Shown here: piece after piece, positions 1 through 64,000 of the stretch
Numbering within the stretch: position 1 is the first letter of the stretch
Layout: each line of letters opens with the position of its first letter
Made by a program: the position numbers and the translations under genes
Assembly: GCA_937899415.1 (NCBI GenBank)
Contig: CALBPI010000056.1
Coordinates: forward strand, 1-64,000
Direction of reading: 5' to 3'
From: an uncultured Gammaproteobacteria bacterium
GTDB taxonomy: Bacteria; Pseudomonadota; Gammaproteobacteria; Steroidobacterales; Woeseiaceae
DNA: 64,000 nt
Notes under the pieces: model-generated
What the model was told of the DNA's origin: nothing
What the model saw: only the letters and a program-made list of their open reading frames with translations
The model's database searches: none

Positions 1-597
<597 letters not shown>

Positions 598-664
598 CGA
601 TGAGTCTCCTTGAACTAAGTGATTGATTTTCATTGTCAAAAATCATTCCTGGCGCGTGCAGCTG

Positions 665-691
665 TTAGCACTCCGCCTCGGGGAGTGCTAA
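665..691. promoter_or_regulatory. CIRCE operator (HrcA binding site)
   Basis: Perfect inverted repeat TTAGCACTC-N9-GAGTGCTAA, identical to the CIRCE consensus. It sits between the groES start and the candidate promoter, about where transcription should begin on the minus strand. Family knowledge: HrcA binds CIRCE and represses groESL until heat stress. hrcA itself is not in the window. Confidence 0.96.
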
Positions 692-719
692 TGATAGGGA
701 TGAGGCTCGTGATTTCAAG
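691..719 (-). promoter_or_regulatory. groESL promoter, sigma-32-like overlapping sigma-70-like
   Basis: On the minus strand CTTGAAA is followed after 13 bases by CCCTATCA, close to the sigma-32 pattern CTTGAAA/CCCCATNT. The same bases also give a good sigma-70 reading, TTGAAA, 16 bases, TATCAT. The -10 abuts the CIRCE element, so HrcA would occlude the start site. The element assignment is by eye; the start site is inferred. Confidence 0.6.
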
Positions 720-856
720 ACCCCCTGCCGTGCGCCGTCACCAATTGGCGACACCCCGGTAACGGGTCACAATTCGGCAGGTTCGACGCGCCCCAGGCGC
801 CGCGCGGCGGTATCCTTGGGCGTAATCAACTGCTTGTTTTGCCGGTCTTTGGCCGC

Positions 857-3127
857 ATGAATCGATCCATGACGATGACCCGACTGTTCGCGACCTGGCT
901 CGCACTGATGCTGACCGCCCTCGTGCCCGCCCAGGCTGAGGACGAGCTGCTGCGTGCTGAAGAGGCCTTTACCTTCGACGTCAGCGAGGACGCCGGCGAG
1001 ATCGTCGTCGACTGGCGCGTCGTCGATGGCTACTACCTCTACAAAGAAAAGATCGAGTTTTCGCTCGAGGAATCGAATGCAACGCTTGAGGCGCCCTTCC
1101 TGCCGCGCGGTGTCGACTACTCCGACGAGTTCTTCGGCGAGCAGCAGATCTACACCGACGACTTCCAGGCGCGCCTGCCCTACACGGGCGACGCCGGGAA
1201 CGCGACACTCGTCATTCGTTCGCAGGGCTGCTCCAAGAGCTTTGGCATCTGCTTCCCGCCGACGACGCAGCGCGCCGCGCTGACGCTGGCGAGCAATGCG
1301 CCCGCCGCAGCCCAGGCGCTGCCGTTTGGCGGACCCGGCGCCGACGAATTTCTGCCGCCCGAACAGGCGTTCCAACCCCGCGTCACACGCGTGGGCGGCG
1401 ATAGCCTTGAGGTCGGCTTCCAGGTCGCGCCGGGCTACTACCTTTACAGCGAGTCGATCAAGGCCGAGTTCGGCAGCACCGACTACGCGCCCGGCACGCT
1501 CGGCCTGCCCTCCGGTGAGCCCAAAACCGACGAGTACTACGGCGACACCACCGTCTACTACGACGCCGCCTTCGTCACGATCCCGCTGCTACGCATCGCC
1601 GCGGAGGCGTCGGTACAGCAACTGACCCTGAGCTACCAGGGCTGCGCCGAGGACGGCATCTGCTACCCCGTGATGTCGCAGACCTTCAACATCAACGTGC
1701 CGGCGGGCAGCATCACGGTCTCGGACGCATCGGGCGCCGCGGCTGCGGCCGCCTCAACCCCGGGCCCGGTCTCGGAGCAGTCCAGACTGGCGTTGCTCAG
1801 CAGTGGGGGCAACATGCTCGGCGTGCTGGGTACGTTCTTCGCTCTGGGCCTGCTGCTCTCGCTGACGCCTTGCGTCTTGCCCATGGTGCCGATTCTGTCG
1901 GGCATCATCTCGGGTGAGGGCGAGAACACGTCGGCAGGTCGCGGTTTCTTTCTCGCGTTGCTTTACGTGCTGGGTATGGCGCTGACCTACACCTCAGCGG
2001 GCGCCCTGTTTGCTTACTTCGGTGGTACGCAGGCGGCCACCTTCTTTCAGCAGCCCTGGATCCTGATCACGTTCGCGGGCCTCTTCGTGGTGCTGGCCAT
2101 GAGCATGTTCGGCCTGTTTGAGCTGCAAATGCCTTCGGCCATCCAGTCCAAGGTCGCCACGATCAGCAACGACCAGAAGTCGGGTACAGCGGTGGGCGCC
2201 TTTGTCATGGGCTCACTGTCTTCGCTCGTCGTGACCGCCTGTGTGGCACCGCCGCTGGTCGCAGCCCTGGCCGTCATCGCCGAAACGGGCGACGTCGCTC
2301 GCGGCGCCTCGGCGCTGTTTGCCATGTCCATGGGCATGGGCACGCCCCTGCTCATCGTGGGCGCCTCGGCCGGCCGCTTGCTGCCCAAGGTCGGCCCCTG
2401 GATGGAGACAGTCAAACAGACATTTGGCTTCGTCATGCTGGGTGTGGCCATCTACATGCTCTCGCGTCTCCCGAGTCTGATTCCGGCCGAAGTCATCATG
2501 CTGGCCTGGGCCGTGCTCATCGTTGTCGCCGCGATCTTCCTCGGTGCGATGACGCCGCTGACGCCCGAGTCCTCGGGTGGTCGTAGGGTCGGCAAGGCGG
2601 TCACAGTGCTGGGCGCACTCTACGGCGCGATGCTGTTCATTGGCGGGCTAGCCGGTGGCAAAGATCCGCTGCAGCCGTTCAAAGGCTCCGTGCTGGCGCA
2701 AACCGGCGGTGGCGCCGTCGAATCGCGCGAGCTCGAGTTCGTGAAGATCAAGACGGTGGAAGATCTCGACCGCGCCGTTGCCGATGCCAGCGCCAATGGC
2801 AAGGCCGTCATGCTCGACTTCTATGCCGACTGGTGCCCGTCCTGCAAGGAAATGGAGAAGTACACGTTTACCGATGCTGAGGTGAATGATGTGCTGGCCA
2901 ATTCGCTGCTGCTCAAGGCCGACGTGACGGCCAATGACGACGCAGACAAGGCGCTGATGCGGCGTTTCGGCATCGTCGGTCCACCGTCGATCATCTTCTT
3001 TGGCCCCGATGGCCAGGAGCGCCCGGGCTACCAGGTCGTGGGTTACATGAAGGCGCCCAAGTTCGCGACCCACGTGCGCCAGGCCATCGCTGTCGGGGGC
3101 GCCTCGGCGACCACCGCCCAACGCTGA
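857..3127 (+). CDS. dsbD: Thiol:disulfide interchange protein DsbD with two N-terminal sensor domains
   Basis: Inner-membrane electron carrier that moves reducing power from cytoplasmic thioredoxin to periplasmic thiol proteins. A signal peptide ends near AQA|ED. Two DsbD-alpha-like domains follow, each with a Cys pair: GCSKSFGIC and, about 140 residues later, GCAEDGICYP. The central membrane domain has the two redox helices, with LTPCVLP and VTACVAPP. The C-terminal thioredoxin domain has WCPSC (E. coli has CVAC). About 756 residues against about 565 for E. coli DsbD; the excess is the duplicated sensor domain. ATGs at 857, 869 and 875 are all possible starts and none has a clear ribosome binding site. 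It is followed after 22 bases by a TlpA-like gene. Confidence 0.93.
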   Translation: MNRSMTMTRLFATWLALMLTALVPAQAEDELLRAEEAFTFDVSEDAGEIVVDWRVVDGYYLYKEKIEFSLEESNATLEAPFLPRGVDYSDEFFGEQQIYTDDFQARLPYTGDAGNATLVIRSQGCSKSFGICFPPTTQRAALTLASNAPAAAQALPFGGPGADEFLPPEQAFQPRVTRVGGDSLEVGFQVAPGYYLYSESIKAEFGSTDYAPGTLGLPSGEPKTDEYYGDTTVYYDAAFVTIPLLRIAAEASVQQLTLSYQGCAEDGICYPVMSQTFNINVPAGSITVSDASGAAAAAASTPGPVSEQSRLALLSSGGNMLGVLGTFFALGLLLSLTPCVLPMVPILSGIISGEGENTSAGRGFFLALLYVLGMALTYTSAGALFAYFGGTQAATFFQQPWILITFAGLFVVLAMSMFGLFELQMPSAIQSKVATISNDQKSGTAVGAFVMGSLSSLVVTACVAPPLVAALAVIAETGDVARGASALFAMSMGMGTPLLIVGASAGRLLPKVGPWMETVKQTFGFVMLGVAIYMLSRLPSLIPAEVIMLAWAVLIVVAAIFLGAMTPLTPESSGGRRVGKAVTVLGALYGAMLFIGGLAGGKDPLQPFKGSVLAQTGGGAVESRELEFVKIKTVEDLDRAVADASANGKAVMLDFYADWCPSCKEMEKYTFTDAEVNDVLANSLLLKADVTANDDADKALMRRFGIVGPPSIIFFGPDGQERPGYQVVGYMKAPKFATHVRQAIAVGGASATTAQR

Positions 3128-3149
3128 CGCTTCGCGCTATCATAAGCGC

Positions 3150-3770
<621 letters not shown>

Positions 3771-3776
3771 TTCGCC

Positions 3777-4595
3777 CTAGTGGCGCGCGTCGAGCCACTC
3801 CGTCATCTCGGCCAGCACCTCGACCTGCTCAGGCTCGTTGAAGATCTCGTGCTTGAGCCCCGGCCACATCTTGATCGTCTTATCGGTCGCGGCCGCTTCC
3901 TGGTAAACGAGTGTTGAGCCTTCGGGCGCCGTGAGTTTGTCTTCGCTGCCGTGCATGAGCAGCATCGGCAGCTCGAGGCTCCGGGCACGTTCTCGCAGAT
4001 CGGCCATGGCGTCGAAGATCGCCACGACAAGGCCGGCGGGCACCTTGCCGTTGTAGACGAGCGGATCGTCGAGATAGGCCTGCACGACATCGGGGTCGCC
4101 GCTGATCTCATTCGAATCCAGCGCCAGCGCGCCGAGACTCGGTGCCACGCGCGCCAGAAACCGCACAATGGCTTCCTGCCAGGCGGGCGGCGGATCGGGC
4201 GCGATGACGGCCGGGCCCGAAAGGACCAGCGCCTTGAAGCGATCCTGCTCGCGCAAGGCCGTGAGCGCCGCGATGAGGCCACCCATGCTGTGCCCGAGCA
4301 GCGTCACGGGCAGGCCCGGCAGGGCGACGCGTGCATGACGGTCGAGCTCAAGCATGCCCTCGATAAGGATGTTGAAGTCGTAAACACCACCGCGCTTACC
4401 CGGCGACTGGCCATGGCCCGCGTGGTCAACGGCAAACACGGCGTAACCGGCCTGGGTCAGCGCTTCAGCGACGTGCGGGTAGCGCCCGCTGTGCTCCGCC
4501 AAGCCGTGCGCGATGAGTACGATGGCCTTGGGCGATTCAGGCCGCCACGACTGCCAGACGAGCCGCGATTCGAGCGTGCCGGATTCGTGCTGCAT
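3777..4595 (-). CDS. Alpha/beta hydrolase, monoacylglycerol-lipase-like (S33)
   Basis: Predicted serine hydrolase on small lipids such as monoacylglycerol or lysophospholipid. The full catalytic triad is visible: S103 in GHSMGG, D219 in MHGSEDK and H249 in GLKHEIFNE. The early HGLAEHSGRY motif is typical of the monoglyceride lipase/serine aminopeptidase group. 272 residues, full length, no signal peptide. Its ATG overlaps the stop of the HAD/PlsC fusion by one base (TGATG), so the two are probably translationally coupled and act in lipid turnover. The true substrate cannot be read from sequence. Confidence 0.85.
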   Translation of the reverse strand: MQHESGTLESRLVWQSWRPESPKAIVLIAHGLAEHSGRYPHVAEALTQAGYAVFAVDHAGHGQSPGKRGGVYDFNILIEGMLELDRHARVALPGLPVTLLGHSMGGLIAALTALREQDRFKALVLSGPAVIAPDPPPAWQEAIVRFLARVAPSLGALALDSNEISGDPDVVQAYLDDPLVYNGKVPAGLVVAIFDAMADLRERARSLELPMLLMHGSEDKLTAPEGSTLVYQEAAATDKTIKMWPGLKHEIFNEPEQVEVLAEMTEWLDARH

Positions 4596-6022
4596 CAGTC
4601 CTGCTCCAAAGCCACAAGGAAGCGCTGTCGCACTTCGGCCACGTGCGCGTCCATGGTCTCGGGGGTCCAGTCGCTGGTGTCGACGGGCTCGAGCACCGTG
4701 ACGCCCACGGTGGCCGGGTGGAACAACAGGTCACCCTTGGGCGACACGTCGAGGGCGTTGCGAATCACGATGGGCACGATGGGCACACCGGCCTGTTGCG
4801 CGAGGTGGAACGCGCCCTTCTTGAACGGGCCGAGCCGTGTCGACACGGTGCGCGTACCCTCGGGCGCGATGACGACCGACTTGCCCTCGACACGAATCGT
4901 GTCGACGAGCCGGCGCATGGACTCGACGGCCTTGGTCGCGTCACTGCGGTCGATCATGACCGTGCCCGCAAACTGCATGATCTGACCCAGCACGGGCACC
5001 TTGCCGATTTCTTTCTTGCCCACGCCCGCGAGGTCGCGGCGCAGCAGGCGCGCGATGATCACGACGTCGGCCTGGCTCTGGTGGTTAAACACAAACACCG
5101 CCGGGCGGTGTTCCCAGAGATGCGATTCGCCTTCGACATCGAGGTTGAGCCCGATGAACGCGCTGGCCACGTCGGCGAACAGGCTCATTGAGAAGTTGAG
5201 CCCTTCCTGCTTCGACCCCGTCAGCGCCCAGATGGGCAAACCCGCAAGGAACGAGGGAATCATGCTGCCCGTGGCCGCGGCCGTGCGCAGCAGGTCCGTC
5301 GGGCGCGGGCGACCGCGACTTGCGAAGCGACGTACGGGCCAGCCGCGTTCCTCGGACGCCTCGACGAGTTTCGGGTTCGGGTTCAGCGGCCGCGGGTTAC
5401 CCACCCGATCGAGCAACGGCAGGTCATCATTGCTGTCCGAATAGAAGTAGCTCCGGTCCAGGTCGAGCCCGTGTTCGGCCGCCAGCGTCTCGGCTGCGGT
5501 GACCTTGCCTTCACCCCAGCACGTCGGTCGCACGATCTCGCCTGTGAACACACCGTCTTCCGATTCGAGCTCGCTGCAGAGCACATGCTCGATGCCTAAG
5601 ATCTCGGCGGCGTCTTCAACCTGAAACCGCGTCGCCGAGGACACGATCGCCACCGTGTGGCCGCGCTTCTGGTGCGCCTCCACCAGTGCGCGCGCCTCGG
5701 GGTAGATCACCTTGGCGATGTGCTTTTCGAAGACCTCGCGGCCCAGCGTCTCGAACTGCTCAACGGTAAGCCCGCGCATCATTCGGGCACTGGCGACGAG
5801 TAAGCCCGAGAAGCCCAGGTTGCCCATGCCGTAACCGGCGCCTGCGGCGGCCAGCTGCATAACTTGTCCACGCGACAAGTCGCCGCGCAGTAACTGCTCG
5901 CGGAAAAACGAGAACACGGAAAAGCCCGCGATCAGCGTGCCGTCGAAATCGAACAGGGCGGCGATCTCAGGGCCTTTCGGGGCCTCATCGATCTCGCGCG
6001 TGATCTTTCGGTAGAGCTTCAT
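4595..6022 (-). CDS. Two-domain HAD-IB phosphatase / PlsC-type acyltransferase fusion
   Basis: 475 residues. Residues about 18-230 form a HAD-IB phosphatase (DFDGTL with D25 and D27; SSAT near 128-131; SDSNDD at 195-200), like SerB-type enzymes. Residues about 265-475 form a 1-acylglycerol-3-phosphate acyltransferase (NHQSQAD with H314 and D319; EGTR at 388-391). The architecture is known from actinobacterial and proteobacterial proteins annotated as fused phosphoserine phosphatase/acyltransferase. A role in phosphatidic acid or lysophospholipid remodelling is inferred; the HAD substrate is unknown. An upstream in-frame start would add 76 residues of arginine/serine-rich translation without domain content, so the ATG at MKLYRK is preferred. 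Coupled to the downstream lipase. Confidence 0.88.
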   Translation of the reverse strand: MKLYRKITREIDEAPKGPEIAALFDFDGTLIAGFSVFSFFREQLLRGDLSRGQVMQLAAAGAGYGMGNLGFSGLLVASARMMRGLTVEQFETLGREVFEKHIAKVIYPEARALVEAHQKRGHTVAIVSSATRFQVEDAAEILGIEHVLCSELESEDGVFTGEIVRPTCWGEGKVTAAETLAAEHGLDLDRSYFYSDSNDDLPLLDRVGNPRPLNPNPKLVEASEERGWPVRRFASRGRPRPTDLLRTAAATGSMIPSFLAGLPIWALTGSKQEGLNFSMSLFADVASAFIGLNLDVEGESHLWEHRPAVFVFNHQSQADVVIIARLLRRDLAGVGKKEIGKVPVLGQIMQFAGTVMIDRSDATKAVESMRRLVDTIRVEGKSVVIAPEGTRTVSTRLGPFKKGAFHLAQQAGVPIVPIVIRNALDVSPKGDLLFHPATVGVTVLEPVDTSDWTPETMDAHVAEVRQRFLVALEQD

Positions 6023-6035
6023 GGGCGTGTGCGTC

Positions 6036-7196
6036 TCAGTCCAGGGCGTCGAGCGCCTGCGTGAGATCGGCGATGAGGTCATCCGCGACTTCGATGCCAA
6101 CCGACAGGCGCAGCAGGTTATCAGGAATCGGGCTGTCCGGACCCTCGATCGTCGCACGGTGCTCGACGAGGCTCTCGACGCCGCCCAGCGACGTCGCGCT
6201 CGCAAACAGGCGCAATCGCCCGGCGACGGCGAGCGCTGCGTCGCGGCCACCGCGCACCATGAACGAGAGCATCGAGCCGAAGCCGCCTCGCATCTGCTTC
6301 GCCGCGACCGCGTGCCCGGGATCGTCAGCGAGACCCGGGTAGCGCACGCGCTCGACCTGGGGATGCGCCTGCAACGCCTCGGCTACGGCCAAAGCACTCT
6401 CGCTCGCGCGACGCTGGCGCAGGAATAGCGTGCGCATGCCCCGCTGCAACAGCCAGGCCTCAAACGCACCACACACGGCACCGCCCTCGCCGCGCTCTGT
6501 GGCGATGCGCCCCCAGAAATCGTTGCGCTCGCGGCAGACGAGCGCGCCCGCGAGCACGTCGCTGTGACCGTTGAGCGCCTTGGTTGCCGCATGCATCACG
6601 ATGTCGGCGCCGAGCAAGATGGGTTGCGTGTGCACGGGCGTGGCCACCGTGGAGTCCACGGCCAGCATCGCGCCCGCGGCGTGCGCAAGCTCTGCCGCGC
6701 GCGCGAGATCGGTCGTGTCCCACAGCGGGTTTGAAGGCGTTTCAACCCAGACCAGCCGCGTGCCGGGCGTGATCGCCAACGCCAGCGAATCGGGGTCCGA
6801 GGTCACGTAGGTCACGCGCTCGAGGCCCCAGGTTTCAGAGAAGGTCGCGATCCAGTGGCGGAGCCCCCAGTACATGACGTCGGGCACGACGATGCGGTCG
6901 CCGGGCGCGAGCGCACGAAACACGGCCGTGGCCGCCGCCATGCCCGAAGCGAACAGCAAAGCGTCCGCGCCCGCTTCGAGCTCGGCGAGCATGCGCTCGG
7001 GCACGCGGTAGGTGGGGTTTTCGTCGCGCGAATAGCCCACGCCAGGATCGGGCAGCGCGTACTCCGTGTCGCGTGCGTAGGTCGTGGCCAGGTGGATGGG
7101 CGGTATCACGGCGCCCGTCTCTTTGTCTGCGAAATGCAGGCCCGACGCGATGCGCGATTCCAGCGCGGCGTCGTGGTCGTCAGTGTCTTTGGCCAT
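6036..7196 (-). CDS. PLP-dependent transsulfuration enzyme (cystathionine gamma-synthase/beta-lyase family)
   Basis: Cys/Met metabolism PLP enzyme of 386 residues. The cofactor lysine is K206 in ATKALNGHSD; other family marks are the YSRDENPTYRVPE segment, FASGMAAAT and VETPSNPLW. These separate it from aspartate aminotransferases but not cystathionine gamma-synthase from beta-lyase or gamma-lyase. It lies 36 bases downstream of bchH and 13 bases upstream of the HAD/PlsC gene on the same strand, so it may be co-transcribed with both. No metabolic link to bacteriochlorophyll is obvious. Confidence 0.85.
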   Translation of the reverse strand: MAKDTDDHDAALESRIASGLHFADKETGAVIPPIHLATTYARDTEYALPDPGVGYSRDENPTYRVPERMLAELEAGADALLFASGMAAATAVFRALAPGDRIVVPDVMYWGLRHWIATFSETWGLERVTYVTSDPDSLALAITPGTRLVWVETPSNPLWDTTDLARAAELAHAAGAMLAVDSTVATPVHTQPILLGADIVMHAATKALNGHSDVLAGALVCRERNDFWGRIATERGEGGAVCGAFEAWLLQRGMRTLFLRQRRASESALAVAEALQAHPQVERVRYPGLADDPGHAVAAKQMRGGFGSMLSFMVRGGRDAALAVAGRLRLFASATSLGGVESLVEHRATIEGPDSPIPDNLLRLSVGIEVADDLIADLTQALDALD

Positions 7197-7232
7197 CGCG
7201 CGAGTATACGCGAAGCGCTTGGGCGGCCCGCG

Positions 7233-10200
7233 TCAGGACGCGGCTTGCGGCGTGATGCCCTCGACGCGGTCTTCGAGCTCTTCAGTGGCCGCTTCGAGCG
7301 CGGCCAGCGTGTCGGCGTCGGGCTGCCAGAAGTTGCGGTCCGAGGCTTCGAGCAGACGGTTGGCAAAGCGGCTCGACGCGGTGGGGTTGAGCGCAGCGAT
7401 GCGCTCGCGCATGGCGTCGTCGAGCACGAAGGTTTCCGTGAGCTTCTGGTACACCCAGGGCTGCACCTGGCCCGTCGTTGCCGACCAGCCCATCGTGTTC
7501 GTCATGTGCACTTCGATCTGGCGCACGCCCTCGTAGCCGTGCTCGAGCATGCCCTCGTGCCATTTCGGGTTGAGCATGCGCGTGCGGGTTTCGAGTGCGA
7601 CCTGCTCGCTGAGCGTGCGCACCGTGCCCTCGCCGCGCGTCTGGTCGCCGATGTACACGGGCGGTGCGTCACCGCCGCGGGCGCGTTTCACGGCACCCGT
7701 GATGCCGCCCAGCGTATCGAAGTAGTTATCGACGGTCGTGACGCCCAGCTCGATGGAATCGAGGTTCTGATAGGTCAGCGAGACGTCCGCGAGCGTGGCG
7801 CGCAGCAAGGCACTCTGCGCCTGCGGCCGACCATCGCAGCCGTAGGCGAAGCCTTTGCGGCGCGAGTAGGTTTCGGCGAGCTCTTCTTCGTCGCCCCAGC
7901 GGCCACTTTCGACGAGGAAGTTGACGTTGGAGCCGTAGGCGCCGTCCTCGTTGCCGTAGACACGCAGCGCCGCCGTCTCGAGCGAGCAGCCGTGTTCGGC
8001 CTGGTAGGCCAGTGCATGTTTGCGAATGAAGTTCTGCTCGACGGGCTCATCGGCGGCCGCGGCGAGGTAGGCGGCCTCGGCCAGCAACTTGATTTGCAGC
8101 GGCATGAGGTCGCGGAAGATGCCCGACAGCGTCATGACGACATCGATGCGCGGTCGTCCGAGGTCTCCGAGCGGCACGAGCTCGGCGCCCGCGATACGGC
8201 CGTAGCTGTCGAAGCGCGGCACGGCACCCATGAGCGCGAGCGCCTGCGCAATCGGACCGCCTTCGCTTTTCAGGTTGTCCGTGCCCCAGAGCACTATGGC
8301 GATCGACTCGGGCAGTGCCTCGCCAGACGCGGTGTGGCAGGCCAGCAGGCGGTCGGCCTGACGGCGGCCGTCCTGTACGGCGTAGTTGCTCGGGATGCGG
8401 AACGGGTCGAAGCCGTGCAGGTTGCGACCCGTCGGCAACACCTGCGGGGTGCGCAGCACGTCGCCACCGGGCGCGGGTGCAATGAAACGCCCGTCGAGTG
8501 CGTGCAACAGTGCCGTGGTTTCACTGTCCTCGCCCAGCAGCTGGTCGTAACGCGCCAGCTCGCGGAACATACTGGGGCCGTCCTGACCGGCCGGCAGCCC
8601 GGCCAGACGCGCGGCGCGCTCGGGGTCGAGCCCGTCACCCACAAGTGCCTGCAAAGATGCACGCGCGGGTGTCACGCCGTAAGCCGCATCGGCCATCGCT
8701 GAGAGCAGGTCGACACGCTCTTCCACGTCAGGCGGGCGGCCCACAATGTGCAGGCCGTGCGGGATCATCGTGTGTTCGAGTTCGAGCAGTGCGTCGCGCA
8801 GCGTGCCAATGCATGCATCCCAATCCGACTCGGTCCATTCCGGACTCGCATCGCTGAGCTCGAGCTCGGCCGCCTGGGCCTGGATCAATGCCGCGAGCTC
8901 GGGGTCGGCGACGGCGTTGGCGTCGCGGCTGCGCCAGCGTTCGATCGAGTCGTTGAGTTCCTGCAGACCGCGGTACAGGCCGGCTTCTGCCACGGGCGGT
9001 GTCAGATAGCTGACGAGTGTCGCCGCGGCGCGGCGCTTGGCGATGGCGCCCTCGGACGGGGTGTTGGCGGCGTAGAGGTAGTAGTTGGGCAGGTCGCCAA
9101 TGAGTCGTTCGGGCCAGCAGGCACCCGACATACCCGTCTGCTTGCCGGGCATAAACTCAAGCGCGCCGTGGGTACCGAAATGCAGCACGGCGTTGGCCGC
9201 AAAGTCCTCGCGCAGGAACCGGTAGAACGCCGAGAATGCGTGCGTCGGCGCAAAGCCGCCCTCGAACAGCAACCGCATGGGGTCACCTTCGTAACCCATG
9301 GCGGGCTGCACAGCGACGATCACATTGCCAAATTGCTTGCCGAGACCCAGCAGCTTGTTGCCGTAGGTCAGGTGGCGGCCAGGTGCGGGCCCCCACTGCG
9401 ACTCGATCTCGGCCAGCCAGGGCTCGCGGCGCACGTGATCGTCGGCATCGATTTCGAAACAGACGTTGGCGTCGGCGCCGTACTGGGCTCGGTTGCCTTC
9501 AATCACGGACTCACGCAACGCGTCGGCGTCCTCAGGCAGGTCCTCGACGCCATAGCCCGCCTCACGCATGGCGGTCAGCGTGTTGTGCAGGGAACCGAAG
9601 ACATCGAGGTACGCCGCTGTACCCGTGTTGCCCGCGTTAGGCGGGAAGTTAAAGAGCACGATGGCGACTTTGCGCTCGGCGAGCTTCGCGCGGCGCAGCG
9701 ACACGAGCTTTGCGATACGCGCAGCGAGCATGCCGGCGCGCTCGGGGCAGCTCGACATGTCCTGCGGATTGTCGTCCTCGGTAAATGTGCAGCCGCGCGA
9801 GCAACCCGCGCAAGTGACGCCTGGCGCGCCCGCACGCCCGCCGAACACCGTGGGTGCGGTCGCACCATCGAGTTCAGGGATGGCGACCATGATCGTCGAC
9901 TCAACGGGACTCAAACCCCGCTCGGAGCCGCCCCACTGATCGAGTGTTTGAAACTCAACGGGGTGCGCCGCGACGTAGGGCACATCGAGCTTCTTGAGAA
10001 TCTCTTCTGCGGCGGCCGCATCGTTGTAGGCGGGACCACCCACGAGCGAGAAGCCCGTCAGCGACACCACGGCGTCGACGACCACCTGGTCGTCGTGCAT
10101 GAAGAACTGCTCGATGGCGGGTCGCGCATCAAGCCCCGAGGCAAAGGCCGGTACGACCTCAAGCCCCCGCGATTCGAGCGCCGCGATGACGCCGTCGTAA

Positions 10201-10970
10201 TGCCCGGCGTTGCCACCCAGCAGATAGGACCGCAGCATGAGCACACCGACGCGACCCGACTTGGCGGTACCGCGTGGCAGCTTGGGCAAGGCGCGCAGAT
10301 CATCGTGGATCCGACCCTGCATGCGCGGGTGGTAGAGGCCAACGTCGGGATAGGCTACGGGGTCTTCAGCGGGCGCCAGCTTCTGCGTTAGCGCTTCGCG
10401 TTTTCCGGTTGCGTAGCGGCTGGCGAGATAGCGCACGAGATTGGCCATATTCTCGCGCGAGCCACCCAACCAGTATTGCAGTGTCAGGAAGTAGGCGCGG
10501 ACGTCTTGTGCTGTGCCCGGAATAAACCGCAGCAGCTTGGGCAGACGTCGCAGCATACGCATCTGCGCCGCCCCGCCGGTCTGTGCCTTGTTCTTGTTGC
10601 CGCGCAGCTTCTTGAGCAAGGCCATGGGGCCCGAGGCCGGCTTCGACATATCGAAGTCGCCCATCTTCGTGAGCACCGTGACCTCACTGGCCGACATCGC
10701 ACAGATAACGGCATCGCACTGGCCGCGCTTGGCCGCGATGTCATCGATCAGCGGTTTGAAATGGTCTTCCATGAACAACATCGTCACGACGACGATGTCT
10801 GCCGCTTTGATGTCGGCGCGGCACTGATCCAGCTTCGCGGGGCTCGCGCTCCACTCCGACGCAGCGTGCAACGACAGCCGCAGGCCCGGACACTCGCGCG
10901 CGAGATCCGCGGCCGCATTCTGCGTCGCTGTGGCCAGGTGCGTGTCCATCGTGACGATGACCACGCGCAT
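7233..10970 (-). CDS. bchH: Magnesium chelatase subunit H (bacteriochlorophyll synthesis)
   Basis: Porphyrin-binding subunit that, with BchI and BchD, inserts Mg into protoporphyrin IX, the committed step to bacteriochlorophyll. 1245 residues, the family size. The N-terminal BchH-type domain begins MRVVIVTMDTHLATA. The CobN/BchH core holds HFGTHGALEFMPGKQ and YYLYAANTPSEGAIAKRR, which match BchH better than CobN. Cysteines C387, C390, C394 and C408 form a CxxCxxxC...C set; an Fe-S cluster has been reported for a purple-bacterial BchH. An upstream start would add 38 unrelated residues. No other bch, crt, puf or puh gene lies in the window, which is unusual. Two PpsR/CrtJ-like boxes lie upstream, suggesting repression by oxygen or light. 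CobN is the main alternative and is judged unlikely. Confidence 0.92.
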   Translation of the reverse strand: MRVVIVTMDTHLATATQNAAADLARECPGLRLSLHAASEWSASPAKLDQCRADIKAADIVVVTMLFMEDHFKPLIDDIAAKRGQCDAVICAMSASEVTVLTKMGDFDMSKPASGPMALLKKLRGNKNKAQTGGAAQMRMLRRLPKLLRFIPGTAQDVRAYFLTLQYWLGGSRENMANLVRYLASRYATGKREALTQKLAPAEDPVAYPDVGLYHPRMQGRIHDDLRALPKLPRGTAKSGRVGVLMLRSYLLGGNAGHYDGVIAALESRGLEVVPAFASGLDARPAIEQFFMHDDQVVVDAVVSLTGFSLVGGPAYNDAAAAEEILKKLDVPYVAAHPVEFQTLDQWGGSERGLSPVESTIMVAIPELDGATAPTVFGGRAGAPGVTCAGCSRGCTFTEDDNPQDMSSCPERAGMLAARIAKLVSLRRAKLAERKVAIVLFNFPPNAGNTGTAAYLDVFGSLHNTLTAMREAGYGVEDLPEDADALRESVIEGNRAQYGADANVCFEIDADDHVRREPWLAEIESQWGPAPGRHLTYGNKLLGLGKQFGNVIVAVQPAMGYEGDPMRLLFEGGFAPTHAFSAFYRFLREDFAANAVLHFGTHGALEFMPGKQTGMSGACWPERLIGDLPNYYLYAANTPSEGAIAKRRAAATLVSYLTPPVAEAGLYRGLQELNDSIERWRSRDANAVADPELAALIQAQAAELELSDASPEWTESDWDACIGTLRDALLELEHTMIPHGLHIVGRPPDVEERVDLLSAMADAAYGVTPARASLQALVGDGLDPERAARLAGLPAGQDGPSMFRELARYDQLLGEDSETTALLHALDGRFIAPAPGGDVLRTPQVLPTGRNLHGFDPFRIPSNYAVQDGRRQADRLLACHTASGEALPESIAIVLWGTDNLKSEGGPIAQALALMGAVPRFDSYGRIAGAELVPLGDLGRPRIDVVMTLSGIFRDLMPLQIKLLAEAAYLAAAADEPVEQNFIRKHALAYQAEHGCSLETAALRVYGNEDGAYGSNVNFLVESGRWGDEEELAETYSRRKGFAYGCDGRPQAQSALLRATLADVSLTYQNLDSIELGVTTVDNYFDTLGGITGAVKRARGGDAPPVYIGDQTRGEGTVRTLSEQVALETRTRMLNPKWHEGMLEHGYEGVRQIEVHMTNTMGWSATTGQVQPWVYQKLTETFVLDDAMRERIAALNPTASSRFANRLLEASDRNFWQPDADTLAALEAATEELEDRVEGITPQAAS

Positions 10971-11065
10971 GGCTGTCTTGCTACCCCGGACTGTGCCGTC
11001 CGCCCCCATTCGTCGCCCCGCCAAGCGAATTGTTGTGAGTCCAATGTAGGTGGCAGCGGTTCGAT

Positions 11066-11083
11066 CGTCAATAAAGATTGACA
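11066..11083. promoter_or_regulatory. PpsR/CrtJ-like box 1 (one mismatch)
   Basis: Read in the bchH direction this is TGT-N12-ACG, one base from the PpsR/CrtJ consensus TGT-N12-ACA; inside, GTCAAT and ATTGAC are a perfect 6-base inverted repeat separated by CTTT. It lies about 95 bases upstream of the bchH start. A weak promoter candidate for bchH (TAGACA, 17 bases, TATTGA; 11068-11096) overlaps both boxes, as expected for a repressor site. Confidence 0.6.
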
Positions 11084-11090
11084 CTTTGAG

Positions 11091-11108
11091 TGTCTATTTT
11101 TGAGGACA
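11091..11108. promoter_or_regulatory. PpsR/CrtJ-like box 2 (full TGT-N12-ACA)
   Basis: TGT at 11091-11093 and ACA at 11106-11108 with exactly 12 bases between; the outer TGTC/GACA bases are palindromic. It is separated from box 1 by 7 bases. Family knowledge: CrtJ/PpsR binds cooperatively to paired sites about 7-8 bases apart at bch promoters. The pairing is the main support, since a single TGT-N12-ACA can occur by chance. Confidence 0.6.
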
Positions 11109-11193
11109 ACAAAGAAATCAGTCATTTACCGGTACTGCGTCACAGCAGTTTTGGGCCCTTATGTCATAATCCGCCCGCTTTCCGGGAGCCTCC

Positions 11194-13122
11194 ATGCCTC
11201 TGATTTCTCTGCTGCCCCTGTTCGGCATCAGCCTCTTGCTCCAGCGCCGATTCGGCCTGCGGGCGGCGCTGGCGCTCATGCTGGCGGTGGCCGGGTGGTT
11301 CACCGTGGTCTACGTGGGTGGGCTCGCCGGCGTGCTCAGGCCGGTCGCCATTGGCGTCTGGGTGCTGGGCGCGCTCCTGTTTGTCGTGATGCTCCCCGGC
11401 TGGGTGGCCCAGATGCGTCGCGACGGCGTCGACATCGTCTACGCACTGTTCGCGGTGTTTTGCCTGGCGTTCTGGTTCGTGCACCACGACAGCCAGTTTT
11501 TCTACTACGACGAGTACGGTCACTGGGGCATTTACCTGCGTGACATGTGGGCGCTCGACAGCTTCTGGCAGGCCGATAGTAATGCCCGCCACCTGCGCTA
11601 TCCGCCCGCAGGACCGCTCTGGCAGTACGCATTCACCGTGTTTGCGCCGCGCGTCGACGCCAGCGCCTACATGGCGCAGTTCGTACTCCTTATCGCACCC
11701 GCCATGGTGCCGTTCGAAGGTCTGGGTTGGAAACGCCCGGGCTGGGTTATCGCGCTGACGCTGGGCGCCGTTGCCGGGCTTGCGAGCTTCGGCCACGGCG
11801 TGGCGAGCCTCTATGTCGACCACCTTGTGAGCACCTGGTTTGCGGGCGCGCTGCTCGCCTTCATGCTCGAGCGCAAGCCCTCGATTGGGCGCGTCGCCGC
11901 ACTCGCGCTACCGCTTGTCGTGCTGAGCCTGCTCAAGGATGCGGGCCTGGCCTTCACGCTGGCGGCCGCGGGCATCATCGGCGTCGTGTGGCTCGCCGAC
12001 CGCTGGAAAGACGACGGCGGCGGCCGCGCCTTGCTGACCGCGGTCGTCTGCGGCGTGCTGCTGGTCGCACCGTCGTTTGTGGCGCTTGGAAGCTGGTCGG
12101 CCAATCGAGATGCCGCGGGCGTCGTGCGCGAGACGCAGTCGTTGACTGGTGTCGTCGGCGGCCTCGTGCGGGGCGAGCGCGCGCTCGATGACGCCGCGAC
12201 GGCCCAGATTCGCGAGCGTTACCGCCGCGTTTTCATGCACCAGCAACTGGCCAAGGACGACGTCTCGGCACAGTTCAACGCGTTCAGTTTCCCCCTGATG
12301 TCGTTGTATGAGGATCGCTTCCGAGTCTCGACGGCAAGCTTCTACCTCTTGTTCGCCCTGTTCTTCCTGCTCGTGCTCGGCTTGGGCAAGCCGCGCGGAC
12401 AGACACTGCGTTGGTCGCTCTTTGCGATGGGCGCACTGGGAACGGCCGTGGCCTATTCGGCGGTGCTCTACCTGAGCTACCAGTTCGCGTTCGGGGAGCG
12501 CGGCCTGCTCGTGACCTCCTACATTCGCTACACGCATTCCGCGGCACTCGCATTGCTGCTCATCGCACTCGCGTCGCTGTCGCCCACGCACGGCCTGCTC
12601 GCGGGCACGAAACGCCTGGGCCGCGTGTCGCTGTCCACGGGCGGCGCCGCCATCGCGGCCGTGCTCGCATGGCTGTTTGTTCTCGAAACGCCCTACCTCA
12701 GGAACTTCACGGACAAGAACCCGCGGCTCGAACCACGCATTGCCGCTGAGCCGCTCATGCGCGAGATCAGAAGCTCCGTGGGCGGGCGCCGGCTCTGGGT
12801 CTACTTCCCCGTCGACCGGCCCAATGGCTTTTTGGGGCGCTTGATTCAGTTTCAACTGGCACCCACGCCGACCACCATCGAGCGTTCGGCCGAGTTCATC
12901 GCCCAGCCCAACGAGACGCTGGCCGCCGCGCTCGCCGACTACGACGTGCTCTGGTTCCCCGTGAGCAATGCCGACACGGATGCACGCGTCGCCGCGGCAC
13001 TGGGCGTCGAGCTCAATGGGCGGTTTGTGGAGACACTCGACAACGGATCGGGGGACGCAGCATTCCGGCTCTACGAGTTTCGTCGCACACCATCAAACCC
13101 GGCTGAAGAAGGCGGCGACTGA
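11194..13122 (+). CDS. Polytopic membrane protein, probable GT-C-type glycosyltransferase
   Basis: 642 residues with about ten or more hydrophobic segments in the first three quarters and a soluble C-terminal part of about 130 residues. An early loop contains FYYDEYGHWGIY, an acidic pair after the first helices as in GT-C enzymes that use polyprenyl-phosphate sugars, followed by RYPPAGPLWQY. CGGGAG stands at ribosome-binding distance before the ATG. The next gene encodes a GtrB/DPM1-type polyprenyl-phosphate glycosyltransferase, so the pair could make and transfer a lipid-linked sugar to a surface polymer or protein. The GT-C call is inference; I do not recognise the exact family. Confidence 0.6.
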   Translation: MPLISLLPLFGISLLLQRRFGLRAALALMLAVAGWFTVVYVGGLAGVLRPVAIGVWVLGALLFVVMLPGWVAQMRRDGVDIVYALFAVFCLAFWFVHHDSQFFYYDEYGHWGIYLRDMWALDSFWQADSNARHLRYPPAGPLWQYAFTVFAPRVDASAYMAQFVLLIAPAMVPFEGLGWKRPGWVIALTLGAVAGLASFGHGVASLYVDHLVSTWFAGALLAFMLERKPSIGRVAALALPLVVLSLLKDAGLAFTLAAAGIIGVVWLADRWKDDGGGRALLTAVVCGVLLVAPSFVALGSWSANRDAAGVVRETQSLTGVVGGLVRGERALDDAATAQIRERYRRVFMHQQLAKDDVSAQFNAFSFPLMSLYEDRFRVSTASFYLLFALFFLLVLGLGKPRGQTLRWSLFAMGALGTAVAYSAVLYLSYQFAFGERGLLVTSYIRYTHSAALALLLIALASLSPTHGLLAGTKRLGRVSLSTGGAAIAAVLAWLFVLETPYLRNFTDKNPRLEPRIAAEPLMREIRSSVGGRRLWVYFPVDRPNGFLGRLIQFQLAPTPTTIERSAEFIAQPNETLAAALADYDVLWFPVSNADTDARVAAALGVELNGRFVETLDNGSGDAAFRLYEFRRTPSNPAEEGGD

Positions 13123-13170
13123 GGTCGCTACAGCGATACGCCAGCGCGTGGCCAAGACTACGGAAACACC

Positions 13171-14151
13171 ATGAAGCTCATCGTCCAGATTCCCTGCTAC
13201 AACGAAGCCGAGAACATCGCAGACGTGATCGCCGCGATCCCGCGCGACATTAAGGGCGTCAATGAAGTCGCGGTGATGATCATCGATGACGGCTCGACGG
13301 ACGACACCGTCAACGTGGCCCGCGCGGCGGGCGCCGACATCATCCACCGCAACCGCCGCAACCTGGGGCTCGCGCGCACGTTCCGCGCCGGCATCGACCG
13401 CGCGCTGCGCGAAGGCGCCGACATCATCGTGAACACGGATGGCGACGGGCAGTACCCGGGGCGCTTCATTCCCGAACTCATCACGCCGATCCTGAAGCAT
13501 GAGGCCGACATCACGATTGGCGACCGCCAGACGCACAAGGTGGCGCAGTTCTCGCCGCTCAAGAAACTGCTGCAGCGTTACGGCAGTGCGCTCGTGGCGC
13601 GGCTGTCCGACCTCGACATCCCCGACGCCGTCAGCGGGTTCCGCGCGTTCAGTCGTGACGCCGCGTTCGATCTCAACATCGTGTCATCGTTCAGTTACAC
13701 GATCGAGAGCCTGATTCAAGCGGGGCGCAAGCAGTACGCCGTGACGTCTGTGCCCATCGAGGTCAACGAGGTCACGCGCCCGTCGCGGCTGTTCCGCTCG
13801 ATCCACCAGTTCCTGGCGCGCTCGGGCTCGACGATGTTCCGCATGTACGCGATGTACAAGCCGCTGCGCCTCTACGCCTACATCGGCACCCTGCTCATGT
13901 TGCTGGGCGCCGTCCCCGTCGTGCGTTTCATCATCTACTACCTGCTCGGCGACGGCAGCGGCAAGATCCAGTCCCTGATCGTCGGCACCGTGCTGCTGAT
14001 CCTGGGCGGACTGGCCATCCTGTTCGGCATGCTCGCCGACCTCATCAGCTTCAACCGCCAGCTCAGCGAGATGACGCTGGAGCGCGTCCGCCGCATCGAA
14101 ATCGCGCTTGAGGCCCACGAGACCCCCGTACACCCCGACGACGAGGGCTGA
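13171..14151 (+). CDS. GT2 glycosyltransferase with C-terminal membrane helices (GtrB/DPM1-like)
   Basis: Family-2 glycosyltransferase of 326 residues. It starts MKLIVQIPCYNEAENI, has the nucleotide-sugar motifs IDDGSTDDT and NTDGDGQY, and ends with two predicted membrane helices (about 230-250 and 265-290). Members charge undecaprenyl or dolichyl phosphate with a hexose or arabinose-like sugar at the inner face of the membrane. It follows the polytopic protein by 48 bases, consistent with donor synthesis for that protein. The sugar is unknown. Confidence 0.85.
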   Translation: MKLIVQIPCYNEAENIADVIAAIPRDIKGVNEVAVMIIDDGSTDDTVNVARAAGADIIHRNRRNLGLARTFRAGIDRALREGADIIVNTDGDGQYPGRFIPELITPILKHEADITIGDRQTHKVAQFSPLKKLLQRYGSALVARLSDLDIPDAVSGFRAFSRDAAFDLNIVSSFSYTIESLIQAGRKQYAVTSVPIEVNEVTRPSRLFRSIHQFLARSGSTMFRMYAMYKPLRLYAYIGTLLMLLGAVPVVRFIIYYLLGDGSGKIQSLIVGTVLLILGGLAILFGMLADLISFNRQLSEMTLERVRRIEIALEAHETPVHPDDEG

Positions 14152-14229
14152 ACGAGCCCGGATTACTGTCAAACGGTCGCTAACTTGGTTAGTATTGCGG
14201 CCAATTTCGTCGAACCGGACAGATAAGGC

Positions 14230-14694
14230 ATGGCCGGCCACGCTCACGATGTGCTGTTACTCAACGGACCGAACCTCAATTTACTGGGGCGCCGGGAGCC
14301 GGGCATTTATGGTGCACGCAGCCTCGAGGACATCGTCACGGGCCTGCGCAAGGAAGCTGCAGCGCTGGGCATCGGGCTGACGGCCTTTCAAAGCAACGCA
14401 GAACACGAGCTCGTCGACCGCGTTCACGCTGCGGCCGACGACGGCACGGCGGCGGTACTTATTAATCCCGGCGCGTTCACGCACACCAGCGTGGCGCTCC
14501 GCGATGCACTGACGGGCATCGATCTGCCCTTTATTGAAGTGCACCTCTCAAACATCCACGCCCGCGAACCGTTTCGCCGGCACAGTTATTTCAGCGATGT
14601 GGCGCTGGGCTCGATTGTCGGGCTGGGAGCCACGGGATACACGCTTGCATTGCGTGCGATCGCGAGCCATCTGCAGCAGCAAGGCGGGGCCTGA
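14230..14694 (+). CDS. aroQ: 3-dehydroquinate dehydratase, type II
   Basis: Converts 3-dehydroquinate to 3-dehydroshikimate in the shikimate pathway. 154 residues, normal length. Visible motifs: [20 protein letters not shown] at the N-terminus with the catalytic tyrosine, [10 protein letters not shown], and [11 protein letters not shown] followed by the FRRHSYFS segment. It is first of the aroQ-accB-accC-prmA run, an order also seen in Pseudomonas. A weak -10-like TAGTAT at 14190-14195 may belong to the operon promoter. Confidence 0.95.
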
Positions 14695-14713
14695 TCGCCG
14701 GGGGAACCAGAGC

Positions 14714-15193
14714 ATGGACATCAGAAAAGTCAAAAAACTCATCGAGCTGCTTGAAGAGTCAGGCATCGCCGAAATCGAGATCACCGAAGGTGACGACGCC
14801 GTGCGCATCAGCCGCTACGCCAACGCGCCCGCAGCCGCACCGGTTGCCGTGGCTGCGGCTCCCGCACCGGTTGCAGCAGCGCCTGCACCCGCTGCTGCAG
14901 CGCCGGCTGCTGCGCCCGTCGAAGACGCCGCAGCCGCGGCCGAAGACGAAGGCCACGTCATCGATGCGCCTATGGTGGGCACCTACTATGCGTCGCCCGC
15001 GCCTGGCGCTTCGCCATTCATCCAGATCGGTGACCGCGTCAAAGCCGGCGACACGATCTGCATCGTGGAAGCCATGAAGATGATGAACCAGATCGAGTCC
15101 GACGCCGACGGCGTCGTGAAGTCGATCCGCGTGCAGAACGGCGAGCCCGTCGAATACGGCCAGGCTCTCGTCACGCTCGACACGCGCGCCTGA
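14714..15193 (+). CDS. accB: Biotin carboxyl carrier protein of acetyl-CoA carboxylase
   Basis: 159-residue BCCP that carries CO2 on biotin between AccC and the carboxyltransferase in fatty-acid synthesis. The N-terminal segment [20 protein letters not shown] is typical; a flexible Ala/Pro-rich linker (about residues 38-75) follows, then the biotinyl domain with the target lysine in EAMKMM. An upstream in-frame start reaches back into aroQ; the ATG at MDIRK is the family start. accC follows after 16 bases. AccB autoregulation is known in some bacteria but no site is visible here. Confidence 0.96.
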
Positions 15194-15209
15194 TCGCCGG
15201 GGCTGGCTC

Positions 15210-16550
15210 ATGCTGGAAAAAATCGTCATCGCCAACCGCGGCGAAATCGCGTTGCGCATCCTGCGCGCGTGCCGCGAATTGGGCATTAAAACGGTCGCCG
15301 TCTACTCGACGGCGGACAAAAACCTCAAACACGTGCTGCTTGCCGACGAGAGTGTCTGCATCGGGCCGCCGACCTCGACCGACAGCTATCTGAACAAGGC
15401 GGCCATCATCTCGGCGGCCGAGGTCACCGACTCCGTCGCGATCCATCCGGGCTACGGCTTCCTGTCCGAAAACGCAGACTTCGCCGACAGCGTCGAGAAA
15501 TCGGGCTTTACCTTCATCGGCCCCAACGCCAAGTGCATCAAGCTCATGGGCGACAAGGTCGAAGCCATCAAGGCCATGAAGGAAGCCGGCGTTCCCACGG
15601 TGCCGGGCTCGGATGGTCCGCTGGGCGACGACCCCGACGAGAACCTCCGCATCGCACGCGACATCGGCTATCCCGTCATCATCAAGGCCGCCGGTGGCGG
15701 TGGTGGTCGTGGCATGCGTGTCGTGCACAGCGAGCCATCGCTCGTGAACGCCATCAACCTGACGCGTGCCGAAGCCGAGGCCGCCTTTGGCAACCCCGTC
15801 GTGTACATGGAGAAATTCCTCGAGCGACCGCGCCACATCGAATTCCAGGTGCTGGCCGACAAGCACGGCAACGCCGTGCACCTGGGCGAGCGCGACTGCT
15901 CCATGCAGCGCCGCCACCAGAAGGTCATCGAGGAGGCGCCCGCACCCGGACTGCCGCAGGCGCTGCGCGACACAATGGGCGAGCGCTGCGCACAGGCCTG
16001 CCTCGAAATCGGTTACTCCAACGCCGGCACCTTCGAGTTCCTGTTCCAGGACAACGAGTTCTATTTCATTGAAATGAACACGCGTCTGCAGGTCGAACAC
16101 CCCGTCACCGAACTCGTCACGGGCATCGACATCGTGCGCGAACAGCTTTCAATCGCCGCTGGCGAGCCGCTGTCGTTTACGCAGGACGAGGTGGTCATGC
16201 GCGGTCACGCCATCGAGTGCCGCATTAACGCCGAAGACCCAAAGACGTTTATGCCGTCACCGGGCACGGTCGACCTCTGGCACGCCCCGGGCGGGCCCGG
16301 CGTGCGCGTGGAGAGCCACATCTACAATGGCTATCGCGTGCCGCCCTATTACGACTCGATGATCGGCAAGCTGCTGACTCACGGTGATACGCGCGACGTC
16401 GCGATCGCCCGGATGCGCGGCGCGTTGAGCGAAATGGTCATTGAGGGCATCAAGACCAACATCGAGCTGCACCTGGAGATCCTGCAACACGGTGCGGTGC
16501 TAGCCGGCGGCACAGATATCCACTATCTCGAGAAGCGGCTCGGTCTCTGA
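15210..16550 (+). CDS. accC: Biotin carboxylase subunit of acetyl-CoA carboxylase
   Basis: ATP-dependent carboxylation of biotin on AccB. 446 residues, normal length. Motifs: [20 protein letters not shown] at the start, the ATP-grasp glycine loop [34 protein letters not shown], and [14 protein letters not shown] carrying catalytic residues. Same strand as accB and prmA, with only 9 bases to prmA. Complete and unremarkable. Confidence 0.97.
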
Positions 16551-16559
16551 CGCGCGACT

Positions 16560-17447
16560 ATGGCCTGGCAGCAGGTAACGCTGGCGCTGGCTGAGCTCGA
16601 CGCCGACACCGTGGAATCTGCGCTGCTCGCCGCGGGCGCCGTGGCCGTCACTTATACGGACGCGGCGGATCAGCCCATCCTGGAACCCGCGCCCGGTGAG
16701 GCGCCGCTCTGGCGCGAAGCGCGGCTCACGGCGTTGTTCCCCGAAGACGCAAGCATCGAACGCATCGGGCTGACGCTGGCCGCACAGCTTGACGGTCATG
16801 ACCTGCCGGCCATGGACGTGAGCCTGTTGCCCGACCGCGAGTGGGAACGTGAGTGGCTGCGCGACTACCAGCCCATGCGATTCGCTGATCGACTCTGGGT
16901 GTTGCCGCACGGCGCTGACATCGATACGGGCGAGGATGTGGTGCTGCGTCTCGACCCGGGGCTTGCGTTCGGCACGGGCACCCACGCCACAACGGCGTTG
17001 TGCCTGACGGCGCTCGCGACGCGCCCGCCCGAGGCTGCGCGCGTGCTCGATTTCGGCTGCGGCTCAGGCATCCTCGCCATCGCGGCGCTCAAGCTCGGCG
17101 CGGCGACCGTACTGGCCACCGACATCGACCCGCAGGCGCTCACGGCGACACGGGAGAACGCCCAGGCCAACGGCGTGGCGGACCGGATCGAAACCGTGAT
17201 GGCGCCCATGGCCCCCAAACCCGGCCAGTTCGACGTCGTGGTGGCCAACATCCTCGCGCAGCCGCTGATCGAGCTTGGCGCGATCATCGCGATGGCCGTC
17301 AAACCCGGTGGCAGGCTGCTCTTGTCGGGCATTCTGGCCGATCAGGCCAAAGCGGTTGCCAAAGCTTACGACCCGTTCGTTGAGTTCGACCCCACTGCCG
17401 TGCAGGATGGCTGGACCCTGCTCGAAGGCATTCGACGACGTGACTGA
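16560..17447 (+). CDS. prmA: Ribosomal protein L11 methyltransferase
   Basis: SAM-dependent trimethylation of ribosomal protein L11. 295 residues, as in the family. Starts MAWQQVTLALAELDADTVE; the SAM-binding motif is VLDFGCGSGILAIAALKLGA and the PrmA-specific post-motif is VVANILAQPLIEL. The stop overlaps the next gene's GTG start by 8 bases, so the two are probably coupled, as in the equivalent Pseudomonas locus. Confidence 0.95.
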   Translation: MAWQQVTLALAELDADTVESALLAAGAVAVTYTDAADQPILEPAPGEAPLWREARLTALFPEDASIERIGLTLAAQLDGHDLPAMDVSLLPDREWEREWLRDYQPMRFADRLWVLPHGADIDTGEDVVLRLDPGLAFGTGTHATTALCLTALATRPPEAARVLDFGCGSGILAIAALKLGAATVLATDIDPQALTATRENAQANGVADRIETVMAPMAPKPGQFDVVVANILAQPLIELGAIIAMAVKPGGRLLLSGILADQAKAVAKAYDPFVEFDPTAVQDGWTLLEGIRRRD

Positions 17448-19548
17448 TTCCGCGACAGAAACTCGCTGCCCCGCTTGCCACACCGTGTTCGCGGTTGAGG
17501 CCGAGGACCTCGAGCGCGCGGGTGGCAAAGTACGTTGCGGCGAGTGCATGCACGTCTTCGACGCCGTGGCGCACGCCACGACGGCTGCCGATTCCCAGGA
17601 CGCGGCTGATGAAACCGTCGAGGTGGCGGCCGACCACGAGGGCTACGATCGAGCGACCGACGAGACGCCGCCCGAAGACGCAATAGAGGCGCCCTTCGAT
17701 GTGGGCGAAGACCATGCCGCGAACATCGATGACGAGCAGTTCACCGCCACCAACTGGTTTATCGTCGACGAGGCCGGCGATCTGGCGCCCATCGATGCGA
17801 CGACTAACGACGCCGAGGCCCCCGACGACGACGGCGAACTCGTGTTCGGTGCCGAGCCCGATCCCGAAGACAGCGGCGCCTTTCGCTTTGGCGACGATAC
17901 GCCGCCTGACACGTTGCGCGCCGAGCTCGCGGCGCTCGTGGGCGAAGAACTCGTCGAGGAGGATGACGTCGCGGTTGAGGAAGAGGACGGCATTGCTGCG
18001 CTTGCAAATGCCGACACCGACGCCGCACCCGAACCTGAAGCGCCCGTCTCGGCCGAGCCCGAGTCCGAGGGCGACTGGGACGACCTGCTGGGCGAACTCG
18101 ACGGCGCGCTTGAAGCGGGCAGCGAGGTCGACCTCGATTTCGTACTCGCTGATGCGGATGAGGCCGGCAACGAGACCTCGGTAGACCTCGACCTCACCCG
18201 CGCGACCGGGCAGACCGTGCAGCCCGACTTCGAGTTGCCCGACGATGCCCTGATGTCCGCGACGTCGGTGTCAACGCCCGCGCTGTCGATTCCGGAAGCA
18301 GGCGATTCGGACCCCGGGCCTGGCGCCGAGCTGACACTGGAAGGTGAGGCGCAGACAGAGGCCGAGTCGGCACTGTCACTTGAGGTCGACGCCCCCACCG
18401 AGCTCACACTGGAAGCCGAGAGCGACGATGCGTCAGCGTTGACCCTCGAATCGGAGGCATCGGACGCACTTACGCTCGAAGCCGACAGCGAGCCTGAACT
18501 GCACGCGGAGCAGGAGCCGGAACCAGAACCCGAGGTTGAGCCAGAGCCCGAATCGGAACCGGAGCCCGAGCCTGAGCCCGAGGCGCCCAGCGACCTCGAA
18601 TCCGCCGAACGCGCACTCGATGCGGCTGCCGACCACGCGTTCGATGCCGGCGCCCTCGACGATCTCATGGCCGCCGCAGAAGCCCTGGACACAGGCGACC
18701 TGGCGCTTGAGACCGAAGCCGCCGTTGATGGCGACACGACGGGCGACGAAATCCCCGCCGACGAGGCCGAGAGCGAGGCCGAGCAGTCCGCAGACGATGA
18801 GACCGACGACGACCTCTCGAATACCGGCACCGTCGGCGAGGACACGATCAACGCCATGGCTGACGGCGAGCGCGGCGAAGTCATCGTACTGGGCGGTGAA
18901 GACACGCCCGCGCCGGAGGCAGCGAGCGCTGCGGCCGAACTCGTCATCGATGCACCCACGACGCCGAGCGAGGAACTCGAAGACGACCCCTCATTCGCCG
19001 AATCGATGATCATCTCGCCCGATCTCGCGCCCAAGGCGCCGCGACGCACGGGCCTCTGGTTCACGCTGAGCTTTGTGGCGCTCATCGGGCTCGCCGCACA
19101 GGCCGTGCACACCTGGCGCAACACGCTGGTCACACAGCCCTACTTCGAAAACGTGTTGCCCACCGTATACAGCACTCTCGGGCTCGATCTCACACCCGCC
19201 TGGGACATCCGGCAGTGGTGCGTGGAAACTTCGGGCGCCTTGGCCTCCGAGGCCGGACTCGATGTGGAGTCGGTGTTCTCGAATCGCGGCGATACCGCGC
19301 TGCCGCCCCCCGTCATCAAGGTGCGCATTGTTGATGCCTACAGCGACACGCTGGCCGCTACGATCATCGAGCCTCGCGATTACCTCGCGGGCGCCGTGCC
19401 CGAGCGCATCGCACCGGGCGGCCGCATCACGGCGCTGGCCCGACTTGACTACAACGAGCCGCGGCTCGACGGCTATGAAGTCTCGCTCTGCTATGCCGGC
19501 GAAGACGGCGCCCTGCGCTGCGGCACGGGTTGCCCGAACAATGACTAA
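17440..19548 (+). CDS. Zinc-ribbon / DUF3426 membrane protein with a very long acidic linker
   Basis: 702 residues. The N-terminus carries an MJ0042-type zinc ribbon (CPAC near residue 10 and CGEC about 25 residues later). Then about 500 residues rich in Glu, Asp, Ala, Ser and Thr include near-repeats such as LTLEAESDDASALTLE and a Glu-Pro run. One membrane helix (LWFTLSFVALIGLAAQAVHTW) precedes a C-terminal DUF3426 domain. Family homologues in this locus are, from memory, much shorter, so the acidic linker looks expanded. The start is the GTG that overlaps prmA by 8 bases; the next gene also overlaps by 8. Function unknown; the topology suggests a cytoplasmic Zn domain tethered to the inner membrane. 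Confidence 0.82.
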   Translation: MTDSATETRCPACHTVFAVEAEDLERAGGKVRCGECMHVFDAVAHATTAADSQDAADETVEVAADHEGYDRATDETPPEDAIEAPFDVGEDHAANIDDEQFTATNWFIVDEAGDLAPIDATTNDAEAPDDDGELVFGAEPDPEDSGAFRFGDDTPPDTLRAELAALVGEELVEEDDVAVEEEDGIAALANADTDAAPEPEAPVSAEPESEGDWDDLLGELDGALEAGSEVDLDFVLADADEAGNETSVDLDLTRATGQTVQPDFELPDDALMSATSVSTPALSIPEAGDSDPGPGAELTLEGEAQTEAESALSLEVDAPTELTLEAESDDASALTLESEASDALTLEADSEPELHAEQEPEPEPEVEPEPESEPEPEPEPEAPSDLESAERALDAAADHAFDAGALDDLMAAAEALDTGDLALETEAAVDGDTTGDEIPADEAESEAEQSADDETDDDLSNTGTVGEDTINAMADGERGEVIVLGGEDTPAPEAASAAAELVIDAPTTPSEELEDDPSFAESMIISPDLAPKAPRRTGLWFTLSFVALIGLAAQAVHTWRNTLVTQPYFENVLPTVYSTLGLDLTPAWDIRQWCVETSGALASEAGLDVESVFSNRGDTALPPPVIKVRIVDAYSDTLAATIIEPRDYLAGAVPERIAPGGRITALARLDYNEPRLDGYEVSLCYAGEDGALRCGTGCPNND

Positions 19549-20563
19549 TGCGACTGAAGACCGCTACGGCGCGTTGCCGCGCGTGGGGCCGCACACGCTG
19601 ACCAGCCGCGTGCTCCAGTCCCCGATGGCCGGTATCACCGATGCGCCGTTTCGCAAGCTGGCGCGCCGTTTTGGTGCGGCACTCGCGGCTTCGGAGATGA
19701 CCACTGCCGACACGCGGCTCTGGCAAACCGCCAAGTCGCGGCACCGGCTCGATATCGACAGCGACGCCTCACCGCGCGTGGTGCAGATCGCGGGCAGTGA
19801 GCCCGCCCAGCTTGCCATTGCTGCGCGCGCGGTGGTGGATCGCGGCGCCGACATCGTCGACATCAACATGGGCTGCCCGGCCAAGAAGGTCTGCAAGAAA
19901 CTCGCGGGCAGCGCACTGCTCCAGGACGAACCGCTCGTCGGGCGCATTCTCGATGCTGTTGTTGCCGCCGTTGAGGTACCCGTGACGCTCAAGACGAGAA
20001 TCGGTTGGGACCTGGAGCACCGCAACATCGCGCGCGTTGCCGTCATGGCAGAAAACGCGGGCATCCAGGCCTTGGCGGTGCACGGTCGCTCGCGCGCGTG
20101 CAAGTACGGTGGGCAGGCGCAGTTCGAAGACATCGCTGCCGTTTGCGACGCGTTGTCGATACCGGTTTTTGCCAACGGCGATATCGATTCCGCTGCACGC
20201 GCCGAGGCGGTGATGTCGGCCACGGGTGCGGCCGGCGTGATGGTCGGGCGCGCCACACAAGGGCAACCCTGGCTTCTCGAATCGATGGTTGCGAGACTCG
20301 CGGGCGGAGCCCCCGTCGCGCCACTTCCAATCGAAAAATCGCATGCTATAGTACGCGACCACCTCGACGACCTTCACGCCTTTTACGGCGAGCGCAAAGG
20401 CGTCTTGATGGCAAGAAAACACCTGAACTGGTACTGCCGTACGTTTGGCATCACCGATCAGACCAGACGCGAATTGCTGCGCCTGCACGAACAGGATGCA
20501 CAGCGCGAAATGGCGTTCAGGCTCTTCAATGGCGCGGATGGGAAGGATTCTCTAGCCGCGTAG
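19541..20563 (+). CDS. dusB: tRNA-dihydrouridine synthase B
   Basis: FMN-dependent reduction of uridine in the tRNA D-loop. 340 residues. Motifs: SPMAGITDAPFRKLARRFG at the FMN site, NMGCPAKKVCKKLAGSALL with the catalytic cysteine, and HGRSRACKYGGQA. The ATG overlaps the stop of the zinc-ribbon gene by 8 bases; earlier in-frame starts read through that gene and add no dusB-like sequence. dusB immediately before fis is a conserved gammaproteobacterial pair, and the dusB message normally carries fis. Confidence 0.94.
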   Translation: MTNATEDRYGALPRVGPHTLTSRVLQSPMAGITDAPFRKLARRFGAALAASEMTTADTRLWQTAKSRHRLDIDSDASPRVVQIAGSEPAQLAIAARAVVDRGADIVDINMGCPAKKVCKKLAGSALLQDEPLVGRILDAVVAAVEVPVTLKTRIGWDLEHRNIARVAVMAENAGIQALAVHGRSRACKYGGQAQFEDIAAVCDALSIPVFANGDIDSAARAEAVMSATGAAGVMVGRATQGQPWLLESMVARLAGGAPVAPLPIEKSHAIVRDHLDDLHAFYGERKGVLMARKHLNWYCRTFGITDQTRRELLRLHEQDAQREMAFRLFNGADGKDSLAA

Positions 20564-20574
20564 CGCGTAGGCCT

Positions 20575-20607
20575 CAAAAAAGGGCGCCGCGTGTGCAGTC
20601 TTTTTTG
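20575..20607 (+). promoter_or_regulatory. Inverted repeat in the fis leader
   Basis: CAAAAAAG (20575-20582) and CTTTTTTG (20600-20607) are perfect inverted repeats with a 17-base loop containing the palindrome GGCGCC. The right arm touches the GGGGGAAG ribosome binding site of fis. It could be a weak hairpin tuning fis translation or transcription through the dusB-fis junction. It is not a normal terminator because it reads into fis. Confidence 0.35.
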
Positions 20608-20621
20608 GGGGAAGACGGACA

Positions 20622-21035
20622 GTGGTCGAAACGCGAACGGGCAGCAGTGGCAGCAAGGGGACGCGCAGGGGTGCTCCGGCACGGGTAAGCGCCAGCAGCA
20701 GAACAAGAAAGTCAGCCAAGACGGCGACACGCACTGCCAGCAACAAAAAGACTGCCAATAAGAAGAACGAGAAAAAGGCTGCCAAAGTGTTGCGCAAGGG
20801 CAAGAAGCCGCTCGCCACGATGACCGAGAGCGCGCTCGAGGACTACTTCAAGAAGCTCAACGGCACAGCCCCCGGCGACCTCTACGACCTCGTGCTCAGC
20901 GAAGTCGAACGCCCGCTGTTTCGTACCGTCATGGCTTACACCGAGGGCAACCAGAGCCGCGCCGCAGAAATTCTGGGCATCAATCGCGGCACATTGCGCA
21001 AGAAGCTCAAGGCGTACGCCATCTCCGTCGACTAA
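20622..21035 (+). CDS. fis: Nucleoid protein Fis with a basic N-terminal tail
   Basis: DNA-bending nucleoid protein and regulator of rRNA and growth genes. The C-terminal core (about residues 62-137) matches E. coli Fis closely: [24 protein letters not shown], then the helix-turn-helix [22 protein letters not shown]. Ahead of it lies a tail of about 62 residues built almost only of Lys, Arg, Ser, Thr, Ala and Gly, replacing the short arm of E. coli Fis (98 residues). The start is a GTG preceded at good distance by GGGGGAAG; the ATG at 20820 would give only a 71-residue core lacking any arm. The tail resembles histone-H1-like bacterial tails and probably adds non-specific DNA binding (inference). 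Confidence 0.9.
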
Positions 21036-21064
21036 GTCGTTCAATTACGAGGCGAGGTAGCGCC

Positions 21065-22609
21065 ATGGCCGTCCGGCGTGCGCTGATCAGTGTTTCCGAC
21101 AAGACCGGCGTCGACGCGCTGGCGGTCAAACTTGCCGGGCACGGCATCGAAATCCTGTCGACGGGTGGCACCGCACGCGCTCTGCGCGACGCTGGTGTGG
21201 CCGTCACGGACGTCAGCGATGTCACAGGCTTTCCAGAGATCATGGACGGGCGCGTCAAAACGCTGCACCCGAACATCCACGGCGGCCTGCTTGGGCGCCG
21301 CGGCACCGACGACGCGGTCATGGCCGAGCACGGCATCACGGGCATCGACCTGCTCGTCGTTAACCTCTACCCATTCACGGCCACGATCAACACCGCGGGC
21401 ACGACGCTGCCCGAGGCCATTGAGCAGATCGACATCGGCGGTCCCGCGATGATTCGCGCCGCCGCCAAGAATCACGCCGGCGTCGCCGTCGTTGTCGACC
21501 CGGCCGACTATGACGCCGTAACCGAGGCCATCGCCGCGGGCGACCTGCCCGAAGCCTTGCGCCAACGGCTTGCCGCGCGCGCCTTCGCGCACACGGCCGC
21601 TTACGACAGCCACATCGCCGACTACCTGGGCCGCGCCGCAAAGCAGCCGCTCGCGGGCGCCGAATACACACTGGGCGGCGCTCGGGTCGAGGCGCTGCGC
21701 TACGGCGAGAACCCGCACCAGTCGGCGAGCTTTTTCGCCGACGGCCGACAGCACCCGGGCACGCTGGCCGCAGCCACGATGCGTCAGGGTAAGGCACTGT
21801 CCTACAACAACATCGCTGACAGCGATGCGGCGCTCGAATGCGTGCGCCAGTTCGAGGCTCCGGCCTGTGTCATCGTCAAGCACGCCAATCCGTGTGGTGT
21901 GGCAGTCTGTGACGGCTTGCTGGCTGCCTACGACGCGGCGTTCGCCACTGACCCGACCTCGGCTTTCGGCGGCATCATTGCGTTCAACGCGCCGGTCACC
22001 GGCGAGGTGGCGCAGGCCATCACCGAACGCCAGTTCGTCGAGGTGGTGTTGGCGCCGTCATTTGATGCGGACGCACTCGAAGCGTTCGCGCAGAAAAAGA
22101 ACGTACGCGTACTCGAGACCGGCCCGCTGGGCGCGCTGCCCGCCGCCGTTGACGTCAAGAAAGTCTCGGGCGGCTTTCTCGTGCAGGACCGCGATGACGG
22201 CGTTATCGGCCCCGACGACCTCAACGTTGTCACAAAACGCGCGCCCTCGGAGCGCGAGCTCGATGACTTGCTGTTTGCCTGGCGCGTTGTGAAGTTCGTG
22301 AAGTCGAACGCCATCGTGTTCTGCCGCGACGCCAAAACCATCGGCATCGGTGCGGGCCAGATGAGCCGCGTGTACTCAACGCGCATCGCCGCCATCAAGG
22401 CCGCCGACGAGGGTCTCGACGTCGCCGGCAGCGTCATGGCGTCCGACGCCTTCTTCCCCTTCCGTGACGGTCTCGATGCCGCCGCCGAACACGGCGCCAC
22501 CGCCGTGATTCAGCCCGGCGGCTCGATCCGTGACGACGAAGTCATCGCAGCCGCAGACGAGCATGGCATTGCCATGGTCTTTACGGGCATGCGCCACTTC
22601 CGGCACTGA
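21065..22609 (+). CDS. purH: Bifunctional AICAR transformylase / IMP cyclohydrolase
   Basis: Last two steps of IMP synthesis. 514 residues, normal. The N-terminal IMP cyclohydrolase domain has [31 protein letters not shown] and the [15 protein letters not shown] segment. The C-terminal transformylase has [22 protein letters not shown] and the SDAFFPFRD motif near the end. It follows fis by 29 bases and precedes purD by 5, the classic gammaproteobacterial fis-purH-purD string. No PurR-type operator was identified. Confidence 0.97.
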
Positions 22610-22614
22610 CCCGC

Positions 22615-23904
22615 ATGCGCGTTCTCGTCGTTGGCGGCGGTGGCCGCGAGCACGCTCTGGCCTGGTGCTGCGCCCGTTCGCCCCGTGTCGACGAAGTCCT
22701 CGTCGCGCCCGGCAATGCCGGCAGCGCGCAGGAACCGGGTGTCCGCAACGTGGCCGTGGCCGCCGGTGACATCGCCGGCCTCATTGACGTGGCCAGGCGC
22801 GAATCCGTCGACCTCGTCATCGTCGGCCCCGAACAACCGCTCGTTGACGGCATCGCCGACCAGCTTACGGCCGCAGGCATCGCCTGCTTCGGGCCCAACG
22901 CTGAGGCCTCGCAGCTCGAGGCCTCGAAATCGTTTACGAAAGCCTTCCTCGATCGCCACGGCATTCCCACAGCAAGCTTCGAGCGGTTCACAGCGTTTGA
23001 TGCGGCCCGCGACTACATCGAGCGCACGGGCGCACCGCTTGTGGTCAAGGCCGACGGTCTGGCGGCCGGCAAGGGCGTCGTCGTCGCCGATAGCGTCGCG
23101 ATGGCGGTAGAAGCCGCGCGCGCGATGCTCGTGGACGGACAGTTCGGCGACGCGAGCCGCGAGATTGTTGTCGAGGCGTTTCTCGAAGGCGAGGAAGCGA
23201 GCTTCATCGCCATCACTGACGGCAACACGCTGCTGCCGCTGGCCACCTCACAAGACCACAAGGCCCGCGACGAAGGCGATCGCGGCCCCAACACGGGCGG
23301 CATGGGCGCCTACTCGCCGGCCCCCGTGGTCACAGACGCCGTGGCCGAACACGTGATGCGTGACATCATGCTGCCGACGCTCGAAGGCCTCGCCAAAGAC
23401 GGCATCGACTATGTCGGCTTCCTCTACGCGGGGCTCATGATCGACAGCACGGGCCAGGCGCGTGTCCTCGAGTTCAATTGCCGGCTTGGTGATCCCGAAA
23501 CCCAGCCCATTCTCATGCGCCTGGCGTCCGACCTCACCGTGCTGGCCGAGGCCGCCATCGCGCGGACCCTGGATACCGTGTCGATCGAGTGGGACCCGCG
23601 CGCGTCGCTGGGCGTCGTCATGGCCGCAGGTGGCTATCCGGGCAGCTACGACAATGGCGCCGTCATCCGCGGTCTCGATGCGGTCGGTGACGCCGCCAAG
23701 GTCTTCCATGCAGGTACGCGCGAGGAAGGCGACGACATCGTTACCGCAGGCGGTCGGGTGCTCACGGTGTGCGCGCTCGGTGCCACCGTCGCCGAGGCGG
23801 CCGAGCAGGCCTACGCCGCGGCCGATGCCATCGACTGGAAGGACTGCTACCGGCGCAACGACATCGGCTACCGCGCGATCCAGCGCGAGCGTGATGGCTC
23901 ATGA
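22615..23904 (+). CDS. purD: Phosphoribosylamine-glycine ligase
   Basis: ATP-grasp ligase for the second step of purine synthesis. 429 residues. Starts [17 protein letters not shown]; further motifs are [44 protein letters not shown] and [13 protein letters not shown]. Stop overlaps moeA by 4 bases (ATGA), so purD and moeA are probably translated together although their pathways differ. Confidence 0.97.
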
Positions 23905-25100
23905 TCAGCGTTGCTGAAGCCTGGGCCCAGATCGCGGCGCAGAAAATATCGCTCGGCACCGAGCGCATCAATATCGCGGATGCCGCTGGACGTGTGCTGG
24001 CCGAGTCGGTTTCCGCCGAACGCGATCAACCACCCTTCGACCGCGTCACCATGGACGGCATCGCCGTGCGCAACGCGAGCCAGACCCGGTTCGGTGTGGC
24101 GGGTACGCAGTTCGCTGGCGATGCACCGCTGACCCTTGAGGACGGCGGCATGGCCATCGAAATCATGACAGGCGCTGCCCTGCCCGCGGGTGCGAACACC
24201 GTGATCCCCGTGGAGCGTTACACGCGCAACGGCGACACGATCACACTCGAGGACGGCTACGCCGCCAACACGGGTCAGTTCGTGCACCGTCAGGGCAGCG
24301 ACCATGTCGCGGCTACGACACTGCTCGAGCCTGGCCTGCGGCTGGGCGGTCCCGAAACCGCGGTGCTCGCCTCGGCGGGACTGGCTACGGTCGCCGTGTC
24401 CCGGCTGCCCCGTGTGCACATCGTGGCCACGGGCAACGAACTCGTCGCTGCAGGTAATCCCATCGCCGATCACGAGGTGCGGCTGTCGAACGGGCCGGCC
24501 ATGAGCGTCATGCTCGCGGCTGCAGGCTACCGGGGCGCGCAGGCACACCACCTGCCCGACTCGCCCGAGGTTCTGCGCGAACGCGTAGGCGCCCTGCTCG
24601 ACGCCGCCGATGTCATCGTGCTCTCAGGCGGTGTCTCGAAGGGCAAAGCCGATTACGTGCCCGACGTACTCGCTGACCTTGGGGTCACGCGGCATTTCCA
24701 CCGTGTGGCGCAGCGCCCGGGCAAGCCCATCTGGTTTGGTACGGGGCCGTCAGGGCAACTGGTGTTTGGTTTACCCGGGAATCCCGTCTCAACGCTGGCT
24801 TGTTGCCGGCGTTACGTGGTGCCAGCGCTGGCGTTGGCCAGTGGCGAGCGCACAGCCCCGCCCAAGCAGCTCGCGCTGGGCGCGGACTGGCAATTTGGAG
24901 CGCCGTTGGCGGCCTTCGTGCCTGTGGTTCTGGAGATGGGAGACGCGGGTCTCGTTGCGACGCCGCTCTCGACCAATACGTCGGGCGACTTTACGGCACT
25001 CGCAGGCACCGACGGATTCGTGGAGCTGCCCGCCGACCGCGAACACTTCGCGGCCGGCGAGCACTATCCGTTTTTCGGCTGGACCGAACGCTCGAGTTAA
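23901..25100 (+). CDS. moeA: Molybdopterin molybdenumtransferase MoeA
   Basis: Inserts molybdate into adenylylated molybdopterin. 399 residues. Typical features: early [35 protein letters not shown], and the MoCF motif [18 protein letters not shown]. Linked by a 4-base overlap to purD. Its stop and the stop of convergent rho share the palindrome TTAA, so no terminator fits between them; any termination must occur inside a coding region. Confidence 0.93.
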
Positions 25101-26548
25101 CGACGCATTGCGTCGAAGAACTGCGAGTTGGTCTTCGTGTCCTGCATCTTGTTGAGCAGGAACTCGACCGCGGCGAGCTCGTCCATGGGGTGCAGCACCT
25201 TGCGCAGTACCCACATCTTCTGCAGCTCTTCCGGGTCCGTGAGCAAGTCTTCCTTGCGCGTACCCGAACGGTTGATGTTGATCGACGGGTAAACACGTTT
25301 TTCGGCAATGCGGCGATCCAGGTGGATCTCCATATTGCCCGTGCCCTTGAACTCCTCGTAGATCACTTCGTCCATCTTGGAACCCGTGTCGACGAGCGAC
25401 GTGGCCAGAATGGTGCGGCTGCCGCCCTCTTCGACGTTGCGCGCGGCACCGAAGAAGCGCTTCGGCCGGTGCAACGCGTTCGCGTCAACACCACCCGTGA
25501 GCACCTTGCCCGATGACGGGACAACAGTGTTGTAGGCGCGGGCGAGGCGTGTGATCGAGTCGAGCAGGATCACGACGTCACGCTTGTGTTCGACGAGGCG
25601 CTTGGCCTTTTCAATGACCATCTCCGCGACCTGCACGTGGCGGCTCGCGGGCTCGTCGAATGTCGACGACACGACTTCGCCGCGCACGGTGCGCTGCATC
25701 TCCGTGACTTCTTCGGGACGCTCGTCAATGAGCAGCACGATGAGGTCGCACTCGGGGTGATTCACCGAAATCGCCGTGGCGATGTTCTGCAGCAGCATCG
25801 TCTTACCCGCCTTGGGCGGTGACACGATGAGGCCGCGCTGGCCCTTGCCGATGGGTGCGACGAGATCAATGATGCGCGCCGTCAGGTCTTCCTTGCTGCC
25901 GTTACCCTGTTCGAGCTTGAGGCGATCGCGCGGGAACAGCGGCGTCAGGTTCTCAAAGAGCACCTTGCTGCGCGTGTTCTCGGGCGGCTCGTGGTTGATC
26001 TGGCCAACCTTGAGCAGCGCGAAGTAGCGCTCGCCGTCTTTGGGCGGACGGATCAGACCCGACACGGAATCGCCCGTGCGCAGGTTGAAGCGACGGATCT
26101 GGCTCGGCGACACATAGATGTCGTCCGGGCCTGCCATGTACGAGCTGTCGGCCGAGCGCAGGAAGCCGAAGCCGTCCTGCAGGATCTCGAGCACGCCATC
26201 ACCGTAGATGTTCTCGCCGTTCTTCGCGTGTGCCTTGAGCACGGCGAAGATGATGTCTTGTTTGCGGGAGCGGGCGAGGCCTTCGAGGCCCATGGATTCG
26301 GCGAGCTCGACAAGGCCGGCAGGCGGCATGTTCTTGAGCTCGGTGAGGTTCATGGCCTGCTTGCTCTGTTCGAGTTCGTCGGCCGAAATCACCTCGAGGC
26401 CGCTGCCGTCATCAAACGGCAGATCGCTATGCTGACGCTTGCGATTGCCCTTGCGACGCGACTTCTTCTTGCCGCCCTGGTTGTTGGAGCGCGATTGCTG
26501 TTGCGAACGGCCCCGGCTGCTGGTTGCTGTAGTCAAAGCTTCACTCAC
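25097..26548 (-). CDS. rho: Transcription termination factor Rho with a basic N-terminal extension
   Basis: Hexameric RNA helicase that ends transcription. From residue 66 the protein is a normal Rho of about 418 residues ([10 protein letters not shown]). It carries the RNP-1-like DGFGFLRS, the Walker [12 protein letters not shown], the [13 protein letters not shown] strand, the Q-loop region [12 protein letters not shown] and R-loop [11 protein letters not shown]. Before it stand about 65 extra residues rich in Gln, Asn, Lys and Arg. The extension starts at a GTG overlapping the trxA stop by 4 bases (GTGA), which argues for real translation; the internal ATG has no good ribosome binding site. 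N-terminal extensions are known from actinobacterial and Bacteroidetes Rho but are less usual here. Confidence 0.93.
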
Positions 26549-26871
26549 AGATTGCTTTCAATAAATTCGCCGAGCGCCGATTTCGACATGGCGCCTAGCT
26601 TCTGCGCCTGCACAGCACCGTCCTTGAAGATCATCAGGGTCGGGATGCTGCGGATGCCGAACTTCGGCGGCGTGTTGGGGTTTTCGTCGATGTTGATTTT
26701 GGCGATCCGAAGGCGACCTTCGTATTCGTCAGCGGCCGCATCGAGCAACGGCGCGATCATCTTGCAGGGTCCGCACCACTCGGCCCAGAAATCGAGCAGG
26801 ACCGGTACGTCCGACTGCAGGACATCAGTCTCGAAATTGGCGTCGTTGGTTTGTGTGATCTTCTCGCTCAA
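26545..26871 (-). CDS. trxA: Thioredoxin 1
   Basis: Cytoplasmic dithiol reductant; also the likely electron source for the DsbD in this window. 108 residues with [18 protein letters not shown] (redox pair in CGPC) and the cis-proline region [13 protein letters not shown]. First of the trxA-rho pair and divergent from rhlB, an arrangement also found in E. coli. Its stop overlaps the rho start by 4 bases. Confidence 0.97.
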
Positions 26872-27441
26872 CGGTGTTACCCCTGGTGTATTTGGCGTGT
26901 GGACAGATGGTGTTTCCGCTCAGGAAACAAACATTCAGATTGAATTTGGATAGAGTTTTGAAACGTTTGGAGGCGTTGGATTGGATGCCGTTCGACGCGG
27001 CTTGAGTGCGGCTGCCGCGGAGCGGTTGTAGGTCCGCCGACGTCCCCGCCCGTCCCAGGCAGTGGGTGACTCGGCGCTCTGTATCAGGCACTATGCGCTG
27101 GCTTGGCCGTGCCGTTGATGTACTTACCGTCCCGGTGAGCTCTTTCGGTGGCTTCGGCCCGCGCCTGCCGGCGCATGGCACTTAAGCAGTGCATTCCGAC
27201 GGCTCTTGCGACGATTTGCCGAGACTTGGGTGCGCCTTTATGGCTGCACACGAGCTTCGAGAGCGGGTACTTAAGCGTCCTGGGTTATAGATCTTATTGG
27301 GAGCTTTTGTGGACGCTGCAACGGCAGTTGCGCTTTGCTGAGGTAATTTCACCCGTTCGCGGGCCATTTTGCAAGTGTTTGCACCATGAAATTGACCACC
27401 GGGCGGTGGGGTGCAGCCAGATAAGAATTTGAAAACACACT
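26872..27441. other. Long divergent intergenic region between trxA and rhlB
   Basis: 570 bases without a credible gene, and by eye less GC-rich than its surroundings. It must hold the promoters of trxA-rho and of rhlB. A short stem, CTTACCG-TCC-CGGTGAG (27121-27137, one G-T pair), is visible. No tRNA, convincing terminator, promoter or coding frame was recognised. The length would allow a long 5' leader or a small RNA. Confidence 0.5.
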
Positions 27442-28887
27442 ATGTCTGACGACCACCTCTCCGAACTTGAATTCTCGAGCCTCGAGCTGCCCGATTTGCT
27501 GCGCCGTGGCATCGAGGACGCGGGCTTCAGCCACGCCACACCGATTCAGGCACAAACACTACCGCAGGCACTTGCGGGCAAGGACGTCGCAGGCCAGGCC
27601 CAGACGGGTACCGGCAAGACGGCCGCTTTCCTGATCGCGCTCTACAACCAGCTCCTGGGCTCGGGTACGACGCGCGACGACGGCGACAGTGGCATTCGCG
27701 CCCTGGTGCTGGCACCAACGCGTGAACTGGCCGTACAGATCGCCGACGACGCCGCCGTTTTGGGCAAACACACAGGGCTCAAACTCGGCCTCGCCTACGG
27801 CGGCCGCGACTACGAAAAGCAGCGCGACATCATCGCAGCGGGCGTTGACGTGCTCGTTGGGACACCGGGCCGCATCATCGACTACTTCAAGCAGCGCGTG
27901 TTCCACATGAACCAGGCGCAGGTGCTCGTGCTCGACGAAGCCGACCGCATGTTCGACCTCGGCTTCATCAAGGACATCCGCTATCTGCTGCGCCGGCTGC
28001 CGCCCGCCAGCGAACGTCTCAACCTGCTGTTCTCGGCCACGCTGTCCTACCGCGTCATGGAACTGGCCGCGGAGCACATGAACGACCCCGAGCTCATTCG
28101 CGTCGAACCCGAAAAGGTCACAGCCGATCGTGTCGAGCAGAGCATTTACTACCCGTCCAACGACGAGAAGATTCCGCTGCTCATCAAGCTCATGCGCGAA
28201 ATGGACAACATCGACCGCACGATGGTGTTCGTCAACACGAAACGCGAAGCCGAGCGGCTTGAGGACACGCTCAATGCCAACGACATCCAGGCGAGCGCCA
28301 TCTCGGGTGACGTGCCGCAGAAGAAGCGCCAGCGCATGCTCAAGTCGTTCCAGGAAGGCGAGCTCAAGGTGCTCATCGGCACCGACGTCGCCTCGCGTGG
28401 CCTGCACATCGACGACGTGACACACGTTTTCAACTACGACCTGCCTCAGGACCGCGAGGACTACGTGCACCGCATCGGTCGCACGGCCCGCGCTGGCGCA
28501 TCGGGTACGGCGATCAGCTTCGGCTGCGAGCAGTACGTGATCTCGTTGCCTGACATCGAGAACTACATCGGCTTCCGCATTCCCGTCGAGAGCTTTGACC
28601 ACGAAGACCTGCCCGAGATCGAACGCCCGCCCCGACGCCCGCGTCGCAGTGGCCCGGGTCGCGGTGATGGCCGTGGCCGCAGTGGTGGTGGCGGTGGTGG
28701 TCGCCGACGCAGCGGCGGTGGTGGTGGTGGCAGCGGCAGCCGTTCCGGTTCCCGCAATGGCAAGCCCGCCGAAAGCGAGCAAAAAGCGGCGTCCAGCGAA
28801 GGTGGCGACAAGCCGCCGCGCAAGCGTCGTCGGCGCCGTCGGCGCAAGCCCTCGGGCGAAACGACGGGCGCCAAGACCGACGCCTGA
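27442..28887 (+). CDS. rhlB: DEAD-box ATP-dependent RNA helicase RhlB
   Basis: RNA helicase of the RNA degradosome. 481 residues. Helicase core: Q-motif TPIQAQTLP, Walker A AQTGTGKT at 53-60, APTRELAVQ, VLDEADRMFDLGF, SAT, and the C-terminal HRIGRTARAG. The line FIKDIRYLLRRLPPASERLN and FNYDLPQDREDYVHRIG resemble E. coli RhlB rather than RhlE or SrmB. The C-terminal 90 residues are Gly/Arg-rich and end in a Lys/Arg cluster, likely for RNA or RNase E contacts. The position beside trxA supports the name. It ends one base before the convergent yrfG stop. Confidence 0.92.
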   Translation: MSDDHLSELEFSSLELPDLLRRGIEDAGFSHATPIQAQTLPQALAGKDVAGQAQTGTGKTAAFLIALYNQLLGSGTTRDDGDSGIRALVLAPTRELAVQIADDAAVLGKHTGLKLGLAYGGRDYEKQRDIIAAGVDVLVGTPGRIIDYFKQRVFHMNQAQVLVLDEADRMFDLGFIKDIRYLLRRLPPASERLNLLFSATLSYRVMELAAEHMNDPELIRVEPEKVTADRVEQSIYYPSNDEKIPLLIKLMREMDNIDRTMVFVNTKREAERLEDTLNANDIQASAISGDVPQKKRQRMLKSFQEGELKVLIGTDVASRGLHIDDVTHVFNYDLPQDREDYVHRIGRTARAGASGTAISFGCEQYVISLPDIENYIGFRIPVESFDHEDLPEIERPPRRPRRSGPGRGDGRGRSGGGGGGRRRSGGGGGGSGSRSGSRNGKPAESEQKAASSEGGDKPPRKRRRRRRRKPSGETTGAKTDA

Positions 28888-28888
28888 G

Positions 28889-29548
28889 TCAGTCGCCGAG
28901 CAGCAGTTCGGCCACGTTCTCCACCGTAGGCAGGCCAGGCAAGTCGCGAGACGGCCGGCTCGTGTCCGGCCGCCGCAATCCCAGCACGGCACCCAGCCCA
29001 AACGTCTGGCCCGCGTGCAGTACGGGCGCCGAATCATCGATCAGCAGGCAGTCGCGCCGGTCAATGCGCTCGACCTGCGAGAACCGCTGCCAGAACGTCT
29101 GCGTTTCCTTGGGCGCACCGAAATCCTGTGAACTGTAGGCCGCATCCATGTGGGTCAGCACCTGGGTGCGTTCGTCCTTGAGCTCCAGCAGCTGGCGCAC
29201 GGAGTTGGTCACAAGCACGAGACGGTAGCCCCCAAGCCGCGCGCGGTGCAGAAACGCCTCGGCGCCCTCAAGCCAGGCGATGCGATCATCCTGAGCGCGT
29301 TTCACAGCCATCACATCGAAGTCGAGCGCGTCGCTCCAGTCGTCAAGGCAGTACCAGTTCATCGTGCCGCGCAGTCGCTCGATGCGCCCGAGGATGCGCT
29401 GCCGGGCCTCGGCCTCGCTGACGGCCTTCTCGGCAGCAAATGCTGCGGGTAGCGCCTCCAACCACACATAGTTGTCGTAGGCGAGATCGAGCAACGTGCC
29501 GTCGAGGTCGAGCAGCAGGGTCTCGCGGTCGTCAAACAGGTGGTCCAC
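28889..29548 (-). CDS. yrfG: GMP/IMP nucleotidase YrfG-like HAD hydrolase
   Basis: HAD-family 5'-nucleotidase of 219 residues. LLLDLDGTLLDLAYDNYVW carries the catalytic aspartates, followed by the YrfG-type segment GTMNWYCLDDWSDAL, LVTNS, and the DDSAPVL motif IV. E. coli YrfG acts on purine 5'-nucleotides. Divergent from cysQ with about 77 bases between; yrfG and cysQ neighbours are also known in pseudomonads from memory. Confidence 0.85.
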   Translation of the reverse strand: MDHLFDDRETLLLDLDGTLLDLAYDNYVWLEALPAAFAAEKAVSEAEARQRILGRIERLRGTMNWYCLDDWSDALDFDVMAVKRAQDDRIAWLEGAEAFLHRARLGGYRLVLVTNSVRQLLELKDERTQVLTHMDAAYSSQDFGAPKETQTFWQRFSQVERIDRRDCLLIDDSAPVLHAGQTFGLGAVLGLRRPDTSRPSRDLPGLPTVENVAELLLGD

Positions 29549-29625
29549 GTGGGCTCCGGGCGGCGTAGTCGGCTGATCGGTCTCTTGGTACCATCCGCCG
29601 CTCTTTGGAAGCAGCGACGCCGATC

Positions 29626-30417
29626 ATGACGCAGAATCTTGATTGGGTGGTTGCACTGGCACGGCGTGCCGGCGCAGCGATCCTCGACGTGTACGGTACC
29701 GAATTCGAGGTCACCGAGAAAGACGACGCGACCCCGCTCACGCGCGCCGACCTCGCTGCCCATCATGTCATCGTAGACGGCATTGCCGCGCGCGACGCGC
29801 ACACGCCCGTCATCAGCGAGGAAGGCGGCCTGCCCGACTTTGATGTGCGCAGCACCTGGAACCGTTACTGGCTCATCGACCCGCTCGACGGCACCAAGGA
29901 ATTCGTCAACCGCAACGGCGAATTCACGGTCAACATCGCACTCATCGAGAACCACGCGCCCATTTTTGGCGTCGTGCACGTACCCGTGCCCAACGTCACC
30001 TACGTCGGCGACACGGTCAACGGCGCCATCCGCATCGACGGCGACACGCCGCCCGAGGAAATCCGAGTCACCCGCAAAACACCCGAGAAGGCCCGTGTCG
30101 TCGGCAGCCGGTCTCACGCCAGCGCAGCGCTGGGCGCGTGGCTAGCGGCCATCGGCGACCACGAGGTGGTACCCATGGGCAGCTCACTCAAGTTTTGCGT
30201 TGTCGCCGAAGGCGGTGCCGACGTCTATCCGCGCCTCGGCCCCACGTCCGAGTGGGACACAGCCGCAGCGCAGGCCGTGGTTGAGGCCGCCGGCGGTCGC
30301 GTCGTGCGTACCGACGGCACACCGCTTGCGTACAACACGAAAGCCGATATTCTGAACCCACACTTTGTGGTTATCGGCAGTCGGTCACGCGACTGGCTCG
30401 CGCCACTCGCGCAGTGA
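29626..30417 (+). CDS. cysQ: 3'(2'),5'-bisphosphate nucleotidase CysQ
   Basis: Hydrolyses PAP to AMP, recycling the by-product of sulfate assimilation. 263 residues of the inositol-monophosphatase fold: WLIDPLDGTKEFVNRNGEFTV with the metal-binding DPLDGT, and the C-terminal GPTSEWDTAAAQAVVEAAGG. The ATG at MTQNLDW is preferred over a TTG seven codons upstream because CysQ proteins begin near this point. Confidence 0.92.
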   Translation: MTQNLDWVVALARRAGAAILDVYGTEFEVTEKDDATPLTRADLAAHHVIVDGIAARDAHTPVISEEGGLPDFDVRSTWNRYWLIDPLDGTKEFVNRNGEFTVNIALIENHAPIFGVVHVPVPNVTYVGDTVNGAIRIDGDTPPEEIRVTRKTPEKARVVGSRSHASAALGAWLAAIGDHEVVPMGSSLKFCVVAEGGADVYPRLGPTSEWDTAAAQAVVEAAGGRVVRTDGTPLAYNTKADILNPHFVVIGSRSRDWLAPLAQ

Positions 30418-30430
30418 GGCCGGCTGGGGC

Positions 30431-30658
30431 ATGGACGACAACATCAGAGAGATCGTCGATCACGAATCGCTCGACACGCTGAGCAAGCTCAAGGAGCTGC
30501 GCGTCATGCACCGCGATCTCGACGACCTCATCGACCGCCATTCCCACGACATCACCGTGGATCAGGTGCGGCTGCGTCGACTCAAGAAGCGCAAGCTCTC
30601 ACTCAAGGACGCCATTGCGCGCCTCGAGTCCGAGATTATCCCTGACCTGAACGCCTGA
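30431..30658 (+). CDS. YdcH/DUF465 family small protein
   Basis: 75 residues, highly charged and helical. It contains LDDLIDRHSHDITVDQVRLR followed by LKKRKLSLKDAIARLE, the signature of the YdcH/DUF465 family. Function unknown. It lies 13 bases after cysQ and its 3' end overlaps the convergent trhO gene by 23 bases. Confidence 0.8.
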   Translation: MDDNIREIVDHESLDTLSKLKELRVMHRDLDDLIDRHSHDITVDQVRLRRLKKRKLSLKDAIARLESEIIPDLNA

Positions 30659-31589
30659 CGTCCGGCGTGTAGACGGCGCCGATGTGCGCCTCGCCTCTAG
30701 CGTCGGCCAGCGCCACCTGCCGGCGTCGTTCCTCGAGCCGCGCCCGCTGCTCGGCCGTCAGATTACCCACGCAGTGCGCGCAGCAGATGCCTGGCTCATA
30801 GTCCAGGTGCGCCAGGTCTTCGGGTGACAAGGCCCGCCGACACCCGTGGCACTGCACGTAGTCGCCGGGCGCGAGATCGCGATCAACCGCGACACGCGAG
30901 TCGAACACGAAACACTCACCCTCCCACTTCTGCTCGAGCTCGGGATCAGCTGCCACGGCATCGAGATAACCCAGAATGCCGCCATCGAGTTGATAGAGGT
31001 TTTCAAAGCCCATGTCGCGCATGACCGCCGTGGCCTTCTCGCAGCGAATGCCGCCCGTGCAGAACATGGCGACGGGCCGCTCGCGCGCATCACCGAGCTC
31101 GCGCTCGACGTACGCCGTGAACTCCCGAAATGACGTTGTGCCCGGATCGACGGCACCTGTGAACGTCCCGACCTCGATCTCGTAGTCGTTTCGGGTGTCG
31201 ATCACGAGCGTTTCGGGGTCATCCAGCAAGGCATTCCAGCGCGCCGCGTCGACGTGCTCGCCCTGCCCGTCGGCCGGGTTCACCTCGGGATGCCCCATCG
31301 AGACAATCTCATCGCGATACTTGATGCGCAGGCGTCGGAACGGCGCCTCATCTGCCTCAGACCAGCGGCCTTGAAGACTCGCGAAGCCCGGCTGCGTGTC
31401 GAGCCACGCGAACAGAGCGTCGAGCGCTTCCCGCGGCCCCGCGAGCGTCGCATTGAGACCTTCCTGCGCGACGATCGCCGTCCCCAGCAAGCCGCGACTC
31501 GCGGCCGCGGCGCGCATGGCTTCACCCAGCGCGCGCGGATCCGCAATGCGGGTAAAGCGATAGAAGCTGACAACCTGGCACCGGTTCAT
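30636..31589 (-). CDS. trhO: tRNA uridine-34 hydroxylase TrhO (rhodanese family)
   Basis: Oxygen-dependent hydroxylation of wobble uridine in tRNA, the first step to 5-carboxymethoxy- or methoxyuridine. 317 residues. N-terminal acylphosphatase-like part VSFYRFTRIADP and AQEGLNATLAG, rhodanese domain with MFCTGGIRCEKATAVM (catalytic Cys), and a C-terminal cysteine-rich Zn-binding part (CHGCRRAL, CCAHC). Formerly YceA. Complete. Confidence 0.92.
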   Translation of the reverse strand: MNRCQVVSFYRFTRIADPRALGEAMRAAAASRGLLGTAIVAQEGLNATLAGPREALDALFAWLDTQPGFASLQGRWSEADEAPFRRLRIKYRDEIVSMGHPEVNPADGQGEHVDAARWNALLDDPETLVIDTRNDYEIEVGTFTGAVDPGTTSFREFTAYVERELGDARERPVAMFCTGGIRCEKATAVMRDMGFENLYQLDGGILGYLDAVAADPELEQKWEGECFVFDSRVAVDRDLAPGDYVQCHGCRRALSPEDLAHLDYEPGICCAHCVGNLTAEQRARLEERRRQVALADARGEAHIGAVYTPDVRRSGQG

Positions 31590-31659
31590 CCGAGCATTAT
31601 CCCATAGCGGCGTGGGGCATCGCTGGGTTGGTTTGGCCTCAAGATTGCCGGGCTGCGGT

Positions 31660-31757
31660 CAGGGAGTGCGGTTTCCCGGGGGCGCTCGAGTACATCCCTG
31701 TATCGCTTGCTGGCCGACATCCCTGTCGGCCACCACCCCGGGAAACCGCACTCCCTG
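31660..31757. repeat. Inverted repeat A of a nested repeat cluster
   Basis: Perfect 22-base arms at 31660-31681 and 31736-31757 (left arm CAGGGAGTGCGGTTTCCCGG plus 2 bases). Between them lies a short hairpin, GGCCGACA-TCCC-TGTCGGCC, at 31712-31731, and the left arm of repeat B. No coding frame is credible here. Confidence 0.85.
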
Positions 31758-31903
31758 CCCACAACCCTGCGTCGACGCGGCGGAGAGGTTGCGCCGACCC
31801 ATCGGATACGTTGTGGCAGGCGTGTCTGCGGCGATAGGTATTCGGCGGGGTGTCAGGCGACATGGATGTCGCCTGCCAAGCGATACAGGGATGTACTCGA
31901 GCG
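31683..31903. repeat. Inverted repeat B of a nested repeat cluster
   Basis: Perfect 27-base inverted arms at 31683-31709 and 31877-31903, containing TACATCCCTGTATCGCTTG and its complement. The right arm is adjoined by a second short hairpin, CAGGCGACA-TGGA-TGTCGCCTG, at 31854-31875, similar in core to the hairpin beside the left arm. Confidence 0.85.
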
Positions 31904-31934
31904 TCCCCGACGAATACCTATCGCCGCGGACACG
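31821..31934. repeat. Inverted repeat C of a nested repeat cluster
   Basis: 30-base arms at 31821-31850 and 31905-31934 with two mismatches, containing GCGATAGGTATTCG and its complement. Together, A, B and C fill most of the 383-base gap between trhO and plsB and look like an array of REP/BIME-type elements. Confidence 0.8.
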
Positions 31935-31972
31935 CCGGTCAGACTTCTGACGGGATGAGGTAAGACGACGCG

Positions 31973-34474
31973 TCAGTCGTCGTCGCGCTCCGTCACTTCG
32001 GTGACGGTGAGGATGCTGTGGCGCAAAGGCTCGCCGAGGACGAGACGCGCATCGCGCTCAATGGCCTCGAACGAGAGTTCGAATTGAAGCTTGCCGTCGC
32101 CGTTGACATGGATGGTGCCCTGCTCGCGCAGCGTGCCCAGGAAGCCGCGGAATAGCTTACGGTCGAAGAAGTCTGGCGAGCGCAGGCCGTAGATGATCGA
32201 GAGGCGCTCGGCACAGAGCTGGCAGAACTCCTCGAGGCGATTTTGGGTGAGCTTGCCGCTGCCGAATCGATTCATGAGTGCGATGGTCATGAAGTAACGC
32301 TGCAGCACGGGCACCACGGACTGGCCCAGTTGCGTCAGCGCAAAGGCTTCGGGGCTGCCTGCAGGTGGGCGCAGCAGCACGTTGCCGTCGCGTCGCAGCA
32401 GGCCCGAGCTGACCATAGCATTAATAATTCGTTCGACGACCGTGTCCAGTTCGTCGGGACCGAAGTGCAGGCGCATCTCGGCACGGACGTGCGGCGCGGT
32501 CAGGCGGATCAAGCGCTTGAGTTCATCGAGCTCGAGTGCGTTGCCGTGGATGTAGCAGGCGGCAACGAGACCGTGCAGAGCAACGAGGTGCAGGACGTTG
32601 TTGCGGAAGTAGGTCAGCAACACCGCATCGCGCTCGGCGAGGTTGACGATGTCGCCGAGCGGGTGCGACTCGACGCTGATGACCTTCATGCGCAGGCCGT
32701 GGGCGATGATGTCGCCGGGCGATATGTCGGGCACGGTCGCCACCGTGCTGTAAGGCGTCAGCGCGTACAGTGACTGGTAGAGCGCAAGCTGGCGTTCGAG
32801 GTCGGCGCGCGCCATCTTGAGACGCGGCGTGCCCAGTAGCGCGAGCGCCAGCATGCTGATGGGTGTTGCCGCGGCCGCGGCATTGATGCGTTCGAGGATC
32901 TCGCCGCCCAGGCGGTCTACAACCTGTGGCATCCAGTCGGGGCGTTCGCCCGGGGTGAGCTCCGTGTCGCGCCAGCCCGGCACGGCGGCGTCGAGCGTCT
33001 CGGCAAGATCAATGGGCTCGCCGATGTTGACGTAGACGCGGCCGAAGTGTTCGCGCAGCGCACCCAGCGAGCGGAACAGTCCGCCCAGCGACTCTTTCTT
33101 CTTGCCACGACCGCTGAGCTCGCCGATGAACGACGTGCCCTCGATGAGGCGCTCGTAACCGAAATAGACCGGCACAAATTTCACGGGGCGCCGCGCGTCC
33201 TCGAGAAACGCGCGCACGGTCATACTGATCATGCCGCCCTTGGGCGCCAACAAACGTCCGGTGCGGCTGCGACCGCCCTCGATGAAGTACTCGATGGGGT
33301 AGCCGCGCGTTTGCAGCGCCTTCAGGTAGGCGTGGAACACGGCAGCGTAGAGCCGGTTGCCGCTGAAGGTACGACGCAGGAAGAACGCGCCGCCGCGGCG
33401 CAGGATCGCCCCCACGACGGGCAGGTTGAGGTTGATGCCTGCGGCCACGTAGGGCAACGAGAACCCGCGGCGGTAGAGCACGAACGAGAGCAACAGGTAG
33501 TCGAAATGGCTGCGGTGGCACGGCACGTAGACGAGTTCGTTGCCCTCTGCAGCGGCCTCAAGCGTCTCCAGATTATTGAGCTCAATGCCATCGTAAATCT
33601 TGTTCCAGACCCAGAGCAGCAGCCGTTCCAGAATGCGCACGGTCGGGTAGGACAGGTCGGCAGCGATCTCGTAGGCGTACTTGCGCGCCTTCTTTTCGGC
33701 GCGTCGGCGCTGGCGCGAGCCCGGCGCACCCTCCGCCTGCACAAGCGTGCGTACAGGCGCTTCGGCCAACACCTCACCGATGAGTGTGCGGCGGTGCGAG
33801 AGGTCGGGGCCGACCGTGGCCTCGCGGCGCAGCCGGAAGTGAACGCGCAGCACGCGCGAGGTCTTTCGGAACGTGCGCGCCGCGTCCTGGCCTTCGCGCA
33901 GAATCGGTGCGAGCTCGAGCGGCTCCGAGAAATGCATAAGCGTGTGGCGGCCGTGCAGCAGCGTGGTAATGAAACGGCGTGTGCGGCCCGCCACGTGCCA
34001 GTCCTCGGAAAAGAACAGCGAGAACAGGCTGCGTTCCTTGCCCGGCGAGCGCCCCCAATACAGCGCTACCGGAACGAGATAGATGGGCAACGCATCGACC
34101 GTGGTCGCCGACGCCTCCCGGGCATCGACAGCCAGCCCCACGAGCCGGGTCAGGCGTCGCGACTGCTGGCGCGACAGGCGGCGCAGCAACCAGCCCGACA
34201 TTTTGCGTAACACCACGACAGAGCGGCCGAGGCCCTCGTTACCGAACTCGAGTTCATCCGTCGGCGCGGGGAGCCCGAGCTTTTCGCAAGCCGCGTTCAG
34301 CGCGAGGAAATCGGCGAGCCCCCCATTCTCGAGCACGTAGCACACGCGCACGGCCGGGTCGGCCGCCAGCGATTTCACGCGCTCAATGTGCGCCGGCGGC
34401 TGCAGCTCCGGACGGACCCAGAGTCGCATGACGCGCGACAGCCCCGAATACAGGCTGCGGCTCAGTGGATTCAT
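31973..34474 (-). CDS. plsB: Glycerol-3-phosphate 1-O-acyltransferase PlsB
   Basis: First acylation of glycerol-3-phosphate in phospholipid synthesis, membrane-bound. 833 residues, the usual PlsB size. Acyltransferase motifs: CHRSHFDYLLLSFVLY (HX4D), EGGRSRTGRLLAPKGG, and VPVYFGYERLIEG. The long C-terminal half is characteristic of PlsB rather than PlsC or PlsY systems. The nested repeats lie just after its stop and could act as transcript end or stabilising structure. Confidence 0.96.
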   Translation of the reverse strand: MNPLSRSLYSGLSRVMRLWVRPELQPPAHIERVKSLAADPAVRVCYVLENGGLADFLALNAACEKLGLPAPTDELEFGNEGLGRSVVVLRKMSGWLLRRLSRQQSRRLTRLVGLAVDAREASATTVDALPIYLVPVALYWGRSPGKERSLFSLFFSEDWHVAGRTRRFITTLLHGRHTLMHFSEPLELAPILREGQDAARTFRKTSRVLRVHFRLRREATVGPDLSHRRTLIGEVLAEAPVRTLVQAEGAPGSRQRRRAEKKARKYAYEIAADLSYPTVRILERLLLWVWNKIYDGIELNNLETLEAAAEGNELVYVPCHRSHFDYLLLSFVLYRRGFSLPYVAAGINLNLPVVGAILRRGGAFFLRRTFSGNRLYAAVFHAYLKALQTRGYPIEYFIEGGRSRTGRLLAPKGGMISMTVRAFLEDARRPVKFVPVYFGYERLIEGTSFIGELSGRGKKKESLGGLFRSLGALREHFGRVYVNIGEPIDLAETLDAAVPGWRDTELTPGERPDWMPQVVDRLGGEILERINAAAAATPISMLALALLGTPRLKMARADLERQLALYQSLYALTPYSTVATVPDISPGDIIAHGLRMKVISVESHPLGDIVNLAERDAVLLTYFRNNVLHLVALHGLVAACYIHGNALELDELKRLIRLTAPHVRAEMRLHFGPDELDTVVERIINAMVSSGLLRRDGNVLLRPPAGSPEAFALTQLGQSVVPVLQRYFMTIALMNRFGSGKLTQNRLEEFCQLCAERLSIIYGLRSPDFFDRKLFRGFLGTLREQGTIHVNGDGKLQFELSFEAIERDARLVLGEPLRHSILTVTEVTERDDD

Positions 34475-34623
34475 TCGATGTCAGTCCCCGGGGCCGCCTC
34501 CGTGACGGCCTTGTCCCCGCGCGCATTGTAGCGCAGCACGCCCCCCTCCAGACGCCGCTTGAAATGCTTCGGTCGCTGCGCAACGCTGTCTGCCGACACC
34601 CCATTGCGGGTCTTGGAGTCACC

Positions 34624-35373
34624 ATGCAGCCTGAAGCCGCCCTGGCGCGCCCGGACGTTCCCGACGCGCGTGAGACCGCCCTGTTCCTCGACGTCGACGG
34701 CACCTTGTTGGCGTTCGCCGAAACGCCCGACGCGGTCGTGGTCGGTGCGGCACTGCGAACCTTGCTGGGCGACCTTCATAGAGCCTGCGGCGGCGCGCTC
34801 GCGCTTGTGAGCGGTCGCAGCATCGCCGCGCTTGATGGTCTGTTCGGTCCGCTCGAGCTGCCCGCAGCGGGTTCGCACGGGCTCGAGATTCGGACGGACG
34901 GGCGCATTCATGAGCTCGGCATCCCGTTGCCCGACGTCGCCATCGACCGCATGCAGGCGCTGGCCGCCACGCACGCCGGCAGCCTGTTCGAACACAAACG
35001 CTTCGGTGGCGCCCTGCACTACCGGCGCGCCGCCGAACATCGCCCGGCGCTGACCACGGCGATGCACGGACTTGCGCGCGAAGTCGGTTCGGGTTTCGAG
35101 CTCATCGAGGGCAACCACGTGCTCGAGCTCAGTGCCGCCAGTGGCAATAAAGGCAGCGCCATTCGGTTCCTGAGCACGCGTGCGCCCTGGCGGGATCGGC
35201 AGCCCGTGTTTATCGGCGATGACACGACGGACGAGCCCGGCTTCGAGGCCGTCAATGCGATGGGCGGTTTGTCGATCCGCGTGGGGCAGCGCCCGAGCAC
35301 CGCAGCGCGCTGGCAACTGGACAGCATCGACGCGGTGCAGGCATGGTTGCGGACGCTGGCGGGGGCCAACTGA
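34624..35373 (+). CDS. otsB: Trehalose-6-phosphate phosphatase
   Basis: Removes phosphate from trehalose-6-phosphate made by OtsA. 249 residues. HAD motifs: LFLDVDGTLLAF (catalytic Asp pair), LVSGRS, the cap segment AAGSHGLEIRTDG, and GDDTTDEPGFEAVN. The ATG at MQPEAAL is used because GGAG stands 7-10 bases before it; an upstream in-frame start would add 53 residues and reach into the plsB promoter area. First gene of an otsB-GH15-otsA-glk operon, divergent from plsB. Confidence 0.93.
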   Translation: MQPEAALARPDVPDARETALFLDVDGTLLAFAETPDAVVVGAALRTLLGDLHRACGGALALVSGRSIAALDGLFGPLELPAAGSHGLEIRTDGRIHELGIPLPDVAIDRMQALAATHAGSLFEHKRFGGALHYRRAAEHRPALTTAMHGLAREVGSGFELIEGNHVLELSAASGNKGSAIRFLSTRAPWRDRQPVFIGDDTTDEPGFEAVNAMGGLSIRVGQRPSTAARWQLDSIDAVQAWLRTLAGAN

Positions 35374-35382
35374 CGAGAGACG

Positions 35383-37194
35383 ATGCAAGACCAAAGCAAC
35401 AACCTCGATCTCGGCATCATCGGTAACTGCCAGATCGCCGCCCTCATCGACAGCCGCGCGCGCATGGTCTGGGCCTGCTGGCCACAGCTCGATGCCGACC
35501 CCGTGTTCTGTCGCCTGCTGCAGTCGGACGCCGTGCAGGCCGACCCCGACACACCCGGCAGCTACGCCGTGGAGCTCGACCGCTTTTCGCACAGCGCGCA
35601 GCGTTACCTGCGCAATACGGCCATCATCGAGACCACGCTCTACGACGACCAGGACGGCGCCGTGCGCATCACGGACTTTGCTCCGAGACACGCCTACCTG
35701 GGTCGCATGTATCGGCCGATCATGTTGCTGCGACGCATCGAGATCGTGGCCGGCGCACCCCGGATTCGGATCCTGCTGCGGCCCGCGCACGACTATGCGG
35801 CATCGGCACGCAACCGCGTACGCGGCAGTAACCACATTCGTTACGTGGGCGACGGCGAGCACACCATGCGGCTCACCACTGACGCGTCGATCAGCCGGGT
35901 CATCGACGGCTCGTGGTTTGTGCCAGACCGCACGCTGCACCTGATCCTTGGCCCCGACGAGAGCGTTACCGAGTCTCCGGCTGAGTGCTTCCGCACCAAC
36001 TTCGACGCCACGTCCGATTACTGGCAAAACTGGTCACGCGGCCTGTCGATTCCGTTCGAGTGGCAGGCGGCCGTGATTCGTGCGGCCATCAGCCTCAAGC
36101 TCTGCACCTTTGAAGACACAGGCGCCGTCGTTGCGGCCGTGACCACATCGCTGCCCGAGGCGGCCGACAGCGGGCGCAACTGGGACTACCGCTTCTGCTG
36201 GCTGCGCGACAGCTACTTCGTGGTGCACGCACTGAACCGACTCGGCGCGACGAAGACCATGGAGGCCTACCTCGGCTACATCACGGCACTCGTGGCCGAC
36301 ATGCCGGCCGACGGGCTGCAGCCCGTGTACGCCATCAACGGCGATGCGGACTTGACGGAACGTACAGTCGACTCATTGGCCGGTTACCGCGACATGGGCC
36401 CCGTGCGTGTCGGCAACCAGGCCTACGAGCAGATTCAGCACGACGTCTATGGCGCCGTGGTGCTCTCGGCCACGCAACTGTTCTTCGACGAGCGGCTGGC
36501 CAACCCGGGCGGTCCCGCGATATTCGAGCGACTCGAGATCCTCGGCGAGCAGGCTGTAGCCGTGCACGACCAGCCTGACGCCGGCCTCTGGGAATATCGC
36601 GGCAGGAAGCGCGTGCACACCTTCTCGACGCTCATGTGCTGGGCGGCCTGCGACCGCCTCGCGCACATCGCGCAGCAACTGGCGCTGGGCGACCGCGCCG
36701 AGTACTGGCGCGCGCACGCGGACACGATTCGCGGTGTCATAGAGCGCGAGGCCTGGGACGAGGACCAGCAGGCCTACACCGAAAGCCTGGGCCGCCCGGA
36801 GCTCGACGCGAGCCTGCTCATGATGCACGAGCTCGGCTTCGTCGCCGCCGACGACCCGCGTTTCGTCGGCACCGTGCGCGCCATCGGTGCCGCACTCAAA
36901 CGTGGCCACCACCTGTTCCGCTACAACGCGGCCGACGACTTCGGCGAGCCCGAGAATGCCTTCAACATCTGCACCTTCTGGTACATCGAGGCGCTGTCGG
37001 CCATGGGTGAGCACGCCGAGGCGCGCGAGATGTTCGAGCACATCCTCGACTGCCGCAATCCGCTGGGCCTGCTCTCCGAGGACATCAACCCCGACGACCT
37101 GAACCTCTGGGGCAACTTCCCGCAGACCTATAGCATGGCCGGCATCATCAACGTCGCCATGCGGCTGTCACGAAGCTGGGAAGACGCGCTGTGA
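35383..37194 (+). CDS. GH15 family glycoside hydrolase (trehalase or glucoamylase-like)
   Basis: 603-residue cytoplasmic GH15 enzyme, no signal peptide. Marks: N-terminal LDLGIIGNCQIAALIDSRAR, the (alpha/alpha)6 barrel motif NWDYRFCWLRDSYF, and the C-terminal LWGNFPQTYSMAGIIN near the second catalytic Glu. GH15 includes glucoamylases, glucodextranases and the mycobacterial-type trehalases. Lying between otsB and otsA and before glucokinase, a trehalase role is attractive but inferred; glucan trimming is the alternative. Confidence 0.85.
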   Translation: MQDQSNNLDLGIIGNCQIAALIDSRARMVWACWPQLDADPVFCRLLQSDAVQADPDTPGSYAVELDRFSHSAQRYLRNTAIIETTLYDDQDGAVRITDFAPRHAYLGRMYRPIMLLRRIEIVAGAPRIRILLRPAHDYAASARNRVRGSNHIRYVGDGEHTMRLTTDASISRVIDGSWFVPDRTLHLILGPDESVTESPAECFRTNFDATSDYWQNWSRGLSIPFEWQAAVIRAAISLKLCTFEDTGAVVAAVTTSLPEAADSGRNWDYRFCWLRDSYFVVHALNRLGATKTMEAYLGYITALVADMPADGLQPVYAINGDADLTERTVDSLAGYRDMGPVRVGNQAYEQIQHDVYGAVVLSATQLFFDERLANPGGPAIFERLEILGEQAVAVHDQPDAGLWEYRGRKRVHTFSTLMCWAACDRLAHIAQQLALGDRAEYWRAHADTIRGVIEREAWDEDQQAYTESLGRPELDASLLMMHELGFVAADDPRFVGTVRAIGAALKRGHHLFRYNAADDFGEPENAFNICTFWYIEALSAMGEHAEAREMFEHILDCRNPLGLLSEDINPDDLNLWGNFPQTYSMAGIINVAMRLSRSWEDAL

Positions 37195-37201
37195 CGACGC
37201 C

Positions 37202-38593
37202 ATGAGTGACACTGGCAACCTCATCATCGTCTCCAACCGCGTCGCCAAGCCCAAACCCGGCGGGCGCGCTGCGGGCGGCCTCACCGTCGGCATCCTGGGC
37301 GCGTTGCGCGACCAAGGCGGCACCTGGTTCGGGTGGAGCGGCAAGCTTGTCGATCGAGAGCCGCGCGATGCCCAGATCAGCGAGCACGACAACATCCGCT
37401 TCGCGACGATCGACCTCAAGGGCGAGGACTACGAAGCCTACTACAACGGCTTCTCCAACCGCGCGCTCTGGCCGCTGTTCCATCACCTGCTCGCGTTCTT
37501 CTCGTTCGACCGCGCCGACTTCGAAGGTTACTTCCGGGTTAACCAGATCTTCGCGCGCAAACTCGTGCCGCTGCTTGAGCCCAACGACACGATCTGGATC
37601 CACGACTACCACCTGATCCCGCTGGCCGGTGAGCTGCGCAAAGCCGGCGTGCGTAACCCCATTGGTTTCTTTCTGCATGTACCGTTTCCGGGCTATGACA
37701 TGCTCGAGAGCCTGCCCAACCACGAGTTTCTCATCCGTTCGATGTGCGCCTTCGACGTGGTCGGCTTTCACACCCAGCGCGACCTTGACTCGTTTCACGA
37801 AGCAGTGAAGCAGCCTGAAATCGGCGGCACCGTCGACAGCGACGGCCGCATCCACATCGGCGGTGGCAGCTTGTTCGCGGGCGTGTTCCCGATCGGCATT
37901 GATGTTGAGGAAGTCTCGGGCCTCGCGGACAGCATGTACGACGACGCCGAAGTTACGGCCATGCGCCAGAGCCTTGATGGCCGCGAGATGATCATTGGTG
38001 TCGACCGGCTCGACTACTCGAAGGGCCTGGCGCTTCGCTTCCGCGCCTACGAGAGGCTGCTCGAGAACCACCCCGCGCATCGCAAGCACCTCACGCTCAT
38101 GCAGATCGCACCGCCCACGCGGGTTGGCATTCGCGCCTACGACGAAATCCGCAACGAACTCGAGCAGGCCTCCGGTCAAATTAATGGGCGTTTCGCCGAC
38201 ACGGACTGGGTGCCGATCCGTTACCTGAACAAAGGCTTTTCGCGTGCCACGCTCATGGGCTTCTTTCGCTCAGCGCAGATCGGGCTTGTGACGCCCGTCC
38301 GCGACGGCATGAACCTCGTGGCCAAAGAATACGTGGCCTCGCAGGACCCCGAGTCACCGGGCATGCTGGTACTCTCGCGTCTCGCGGGTGCTGCCCACGA
38401 ACTCGAGACAGCCGTGCTCGTGAATCCTTATGATATCGACGACGTCGCCGACGGCATCAACCGGGCGCTGGTCATGCCCGTCGAAGAGCGGCGCGAACGA
38501 CACAGCGAGATGATGACCGTGCTGCGTCACAACGACATCACGGCGTGGCGGCAGCGCTTCGTGGAAGCACTGCACGCGGAGCGCAAGACATGA
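37202..38593 (+). CDS. otsA: Trehalose-6-phosphate synthase
   Basis: Transfers glucose from a nucleotide-glucose donor to glucose-6-phosphate. 463 residues. Motifs: [20 protein letters not shown] with the G-loop, [34 protein letters not shown] and [12 protein letters not shown]. The ATG follows the GH15 stop by 7 bases and its own stop overlaps glk by 4 bases. Confidence 0.95.
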
Positions 38594-39543
38594 AACTGGC
38601 AACAGCCCAGAAGCGCTGGCTCATCGCCGATATCGGCGGCACCAACTCGCGGCTTGCAGTCTGGCACCCGGGCAAAGGGCGCGGCGAACTCGTCGACCTG
38701 CGCAAGCTCTCGAACACCGCTTACGTTCAAATTGATGACATGCTCGGCTCCTACCTCGACGGCTACACGGGCGACGCACCCACGGGCGCCGTGCTGGCCA
38801 TTGCGGGCCCTGTGACGGGCGACAGCATCAGCCTGCTCAACATCGACTGGTCCTTCACGGTGGCCGGGCTGCGCGAGCGTCTGGGGCTTGGCGAGCTCGT
38901 CGTGATTAACGACTTTGAAGCACTCGCGCACGTCGCGCCCGTGCTGCGTGACGATGAGTATCGGCAAATTGGTGGTGGCGCGGCCGACCCCGACGCGCCC
39001 GTCGTGCTGGTCGGCCCGGGTACCGGGCTTGGTGTCGCCAGCCTGATACCGACGCCCGAGCGCCACATTGCGGTGCCCGGAGAAGGCGGCCACCGCAGCC
39101 TCGCAGCGGCCAGCGCCGAAGAGGCGCGCATCATCGAAACCGTGCGGCGACGCTACAGTCACTGCTCGGCCGAGCGTGTACTCTCGGGCGCAGGGCTCGC
39201 CATGCTGCACGAGATTCTGCACGACGAAGCGCTCTCGGCGGCCGAAATCAGTCGCCGCGGCAAAGACGGCGACGCCAAGGCGCGCGCCACGTTTGAGCAG
39301 TTCTTCCTGTTCCTGGGCACCGTGGCAGGCGATCTCGCGCTCACGCTGGGCGCGCACGGCGGTGTCTACATCGGTGGCGGCATCGTGCTCGCCAACATCG
39401 AGCTGTTCGCCGAGTCCGGGTTTCGCGAACGCTTCGTCGACAAGGGGCGGTTTCGCGACTACCTGGATGCCATCCCGACGCGCGTGATCACACTCGATAC
39501 GCCAGCGCTAGTCGGCCTGGCCGGGCTCGTCGCGACGCTGTAG
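38590..39543 (+). CDS. glk: Glucokinase
   Basis: Phosphorylates glucose to glucose-6-phosphate, the acceptor used by OtsA. 317 residues. ATP motif ADIGGTNSRLAVW, INDFEALAH, GPGTGLGVASLI and the GEGGHRSLA loop fit bacterial Glk of the E. coli type. ATGA overlap with otsA makes translational coupling likely. It ends 3 bases before the convergent phzF-like gene. Confidence 0.92.
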   Translation: MKLATAQKRWLIADIGGTNSRLAVWHPGKGRGELVDLRKLSNTAYVQIDDMLGSYLDGYTGDAPTGAVLAIAGPVTGDSISLLNIDWSFTVAGLRERLGLGELVVINDFEALAHVAPVLRDDEYRQIGGGAADPDAPVVLVGPGTGLGVASLIPTPERHIAVPGEGGHRSLAAASAEEARIIETVRRRYSHCSAERVLSGAGLAMLHEILHDEALSAAEISRRGKDGDAKARATFEQFFLFLGTVAGDLALTLGAHGGVYIGGGIVLANIELFAESGFRERFVDKGRFRDYLDAIPTRVITLDTPALVGLAGLVATL

Positions 39544-39546
39544 TCC

Positions 39547-40458
39547 TCAGGCCTCGAGCGTGCCCTCGGCAAAGCGCACGCTGTAACCACCAATCCACAC
39601 GCGCGCGACGGCACCGGCGCGCTTCTCGGTGCGCGCTTCGAGCGCACTCGGTCGCCCCATCACAACGCCCTGTGAAATCGACCAGCGCGCATCCAGTGCA
39701 TCGCGCGCATCAAGCGCCGTCAGCAACCCCACGAGTGCGCAGTTGGCACTGCCCGTCGCCGGGTCTTCAGGGACCCCGTCGTGAGGCGCAAACATGCGGG
39801 TGTCGAGCCGCTCGCGGTCACCATCAGGATCGAGGCGAACGTAGCAGTGGATATCGGTGTTCATGCCCGCCGCCAGGGCTGCATCAATGGCCGCCGTGTC
39901 TATCTTCGCCCGCGCCAGTGCCTCGGCGCTGGCCAGCTCGACCATGAGAAACGGCAGACCCACGGATGCCTCCTGCGGCGGATGCCGGTTGGTCACGATA
40001 TCGTCCGGCGCCAGCCCGAGTATTGTGGCGAGCTGCTCAGCAGGCCAGGTGGCACCCAGCGACAAAGCCCCGGGCGCCTCGAGCTCGCACCAGGTGCCCG
40101 CGTCGCGCGACTCGATGCGCACTGGCACACGGCCCGCGCGCTCGTCGAACACGACGTCGAGACCCGTGCCGATGTCGCCGAACACACCCGTCTCAGCCAG
40201 CACCGCCGCCGTGCCGACATTGGGATGGCCGGCAAACGGCACTTCGCGCGTCGGCGTAAAGATGCGCACTGTGAACGCCGCGTCACTGCCTGCGGGCGGC
40301 GCACTGACGAACGTCGATTCCGAGAAATTGAACTCGCGCGCGATGCGCTGCATGGTCGCCGCATCGAGTCCGTCGGCACCCGTCACCACCGCCAGCGGAT
40401 TGCCACCGAAGCGCTGCGACGTAAACACGTCCACGATGGTGAAGGCGAGCTGCGTCAT
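39547..40458 (-). CDS. PhzF-family isomerase/epimerase
   Basis: 303 residues with the diaminopimelate-epimerase-like fold of PhzF: FTIVDVFTSQRFGGNPLAVV at the start, NFSESTFV with the catalytic Glu, FTPTREVPFAGHPNVGTA and the late DPATGSANCALVGLL. Most members outside phenazine clusters have unknown substrates, and no phenazine genes are present. Its ATG directly abuts the stop of the small lipoprotein gene; last gene of the seven-gene minus-strand string. Confidence 0.85.
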   Translation of the reverse strand: MTQLAFTIVDVFTSQRFGGNPLAVVTGADGLDAATMQRIAREFNFSESTFVSAPPAGSDAAFTVRIFTPTREVPFAGHPNVGTAAVLAETGVFGDIGTGLDVVFDERAGRVPVRIESRDAGTWCELEAPGALSLGATWPAEQLATILGLAPDDIVTNRHPPQEASVGLPFLMVELASAEALARAKIDTAAIDAALAAGMNTDIHCYVRLDPDGDRERLDTRMFAPHDGVPEDPATGSANCALVGLLTALDARDALDARWSISQGVVMGRPSALEARTEKRAGAVARVWIGGYSVRFAEGTLEA

Positions 40459-40716
40459 TCAGGGATTGTCGTCATCGTCATCGGTCTCGCCCTCCATCTC
40501 GGCAAGACGCTTGTCCATCTCCTCTTTGCGCGATTTGGCCAGGTCCTCGACCGCTGCGGCCTTCTCCATGGGCGCCTTGAGCTCATCAGCGATGGGCGTA
40601 TCGCTCTGGTCGCTGGCCGTTGCGTCCTCGTCGTTGATGATGACTTCGGACTCGCCACCGCATCCGGCAGCAAGCATCAGAACCGCGGCGAGCGCGGCAA
40701 GACGGGAATGGCGCAT
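40459..40716 (-). CDS. Small acidic lipoprotein, unknown function
   Basis: 85 residues with a type-II signal peptide, MRHSRLAALAAVLMLAAGC, where the lipobox cysteine follows LAAG. The mature part is about 66 residues, very acidic, helical in the middle (KAPMEKAAAVEDLAKSRKEE), and ends in a run of Asp. A good GGGAGA ribosome binding site precedes the ATG. No family recognised. It sits between a hydrolase and a PhzF-like gene. Confidence 0.7.
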   Translation of the reverse strand: MRHSRLAALAAVLMLAAGCGGESEVIINDEDATASDQSDTPIADELKAPMEKAAAVEDLAKSRKEEMDKRLAEMEGETDDDDDNP

Positions 40717-40734
40717 ATCAGGTCTCCCTCAGGG

Positions 40735-41235
40735 TCAGAGGCGCGCGAGAAACGCGCCCAACAGTTCGTTGATCACGGGCAGTGCGGTGCCCAGGCGGTG
40801 GTCGGAATCGACGAGATGCAACGCCACCACGTGCTCCCGTGCAAAGCGGATGCTGTTGTCGACAGGCACCACGTCGTCGTGCCAGCCGTGCACGATTTCC
40901 ATGGGGCAGTCGGGTGCAGGCGGCGTGACGGCATCAAAGCCTTCCATGTGGAACGCGGGCGCGAGCACAAACACACCGGCCGGTGCGGCGTGCTGCGCCG
41001 CAGCCGTGGCGACGTAGCCCCCCATGCTGGAACCCACGAGCACGGAACGACCCTCGAGACTCGACAACGCAGCCACGAGTTTGTCGACGCGCGGTTGCGG
41101 TTCGCGCATGCCCTGGTAGTCGATGGACTCGACAGCGGCACCGGCCGCACGCGCGACCTCAGCCATGGCCTGGATCTTGGTGCCCCAGGGGCCCGATTCG
41201 AGGCCGTGCGAAAACACGACGTGATCAATGGACAT
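40735..41235 (-). CDS. Small alpha/beta hydrolase, YqiA/UPF0227-like
   Basis: 166 residues, a minimal alpha/beta hydrolase. Nucleophile S70 in GSSMGGYVA, acid in HGWHDDVVP and histidine in DSDHRLG, so the triad is complete. It opens HVVFSHGLESGPWGTKI, typical of the short YqiA-like group. An in-frame start 27 codons upstream adds non-family residues and is rejected. Esterase or thioesterase activity is expected; substrate unknown. Confidence 0.8.
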   Translation of the reverse strand: MSIDHVVFSHGLESGPWGTKIQAMAEVARAAGAAVESIDYQGMREPQPRVDKLVAALSSLEGRSVLVGSSMGGYVATAAAQHAAPAGVFVLAPAFHMEGFDAVTPPAPDCPMEIVHGWHDDVVPVDNSIRFAREHVVALHLVDSDHRLGTALPVINELLGAFLARL

Positions 41236-41294
41236 GCGCACCGAAGCTCCATAACCGGTAGATGGCGCATCGTGCCCCGCCGCGATTGCGGGCG

Positions 41295-41648
41295 TCAACG
41301 CGGCGGCATGCCCCACACCAGCAGGTCGGCATCGACGCGCCAGGCGTAGGTCGCCATGGCGATGCGGCCGTGGTCGACGACGACCCCTTCGGCACGCAGG
41401 CGGTCACGTTGCTGGCGCCCTGCGGGCGAGTCCAGCGCCAGGCGGATGTCGCCTTTCGAATTGACCACACGGTGCCAAGGCACATCACTCCCCTCTGGCA
41501 GCTCACGCAATACACGCCCCACTTCGCGCGCGCCGCGCGGCAGCCCGGCGAGCTTCGCTACATCGCCGTAGCTCGCCACACGACCCGCGGGGATCTGGCA
41601 CACGGCATCGCGAATGTTCTGCTCGCGTTGCGCGCGTTCCGGAGTCAC
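41295..41648 (-). CDS. Alkyltransferase-like DNA-repair protein (Atl, MGMT fold)
   Basis: 117 residues equal to the C-terminal DNA-binding domain of O6-alkylguanine transferases. The active-site PCHRV is PWHRV here (W58 instead of Cys), so it cannot accept an alkyl group. Family knowledge: such Atl proteins bind alkylated guanine and hand it to nucleotide excision repair. The binding residues Y27 in VASYGDVAK and R45 in the GRVLR helix are kept. Its start overlaps the upstream GTPase stop by 4 bases. Confidence 0.88.
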   Translation of the reverse strand: MTPERAQREQNIRDAVCQIPAGRVASYGDVAKLAGLPRGAREVGRVLRELPEGSDVPWHRVVNSKGDIRLALDSPAGRQQRDRLRAEGVVVDHGRIAMATYAWRVDADLLVWGMPPR

Positions 41649-43018
41649 TGCTGGCGGACCCCGCGCAGACGCGCGCGAATGTCGTCGCGCGCGCTTTGCA
41701 GGATCGAGTCACGGTCGAGGCCGTCGAGAATGTCACGCACGACCTGCTTGGGACCCGCCTCGCCCCAGGAGCAACCCGCCGCCAGGTAGTTGCGCGCAAC
41801 TTGCCCGACGACGTAGGTGCCGTAGTAGGCGACGGCGCCCTGCGCGCCCGCCGTCACGAGCGTCGACAGGCCGGCCGTGCCGACCTTGAGCGCGCTTGAG
41901 ACGAAATGCACCGCCCAGACCGTGCCCATGAGCGCCAGCGCCTCGGTGCTGATCACGCGCACGAGCTGCCCGGCCTCATTGCGCGAGAGCGGCAGCGCGA
42001 ACACGCGCGACAGGTGCACGACCATGCCGACATCGATGGCAGCCGCCGCAAAGAGATCCGCGACGGGCAACGGGTTCACGGCGACGGCCACGCCTTTGGC
42101 GATGCAGTAGGTCCGCACGAGTTCGTCGGCAATCTGGCCGCGCGCCTCGAGCAAGCGTTGCCCCACCTTGTCGGACAGGTCGGCCGCGAACAGTGACGCA
42201 TTGAGCGCCGCCAGGGTCTTGCCCTCCTGTTCCGCGATACGCCAAAGCCGCTCGCGCAAATCACCGAGATCGGGCGCGCGCTCGCGCGTCGTCGTCGTCT
42301 CATTGCCCTCCGCGTCCTGGGCCACCACGGTGACGGGTGAGGGGTTAGCCGCAATGGCGATGATGCGACCCTCTGGCAGCAGATCCTCGGTGTGCTGGGC
42401 CAGCGCCTCGAGCAACAGGTCGCGCTCGGCGTCCGTGTACCGATCGGCCTTGTTGAGCACGAGCAGCAGCGGCGGGCCCAGCTTCGCGAGCGTTTCCAGC
42501 GCGCGAAACTCGCTGTCCGTGAGGTCGCTGTCAACGCAGAACAGGATGATGTCTGCTCGGCGCGCCACTTCCTCAGCCATCTGTTCGCGTGACTCGCCGT
42601 CGGCTTCGTCGATGCCGGGTGTGTCGATGACGAACAGCCCGCCCGCCGGGCGTTCGTCGAGTGCGGCCATGGCTGTCGAGCGCGTCTCACCATGCAATGC
42701 GCTGACGCTAAACACGTGCTCACCCACGAGCGCGTTGAGCAGCGACGACTTGCCGGTGCTCACCCGGCCGAATGCTGCGATGTGCAGGTGGCCCTGCTCG
42801 AGCTTGTCGAGCATGGCGCGCACCTGCGCGTAGTCATCGGAAAGCGCCGCGCGCAGCGGCGCCGGTAGCCGCTCGTCGTCGAGCAGCTCCGTCAGCGACT
42901 CACGCGCGAGCGCCAGGTTGTGGGCCCCGCCGTCGCCGAGCTTAACGGTCGTCGCGTCGCTCGGATTGGTCGAGCGCCAACCGCGCCACACGGCGGACAC
43001 CCTGTTCCAGATACTCAT
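41645..43018 (-). CDS. DUF697-type GTPase with hydrophobic C-terminus (paralogue 1)
   Basis: 457 residues. Era/dynamin-like G domain: P-loop GRVSTGKS at 84-91, DTPGIDEADGE (G3) and LVLNKADRY (G4). The C-terminal 150 residues hold several hydrophobic helices, as in DUF697 proteins of the YcjF group. Its ATG lies 77 bases inside the upstream GTPase gene; a later start is possible but the N-terminal helix would be lost. Function unknown; the membrane-associating tail suggests an envelope role. Confidence 0.75.
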   Translation of the reverse strand: MSIWNRVSAVWRGWRSTNPSDATTVKLGDGGAHNLALARESLTELLDDERLPAPLRAALSDDYAQVRAMLDKLEQGHLHIAAFGRVSTGKSSLLNALVGEHVFSVSALHGETRSTAMAALDERPAGGLFVIDTPGIDEADGESREQMAEEVARRADIILFCVDSDLTDSEFRALETLAKLGPPLLLVLNKADRYTDAERDLLLEALAQHTEDLLPEGRIIAIAANPSPVTVVAQDAEGNETTTTRERAPDLGDLRERLWRIAEQEGKTLAALNASLFAADLSDKVGQRLLEARGQIADELVRTYCIAKGVAVAVNPLPVADLFAAAAIDVGMVVHLSRVFALPLSRNEAGQLVRVISTEALALMGTVWAVHFVSSALKVGTAGLSTLVTAGAQGAVAYYGTYVVGQVARNYLAAGCSWGEAGPKQVVRDILDGLDRDSILQSARDDIRARLRGVRQQ

Positions 43019-44444
43019 CGAGTCCCTCTTCGACGGCCGCTGCAGCGGCCTTGGCCGAGAATGCGCCCTCGCGCTCGAGCGAGGCCGCAAGACCTCGGCC
43101 CACGGCATCAAAAATCAATCCATAGGCCACACTGTGCACAAGCCCACCGGCGATCGTACCGACACCCGGGAAGGCCTTGAGCCCATTGCCGGCGATGGCC
43201 AGCGCCACCGGTAGCGCCTTGCCCACCCGGCTCTGGCTCAGGTCCAGGAACTGCTCCACCTCGATGTCACGTGCCTGTTGGCCATACAAACGGCAGAGGT
43301 CCTTGGTCATCTGGGTGCCGATGTAACCCTGAATCACAATATCGGTTCCGGGCGTCACGGCAGCCAGTGCGCCCAGCACGGCGCGCCGCGTCGCACCGCG
43401 CACGATCTGCTCCGCGCGCTGTGCACGGTAATCGGCTTCGGCGCGCGCCAGCTTCTCGGCGGCCAGCGTCAGCAAAGCGTGCTCTCGCAACGCATTGACC
43501 GTGCCGAGATCCCCACCGAGCAATTCCTCGAGCGCCAGCACCAGTTGGCTGAGATCACTGGCGCGCTCGCGGGTCTGCGTCGACTCGCCGCCCGTGTCGT
43601 CCTCACTGACGACCGTTTCGTCACCGCCCGCTATCGTCACGACGAGCGCCTGCGGCGCTGTGACCTCCCCGGCCGGGGCGCCCAGTCTCTGTTGCAGACG
43701 CTCGAGCAGCTGCGCGCGCTCTGCGGCGTCATAGCGATCCGCCTTGTTAAGCGTCACGATGAGCGGCTTGCCGATATCGCGGAGCTGTTGCAGCGCATCG
43801 ACCTGCTGGCGATTCAGATCGCCGTCCGTGACAAAAACCACGGCGTGCGCGCGGCGCGCTTCATCGAGCATGGTCGCGTCAAGCTCGCGACCCACGGCCT
43901 CGAGCCCGGGCAAATCGGCAATGGTGATCTCGGCTCCCGTCTGCGCCTGCCAGCGATGACGCGCGATCTCCGTGGTGCTGCCGGCCAGCGGGCTGACTTC
44001 GATCGCAGCGCCCGGCAAGAGCGCACGGGCCAGCGACGACTTACCCGTGCTGACTTCACCATAAAGTGCAATGGTCAGCGCGCTGCCGGCGCGCTGCGCG
44101 TCGAGCAGCGTGAGTTCCTGGGCGGCAGCACTGGCATCGACGCCCTCTGAGACGACGTTATCGAGCCGCTCGCGCAGCGCTGACTCATCGAGCGCCGGCA
44201 CCTCGGCCCGTGGCTTGGCGCGCGAGCGCGGTGCCAACACTCGCCAGCCCAACCAACCGAACAGGACCAGGACGCCGATGACGGCAGCGATGGCCACAAT
44301 GCGAAACGGTAACGGTGCCGTCAGCAAACGTGTCCAGAGATCGAGCGCCGTATCCGTGAGCGCAAACACCAGCCAAAGCGCCACGAGGAACGTCAGTCCC
44401 AGCGCGACGACGGCCGCGATGCGCAGCGCACCACCCAGTTTCAT
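42942..44444 (-). CDS. Membrane-anchored DUF697-type GTPase (paralogue 2)
   Basis: 500 residues. Two N-terminal membrane helices (about 7-30 and 48-70), a G domain with P-loop GEVSTGKS at 129-136, ADLPGLEAVG (G3) and VTLNKADRY (G4), then a hydrophobic C-terminal part with glycine-rich helices. Related to the next gene in both G domain and tail, so they may form a heteromeric pair. ATG overlaps the symporter stop by 4 bases. No function is assigned to this pairing that I know of. Confidence 0.75.
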   Translation of the reverse strand: MKLGGALRIAAVVALGLTFLVALWLVFALTDTALDLWTRLLTAPLPFRIVAIAAVIGVLVLFGWLGWRVLAPRSRAKPRAEVPALDESALRERLDNVVSEGVDASAAAQELTLLDAQRAGSALTIALYGEVSTGKSSLARALLPGAAIEVSPLAGSTTEIARHRWQAQTGAEITIADLPGLEAVGRELDATMLDEARRAHAVVFVTDGDLNRQQVDALQQLRDIGKPLIVTLNKADRYDAAERAQLLERLQQRLGAPAGEVTAPQALVVTIAGGDETVVSEDDTGGESTQTRERASDLSQLVLALEELLGGDLGTVNALREHALLTLAAEKLARAEADYRAQRAEQIVRGATRRAVLGALAAVTPGTDIVIQGYIGTQMTKDLCRLYGQQARDIEVEQFLDLSQSRVGKALPVALAIAGNGLKAFPGVGTIAGGLVHSVAYGLIFDAVGRGLAASLEREGAFSAKAAAAAVEEGLDEYLEQGVRRVARLALDQSERRDDR

Positions 44445-45832
44445 GCCGCGCGCCTCCGTGTCGTGAACGCAATACTCAATGCGACACCCAGGGGTAGGAG
44501 CCGTTCGACCCAGTCGCCGGGCGTGTTGGGAAGCGCGTTGGCGACAACGGTCAGCCCAAAGCCACCGAGCAGGACGGCCAGTGTCGCTGACGGCGTCAGC
44601 TGCCAGTCGCAGAGCCGGGCGACGAGCAGCGGCCCGAAAGCGGAGCCCAACGCGTGCCAGGCGAACAGCACACGCGAGAAGATATCTGCGGGGACAAACA
44701 AGGCGATGGCCGTCGCCGTGCTGGCAAGCGCGATGACCACGACGCGCGCGAGGCGCGGTGCGTCTTCGGCAGAGGCGTTCTCGCCGCGCCAGTCATGCGC
44801 AACCGCCGCCGCTGCGGCCAGCAACTGGCTGTCCGCCGTCGACATAATCGCCGACAACACGGCCGCGAGCGCGACACCGCCAATGACGGGCGGCAGCAAT
44901 GCCGATGCTGCGACGAACAAGGCCTGCTCGCCATCAGGAACGGTGGCGTACAGCGCGCGCGCGGCGAGCCCCAGTGCGAGCATGCCCGTGTAGACGACGA
45001 GCGCCCAGCCAATCGCGATCGCGCGACCCCGTCGCAGCGCCGCCTCGTCAGACAGCGCCATAAACCGATTCACCACGTGCGGCTGCCCCGGATATCCGAG
45101 ACCAATGCCGAGCGTACCCAGGACGAAGGCGATCCCCAGTACGCCGGGCTGGTCGCGAACGATCGACCCGGACAAGGCCGCATCCCAGGCCGCCGGCGTC
45201 GCAGATGCCGCCGCCACGGCGACGACCGGCAACACCACGGCGACGAGCATCATGGCAAGCGCCTGGAGTGCGTCGGTCACACTCACAGCCCAAAAACCAC
45301 CGACCAGCGTGTAGAGCATGACGATACCCGCGCCGATGAGCACGCTGGCCTCTTGCGACCAGCCGAAGTTGGCGGCAAACGCCTTGCCCGCTCCGTCGAA
45401 TTGGGCAGCGATGTAGAACAAAAAGCAAAAGCAGATGATCAAGGCTGACACGCGCAACAGCGGCAGTCGCGCCGTGCCCAGCGATGCGGGCAACACGACT
45501 TCGGATAAGGTGAGTTCGCCGCCTTCGCGCGCCAGTCGACGCAGCCGCGGTGCAATCACAAGCCAGTTGAGCAGGAAGCCGCCCAGCGTCGCTGGAAACA
45601 GCCACAGTGCCGAGATTCCCCAGGCGTAGGCGGCACCGCTGACACCGAGCAACGTCCAGGCCGAAGAAGAACTCGCGCTGGCCGACAGGCCCGCGACCCA
45701 GCCACCGAGCTTGCCACCGGCCAGCAGGAAATCATGCGCATCGCGATTACGCCGCGATGCCCAGACACCGATCCCGATGAGCAGCACGTTGTAGGCGAGC
45801 AACGTGTAGAGAACGGTGGTCTCGCGCGTCAT
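44441..45832 (-). CDS. Sodium:solute symporter (SSS family)
   Basis: 463 residues with about 13 predicted membrane helices. Family marks: FLLAGGKLGGWVAGLSASASSSSAWTLLG near the N-terminus and GYPGQPHVVNRFMAL in the middle, as in PutP-type carriers. Start is one of two adjacent ATGs; the upstream extension to 45961 would run through the divergent oxoprolinase gene. Only 16-19 bases separate it from that gene's start, so 5-oxoproline is a possible substrate (inference). Also heads the operon with the two GTPases. Confidence 0.85.
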   Translation of the reverse strand: MTRETTVLYTLLAYNVLLIGIGVWASRRNRDAHDFLLAGGKLGGWVAGLSASASSSSAWTLLGVSGAAYAWGISALWLFPATLGGFLLNWLVIAPRLRRLAREGGELTLSEVVLPASLGTARLPLLRVSALIICFCFLFYIAAQFDGAGKAFAANFGWSQEASVLIGAGIVMLYTLVGGFWAVSVTDALQALAMMLVAVVLPVVAVAAASATPAAWDAALSGSIVRDQPGVLGIAFVLGTLGIGLGYPGQPHVVNRFMALSDEAALRRGRAIAIGWALVVYTGMLALGLAARALYATVPDGEQALFVAASALLPPVIGGVALAAVLSAIMSTADSQLLAAAAAVAHDWRGENASAEDAPRLARVVVIALASTATAIALFVPADIFSRVLFAWHALGSAFGPLLVARLCDWQLTPSATLAVLLGGFGLTVVANALPNTPGDWVERLLPLGVALSIAFTTRRRAA

Positions 45833-45851
45833 CATGCTATGGTACCCGACG

Positions 45852-48800
45852 ATGACGCGCCCCCGCGATAAGCGCCCCGGTTGGCAGTTCTGGATCGATC
45901 GCGGCGGTACCTTTACCGACATCGTCGCGCGCCGTCCCGACGGCACGCTCGCCGCCACCAAACTGCTCTCCGAACAACCCGGCCGCTACACCGATGCGCC
46001 CGCCGAAGGCATCGCGCGTCTGTTGCGTGACGAGCCGCCTGCGCCCGTCGACAGCATTCGCATTGGCACCACAGTCGCGACCAATGCGTTGCTCGAGGGG
46101 CAGGCGCCACCCACAGCGCTCATCGTCACCGAAGGCTTCGCCGACCTGCTCGAGATTGGTGACCAGCGCCGCGATGAACTGTTCGCACTGCATGTGAAGA
46201 AGCGCCGCGTTCCCGTCGCGCGCATCCTGACCTGCCTGGGCCGCCTCGACGTTGCCGGCAATGAACTCTCGGCACCCGATCCGGACGCGCTCGAGGCGGC
46301 CTTCGCCGCACTGGTGGCCGACGGGATCGGCACGCTTGCCGTCTCGCTGTTGCACGGCTGGCGTCACCCCCAGCACGAGCGCCAAGTGGCAGCTGCTGCA
46401 AGCAAGGCGGGACTCAATGCCGTCACCTGCAGCCATGAGACAGCGCCCGTGCAAGGCTATCTTGCCCGCACAGAAACCACGCTCGTCGACGCCTGGCTCA
46501 CACCCGTACTCGCGCGCTACCTGCAACGCTTCCGCTGCGCACTGGCCGACGTCTGCGATTGCGACGACATCACGTTTATGCAGAGCAATGGTGGTCTTGT
46601 CGATGCCGACGACATCCGTGGCAAGGACGCCGTGTTGTCGGGCCCTGCGGGCGGCATCGTCGGCATCGCGCGCTGCGCCGACTCAGGCGAGCGCATCGTG
46701 GGCTTCGACATGGGGGGCACCTCGACTGATGTCTGCGTCTGGCAGGGCGAGTTTGAGCGGCGCACGGACAACCGCATCGGCGGCTACCGGCTCACGACGC
46801 CCATGCTGCGTCTCGCGACCATTGCCGCGGGCGGCGGCTCAGTCCTCGCCTACCGCGACGAGCGCTTCGTCGTCGGCCCCGATTCCGCGGGCGCCGACCC
46901 GGGTCCCGCGGCCTACGGCAAAGACGGCCCCGCGACGGTGACCGACGCCAACGTCGTGCTGGGCCGCCTGCCTGTTGACTTTGTACCGAGCGTGTTTGGT
47001 CCCGACGGCGACGCCCCGTTGTCGCTCGAGGCGAGCCGCAACGCCCTGCTCGAACTGGGCGCCGGTAGTGGGGACGCCGTGAGCCAGGCCGAGAGTTTCG
47101 TCACCGTAGCCGTCGACAACATGGCTGCGGCGATTCGTCGCGAGACGCTGCAGCGCGGTGAGGACGTGCGCGCGTTCACACTCATGGCGTTTGGCGGCGC
47201 CGCGGGTCAGCTCACCTGCCGTGTTGCCGATGCGCTCGACATCACGCGCGTGCGCGTGCACGCGTTTGCGGGCGTGTTCTCTGCACTGGGGATTGGTCTC
47301 GCGGATCGCATGACGCTGCGCGAGGTCGCCATCGGCGCGCCGTTGCATGACGCGGCGGTGCACATCGAGCGCGAACGCGCCACGGTCTCGGCGGCGCTCA
47401 AGCCATCAGATCTCGTTGAATTCGATGCCGTGCTGCAGGTGCCCGGCGCGGACGCCCCAATCGCGGTGCCGCTCGACACGACGGACGCCATGCAACGCGC
47501 CTTCGAGGCCGCGCACCGCAGGCGCTTTGGCATCGAAGCCGAGTCGACGCCCGAGGTGCTCGCGCTGCGCGTCCGTCACATTACGGCAAGCGCAGAATCA
47601 CCGAATACGGTCGCTGCGCACGTCACACAGGGCGCCGCCTGCGGCAGCGCCCCACTCCATGTGCAGGGCCGAACGATTGACGCTGCCGTCTGGCACTCGC
47701 GCGACATCGGCGGCGCCACGATTGAGGGGCCCGCTATCGTCATCGACGCGCACGCCACGCTGGTCGTCGACCCGGGCTGGCGACTCACGCGCGACGGTGA
47801 CGGTGGGCTTCGCCTTGAGCGCCACTTAGCCGCCGCCGTGCAAGGCGACGTCGACCACGCGGCCTGGCTCGAGGTCTTTAACAATCGCTTCCGCCAGGTT
47901 GCCGAACACATGGGTCACGTGCTCGAGCGCACGGCCCATTCGGTCAACATCCGCGAACGGCTCGATTTTTCCTGCGCGCTGTTCGACGGCCAGGGCCGCC
48001 TCATTGCGAACGCGCCGCACATGCCCGTGCACCTGGGTTCGATGGGCGCCAGCGTTCGGCATGTGATCGATGCGCGCACCGGCGAGCTCGCGCCCGGCGA
48101 TGTTATCGCGCTCAATAGCCCCTACGCCGGCGGCACGCACCTGCCCGATATCACGCTGGTTCAGGCCGTACCCGATACTGCGGGCGGCACCTTCTGCTAC
48201 CTCGCCACACGCGCTCACCACGCTGACGTGGGCGGCATCGCACCGGGCTCCATGCCCGCCAACAGTCAGCACATCGACGAAGAGGGTGTGTTGATCGATA
48301 ACCTGCGCATCGTGCGCGGGGGCCGCTTCGATACGCAGACGCTGACACGCGTGCTCACAGAGCTCGAGCATCCCGCGCGTAACGTGGCGCGCAATCTCGC
48401 CGACCTGCGCGCGCAGGTAGCCGCACTCAGCGAGGGCGTGCGCCAGGTCGAGACGATGCGCAGCCAGTTTGGCGCCACCCGTGTGACCGAGTTCATGGCC
48501 GCCGTTCACGACAATGCGGCCGGCTGCGTGCGCCGCGCGCTGCAAGGCCGCGAGGGTGGCTGTGCACAGCTCGAACTCGATAACGGTCTGGTCATTCGCG
48601 TGCGCATCACCATCGACGGCGACAAGGCCCACGTCGATTTCACGGGCAGCTCAGCGCAACACGCCGGCAACTTCAATGCACCGCTGGCCGTCACCCGCGC
48701 AGCCGTGCTCTATGTGTTGCGCACCCTCGTCGACCATGACATCCCGCTCAACGACGGCTGCCTCGCGCCCGTGTCGTTAACGGTGCCCGAGGGCAGTTTC

Positions 48801-49415
48801 CTCAACCCCGCCGCGCCCGCAGCGGTGGTCGCGGGCAACGTCGAGACCTCGCAATGCGTAACCAATGCGCTCTACGCCGCACTGGGTGTCATGGCCCACG
48901 CACAAGGCACGATGAACAACCTGACGTTCGGCAACGACGCCGTGCAGTACTACGAGACGATTGCGGGCGGCACGGGTGCGGGCGCCGGCTTTGAGGGTGC
49001 CGACGCCGTGCAAAGCCACATGACCAACAGCCGCCTGACCGATACCGAGGTGCTCGAGGCACGCCTACCCGTGCGTGTGGTCACGTTTCACATTCGGCGG
49101 GGGTCTGGTGGCGGCGGTCGGCACCGCGGCGGGGACGGTGTGGTGCGGGAGTTGCTGATGACCGAGCCCGTCACCGTGTCGATGCTGTCCGGATTCCGGG
49201 CGCGCGCGCCATCGGGACTGGCAGGCGGTGATCCTGGGCTGTGCGGCCGTAACAGGGTCGTGCGCGCGTCAGGTACGACAGCGTTTCTGCCAGGCGTTGC
49301 GAGTGTGGCGCTCGACGCAGGCGACGCGATTCGAATAGAGACGCCGGGCGGTGGCGGCTACGGCTGTGCTCAGCCGGCCAGTGCGCAGACGGCGGACAGC
49401 AGCGACATGGCGTAG
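45852..49415 (+). CDS. 5-oxoprolinase, fused hydantoinase A/B type
   Basis: ATP-dependent opening of 5-oxoproline to glutamate, or a related hydantoin. 1187 residues, the size of the one-chain eukaryotic and bacterial OPLAH. HyuA half: FWIDRGGTFTDIVARR, GTTVATNALLEG, VGFDMGGTSTDVCVW and AGGGSVLAY. HyuB half from about residue 675: NNRFRQVAEHMGHVLERTA, the DFSCALFDGQGRLIANAPH line, and near the end MTNSRLTDTEVLE with RRGSGGGGRHRGGDG. The ATG at MTRPRDK is chosen; a start 12 codons upstream reaches into the divergent gene. Substrate assignment rests on family alone. Confidence 0.88.
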   Translation: MTRPRDKRPGWQFWIDRGGTFTDIVARRPDGTLAATKLLSEQPGRYTDAPAEGIARLLRDEPPAPVDSIRIGTTVATNALLEGQAPPTALIVTEGFADLLEIGDQRRDELFALHVKKRRVPVARILTCLGRLDVAGNELSAPDPDALEAAFAALVADGIGTLAVSLLHGWRHPQHERQVAAAASKAGLNAVTCSHETAPVQGYLARTETTLVDAWLTPVLARYLQRFRCALADVCDCDDITFMQSNGGLVDADDIRGKDAVLSGPAGGIVGIARCADSGERIVGFDMGGTSTDVCVWQGEFERRTDNRIGGYRLTTPMLRLATIAAGGGSVLAYRDERFVVGPDSAGADPGPAAYGKDGPATVTDANVVLGRLPVDFVPSVFGPDGDAPLSLEASRNALLELGAGSGDAVSQAESFVTVAVDNMAAAIRRETLQRGEDVRAFTLMAFGGAAGQLTCRVADALDITRVRVHAFAGVFSALGIGLADRMTLREVAIGAPLHDAAVHIERERATVSAALKPSDLVEFDAVLQVPGADAPIAVPLDTTDAMQRAFEAAHRRRFGIEAESTPEVLALRVRHITASAESPNTVAAHVTQGAACGSAPLHVQGRTIDAAVWHSRDIGGATIEGPAIVIDAHATLVVDPGWRLTRDGDGGLRLERHLAAAVQGDVDHAAWLEVFNNRFRQVAEHMGHVLERTAHSVNIRERLDFSCALFDGQGRLIANAPHMPVHLGSMGASVRHVIDARTGELAPGDVIALNSPYAGGTHLPDITLVQAVPDTAGGTFCYLATRAHHADVGGIAPGSMPANSQHIDEEGVLIDNLRIVRGGRFDTQTLTRVLTELEHPARNVARNLADLRAQVAALSEGVRQVETMRSQFGATRVTEFMAAVHDNAAGCVRRALQGREGGCAQLELDNGLVIRVRITIDGDKAHVDFTGSSAQHAGNFNAPLAVTRAAVLYVLRTLVDHDIPLNDGCLAPVSLTVPEGSFLNPAAPAAVVAGNVETSQCVTNALYAALGVMAHAQGTMNNLTFGNDAVQYYETIAGGTGAGAGFEGADAVQSHMTNSRLTDTEVLEARLPVRVVTFHIRRGSGGGGRHRGGDGVVRELLMTEPVTVSMLSGFRARAPSGLAGGDPGLCGRNRVVRASGTTAFLPGVASVALDAGDAIRIETPGGGGYGCAQPASAQTADSSDMA

Positions 49416-49483
49416 ACCGCGCCGGCTACCAGCATGGCGGGCGAGACGTCATCGCGTTGATAAGCGCTCTTGTTGTTGTTCAT
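49370..49483 (-). CDS. Possible 37-residue single-helix membrane protein
   Basis: Begins MNNNKSAYQRDDVSPAMLVA and ends with a hydrophobic stretch, AVYAMSLLSAVCALAG, long enough to span a membrane once. Its 3' part overlaps the end of the oxoprolinase gene on the other strand by 46 bases. The ribosome binding site is weak and no family is recognised, so it may be chance. Confidence 0.3.
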   Translation of the reverse strand: MNNNKSAYQRDDVSPAMLVAGAVYAMSLLSAVCALAG

Positions 49484-49555
49484 GACGCAATCCGTAAGGC
49501 GGGTTCAGCAAGTAGTTCGCCGGTCCCCGCGAGACGGATGCGCGCCGTCGTGCGC

Positions 49556-51115
49556 TCAGGGGGCCGGATACTCGAACGCAGCGCGACACGCCGACGTGCC
49601 ATCGCGGTGCTGCACGATGGAGTACATCTGCGGCTCATGAGCGCCACGCGGCATGAAGGCGATCAGGAGCCGCACACCCTCCTCGGGACCGTCGTCGGCA
49701 TCGGTATCAGCGTTCGTAGCCGCATCGCAGCGCACCGACCAACCCGTTTCCGTTTCGAACGCGCCGCGTCCGGCCAGCGTCTCGAGAAACTCGACCACCT
49801 GGTCCTGAACTTGCCGCCACGTCGCTTCACCCCTTGGTGCAAACACGGCCCACCGCGTCCCCAGTTCTATGCGTCGCAGGATGAAATGGTTGAGCCGCTG
49901 CCGCGCCAGCGCGCCACGCTCGCGGTCACTGGCGTTGGCACAGGTCACAAGCCCCGGGAACAACATGCGCCGCTGCGTCCCAGTCAGTAGGGGATTGATA
50001 CCCGCGCGCAGAAGACGCAGCGCGTCGTCGGTCTCGAGCGGTGTCCAGGGCAGCCAGTCGCGGTGCAGGGCTGCAGAGTTTTGCCGGAGGTCATCGGAAA
50101 GCGCGGCCCAGACATGGCAGCGCCGATCCTGGCGCGCGAGCAAGCCGGCCAATGCGCCGGCCGCAGGCAGGGGTTCGGGTGTCTCACCCTCGCGATTGCG
50201 CAGCGCCGGATAGTAGGTCAGTGCATTCGGTCCGTGGCGCCAGGCCTCGGCGCCTGCACCGTGCCGACCCAGCGGGTGGCTGCCACCGGCGGGCGGGTCG
50301 ACGATGAGCAAGGCATTGCGCGACTGGCAATAGCGCTCGGCGGCGAAATGAAACGCCGGGCCCGCCTGCGACAAGCCGGCGTCGCCGCAGGCGTAAAGCA
50401 GGTCAATCTCGGGTACGGCGTCGAGCGCAAACAGGCCTGTGCCCAGGCGGTCGGAGCCGATGAGATCGTAGTCGGTCAGCGACGTGCCATCATCGCCGTG
50501 CGCCGTCATCTCGATGTAGCCGATGGTGGCATTCGTGATCGTCGTGCGCATGGCCAGCGGACGGGCGACATCTGCAGCCGTCGGGTCGAGCCGAACGAGC
50601 GAAGACGACTCGAGCGCGCGCCCGATAAACCGGCGCGACTCGACCTGCGCCGATAAAGCCGTGTGAAATTCCTGGTCGGCAATCTGTCCCGTGACGACAT
50701 CTAGACGCTGCACCGTGAGGTTAAAGGCCTTGTCGTCTTCGATGCCGTCGTAGTCGACGGACGCCCGCAGTCGTTCGCGTGAACCCGGGTTTCGCGCAAC
50801 AAGGACGAGCGGTCCGCGTTCCGTGGGCAGCTCAAGACGGCCACCTGTGGCGTTGTTGGCGACCCGTACGACAGCCGCCTCGCGCCCGCCATGCTGGAAA
50901 TATTGTGCAAGCGTCAGGCCAAGCGCACTGGTTGCCCAGTCACCACCGAAGACACGGTCGAAATGCGCCAGACTGTTGATCACGACAGCGCTATCGACGG
51001 GGCCCGCCGCAGCGCGTCCGAGGAACGCGGCCACGGGCCTTGCGTCGACATCGATGCGCTCGTCGGCGGCGGGGGCTTCGACGATCGTCATGCCGTTGAT
51101 ATCGTGCTGCGCCAA
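49556..51115 (-). CDS. Contractile tail-sheath-like protein, orphan
   Basis: 519 residues resembling phage tail sheath proteins (gpFI/gp18 type and eCIS sheaths). It starts with the sheath-like line GMTIVEAPAADERIDVDARPVAAFLGRA, has NSLAHFDRVFGGDW and LAQYFQHGGREAAVVRV, and its last 120 residues match the sheath C-terminal domain (GTRWAVFAPRGEATWRQVQD, then VVEFLETLAGRGAF). No tube, baseplate, spike, AAA ATPase or lysis gene lies within 12 kb on either side. It may be a domesticated relic or a solitary gene working with a remote cluster. Family call is by recognition only. Confidence 0.72.
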   Translation of the reverse strand: MAQHDINGMTIVEAPAADERIDVDARPVAAFLGRAAAGPVDSAVVINSLAHFDRVFGGDWATSALGLTLAQYFQHGGREAAVVRVANNATGGRLELPTERGPLVLVARNPGSRERLRASVDYDGIEDDKAFNLTVQRLDVVTGQIADQEFHTALSAQVESRRFIGRALESSSLVRLDPTAADVARPLAMRTTITNATIGYIEMTAHGDDGTSLTDYDLIGSDRLGTGLFALDAVPEIDLLYACGDAGLSQAGPAFHFAAERYCQSRNALLIVDPPAGGSHPLGRHGAGAEAWRHGPNALTYYPALRNREGETPEPLPAAGALAGLLARQDRRCHVWAALSDDLRQNSAALHRDWLPWTPLETDDALRLLRAGINPLLTGTQRRMLFPGLVTCANASDRERGALARQRLNHFILRRIELGTRWAVFAPRGEATWRQVQDQVVEFLETLAGRGAFETETGWSVRCDAATNADTDADDGPEEGVRLLIAFMPRGAHEPQMYSIVQHRDGTSACRAAFEYPAP

Positions 51116-51189
51116 ATCTGCTCCGTGCCACCGGGAAGCGCCGCGATCACGACACGCGTGAACGGGCTTCGGGTATTCTATGACTGCGC

Positions 51190-52245
51190 ATGACTTTCAA
51201 CCAACCCGCAGGCTACAGCTATCTCGCAGAACGCTTCCCGGCGCTTACGCGTCATCTGCCGCGCCTGCCCCTGGGAGACTACCCTACACCGCTGCAGCGA
51301 CTCGGTGATCGGCGTCGCGGTTTGTGGGTCAAACGGGACGATTGCACCCATCCCGTCTACGGCGGCAACAAGATTCGCAAGCTCGAATACCTGCTCGGTG
51401 ATGCGCGCCAGCGCGGCAGCGCCGACGTGGTCACCTTCGGGGGCGTGGGCTCCAATCACGTGCTGGCCACGGCCATTCACGGTGGCGCCCTGGGGGTACG
51501 CACGACAGGCATGATGCTGCCGCAACGCATGACCGACTACGTGCGCGGCACACTGGAGCGCCACCAGCAGATCGATAGCCGCCTGCTGCGCTCACCGGCT
51601 GCGCGTCGCGCGCGTGTCGATCTCATGCGCCAACTGCGCGACGGTGCGGAATCCGGACTCACGGTCGTACCGCTGGGCGGCACGTCGCCGCGAGGCAGCA
51701 TCGGTTATGTCAACGCCGCACTCGAACTTGCGACGCAGTGGAAACGGCCGCAGCCGCCCGAGCGTATCTATGTCGCTGCCGGCACCATGGGCACCGCCGC
51801 CGGCCTTGCCGTCGGACTGTCGTTGCTGGACTGGCCCACCGAAGTGCACGCGGTGCGCGTCACCGCGCCCTTTCAGGTCAATGCGATCGGCATGAAGAAG
51901 CTCACAACCAAGCTCGCCCTGCTGCTGCAACGGCACGACCCGCGCGTGGGCGAGCTTGCGACACCCTGGCGACGCGTCACGATCCGCGAGGACTACCTGG
52001 GCGAGGACTACGCCGATGTGACGCCCGCCTCGCAGCGCGCTGTGGACGAGTCGATGCGTCGTTGGGGACTCCCGCTCGAGACCACCTACACGGGCAAGGC
52101 GATGGCCTGTCTGCTAGACGACCTTTCAGAGCACCCCAGCCACGGCGACTGGTTGTTCTGGCACACCTACAACGGTCGCGCGGCGCCGGGCTCTTTGGGT
52201 GCGTTGGAATCCGGGTACGCCGACTTCTTGTCGCTCTGCCGCTGA
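51190..52245 (+). CDS. PLP enzyme of the ACC deaminase / D-cysteine desulfhydrase family
   Basis: 351-residue fold-II PLP enzyme. The cofactor lysine is K61 in VYGGNKIRKLEYLLG; GGVGSNHVLA and AAGTMGTAAGLA bind the phosphate. LGDYPTPLQRL at the start is typical of the 1-aminocyclopropane-1-carboxylate deaminase/D-cysteine desulfhydrase group. Which amino acid is used cannot be told. Divergent from the sheath gene with 74 bases between. Confidence 0.8.
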   Translation: MTFNQPAGYSYLAERFPALTRHLPRLPLGDYPTPLQRLGDRRRGLWVKRDDCTHPVYGGNKIRKLEYLLGDARQRGSADVVTFGGVGSNHVLATAIHGGALGVRTTGMMLPQRMTDYVRGTLERHQQIDSRLLRSPAARRARVDLMRQLRDGAESGLTVVPLGGTSPRGSIGYVNAALELATQWKRPQPPERIYVAAGTMGTAAGLAVGLSLLDWPTEVHAVRVTAPFQVNAIGMKKLTTKLALLLQRHDPRVGELATPWRRVTIREDYLGEDYADVTPASQRAVDESMRRWGLPLETTYTGKAMACLLDDLSEHPSHGDWLFWHTYNGRAAPGSLGALESGYADFLSLCR

Positions 52246-52331
52246 GCCTTCTCGCGCGCCTTGTCGCGATCCTCGATCTTGCGCGCAGCTTCGCCGTACA
52301 CGACACGCAGCCACTCATCGCTGCGTGTCAT
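52167..52331 (-). CDS. Small charged protein coupled to the L,D-transpeptidase gene
   Basis: 54 residues beginning MTRSDEWLRVVYGEAARKIE, then a Lys/Arg/Asp/Glu-rich helix and a proline-containing tail. Its ATG overlaps the L,D-transpeptidase stop by one base (TGATG), the same junction found at the next upstream gene pair, which argues that it is translated. Its last 79 bases overlap the end of the convergent PLP gene. No family recognised. Confidence 0.5.
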   Translation of the reverse strand: MTRSDEWLRVVYGEAARKIEDRDKAREKAQRQSDKKSAYPDSNAPKEPGAARPL

Positions 52332-53449
52332 CAGTTGCTGACCTCGGCCTCCGCGCCAGACGCGTCTTCTCCTTCCGCCATGAGCTCATCGAGTAGCTTG
52401 GCCACGGTTTCACGATCAGGTGCGTCCGCAGGCGGCGCCGCGACGTTGCTCACGTAGCGCTGCTGGAGCGGATTATCGACGGCGACGGCGCGGGCGACAC
52501 CGTCAGCCACTAGCGCAGTCAGCTCAGCATCGGGCTGCTCGAAGGCGGCCAGCCCTTCGGCGGCCAGGTCCTGCCAGGCGCGTTCATCGTCCTCGAGCTG
52601 CGGGTGCACCACCACGAACGTCACGCCGTCGCGCGTGCCCACCGAGACGGGCTCGTTGACGATCGTGACGCGCGTGCCAAGCCCCGTGACGCCGTAAAGC
52701 ACCTCAATGTCCTCGGGATAGAGCCGCACGCAGCCATGACTCACGCGCATGCCCACGCCGTAGGGCTGGTTGGTGCCGTGCAGCAGGTAGCCGGGCATGT
52801 CGAGTTTGAGCACGTGGCGGCCCAGCGGATTATCAGGCCCAGGGGGTACGATCGCGGGCAAAGGATCACCCATCGCCTTGTGTTCGGCGCGCACGGACGC
52901 GGGCACATACCAGGCCGGGTCCGTCGCCTTCGCAATCACTTCGCTCGCACCCGTGGGTGTCGCCCAGCCCACACGACCGATGCCAATGGGGTAACTCGTG
53001 ACCGTGGCAGGCTCGCGTTCGGTCGCCGGTTGGAATGCAAACAGGCGCTTCGCGGCAATGTTGAGCACGATGCCCTCGCGCGGGGCGTCTGGCAGTACAA
53101 ACCGCGTGGGCAGCACGACACGCGTGCCCTCGCCGGGCAGCCAGGGATCCACTTCGGGATTGGCGTGCATGAGCTCGTCGTAGCCGAGCCCGTAGCTGCG
53201 CGCGATGTCTGAGAACGTGTCGGCGTCGCGCGCCTCGATGACCTGCACCTCGCCGTAGACGCTTTGCTCGGGGTCCGAAATCTCGAAGACATGCGCGGTC
53301 TGTGGTGCACCGTCGAACGTGATGGGCACCTCGGGTGCAGTGTCTTCCGATACGCCCGGCCCAAAGCCCGGCTGCAGCAGGCTGCACCCGGATAGCAGTA
53401 CCAGGGTGCCAGCCGGCGCCACCCGACAAAGGACGCCTGCTGCGCGCAT
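52331..53449 (-). CDS. L,D-transpeptidase lipoprotein with LysM domain
   Basis: Peptidoglycan cross-linking or lipoprotein-attaching enzyme in the periplasm. 372 residues: lipobox LLSGC (C22), a LysM domain (about 68-115, EARDADTFSDIARSYGLGY), and a YkuD domain (about 125-275) with H224, H238 and the catalytic C240 in SHGCVRLYPEDIE. Resembles the ErfK/YbiS group. ATG overlaps the desaturase stop by one base. Confidence 0.92.
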   Translation of the reverse strand: MRAAGVLCRVAPAGTLVLLSGCSLLQPGFGPGVSEDTAPEVPITFDGAPQTAHVFEISDPEQSVYGEVQVIEARDADTFSDIARSYGLGYDELMHANPEVDPWLPGEGTRVVLPTRFVLPDAPREGIVLNIAAKRLFAFQPATEREPATVTSYPIGIGRVGWATPTGASEVIAKATDPAWYVPASVRAEHKAMGDPLPAIVPPGPDNPLGRHVLKLDMPGYLLHGTNQPYGVGMRVSHGCVRLYPEDIEVLYGVTGLGTRVTIVNEPVSVGTRDGVTFVVVHPQLEDDERAWQDLAAEGLAAFEQPDAELTALVADGVARAVAVDNPLQQRYVSNVAAPPADAPDRETVAKLLDELMAEGEDASGAEAEVSN

Positions 53450-54363
53450 CAGGCGCTCCCTGCTTCCTGCAACATGGCCGCGTAACCCGGCGTGACCGGC
53501 AGTGCATTCGACGCAGCGTCACCCGACGCTACAAGCGCGCGGTGAATGGCCGGCAAGCGGTAGCACGGCACCGACATGAACAGGTGGTGCTCCGCGTGAT
53601 AGTTCACGTAGTACGGTGCGATCAGTGCGCGCGCGAGCCAGTTCGCCTGGGTGGTGCGCGCCACGCGCCAGGGATCCGGGTCGTTGGTCATGCAGGCGTG
53701 CTCGGCGATGTTGCGAATACGCGTGACGAGCATGTTCCAGGTCGCCGCGGGCGCAAGCCACAGCAGCGCGTAGGCCCACAGCAACCCAACCGACCAGGCG
53801 ACAAGCGCCAGGGCAACGTTGAACCCCAAGAGCAGGTAGTCCGAGCGGCGCAGTCGGTAGCGACCGAACAGCGCCAGTACGAAAGGCAGCACGCGCAGCT
53901 TCAGGAACGTCAGCCCTGTGAGGTCGCGCAACACCTTGCGCGTGAGACTCGCGCGCGTGACGGGAAACGGCGCCGACAACACGAGGTCCGGGTCTTCGTC
54001 CTGTTGCGCGTAGGCGTGGTGGCGCAGGTGGTACTGACGGTACTCAGCGAGATCGATGCCTGTCGGTACGGCGCAGAACCACTGCCCCAGCAGGTCGTTC
54101 CGGCGCGTGCGTGTTGCGAGCATGCCGTGCGCGGCATCGTGCATGAGAATCGCCAGACCGAGTTGCCGAGACCCGATGACCAGCACAGCCAGGGTGATCG
54201 TAAGCACGTTGGGCACAGCAATCGCCAGCGCAGCCGCCAGGCCAATCACGAGCCAGGCGTGCGCCACGAGCAGCACGCCGCGCCAGGGCTGTCGCGCCGA
54301 CAACGCCTGCCACTCGGTCTCGCCGAACACCGCTCGACCCTGGATTCTCGGGACACGTGCCAT
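53449..54363 (-). CDS. Membrane fatty acid desaturase-like protein
   Basis: 304 residues with four or more membrane helices and the three histidine boxes of di-iron desaturases: HDAAHG, HLRHHAYAQ and HAEHH. The box spacing fits acyl-lipid desaturases or related hydroxylases. It may change membrane or lipid A-type acyl chains; the substrate is unknown. Linked by a one-base TGATG overlap to the downstream L,D-transpeptidase gene, both acting on the envelope. Confidence 0.88.
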   Translation of the reverse strand: MARVPRIQGRAVFGETEWQALSARQPWRGVLLVAHAWLVIGLAAALAIAVPNVLTITLAVLVIGSRQLGLAILMHDAAHGMLATRTRRNDLLGQWFCAVPTGIDLAEYRQYHLRHHAYAQQDEDPDLVLSAPFPVTRASLTRKVLRDLTGLTFLKLRVLPFVLALFGRYRLRRSDYLLLGFNVALALVAWSVGLLWAYALLWLAPAATWNMLVTRIRNIAEHACMTNDPDPWRVARTTQANWLARALIAPYYVNYHAEHHLFMSVPCYRLPAIHRALVASGDAASNALPVTPGYAAMLQEAGSA

Positions 54364-54381
54364 AGGTCGAGTCTAGCAAAA

Positions 54382-55131
54382 TCAGGGGGTTGAGGGCCTG
54401 CGGAAGGCGTGCAGGACCAGCGGCCAGCGCACGCTGCGGCGCTGCGGCCCCCAGGCGCCGCGCAGAGTATCGGCAAGTGCGGCCACAGGGTCGTAGCCCG
54501 TGGCGCGTCGGTAGCGCCGCACGGCCGACCAGCTCGCCAGATAGCCCAACGCATCATCGGCACGCCAGTTGGCGCGTACCTCGAAGCGCGGCGTGGCGAC
54601 GCGGGGCCAGGCCGGCAGGATGTCTCGGTAGCCACTTTCGACGTGCTCGCGCTCGGGCGGCCAGTAGCCATCGATGGCACCGCGGTAGAACTCAAGCACA
54701 GCCGCGTCGACGGCAGCACTCACGGTCATCAGCTCGTAGGTCCAGACGGCCAGCAAACCGCCGGGCGCCAACGCGCGCGCCGCCGTCGCATAAAACGCCT
54801 CGACATCGAACCAGTGCAGTGCCTGCGCCACGGTCACAAGGTCTGCGGTGCCCGCCGCGACGACCTCAGCCTCGGCCGGCGCGACCCGGTAGCTGACGTT
54901 GGCGGGACCCTGCGCCTGCGCCACCTGCGGCGCGCTGGCGTCCGTCGCAACGACCGCTGCGAAGTGCGCGGCCAGTGCATTGGCCGCCTGGCCATTGCCG
55001 GTCCCGCAATCGACAGCGAGTCTGCGCGCGGGCGCCTGGCGCGCGAGCCACGCAAACAGTGACGGCGGGTACAGCGGCCGGAACCGCGCGTAGTCCACGG
55101 CGTGGCCCGAGAAATGGTCTTTGAAGCTCAT
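54382..55131 (-). CDS. Class I SAM-dependent methyltransferase
   Basis: 249 residues. SAM motif I is AVDCGTGNGQAANALAAHF, with VVATDAS next and QALHWFDVEAFYATAARALAPGGLLAVW later, as in the Methyltransf_11/UbiE-like group that act on small molecules. It begins MSFKDHFSGHAVDYARFRPLYP. ATGA overlap with pdeM. Substrate unknown; a repair role is not evident. Confidence 0.82.
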   Translation of the reverse strand: MSFKDHFSGHAVDYARFRPLYPPSLFAWLARQAPARRLAVDCGTGNGQAANALAAHFAAVVATDASAPQVAQAQGPANVSYRVAPAEAEVVAAGTADLVTVAQALHWFDVEAFYATAARALAPGGLLAVWTYELMTVSAAVDAAVLEFYRGAIDGYWPPEREHVESGYRDILPAWPRVATPRFEVRANWRADDALGYLASWSAVRRYRRATGYDPVAALADTLRGAWGPQRRSVRWPLVLHAFRRPSTP

Positions 55132-55799
55132 GCGCCCGTCACCTCCACAACTGCGCCCGGACCCGTCACGAAGACGCGATCGCCCCGCTCGGGCTTGATG
55201 TTCATGCCGCCTGTGAAACCGCCATAGGCCGGCAGCACGCCCCAGTCACCGCGGAACCAGAATGCGGGCGCACGCATCCGGTCAGCGCCCATGACGAGCC
55301 GGCGCGTGGGATGCAGGTGGCCAGCCAGAACGTAGCGACCCGCCGCGGCTTCGGGTTCGTGCGCAAAGCGGAACGGTCCCTCATCGAGGTGGTTGTCATG
55401 CCAGTCGATGCGCGCATCGAGCCCGGCGGGCAACGCGCTGGCGGGTACGCGGTCATGGTTTCCCGCGACCACCACAAATTCGAGATCGGGGAATGCCCCC
55501 AGCCAGTCGGCGAGCTGCTGCGGCCAGTCGTCGCCGGGCCGCGGCGGCGCGTGCATCAGGTCGCCGAGCACGAGCAGTCGCTCTGGCGCGTGCGCGGTAA
55601 TGAGCCCGCGCAGCGTGTCAAAGTCTCGCGCCGTGTCGCCGTCGGGAATGGCCAGACCGCGGCTGCCGAACACCGCAGCCTTGCCCAGGTGCCAGTCGGC
55701 GACGATGAGCGTGCGCCGGGCGGACCAGAGTGCGGCGCGCTCGGGCAACAAGGCGAGCATTTCGCCCGCAACATCAACGTCAACGGCACCCACGCTCAC
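55128..55799 (-). CDS. pdeM: Ligase-associated metallophosphoesterase PdeM
   Basis: 223-residue calcineurin-like phosphoesterase of the ligase-associated DNA damage response set. Metal motifs: VADWHLGKAAVFGSRG, LGDLMHAP, VVAGNHDRVP and LAGHLHPTRRL. The start is a GTG (VSVGAVDVD) that overlaps the helicase stop by 4 bases (GTGA); an earlier start would add 37 Arg/Ala-rich residues read from inside the helicase gene. Confidence 0.9.
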   Translation of the reverse strand: MSVGAVDVDVAGEMLALLPERAALWSARRTLIVADWHLGKAAVFGSRGLAIPDGDTARDFDTLRGLITAHAPERLLVLGDLMHAPPRPGDDWPQQLADWLGAFPDLEFVVVAGNHDRVPASALPAGLDARIDWHDNHLDEGPFRFAHEPEAAAGRYVLAGHLHPTRRLVMGADRMRAPAFWFRGDWGVLPAYGGFTGGMNIKPERGDRVFVTGPGAVVEVTGA

Positions 55800-58240
55800 G
55801 AGGCACGCCGCCCGCGTTCGGCGCCGGCATTGAGTCGCTCGGCCATGCGCTCGACACGCGCGCGCCAGGTCTCCGACGACATGATCTGACTTTGCAGCCG
55901 CTCGGCCCAAAGCGGAAATGCGAACGGTGACAGCGCTTCGGTGTCCACAAGCGCCACCTCGCAGTCGGCGAGCCGCTCGAGTGCGGCACGCATGCGTTGT
56001 GATTCAAGCTGCGCCTCGAGCACTTCGCGACGCGCCTGATCGAGCAACAGGTTCTCACCGTCGTAGCGCTCGAGCACGTCGAAGATGAGGCCGCTCGACG
56101 CCTGGATCTGACGTGTCGACTTGCCGCTGCCCGGATAGCCCTGGAACACGAGCCCCGCGATGCGCGCGATATCGCGAAACTGGCGTTTCGCGGCTTCGCT
56201 CAGATTCGCACTCGCGTAGAGGTGGTCGACGAGATCGTCGGTCGCGAGCCAGCGCTGCACAGACTCGGCGTCGATCTCGATATCTTGCTGCGTGAGCAGC
56301 TCGAAGCCGTAGTCGTTGACGGACAGCGTGAATGTAATCGGGCGCTCGCGGCTGATGCGCCAGGCCACGAGGGTCGCCATGCCCTCGTGCACAAGCCGCC
56401 CCGCGAACGGGTAGAAAAACAGGCTGACGCCCTCGCGCGTCTTGCAGCGCTCTACGAGCAGCAAGCCCGGCGCCGGCAGTCGCGACACGGTCGTCTGGTG
56501 CTCGAGCAGGGGCGCCACGATGCCGAGCTCCGGGTCGTCGCGCTGACCCGCGGCGAAGCGGGCGAGCACGCCCAGCATGCTGTCGGCCAGCGCTGTCGAT
56601 AACGGCATGCGCCCGCCCTGCCATCGCGGTACAGCCTTGCGGCTGCCCTTGGCGCGGCGCACGTAGGCCGTCATGTCGCGCACCTGCACAAGCTCGACGA
56701 GACGCCCGGCGAACAGGAACCGGTCGCCCTTGTCGAGCCGCGAGATGAAGCCCTCTTCAATCGTGCCCAGCGAACCACCTGACAACCATTTCACACGCAT
56801 GGCGGTGTCGCTCGAGATCGTGCCGATGCCCATACGGTGCTGGCGCGAGAGCCGGCGGTCGGTCATGCGCATGACGCCATCGACCGACGCGACGCGGCGA
56901 AACTGCGGGTAACCCGACAGGGCCTGACCACCGCGCGTGATGAAGTCGAGGCACCAGCCCCATTCCGTCTCCGTGATCTTGGCGAAGGCGTGCGTCTGGC
57001 GTATCTCGTCGAGCATCGCTTCGGGCTCGAAGCCACCACCCAGCGCGACAGTCACCAAATGTTGCACGAGCACGTCAAGCGAGCGACGCAACGGCAGCCT
57101 TGCCTCGATGTCGCGCTGGCGCCAGGCGTCGCGCGCGGCGACAATTTCGACGAGCTCAAGCGCGTAGGTCGGCACGCAACACACGGCCGACACCGCACCA
57201 GGCTGGTGACCGCTGCGCCCGGCGCGCTGCATGAGCCGCGCCACGCCCTTGGGACTGCCCACCTGCAGCACCTGGTCGACCGGGGCGAAGTCGACACCGA
57301 GGTCGAGCGACGAGGTGCAGACGACGGCACGCAATTGTCCCTCTGCGAGGCCCTGCTCGATGCGCTGGCGCAGCTTGCGGTCGATGCTGCCGTGGTGCAG
57401 CGCCAACGTGCCAACCCAGTCCGGGCGCGCCTTCATGAGCGCTTCAAACCAAAGCTCGGCCTGAGAGCGTGTATTCGTAAACACGAGCGTCGTATTGGCG
57501 CGCTTGAGTTGCGCAACAACGGCATCGACGAGACCGATGCCGAGCCGACCCGCCCAGGGGAACCGCTCGAGCGTGTCCGGGTACAGCGCCTCAATCGTGG
57601 TCTTCTTGGGCATCGCGCCCTGCACGAGGGCGGGTGCGTCCCGTCCCCAGCACAACACGTCGCGCGCCTCTTCGAGATTGGCGAGCGTTGCCGAAAGGCC
57701 CCACACAGGCAAACCCGGACGTAGCGCCGTCAATCGCGCCAGGCAGAGTTCCAGCTGCACACCGCGCTTGTTGCCCATGAGCTCGTGCCACTCGTCGACG
57801 ACGACGGCCTCGAGGTGGCGAAACAGTTTGCCGCCGTCGGCGTAGCTCAGCAGTACCGAGAGGCTTTCGGGCGTCGTCACCAGCGCCTCGGGTGGCTTGG
57901 TACGTTGACGTTGCTTCTTTGTCTGCGACGTATCGCCTGTGCGCATTTCCACACGCCAGGGACTGCCGAGCGCGGCTGCCGCCTCACTGAGGCTGCGCGT
58001 CGTGTCGTTGGCCAGTGCGCGCAGCGGCGTGATCCAAAGGACACGCAACCCACCTTCCGTGTCGCCACTGGCCATGAGCGGACCGAGCCATGCGGCCAGT
58101 GTCTTGCCGCTGCCCGTGGGCGAATGAATGAGCCCCGAGCGGCCGTCGGAGAACGCGTTCCAGGATTCGCGCTGGAAGTCGAAAACCTCCCAGCCCTGCG
58201 CCGCAAACCAGTTGTCCACTCGGTGCTGCGCCAGGCTCAT
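55796..58240 (-). CDS. Ligase-associated DEXH helicase (Lhr-core type)
   Basis: 814-residue ATP-dependent helicase. Walker A HSPTGSGKTLAAW with K46, Walker B VVVDEWHEL (DEXH box DEWH), LSATLAN, and motif VI LMQRAGRSGHQPG, followed by the long winged-helix and Lhr-core C-terminus. Known to co-occur with an ATP-dependent ligase, a beta-CASP nuclease and PdeM in bacterial repair operons, as here. Overlaps both neighbours by 4 bases. Confidence 0.92.
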   Translation of the reverse strand: MSLAQHRVDNWFAAQGWEVFDFQRESWNAFSDGRSGLIHSPTGSGKTLAAWLGPLMASGDTEGGLRVLWITPLRALANDTTRSLSEAAAALGSPWRVEMRTGDTSQTKKQRQRTKPPEALVTTPESLSVLLSYADGGKLFRHLEAVVVDEWHELMGNKRGVQLELCLARLTALRPGLPVWGLSATLANLEEARDVLCWGRDAPALVQGAMPKKTTIEALYPDTLERFPWAGRLGIGLVDAVVAQLKRANTTLVFTNTRSQAELWFEALMKARPDWVGTLALHHGSIDRKLRQRIEQGLAEGQLRAVVCTSSLDLGVDFAPVDQVLQVGSPKGVARLMQRAGRSGHQPGAVSAVCCVPTYALELVEIVAARDAWRQRDIEARLPLRRSLDVLVQHLVTVALGGGFEPEAMLDEIRQTHAFAKITETEWGWCLDFITRGGQALSGYPQFRRVASVDGVMRMTDRRLSRQHRMGIGTISSDTAMRVKWLSGGSLGTIEEGFISRLDKGDRFLFAGRLVELVQVRDMTAYVRRAKGSRKAVPRWQGGRMPLSTALADSMLGVLARFAAGQRDDPELGIVAPLLEHQTTVSRLPAPGLLLVERCKTREGVSLFFYPFAGRLVHEGMATLVAWRISRERPITFTLSVNDYGFELLTQQDIEIDAESVQRWLATDDLVDHLYASANLSEAAKRQFRDIARIAGLVFQGYPGSGKSTRQIQASSGLIFDVLERYDGENLLLDQARREVLEAQLESQRMRAALERLADCEVALVDTEALSPFAFPLWAERLQSQIMSSETWRARVERMAERLNAGAERGRRAS

Positions 58241-59856
58241 GGCAGCAGTGCCTCGAGACTCGCGAGCGTGTCGGCCTCTGCGGGTGCGAGTTCCTTGCGC
58301 CAGCGGCGGATGCGCGGAAAGCGCACGGCGATGCCAGACTTGTGGCGCGTCGAGCGCGCGATCGCTTCGAACGCGAGCTCGAACACCTGCACGGGCTCAA
58401 CCGAGCGCACGGGCCCAAAGCGCTCACGTGTGTTGCGTCGGATCCAGCGGTCGAGCTCGTCGATTTCCTGGTTGTCGAGCCCCGAGTAGGCCTTGGCGAT
58501 GGGCACGAGCAGCTCGCCGTCCCACACGGCGAAGGTGTAGTCGGTGTAGAGGTTGGCGCGGCGGCCGTGGCCCGGCTGTGCGTAGAGCATCACGGCGTCA
58601 ACGGTGTGCGGTTCGATCTTCCATTTCCACCAGAGGCCGCGCTTCCGACCCGTGCCGTAATGGCTCTCCCTGTGTTTGAGCATGAGCCCTTCCACGGCCC
58701 GCTCGCGCGAATCCTGGCGCTGCTCGGCCAGCGCCGACCAGCGGGTTGCCTCAAGCACCTCGGACAGGTGCAACCGATCGGGGAACGTGGCTGCGAGAGA
58801 CTCGAGCTGCGCCCGCCGCAACGCCAGCGGCTGTTCCCGCACGTCGACACCGCCCACTTCGAGCAGGTCGTAGCAACGCAAGATAACGGGGTAGTCGGCG
58901 AGCGTCTTCGCGCCCGGCTTCTTGCGGCCGATGCGCCGCTGCAGCGCCGAGAACGGCATGGGCGCCCCGTCTTGCCAGGCCAGCACCTCACCGTCGAGTA
59001 CGGTGCCGTCGGGCAGCGCCTCGGCGGCCTTGGCGATTTCTGGAAACTGCCCCGTAATGAGTTCCTCGCCGCGCGACCAGAGAAACGTCTGGCTCTGGCG
59101 CCGAATGAGCTGGCCCCGAATACCGTCCCATTTCCACTCGGCCTGCCAATCGGCCACGTCTCCCAACTGCTCGGCGACCTCGTCAATGGACAACTCGCCG
59201 GGCCGTCTCTCGATCGGGCTGGCGAGGCAGTACGGGTAGGGTCGCGACAGCACGGCGGCGCCGTCGTCCTCGGCCAGCAGTGCCGCGGCGAACGCGGCAT
59301 CGGGCGTCCATTCGCCCATGAGCCGATGCAGGATCACGGGGCGCGGAAGGCCCGACACCTGCGCCAGCGCCGTCGCCACGAGCGTCTGCGACACACCGAC
59401 GCGCAGCGCACCCGTCATGAGCTTGTTGACGAGATGGCACGCGTCGTAAGGCAGCGTCTGCCACCAACCTGTTACGCGTTCGCGGCGTGCGTGGTCGTGC
59501 TCGAGTCCACGCAGGGTGAGCAGGTCGCCTTCGACGAAATCTGCGAGCCCGCGAGACGCGAACGGATCGGGCACCACGCGGTCCGCGAGCAACAGCGCAA
59601 TCGTTTCCGCAAGGTCACCGACGCTCGCGTAGGTCTGCTCCACGAGCCACTCGGGCAGCTCGGAGCTCTCGGCGAGCCACTGTCGCAGCAGACTGGCGCC
59701 TACTAAGCGGCGCAGGCGACGTCCGGAAAGAAAGTACACCGCCCAGGCCTGGTCGGCACCGGGTGCGGCCTCGAAGTACTCGACCATGGCGGCCACCTTG
59801 GCGTTCGTCGAGGTGGTCTGGTCGAGCGTGCGGTAGAGCTCAGTGAACCGCTGCAT
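58237..59856 (-). CDS. ATP-dependent DNA ligase of the damage-response cassette
   Basis: 539 residues. An N-terminal helical DNA-binding domain (about 1-200) is followed by the adenylation domain with active-site K242 in EWKWDGIRGQL, GEVLAWQDG, VEGLMLKHRES and a C-terminal OB domain ending TRHKSGIAVRFPRIRRWR. Distinct from the NAD-dependent LigA that replicates the chromosome. It overlaps the exonuclease gene by 17 bases and the helicase by 4. Confidence 0.93.
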   Translation of the reverse strand: MQRFTELYRTLDQTTSTNAKVAAMVEYFEAAPGADQAWAVYFLSGRRLRRLVGASLLRQWLAESSELPEWLVEQTYASVGDLAETIALLLADRVVPDPFASRGLADFVEGDLLTLRGLEHDHARRERVTGWWQTLPYDACHLVNKLMTGALRVGVSQTLVATALAQVSGLPRPVILHRLMGEWTPDAAFAAALLAEDDGAAVLSRPYPYCLASPIERRPGELSIDEVAEQLGDVADWQAEWKWDGIRGQLIRRQSQTFLWSRGEELITGQFPEIAKAAEALPDGTVLDGEVLAWQDGAPMPFSALQRRIGRKKPGAKTLADYPVILRCYDLLEVGGVDVREQPLALRRAQLESLAATFPDRLHLSEVLEATRWSALAEQRQDSRERAVEGLMLKHRESHYGTGRKRGLWWKWKIEPHTVDAVMLYAQPGHGRRANLYTDYTFAVWDGELLVPIAKAYSGLDNQEIDELDRWIRRNTRERFGPVRSVEPVQVFELAFEAIARSTRHKSGIAVRFPRIRRWRKELAPAEADTLASLEALLP

Positions 59857-60856
59857 CGGCTACGTCCTCGTCGCCTTCGAGCGGTCCGATATCGAGTTCT
59901 GCGGCATCGACGCCCCGCTCGCGCAGTAGCCGCACGAGCGTGTCACTGTGACCGTGCGTCGTCAGGACACGCGACGCGCCGGTGTCTTCGATCGTCGCAA
60001 GCAACGACGGCCAGTCCGCGTGATCCGACAGCACGAAGCCACGATCGTAGCCGCGCCGGCGCCGGTTGCCGCGCACGCGCATCCAGCCCGAGCAGAATCC
60101 CGTCTGCGCGCCCTTGAAGCGGCGCATCCAGCGCGAACCGGCGGCACCTGGGGGTGCGATCACGAGTTCACCCGCATAATCGCGTCGCTCGCGGCCATCA
60201 ACCGGAAGGGTCTCGAGCATCGACACGCCCGCGGCGCGGTAGAGCTCAGTAATGGTCTGCACGGCACCGTGCACATACACGGCTTGCTGCGTCAGCGGTG
60301 CCAGTTCGGCCAGCACGCGCTGCGCCTTGCCGAAGGCGTAGCAGAACAAAACGCTGGGACGACCGGCGCGCTGATTGGCCTGCCACCAGTCGAGGATCTC
60401 GCGCGCCACCTCGCTGGCCGACGGCCAGCGGTACACAGGCAAGGCAAACGTGGCTTCCGTGATGAACACGTCGCAGGGTACGACCTCGAACGGTGCGCAG
60501 GTCGGGTCGTCGTCGCGTTTGAAGTCGCCGCTCGCGACCCACACCTCGCCGTCACGCGCAACGCGGATTTGCGCGGAGCCCAGGACGTGCCCGGCCGAGT
60601 GGAAACTGACGGTGGTGTCGCCCAGCGGGATCGGCTCGCCGTAATCGACGGCATCGATGTGCTGATCCTCGCCTAAACGCTGACGCAGGATCGGGACGCT
60701 ATCGCGTGCCGCGATGTAGCGCGTCGCGCCGCGCCGAGCGTGATCCGCGTGCGCGTGCGTGATGAGTGCCAAATCCGACGGCCGCATCGGATCGATGCAA
60801 AAGCCGCCCGCGGCGCATTCCAACCCGCGCCGGCTGGCCGTTATCAGCGCGGGCAC
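59840..60856 (-). CDS. Ligase-associated DNA damage response exonuclease (metallo-beta-lactamase/beta-CASP)
   Basis: 338 residues, related to SNM1/Pso2-type nucleases. Zn motif ITHAHADHARRGA, then DFKRDDDPTC, LSDHADWPSLL and TTHGHSDTLVRLL. The start is a GTG directly after the M48 stop (3-base gap). With ligase, helicase and PdeM it makes the full four-member cassette, thought to handle DNA ends or crosslinks; the exact reaction is not established to my knowledge. Confidence 0.9.
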   Translation of the reverse strand: MPALITASRRGLECAAGGFCIDPMRPSDLALITHAHADHARRGATRYIAARDSVPILRQRLGEDQHIDAVDYGEPIPLGDTTVSFHSAGHVLGSAQIRVARDGEVWVASGDFKRDDDPTCAPFEVVPCDVFITEATFALPVYRWPSASEVAREILDWWQANQRAGRPSVLFCYAFGKAQRVLAELAPLTQQAVYVHGAVQTITELYRAAGVSMLETLPVDGRERRDYAGELVIAPPGAAGSRWMRRFKGAQTGFCSGWMRVRGNRRRRGYDRGFVLSDHADWPSLLATIEDTGASRVLTTHGHSDTLVRLLRERGVDAAELDIGPLEGDEDVADAAVH

Positions 60857-60859
60857 GCG

Positions 60860-61693
60860 CTAGGTCTTGCCGGCAGGCTTCTTGGGCGGATCGAGGTAAG
60901 TGGGCCGCGGGCAGTTGGGCCGCAGACCGGCAGATCGCGCCTTGTTGTACTCGAGCAGCGCCGCAGGCAGCAGGTCGACAAGCCGGTCGATACGCGTATC
61001 ACTCGACGGGTGCGTCGACATGAACTCGGGCGGCTCGTTGTCCTTGCTGTTCTGCATGTTCTGCCAGAGCTTGATGCTCTCGCGCGGGTCGAAGCCCGCC
61101 TTGGCCATGTAAATGAGACCGACGCGGTCGGCCTCGTTTTCCTGGCCACGGTTGAACGGCAACAGCAGGCCGAGCTGCGCGCCGATCTGCAGGGCGGTCG
61201 ATGCACTGCGGGCTGCAATGGGCGTACCGCCCACGACGCCCGACAGAACGCCCACGCCAACCTGGGTGGCCTTGGTGCGTGCCATACGCTCTGCGGGGTG
61301 GCGCTGCGTCACGTGCGCCACCTCGTGGCCCATCACGGCTGCGAGCTGTGCATCGTTCTTGGTAATGGCCAGAAGGCCTTTGTAGACGCTGATCTTGCCG
61401 CCCGGAAGCACGAAGGCGTTGACGGGCTGCTGATCGAAGATCGCGAGCTCCCACTCGTAGGTCGCCGCCTCCCCGTCAAGCTGAGTGACGATGGCGTCGG
61501 CCACGCAGGACACAAATTCGATGGTTGGGCGGTCGCGAACGAGCGGCACTTCAGACCGCAACTTCTCGAACGTCGCGCGACCCTGCGCATTGAGATCGGC
61601 GTCGGACACCATCGACGCACAGCCCGACAATGTGGCCAGCGCGGCCACGGCCAGGGCCGTTGATGTGATTCTGCGAAACGCGCGTGTAGTCAT
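60860..61693 (-). CDS. M48-family metallopeptidase lipoprotein
   Basis: 277 residues. Lipobox LSGC gives a lipidated C25; zinc site H123-EVA-H127 with the third ligand E187 in GQENEADRVG. Resembles LoiP/BepA-type periplasmic Zn proteases but lacks a long TPR tail. An upstream in-frame start would add 50 residues overlapping sohB and is rejected. Acts in the periplasm, probably in outer-membrane protein quality control. Confidence 0.88.
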   Translation of the reverse strand: MTTRAFRRITSTALAVAALATLSGCASMVSDADLNAQGRATFEKLRSEVPLVRDRPTIEFVSCVADAIVTQLDGEAATYEWELAIFDQQPVNAFVLPGGKISVYKGLLAITKNDAQLAAVMGHEVAHVTQRHPAERMARTKATQVGVGVLSGVVGGTPIAARSASTALQIGAQLGLLLPFNRGQENEADRVGLIYMAKAGFDPRESIKLWQNMQNSKDNEPPEFMSTHPSSDTRIDRLVDLLPAALLEYNKARSAGLRPNCPRPTYLDPPKKPAGKT

Positions 61694-61709
61694 AGCGTGA
61701 GCTCCGTTG

Positions 61710-62732
61710 TCAGGGCCCGCGCCGCAGCATGGATATGCCGCCCCGCAGGCTGTCGACAAGCCGCGACATCGCGCTGTCGACGGCGCCCGAGAGTCGCTGC
61801 TGCAGCGGGCGCTTGATCTCGTATTTAACCGAGAAAATATCACGGGCGTCTAACGTGTCTGTAAGCCAGGCGTCACTCGTCGTGATCTCATCTATGAGAC
61901 CCAATTCGAGCGCCTGCGTTCCCAGCCAGTGTTCGCCCGTCGCCACGCGCTCAAGGTCCAAATCAGGCCGGTATCGCGATACGACGGCCTTGAACAGCCG
62001 GTGAACGTCCTCGAGTTCTTCCTTGAGCTTGGCCCGGTCCTCGTCGGTGTTCTTGCCGAACATCGTCACCGTGCGTTTGTACTTGCCGGCCGTGACCTGC
62101 TCAAAATCGACACCCTTCTCTTCGAGCAGTCGGTTGAAATTGGGCAACTGCGCCAGAACACCGATGGAGCCCACGATCGAAAATGGCGCCGCGAGAATGC
62201 GGTCCGCCACGCAGGCCATAAGGTAACCGCCACTGGCCGCCACCTTGTCAACGGCGACGGTGAGCTGGATCCCCGCGTCGCGCACGCGCGCGAGCTGCGC
62301 GCACGCAAGACCGTGTTCGTGCACCATGCCGCCCGGATTCTCGAGCCGCAGCAACAGCTCGTCGCCCTCGCCAGCTACAGCCAGTACGGCCGTGACCTCT
62401 TCGCGCAGTGAGGCCACGCCCTGGGCACGGATGTCACCCTTGAAGTCGAGCAGGAACGTCCTGGGCCGCGACGTGTCGTCTTGCTTGTCGGCCTTGCGGT
62501 CAGCCTTCTGTTTTTTCTTGAGTGCCTTGAGCGCGTCGCCGCTCGTGATGGCCCGGCGCAGCGAACGCGCCAGGTTCTTGTACTTGTCGTTGAGCTTGTC
62601 GACGCGCAGCGTTTCGGACGGGTGTTGGCGCTTCGAGAACGCCGCCGCCATGGCGAACACGACAATAATCGCGACGAGGAAGGTCAGCGTCTTGGCAAGG
62701 AACAGGCCGTAGTCGGTGAGAAAGGTGCTCAT
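61710..62732 (-). CDS. sohB: Inner-membrane serine peptidase SohB (S49)
   Basis: 340 residues. The N-terminal helix (about 10-32) and the Lys-rich SohB-specific segment precede the S49 domain. The nucleophile is S167 in VAASGGYLMACVADRI, with a lysine from TAGKYKRT (K217 or K219) as base. SppA-like Ser-Lys protease with single domain; E. coli SohB is of the same size. It lies 17 bases after lipA and 16 before the M48 gene. Confidence 0.92.
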   Translation of the reverse strand: MSTFLTDYGLFLAKTLTFLVAIIVVFAMAAAFSKRQHPSETLRVDKLNDKYKNLARSLRRAITSGDALKALKKKQKADRKADKQDDTSRPRTFLLDFKGDIRAQGVASLREEVTAVLAVAGEGDELLLRLENPGGMVHEHGLACAQLARVRDAGIQLTVAVDKVAASGGYLMACVADRILAAPFSIVGSIGVLAQLPNFNRLLEEKGVDFEQVTAGKYKRTVTMFGKNTDEDRAKLKEELEDVHRLFKAVVSRYRPDLDLERVATGEHWLGTQALELGLIDEITTSDAWLTDTLDARDIFSVKYEIKRPLQQRLSGAVDSAMSRLVDSLRGGISMLRRGP

Positions 62733-62749
62733 CGTGTCGCGCTATGCAC

Positions 62750-63826
62750 TCAGGATGCTGCCGCTGCGTCGAAACCGACGTTGTTCTTCTCGAGCACACG
62801 CTCGGCCCGGTAGCTCGAGCGCACAAGCGGACCCGACACCACCTCGAGGAAGCCGCGCTTCAATCCGGCCTCGCGGTAGGCCAGGAATTCGTCGGGTGTG
62901 ACATAGCGTTCCACGGGCAAATGGTTGACCGTGGGTCGCAGGTACTGACCGAAGGTGACGATGTCGCAGCCGATTTCGGCAAGGTCGTCGAGTGTCTTCA
63001 GGATTTCTTCATCCGTCTCGCCGAGGCCCAGCATGAGGCTCGTCTTGGTCAGCACGTCGGGGCGGTGCTGCTTGGCGAACTGAAGCACATCCAGCGTCTG
63101 CCGGTAGCCCGCGCGCGGGTCGCGCACGGGGTGCGTCAGTCGCTCTACCGTCTCGACATTCTGCGCGAACACTTCAAGGCCGGAGTCGAGCACCTTGGCC
63201 ACCTGATCCGTGTTGCCGCTAAAGTCGGGCGTCAGCGCCTCGACGGCCGTTTCAGGCGTGCGCCGCTTGATGGCGCGGACGCAGGCCGCGTAGTGCGCAG
63301 CGCCGCCATCGGCCAGGTCGTCGCGGTCGACGGAGGTCAGCACGATGTATTTGAGCCCCATGGACTCCACCGCAATCGCGGTGTTCTCGGGTTCTTCGTG
63401 ATCGAGCCAGCCTTTGGGGTTGCCCGTGTCAACGGAGCAGAACTGGCAGGCCCGCGTGCACACGCTGCCCATCACCATGATCGTGGCCGTGCCGGCATTC
63501 CAGCACTCGCCGATGTTGGGGCACTTGGACTCTTCGCAGACCGTGCTCAGGCGTCCTTCGCGGACCGTCTTTTTGACGGCCGAGAACTTCGCGCCGGCGG
63601 GCATCTTGGCGCGCAGCCACTTGGGCTTGTCGCCGCGCGGGGCAACGCCCCGGTCACCGCGTTGTTTGACGCCGTCCTTGATGGCCTTGAAGCCTGCCTC
63701 GTGGGCGTATTTCTGGCCGCTCGTAACCACGGGAATGCCACGCAGCGTCGAGCCCGGACGGGTGTCTGAGTTGCCGTTGCCCAGGGGCGCAGATTGCATC
63801 GTTTTTTGGGTGATTCGGTCGGCCAT
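62750..63826 (-). CDS. lipA: Lipoyl synthase
   Basis: Radical SAM enzyme that inserts two sulfurs into octanoyl-protein to give lipoate. 358 residues. Auxiliary cluster C97, C102, C108 ([12 protein letters not shown]) and radical-SAM cluster C123, C127, C130 (CTRACQFC), plus the C-terminal RSSYRAE with the serine ligand. The N-terminus is about 30 residues longer than E. coli LipA. The ATG at MADRITQ is chosen over one 46 codons upstream that precedes family similarity. First gene of the minus-strand string ending at 52167. Confidence 0.96.
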
Positions 63827-63962
63827 GCGGGTTCCTGCGGTTTGAGCCCCGATCAGGTATTGTCTCATGCCGGCGCGCAGCCGGGATAGCGCCACAAGCC
63901 TGAGACATGGGGGCAACAGGACCGAAATACAGCTCCCCGGGGACGGTGCGTTTCCCCAAGGC

Positions 63963-63990
63963 AAAAAAAAGCCCGGCGGGGGGACCGGGC
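63963..63990 (-). terminator. Rho-independent terminator of an upstream gene outside the window
   Basis: On the minus strand GCCCGG (63985-63990) pairs with CCGGGC (63971-63976) over an 8-base loop and is followed by eight T. It would stop a leftward transcript coming from beyond position 64000, so lipA probably has its own promoter in the 136 bases between. Confidence 0.85.
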
Positions 63991-64000
63991 AATCAGGGGG

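Follow-up and report, generated by a model that had tools for sequence, protein, structure and literature searches.

A solitary, probably foreign bchH with paired PpsR-type boxes outside the photosynthesis gene cluster of a gammaproteobacterium

The window, that is, the whole stretch of 64,000 nucleotides analysed here, carries a gene for magnesium chelatase subunit H, bchH, preceded by two PpsR-type boxes and a sigma-70-like promoter (Table 1). The ORF caller placed the start of bchH at a GTG lying within the downstream box (ORF 7233-11084). Since the BchH family match begins near the ATG at 10970, or possibly that at 11009, we assign the gene to 7233-10970/11009 of the minus strand. The initial annotation had given the span 7233-11108, which does hold a full-length BchH, yet its end, 11108, coincides with the outer boundary of the upstream box. 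The gene sits 7 kb from the end of its contig, C56.

A gene for a PLP enzyme of Cys/Met metabolism begins 36 bp downstream of bchH on the same strand; its product stayed below the cut-offs of all 25 NCBIfam models shown of 49. The ORFs downstream of this 36-bp gap overlap, and a scan of 3500-7400 found no promoter-like sites and 4 terminator-like sites against 2.5 ± 1.4 in shuffles. Judging from this layout, co-transcription of bchH with the PLP enzyme, HAD/PlsC and lipase genes is possible. The best listed relatives of the HAD/PlsC protein (about 56-62% identity) come from genomes of the same family and include a second copy in its own genome. Relatives of this gene were also used to look for an empty insertion site; across 29 other loci none of the neighbour genes of the window turned up, apart from a Cys/Met-enzyme match in L156 at 31% identity. 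No tRNA gene marking an insertion site was found in the window. Across the paired boxes, the divergent 642-aa protein had no Pfam or NCBIfam match up to E 0.001.

Table 1. Genes and regulatory features at the bchH locus, in coordinates of the window
Feature	Position	Strand	Remarks
Alpha/beta hydrolase (lysophospholipase-like)	3777..4595	-	PF12146, 247.6 bits
HAD-IB hydrolase fused to PlsC-type acyltransferase	4595..6250	-	PF12710, PF01553, TIGR01490 and TIGR00530 over cut-off
Cys/Met-metabolism PLP enzyme (cystathionine gamma-synthase/lyase-like)	6036..7196	-	PF01053, 350 bits
bchH, magnesium chelatase subunit H	7233..10970	-	1245 aa; alternative in-frame ATG at 11009
Sigma-70-like promoter TTGACG-N17-TACATT	11043..11071	-	-35 at 11071-11066
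Downstream PpsR-type box TGTCAATCTTTATTGACG	11066..11083	-	TGT-N12-ACG, one mismatch
Upstream PpsR-type box TGTCCTCAAAAATAGACA	11091..11108	-	perfect TGT-N12-ACA
Divergent 642-aa protein	11194..13122	+	no family match

The family models agree with the earlier proposal of a full-length BchH rather than a CobN. The product scored 2106 bits with NF009942 (cut-off 1166), 1597 with TIGR02025 (cut-off 829) and 1383 with NF009140 (cut-off 1300), and all six CobN models listed remained below their own cut-offs, so that a CobN identity was rejected. In a 66-row alignment, it keeps 250 of the 253 columns that are invariant across the 65 other BchH rows, and it would be expected to serve in magnesium chelation into protoporphyrin IX. 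bchH is the only PF02514 match, and the only gene of the CobN/BchH family, found in the 3.94 Mb draft genome (102 contigs), although a second bchH is not strictly excluded, the draft being 98.4% complete. It had been described as solitary, and in fact tblastn of the window (E up to 1e-10) with 28 photosynthesis-cluster proteins of its own genome, bchH and seven window neighbours detected no other photosynthesis gene, the only matches being bchH and the seven neighbours themselves.

Both boxes were located as initially described, one perfect and one with a single mismatch, exactly 7 bp apart (spacer CTCAAAG on the minus strand). The promoter scan upstream of bchH found one site, the sole promoter-like one, against 0.1 ± 0.4 in shuffles, and in the downstream box the distal half-site doubles as its -35. 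For PpsR, the available text of PMC2654016 gives an arrangement of tandem palindromes spaced by 7 or 8 nt over sigma-70-type promoters, and the PpsR/CrtJ operators of Congregibacter litoralis described there resemble those found here, with two TGT-N12-ACA-type palindromes 7-8 bp apart over such a promoter. In the accessible part of PMC4452267, operators of Rubrivivax gelatinosus are likewise paired palindromes over a sigma-70-type promoter, at a spacing of 8 or 9, and TGT-N12-ACG is one of the two sites of the pucB promoter. The Congregibacter and Rubrivivax pairs described in these texts lie at photosynthesis-cluster, carotenoid or antenna promoters, whereas here the pair precedes a bchH outside the cluster. 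With two boxes 7 bp apart overlapping its promoter, the bchH upstream region is a predicted PpsR/CrtJ operator, for which binding and repression are proposed from the DNA only.

The window has 12 single perfect TGT-N12-ACA boxes, a number within chance (mean of 7.4 and sd of 3.0 in shuffles, 9 of 100 of which reach 12). The stringent paired pattern TGTC-N10-GACA-N7-TGTC-N10-GACA, allowing at most 2 of 16 mismatches, occurs at four places in the 3.94 Mb genome and nowhere in a reversed-pattern control; the two best precede crtE (0 mismatches) and bchH (1 of 16), and the remaining two have 2. The 8-bp version adds no statistical weight, because it has a single match in the genome (bchC) and its reversed control has two. 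Upstream regions were usable for 108 of 111 bchH loci, and a pair with at most 1 of 12 mismatches was present only at the window bchH and at L027, a second solitary bchH whose pair is perfect. Together with the spacer, the inner half-sites make up a short inverted repeat, which is also listed as terminator-like on both strands (2 such hits at the boxes against 0.4 ± 0.6 in shuffles). Another pair at 61751-61792 (6 bp apart, 1 mismatch) lies in GC-rich sequence and was set aside as probable chance. The idea that the promoter was copied from one of the cluster promoters in this genome was also considered and rejected, as only exact words of 10-13 bp at chance-level E-values are common to them.

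The initial annotation had supposed a split photosynthesis gene set. bchI, bchD, pufL, pufM, puhA and ppsR were sought elsewhere in the genome and all were found on contig C84, where PufL/M, PpsR, BchI, BchD, BchL, BchM, PuhA and AcsF are each over an NCBIfam cut-off. The partner subunits BchI and BchD are present (TIGR02030, 516.7 against a cut-off of 467; NF009943, 591.4 against 571), with TIGR02031 under its cut-off (419.2 against 499.6); PpsR scores 432.7 with TIGR02040 (cut-off 275.4), and aerR is recognized by similarity only. By translations and gene order, the surroundings of the cluster are what we take to be uvrA, ssb, miaB, phoH, ybeY, lnt, leuS, hisI, cysS and holA. Within it lie, presumably, bchP, pucC, bchG, aerR, bchF, bchN, bchB, lhaA, puhB and puhC, and likewise puhE, bchO, crtB, crtE, crtF, bchC, bchX, bchY and bchZ, names that are supported by an order matching other clusters. 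The cluster is apparently otherwise complete, and the genome would be that of a phototrophic gammaproteobacterium (in the GTDB sense). The set is thus split as supposed, with the cluster and ppsR on C84 and bchH apart on C56 behind a box pair that predicts PpsR-type control.

On C84 the bchB stop and the bchL ATG are 17 bp apart and bchH, being on another contig, is absent between them. In all ten relatives retrieved, bchH is flanked by both bchB and bchL. It has both neighbours in 73 of the best 80 contig matches (one of the two in 3, neither in 4). Of 16 further loci from the same order, 12 show both and 4 bchL only. Compared with the bchFNBHLM-lhaA-puh superoperon, as the available text of PMC3176799 gives it, C84 keeps the other genes in their usual order but is without bchH between bchB and bchL. 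Splitting as such is already known, because the same text describes one genome, that of L. vestfoldensis SKA53, in which certain photosynthesis genes lie scattered beyond the cluster.

The BchH trees place the protein with betaproteobacterial-type BchH, while BchN/B/L group with their own family. The BchH sets of 54 and 66 rows were hand-thinned from 90 rows plus L170-L175 and L211-L222, with L077 dropped as a near-duplicate and L223-L226 left out for incomplete or broken genes. The BchN/B/L set omits L027, L071, L082, L170 and L172 (fewer than two of the three genes), the genomes of L027, L172 and L170 being represented instead by L190, L197 and L207. In AU tests on 31 rows drawn from these sets, hand-thinned, under a simple model and with groups named after the trees were seen, BchH with its own family plus L138 was rejected (log-likelihood 149 lower, p-AU 6.6e-5), as were BchN/B/L with the betaproteobacterial rows (p-AU 7e-51). 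The gene tree and the trees of co-inherited genes are therefore in conflict, as in xenologous replacement. BchH trees of proteobacteria show reticulation. Once 12 f10 rows of the same order are included, the node that unites BchH with the betaproteobacterial set has an SH-aLRT of 91 (unstarred), with a long branch and no close donor, and this set also takes in an operon copy from f10 (L211). Identity of BchH is at most 63.0% within its own family and up to 71.5% elsewhere, over the whole protein (9 of 9 segments), though the 80 comparison loci were chosen by BchH similarity and are biased toward high BchH identity. Eight other cluster proteins also peak outside the family, by 0.2-5.0 points against 8.5 for bchH (bchM 5.0, bchL 4.2, bchB 3.4, puhB 2.0, lhaA 1.6, aerR 1.3, bchN 0.5, acsF 0.2), and six have their highest identity inside it (bchF, pucC, bchG, puhA, puhE and ppsR). 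GC3 of bchH (0.815) is like that of its new neighbours, which implies that any transfer is old.

We consider it probable that bchFNBHLM lost its native bchH and that a foreign stand-alone copy under predicted PpsR control took over. The replacement, related to betaproteobacterial copies, would have settled alone at an unrelated chromosomal site, with its own promoter of the host PpsR type, the second of the two palindromes lying over the -35. PpsR bound at high oxygen or strong light would turn bchH off along with crtE and bchC; once repression is lifted, BchH would be made and join the cluster-encoded BchI and BchD, and the three would insert magnesium into protoporphyrin IX. We infer the direction of transfer, and PpsR control over bchH presumably continues to operate.

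Simple relocation, by which the native gene would have moved out of bchFNBHLM to its present site without gene transfer, would explain why bchB and bchL meet cleanly and why the promoter is host-like, and it gains from the noise of proteobacterial BchH trees and from the several other cluster proteins that peak outside the family. Yet it is unlikely in view of the rejected grouping of BchH with its own family plus L138 and of an identity excess that spans every segment. Perhaps, instead, an ancestor had both operon and solitary copies and this lineage retained the solitary one. Several gammaproteobacterial lineages do have a solitary bchH of one broad clade, and the window BchH with the two f121 rows as one clade was not rejected (p-AU 0.41). 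Such old paralogy is nonetheless very improbable. Among the matches listed no genome has a second such gene besides fragments of one gene, the remaining matches being 28-47% identical (tblastn). Other comparisons scored at most two candidates per genome, which makes them a weak test of paralogy. Moreover, the solitary L027 nests away from the others, and all four solitary BchH rows as a single clade were rejected (p-AU 6.7e-7).

The boxes themselves could be due to chance or have another role, such as a terminator-like hairpin, with bchH constitutive or under another regulator. One of the half-sites departs from the motif, chance can account for the single boxes in the window, the inverted repeat is terminator-like, and PpsR control is read from DNA. 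We hold this to be quite improbable, because the paired pattern is so rare in the genome and best at crtE and bchH, the -35 overlap is as described for PpsR, a second solitary bchH has a perfect pair, and a terminator is unexpected between divergent genes. An assembly or binning artefact, with C56 coming from another organism, might be suspected in a draft of many contigs with bchH near a contig end, but it is extremely improbable: the listed relatives closest to the flanking HAD/PlsC gene come from the same family, GC and GC3 match, the bchH boxes resemble those of C84, and setting C56 aside would leave a genome with a reaction centre, BchI, BchD and BchL but lacking BchH. A mis-binned contig is thus disfavoured.

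Solitary bchH genes of the same broad clade occur in two other gammaproteobacterial lineages, one of them Ectothiorhodospira-like (f121). L027 (genome G513), from an unrelated lineage near Chromatiaceae, also has bchB adjoining bchL. In Ectothiorhodospira, according to the available parts of PMC8877833 and PMC13025772, bchH likewise has a separate location outside the photosynthesis cluster; these parts do not discuss bchH transfer or PpsR boxes. There, however, bchL is excluded too (bchFNB-M; PMC8877833), whereas here bchL follows bchB. Single-gene replacements in Rhodobacteraceae photosynthesis clusters (34 of 1452 genes) include bchH of D. shibae, as the accessible text of PMC6052148 reports. 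There too the bchH tree disagrees with that of the remaining cluster genes, but the gene is in its normal operon place, while here the foreign copy lies elsewhere with its own promoter. A full-text literature search, with subscription journals mostly outside its coverage, found no description of a displaced, boxed, foreign bchH in a gammaproteobacterium.

It is conceivable, though we lean slightly against it, that phototrophic gammaproteobacteria (the window lineage, that of L027 and the Ectothiorhodospira-like f121) have repeatedly had their operon bchH displaced by a stand-alone gene from one BchH clade, a self-contained, regulated cassette passing singly and plugging into the host PpsR circuit. 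If this is true, the gene for the H subunit would be an exchangeable module within photosynthesis gene clusters, which in proteobacteria are viewed as evolving mostly in concert (PMC6052148, available text). The window bchH also calls for caution in letting a BchH tree stand for the whole cluster, as the Fig. 5 legend in the accessible part of PMC6052148 does. Under the probable loss and replacement, the gene for the first committed enzyme of bacteriochlorophyll synthesis was seemingly replaced from outside with its regulation preserved in DNA, which suggests that a tight gene cluster is editable one gene at a time. If right, a cluster can be physically split provided the operator is kept, and the locus would offer a natural test of co-location versus co-regulation.

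The window bchH encodes a full-length magnesium chelatase H subunit outside the CobN clade, as the initial annotation had proposed. Two NCBIfam models for magnesium chelatase H match the protein above their thresholds (NF009942, 2106 bits against 1166; TIGR02025, 1597 against 829), and a CobN identity was rejected, all 6 listed CobN models scoring below their own cut-offs. Its top-scoring solved chain is ChlH (4zhj), and it retains 250 of 253 alignment columns showing no variation among 65 other BchH rows. The draft (3.94 Mb, 98.4% complete) yielded no other PF02514 gene, and the isolation of bchH from other photosynthesis genes over 64 kb was confirmed, since tblastn with 28 proteins encoded in this genome's photosynthesis cluster found no match to them in the window.

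The proposed splitting of the photosynthesis gene set is borne out by C84, a 58.7 kb contig of the same genome, where PufL, PufM, PuhA, PpsR, BchI, BchD, BchL, BchM and AcsF each pass an NCBIfam cut-off (BchD passing NF009943 and missing TIGR02031), bchH being on C56. Assigned by similarity, the gene order on C84 is bchP-pucC-bchG-ppsR-aerR / bchF-N-B-L-M-lhaA-puhA-B-C-acsF-puhE-bchI-D-O-crtB ... crtE-crtF-bchC-X-Y-Z ... pufL-M. The only gene absent from the usual bchFNBHLM order is bchH, and 17 bp separate the bchB stop from the bchL ATG. The host is probably a gammaproteobacterium in the GTDB sense, since genes flanking the cluster follow an order of gammaproteobacterial type and the class of the window's genome includes G254, whose BchH is placed beside a Hydrogenophaga BchH in the tree. 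AcsF, an oxygen-dependent cyclase, suggests aerobic bacteriochlorophyll synthesis.

Among 149 relatives searched for bchH, 18 genomes matched, the window's own included. Both bchB and bchL flank bchH in all 10 relatives with fetched surroundings (6 of the same family, 4 of the same order); in G053 and G082, where contig ends break bchH, bchL and/or bchB adjoin it too, and the other 5 genomes have only matches of 28-41% identity, CobN-like or divergent. Both neighbours were likewise present at 73 of the best 80 of 439 contig matches, one at 3 and neither at 4, namely L027, where bchH is solitary; L071 and L082, with bchH before bchG; and L099, with bchH after puhE. L071 and L082 are alphaproteobacterial, their bchH lying outside the bchFNBHLM operon; in L099, from an alphaproteobacterial MAG, bchB adjoins bchL, and upstream of its shifted bchH no paired boxes were found (best pair, 4 mismatches). 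Another 16 BchH-type loci from the same order (L211-L226) have both neighbours (12/16) or bchL only (4/16), and six class-level matches comprise 4 in the operon and 2 solitary (G467, G253). Separately, genus g310 (same order, family f10) encodes a full-length BchH-like protein just 34-37% identical to the window BchH, the listed match in 14 of 42 matching genomes, all g310; in the two loci whose context was seen (L227, L228) it lies beside bchI, with bchD also in L228, and a comparable 33% match adjoins bchD in L112 (G106, family f2).

Features of the window bchH and its upstream region
Feature	Position	Strand	Remarks
bchH, 1245-residue BchH	7233-10970	minus	NCBIfam scores
Upstream box TGTCCTCAAAAATAGACA	11108-11091	minus	precedes bchH
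Downstream box TGTCAATCTTTATTGACG	11083-11066	minus	precedes bchH; 7-bp spacer to upstream box
Promoter-like TTGACG-N17-TACATT		minus	only one in 10900-11300; -35 coincides with the last bases of the downstream box

The paired PpsR/CrtJ-like boxes described upstream of bchH hold up genome-wide. The 12 lone boxes in the window lie within the range expected by chance (mean 7.4, sd 3.0). Allowing at most 2 mismatches, the 16-letter pattern of two boxes spaced by 7 bp occurs at 4 places in the genome (reversed control, 0), the best two being upstream of crtE (0 mismatches) and of the window bchH (1); alongside the remaining two (2 mismatches each) no photosynthesis gene was recognised. Unlike single boxes, the pair upstream of bchH is therefore beyond chance. 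Spaced by 8 bp, the pattern occurs solely upstream of bchC (1 mismatch), a count without weight by itself because the reversed control gives 2. Two base pairs past the bchC pair lies a third TGT-N12-ACA site (C84 44862-44879), followed by 7 letters identical to the bchH-pair spacer (an 11-bp word in common, with a chance-level E-value). A pair 6 bp apart with one mismatch, in GC-rich surroundings (window 61751-61792), is probably due to chance, and a pattern with 2 mismatches on contig C61 (123754-123796) is possibly an extra regulon member, or chance. The gene near the latter presumably encodes an HMG-CoA-synthase/ketoacyl-synthase-type enzyme.

PpsR sites are reported as TGTcaN8tgACA palindromes, in several species tandem and overlapping sigma-70-type promoters, with spacings mostly of 7 or 8 nt in Congregibacter (PMC2654016). 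The TGT-N12-ACG deviation of the downstream box is reported for one of two sites at the Rubrivivax pucB promoter; in Rubrivivax, 9-bp and not 8-bp spacing was required for redox-dependent binding (PMC4452267), so that redox behaviour at 7 bp is not readable from sequence. The inner half-sites and spacer form a short inverted repeat, called terminator-like on both strands by the scan.

When ≤300 bp upstream of 111 bchH loci was scanned for box pairs (108 usable scores), pairs with at most one mismatch appeared only at L027 (0) and the window (1); four loci had 3 and the others at least 4. L027, from an uncultured Gammaproteobacteria bacterium, carries upstream of its solitary bchH a perfect pair, TGTCAAAAAGAAATTACA-8-TGTATCGAGTAGTTGACA (823-866). 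In its genome (G513) bchB adjoins bchL at L190, with no space for bchH between, and BchN/B/L fall near Chromatiaceae (support 88, within a 98-starred set). In G467 and G253, of one genus (f121), the layout is bchFNB-M, with bchH and bchL elsewhere, as published for Ectothiorhodospira, and we infer both to be Ectothiorhodospira-like. In G467 (L229) aerR and ppsR adjoin bchF, and one perfect box precedes bchH, with a possible partner 9 bp off (2 mismatches), whereas in G253 (L230) aerR and ppsR are absent beside bchF and no perfect box precedes bchH; this contrast, from two genomes, fits PpsR control.

In trees, the window BchH groups with a set of betaproteobacterial BchH (support 98, starred, with 90 rows; 94 with 54; 91 with 66, including 12 same-order f10 rows), and BchN/B/L group with the genome's own family plus L138 (100 starred). 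On 31 rows, with groups defined after the trees were inspected, forcing BchH with its own family cost 149 log-likelihood units (p-AU 6.6e-5), and forcing BchN/B/L with betaproteobacterial rows cost 248 (p-AU 7e-51). The identity excess over its own family spans 9/9 segments of the window BchH, which disfavours a local recombinant. Plain identities, for which outside-family loci were selected by BchH similarity, give a less clear-cut picture than the trees: the best bchH match outside the family is 8.5 points above that inside, but 8 other cluster proteins are also closer outside (by 0.2-5.0 points) and 6 closer inside. A single clade of the four solitary BchH rows was rejected (p-AU 6.7e-7), and one of the window BchH with the two f121 rows was not (p-AU 0.41), therefore solitary copies had at least two origins, perhaps three. 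The three lineages were also rejected as one BchN/B/L clade (p-AU 1.2e-5). At 0.815, the GC3 of bchH comes close to the 0.82-0.84 of its neighbours and exceeds the 0.69-0.79 measured for six cluster genes, hence the move is old.

A separate bchH location is already reported for Ectothiorhodospira (PMC8877833, PMC13025772), and D. shibae bchH is a reported single-gene replacement (PMC6052148). Full-text literature searches found no description of a foreign bchH located away from the cluster in combination with a closed operon gap and a preserved paired PpsR operator.

Judging from the DNA and the cited work, PpsR on both palindromes would cover the -35, silencing bchH along with crtE and bchC, and its release, perhaps aided by a B12-binding homologue of AerR whose gene adjoins ppsR, would allow all three to be transcribed; BchH would then operate with the cluster-encoded BchI and BchD. 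A PLP-enzyme gene lies 36 bp downstream of bchH, with overlapping HAD/PlsC and lipase genes, and all three may share its transcript. If so, lipid and sulfur-amino-acid enzymes would come under bchH's switch.
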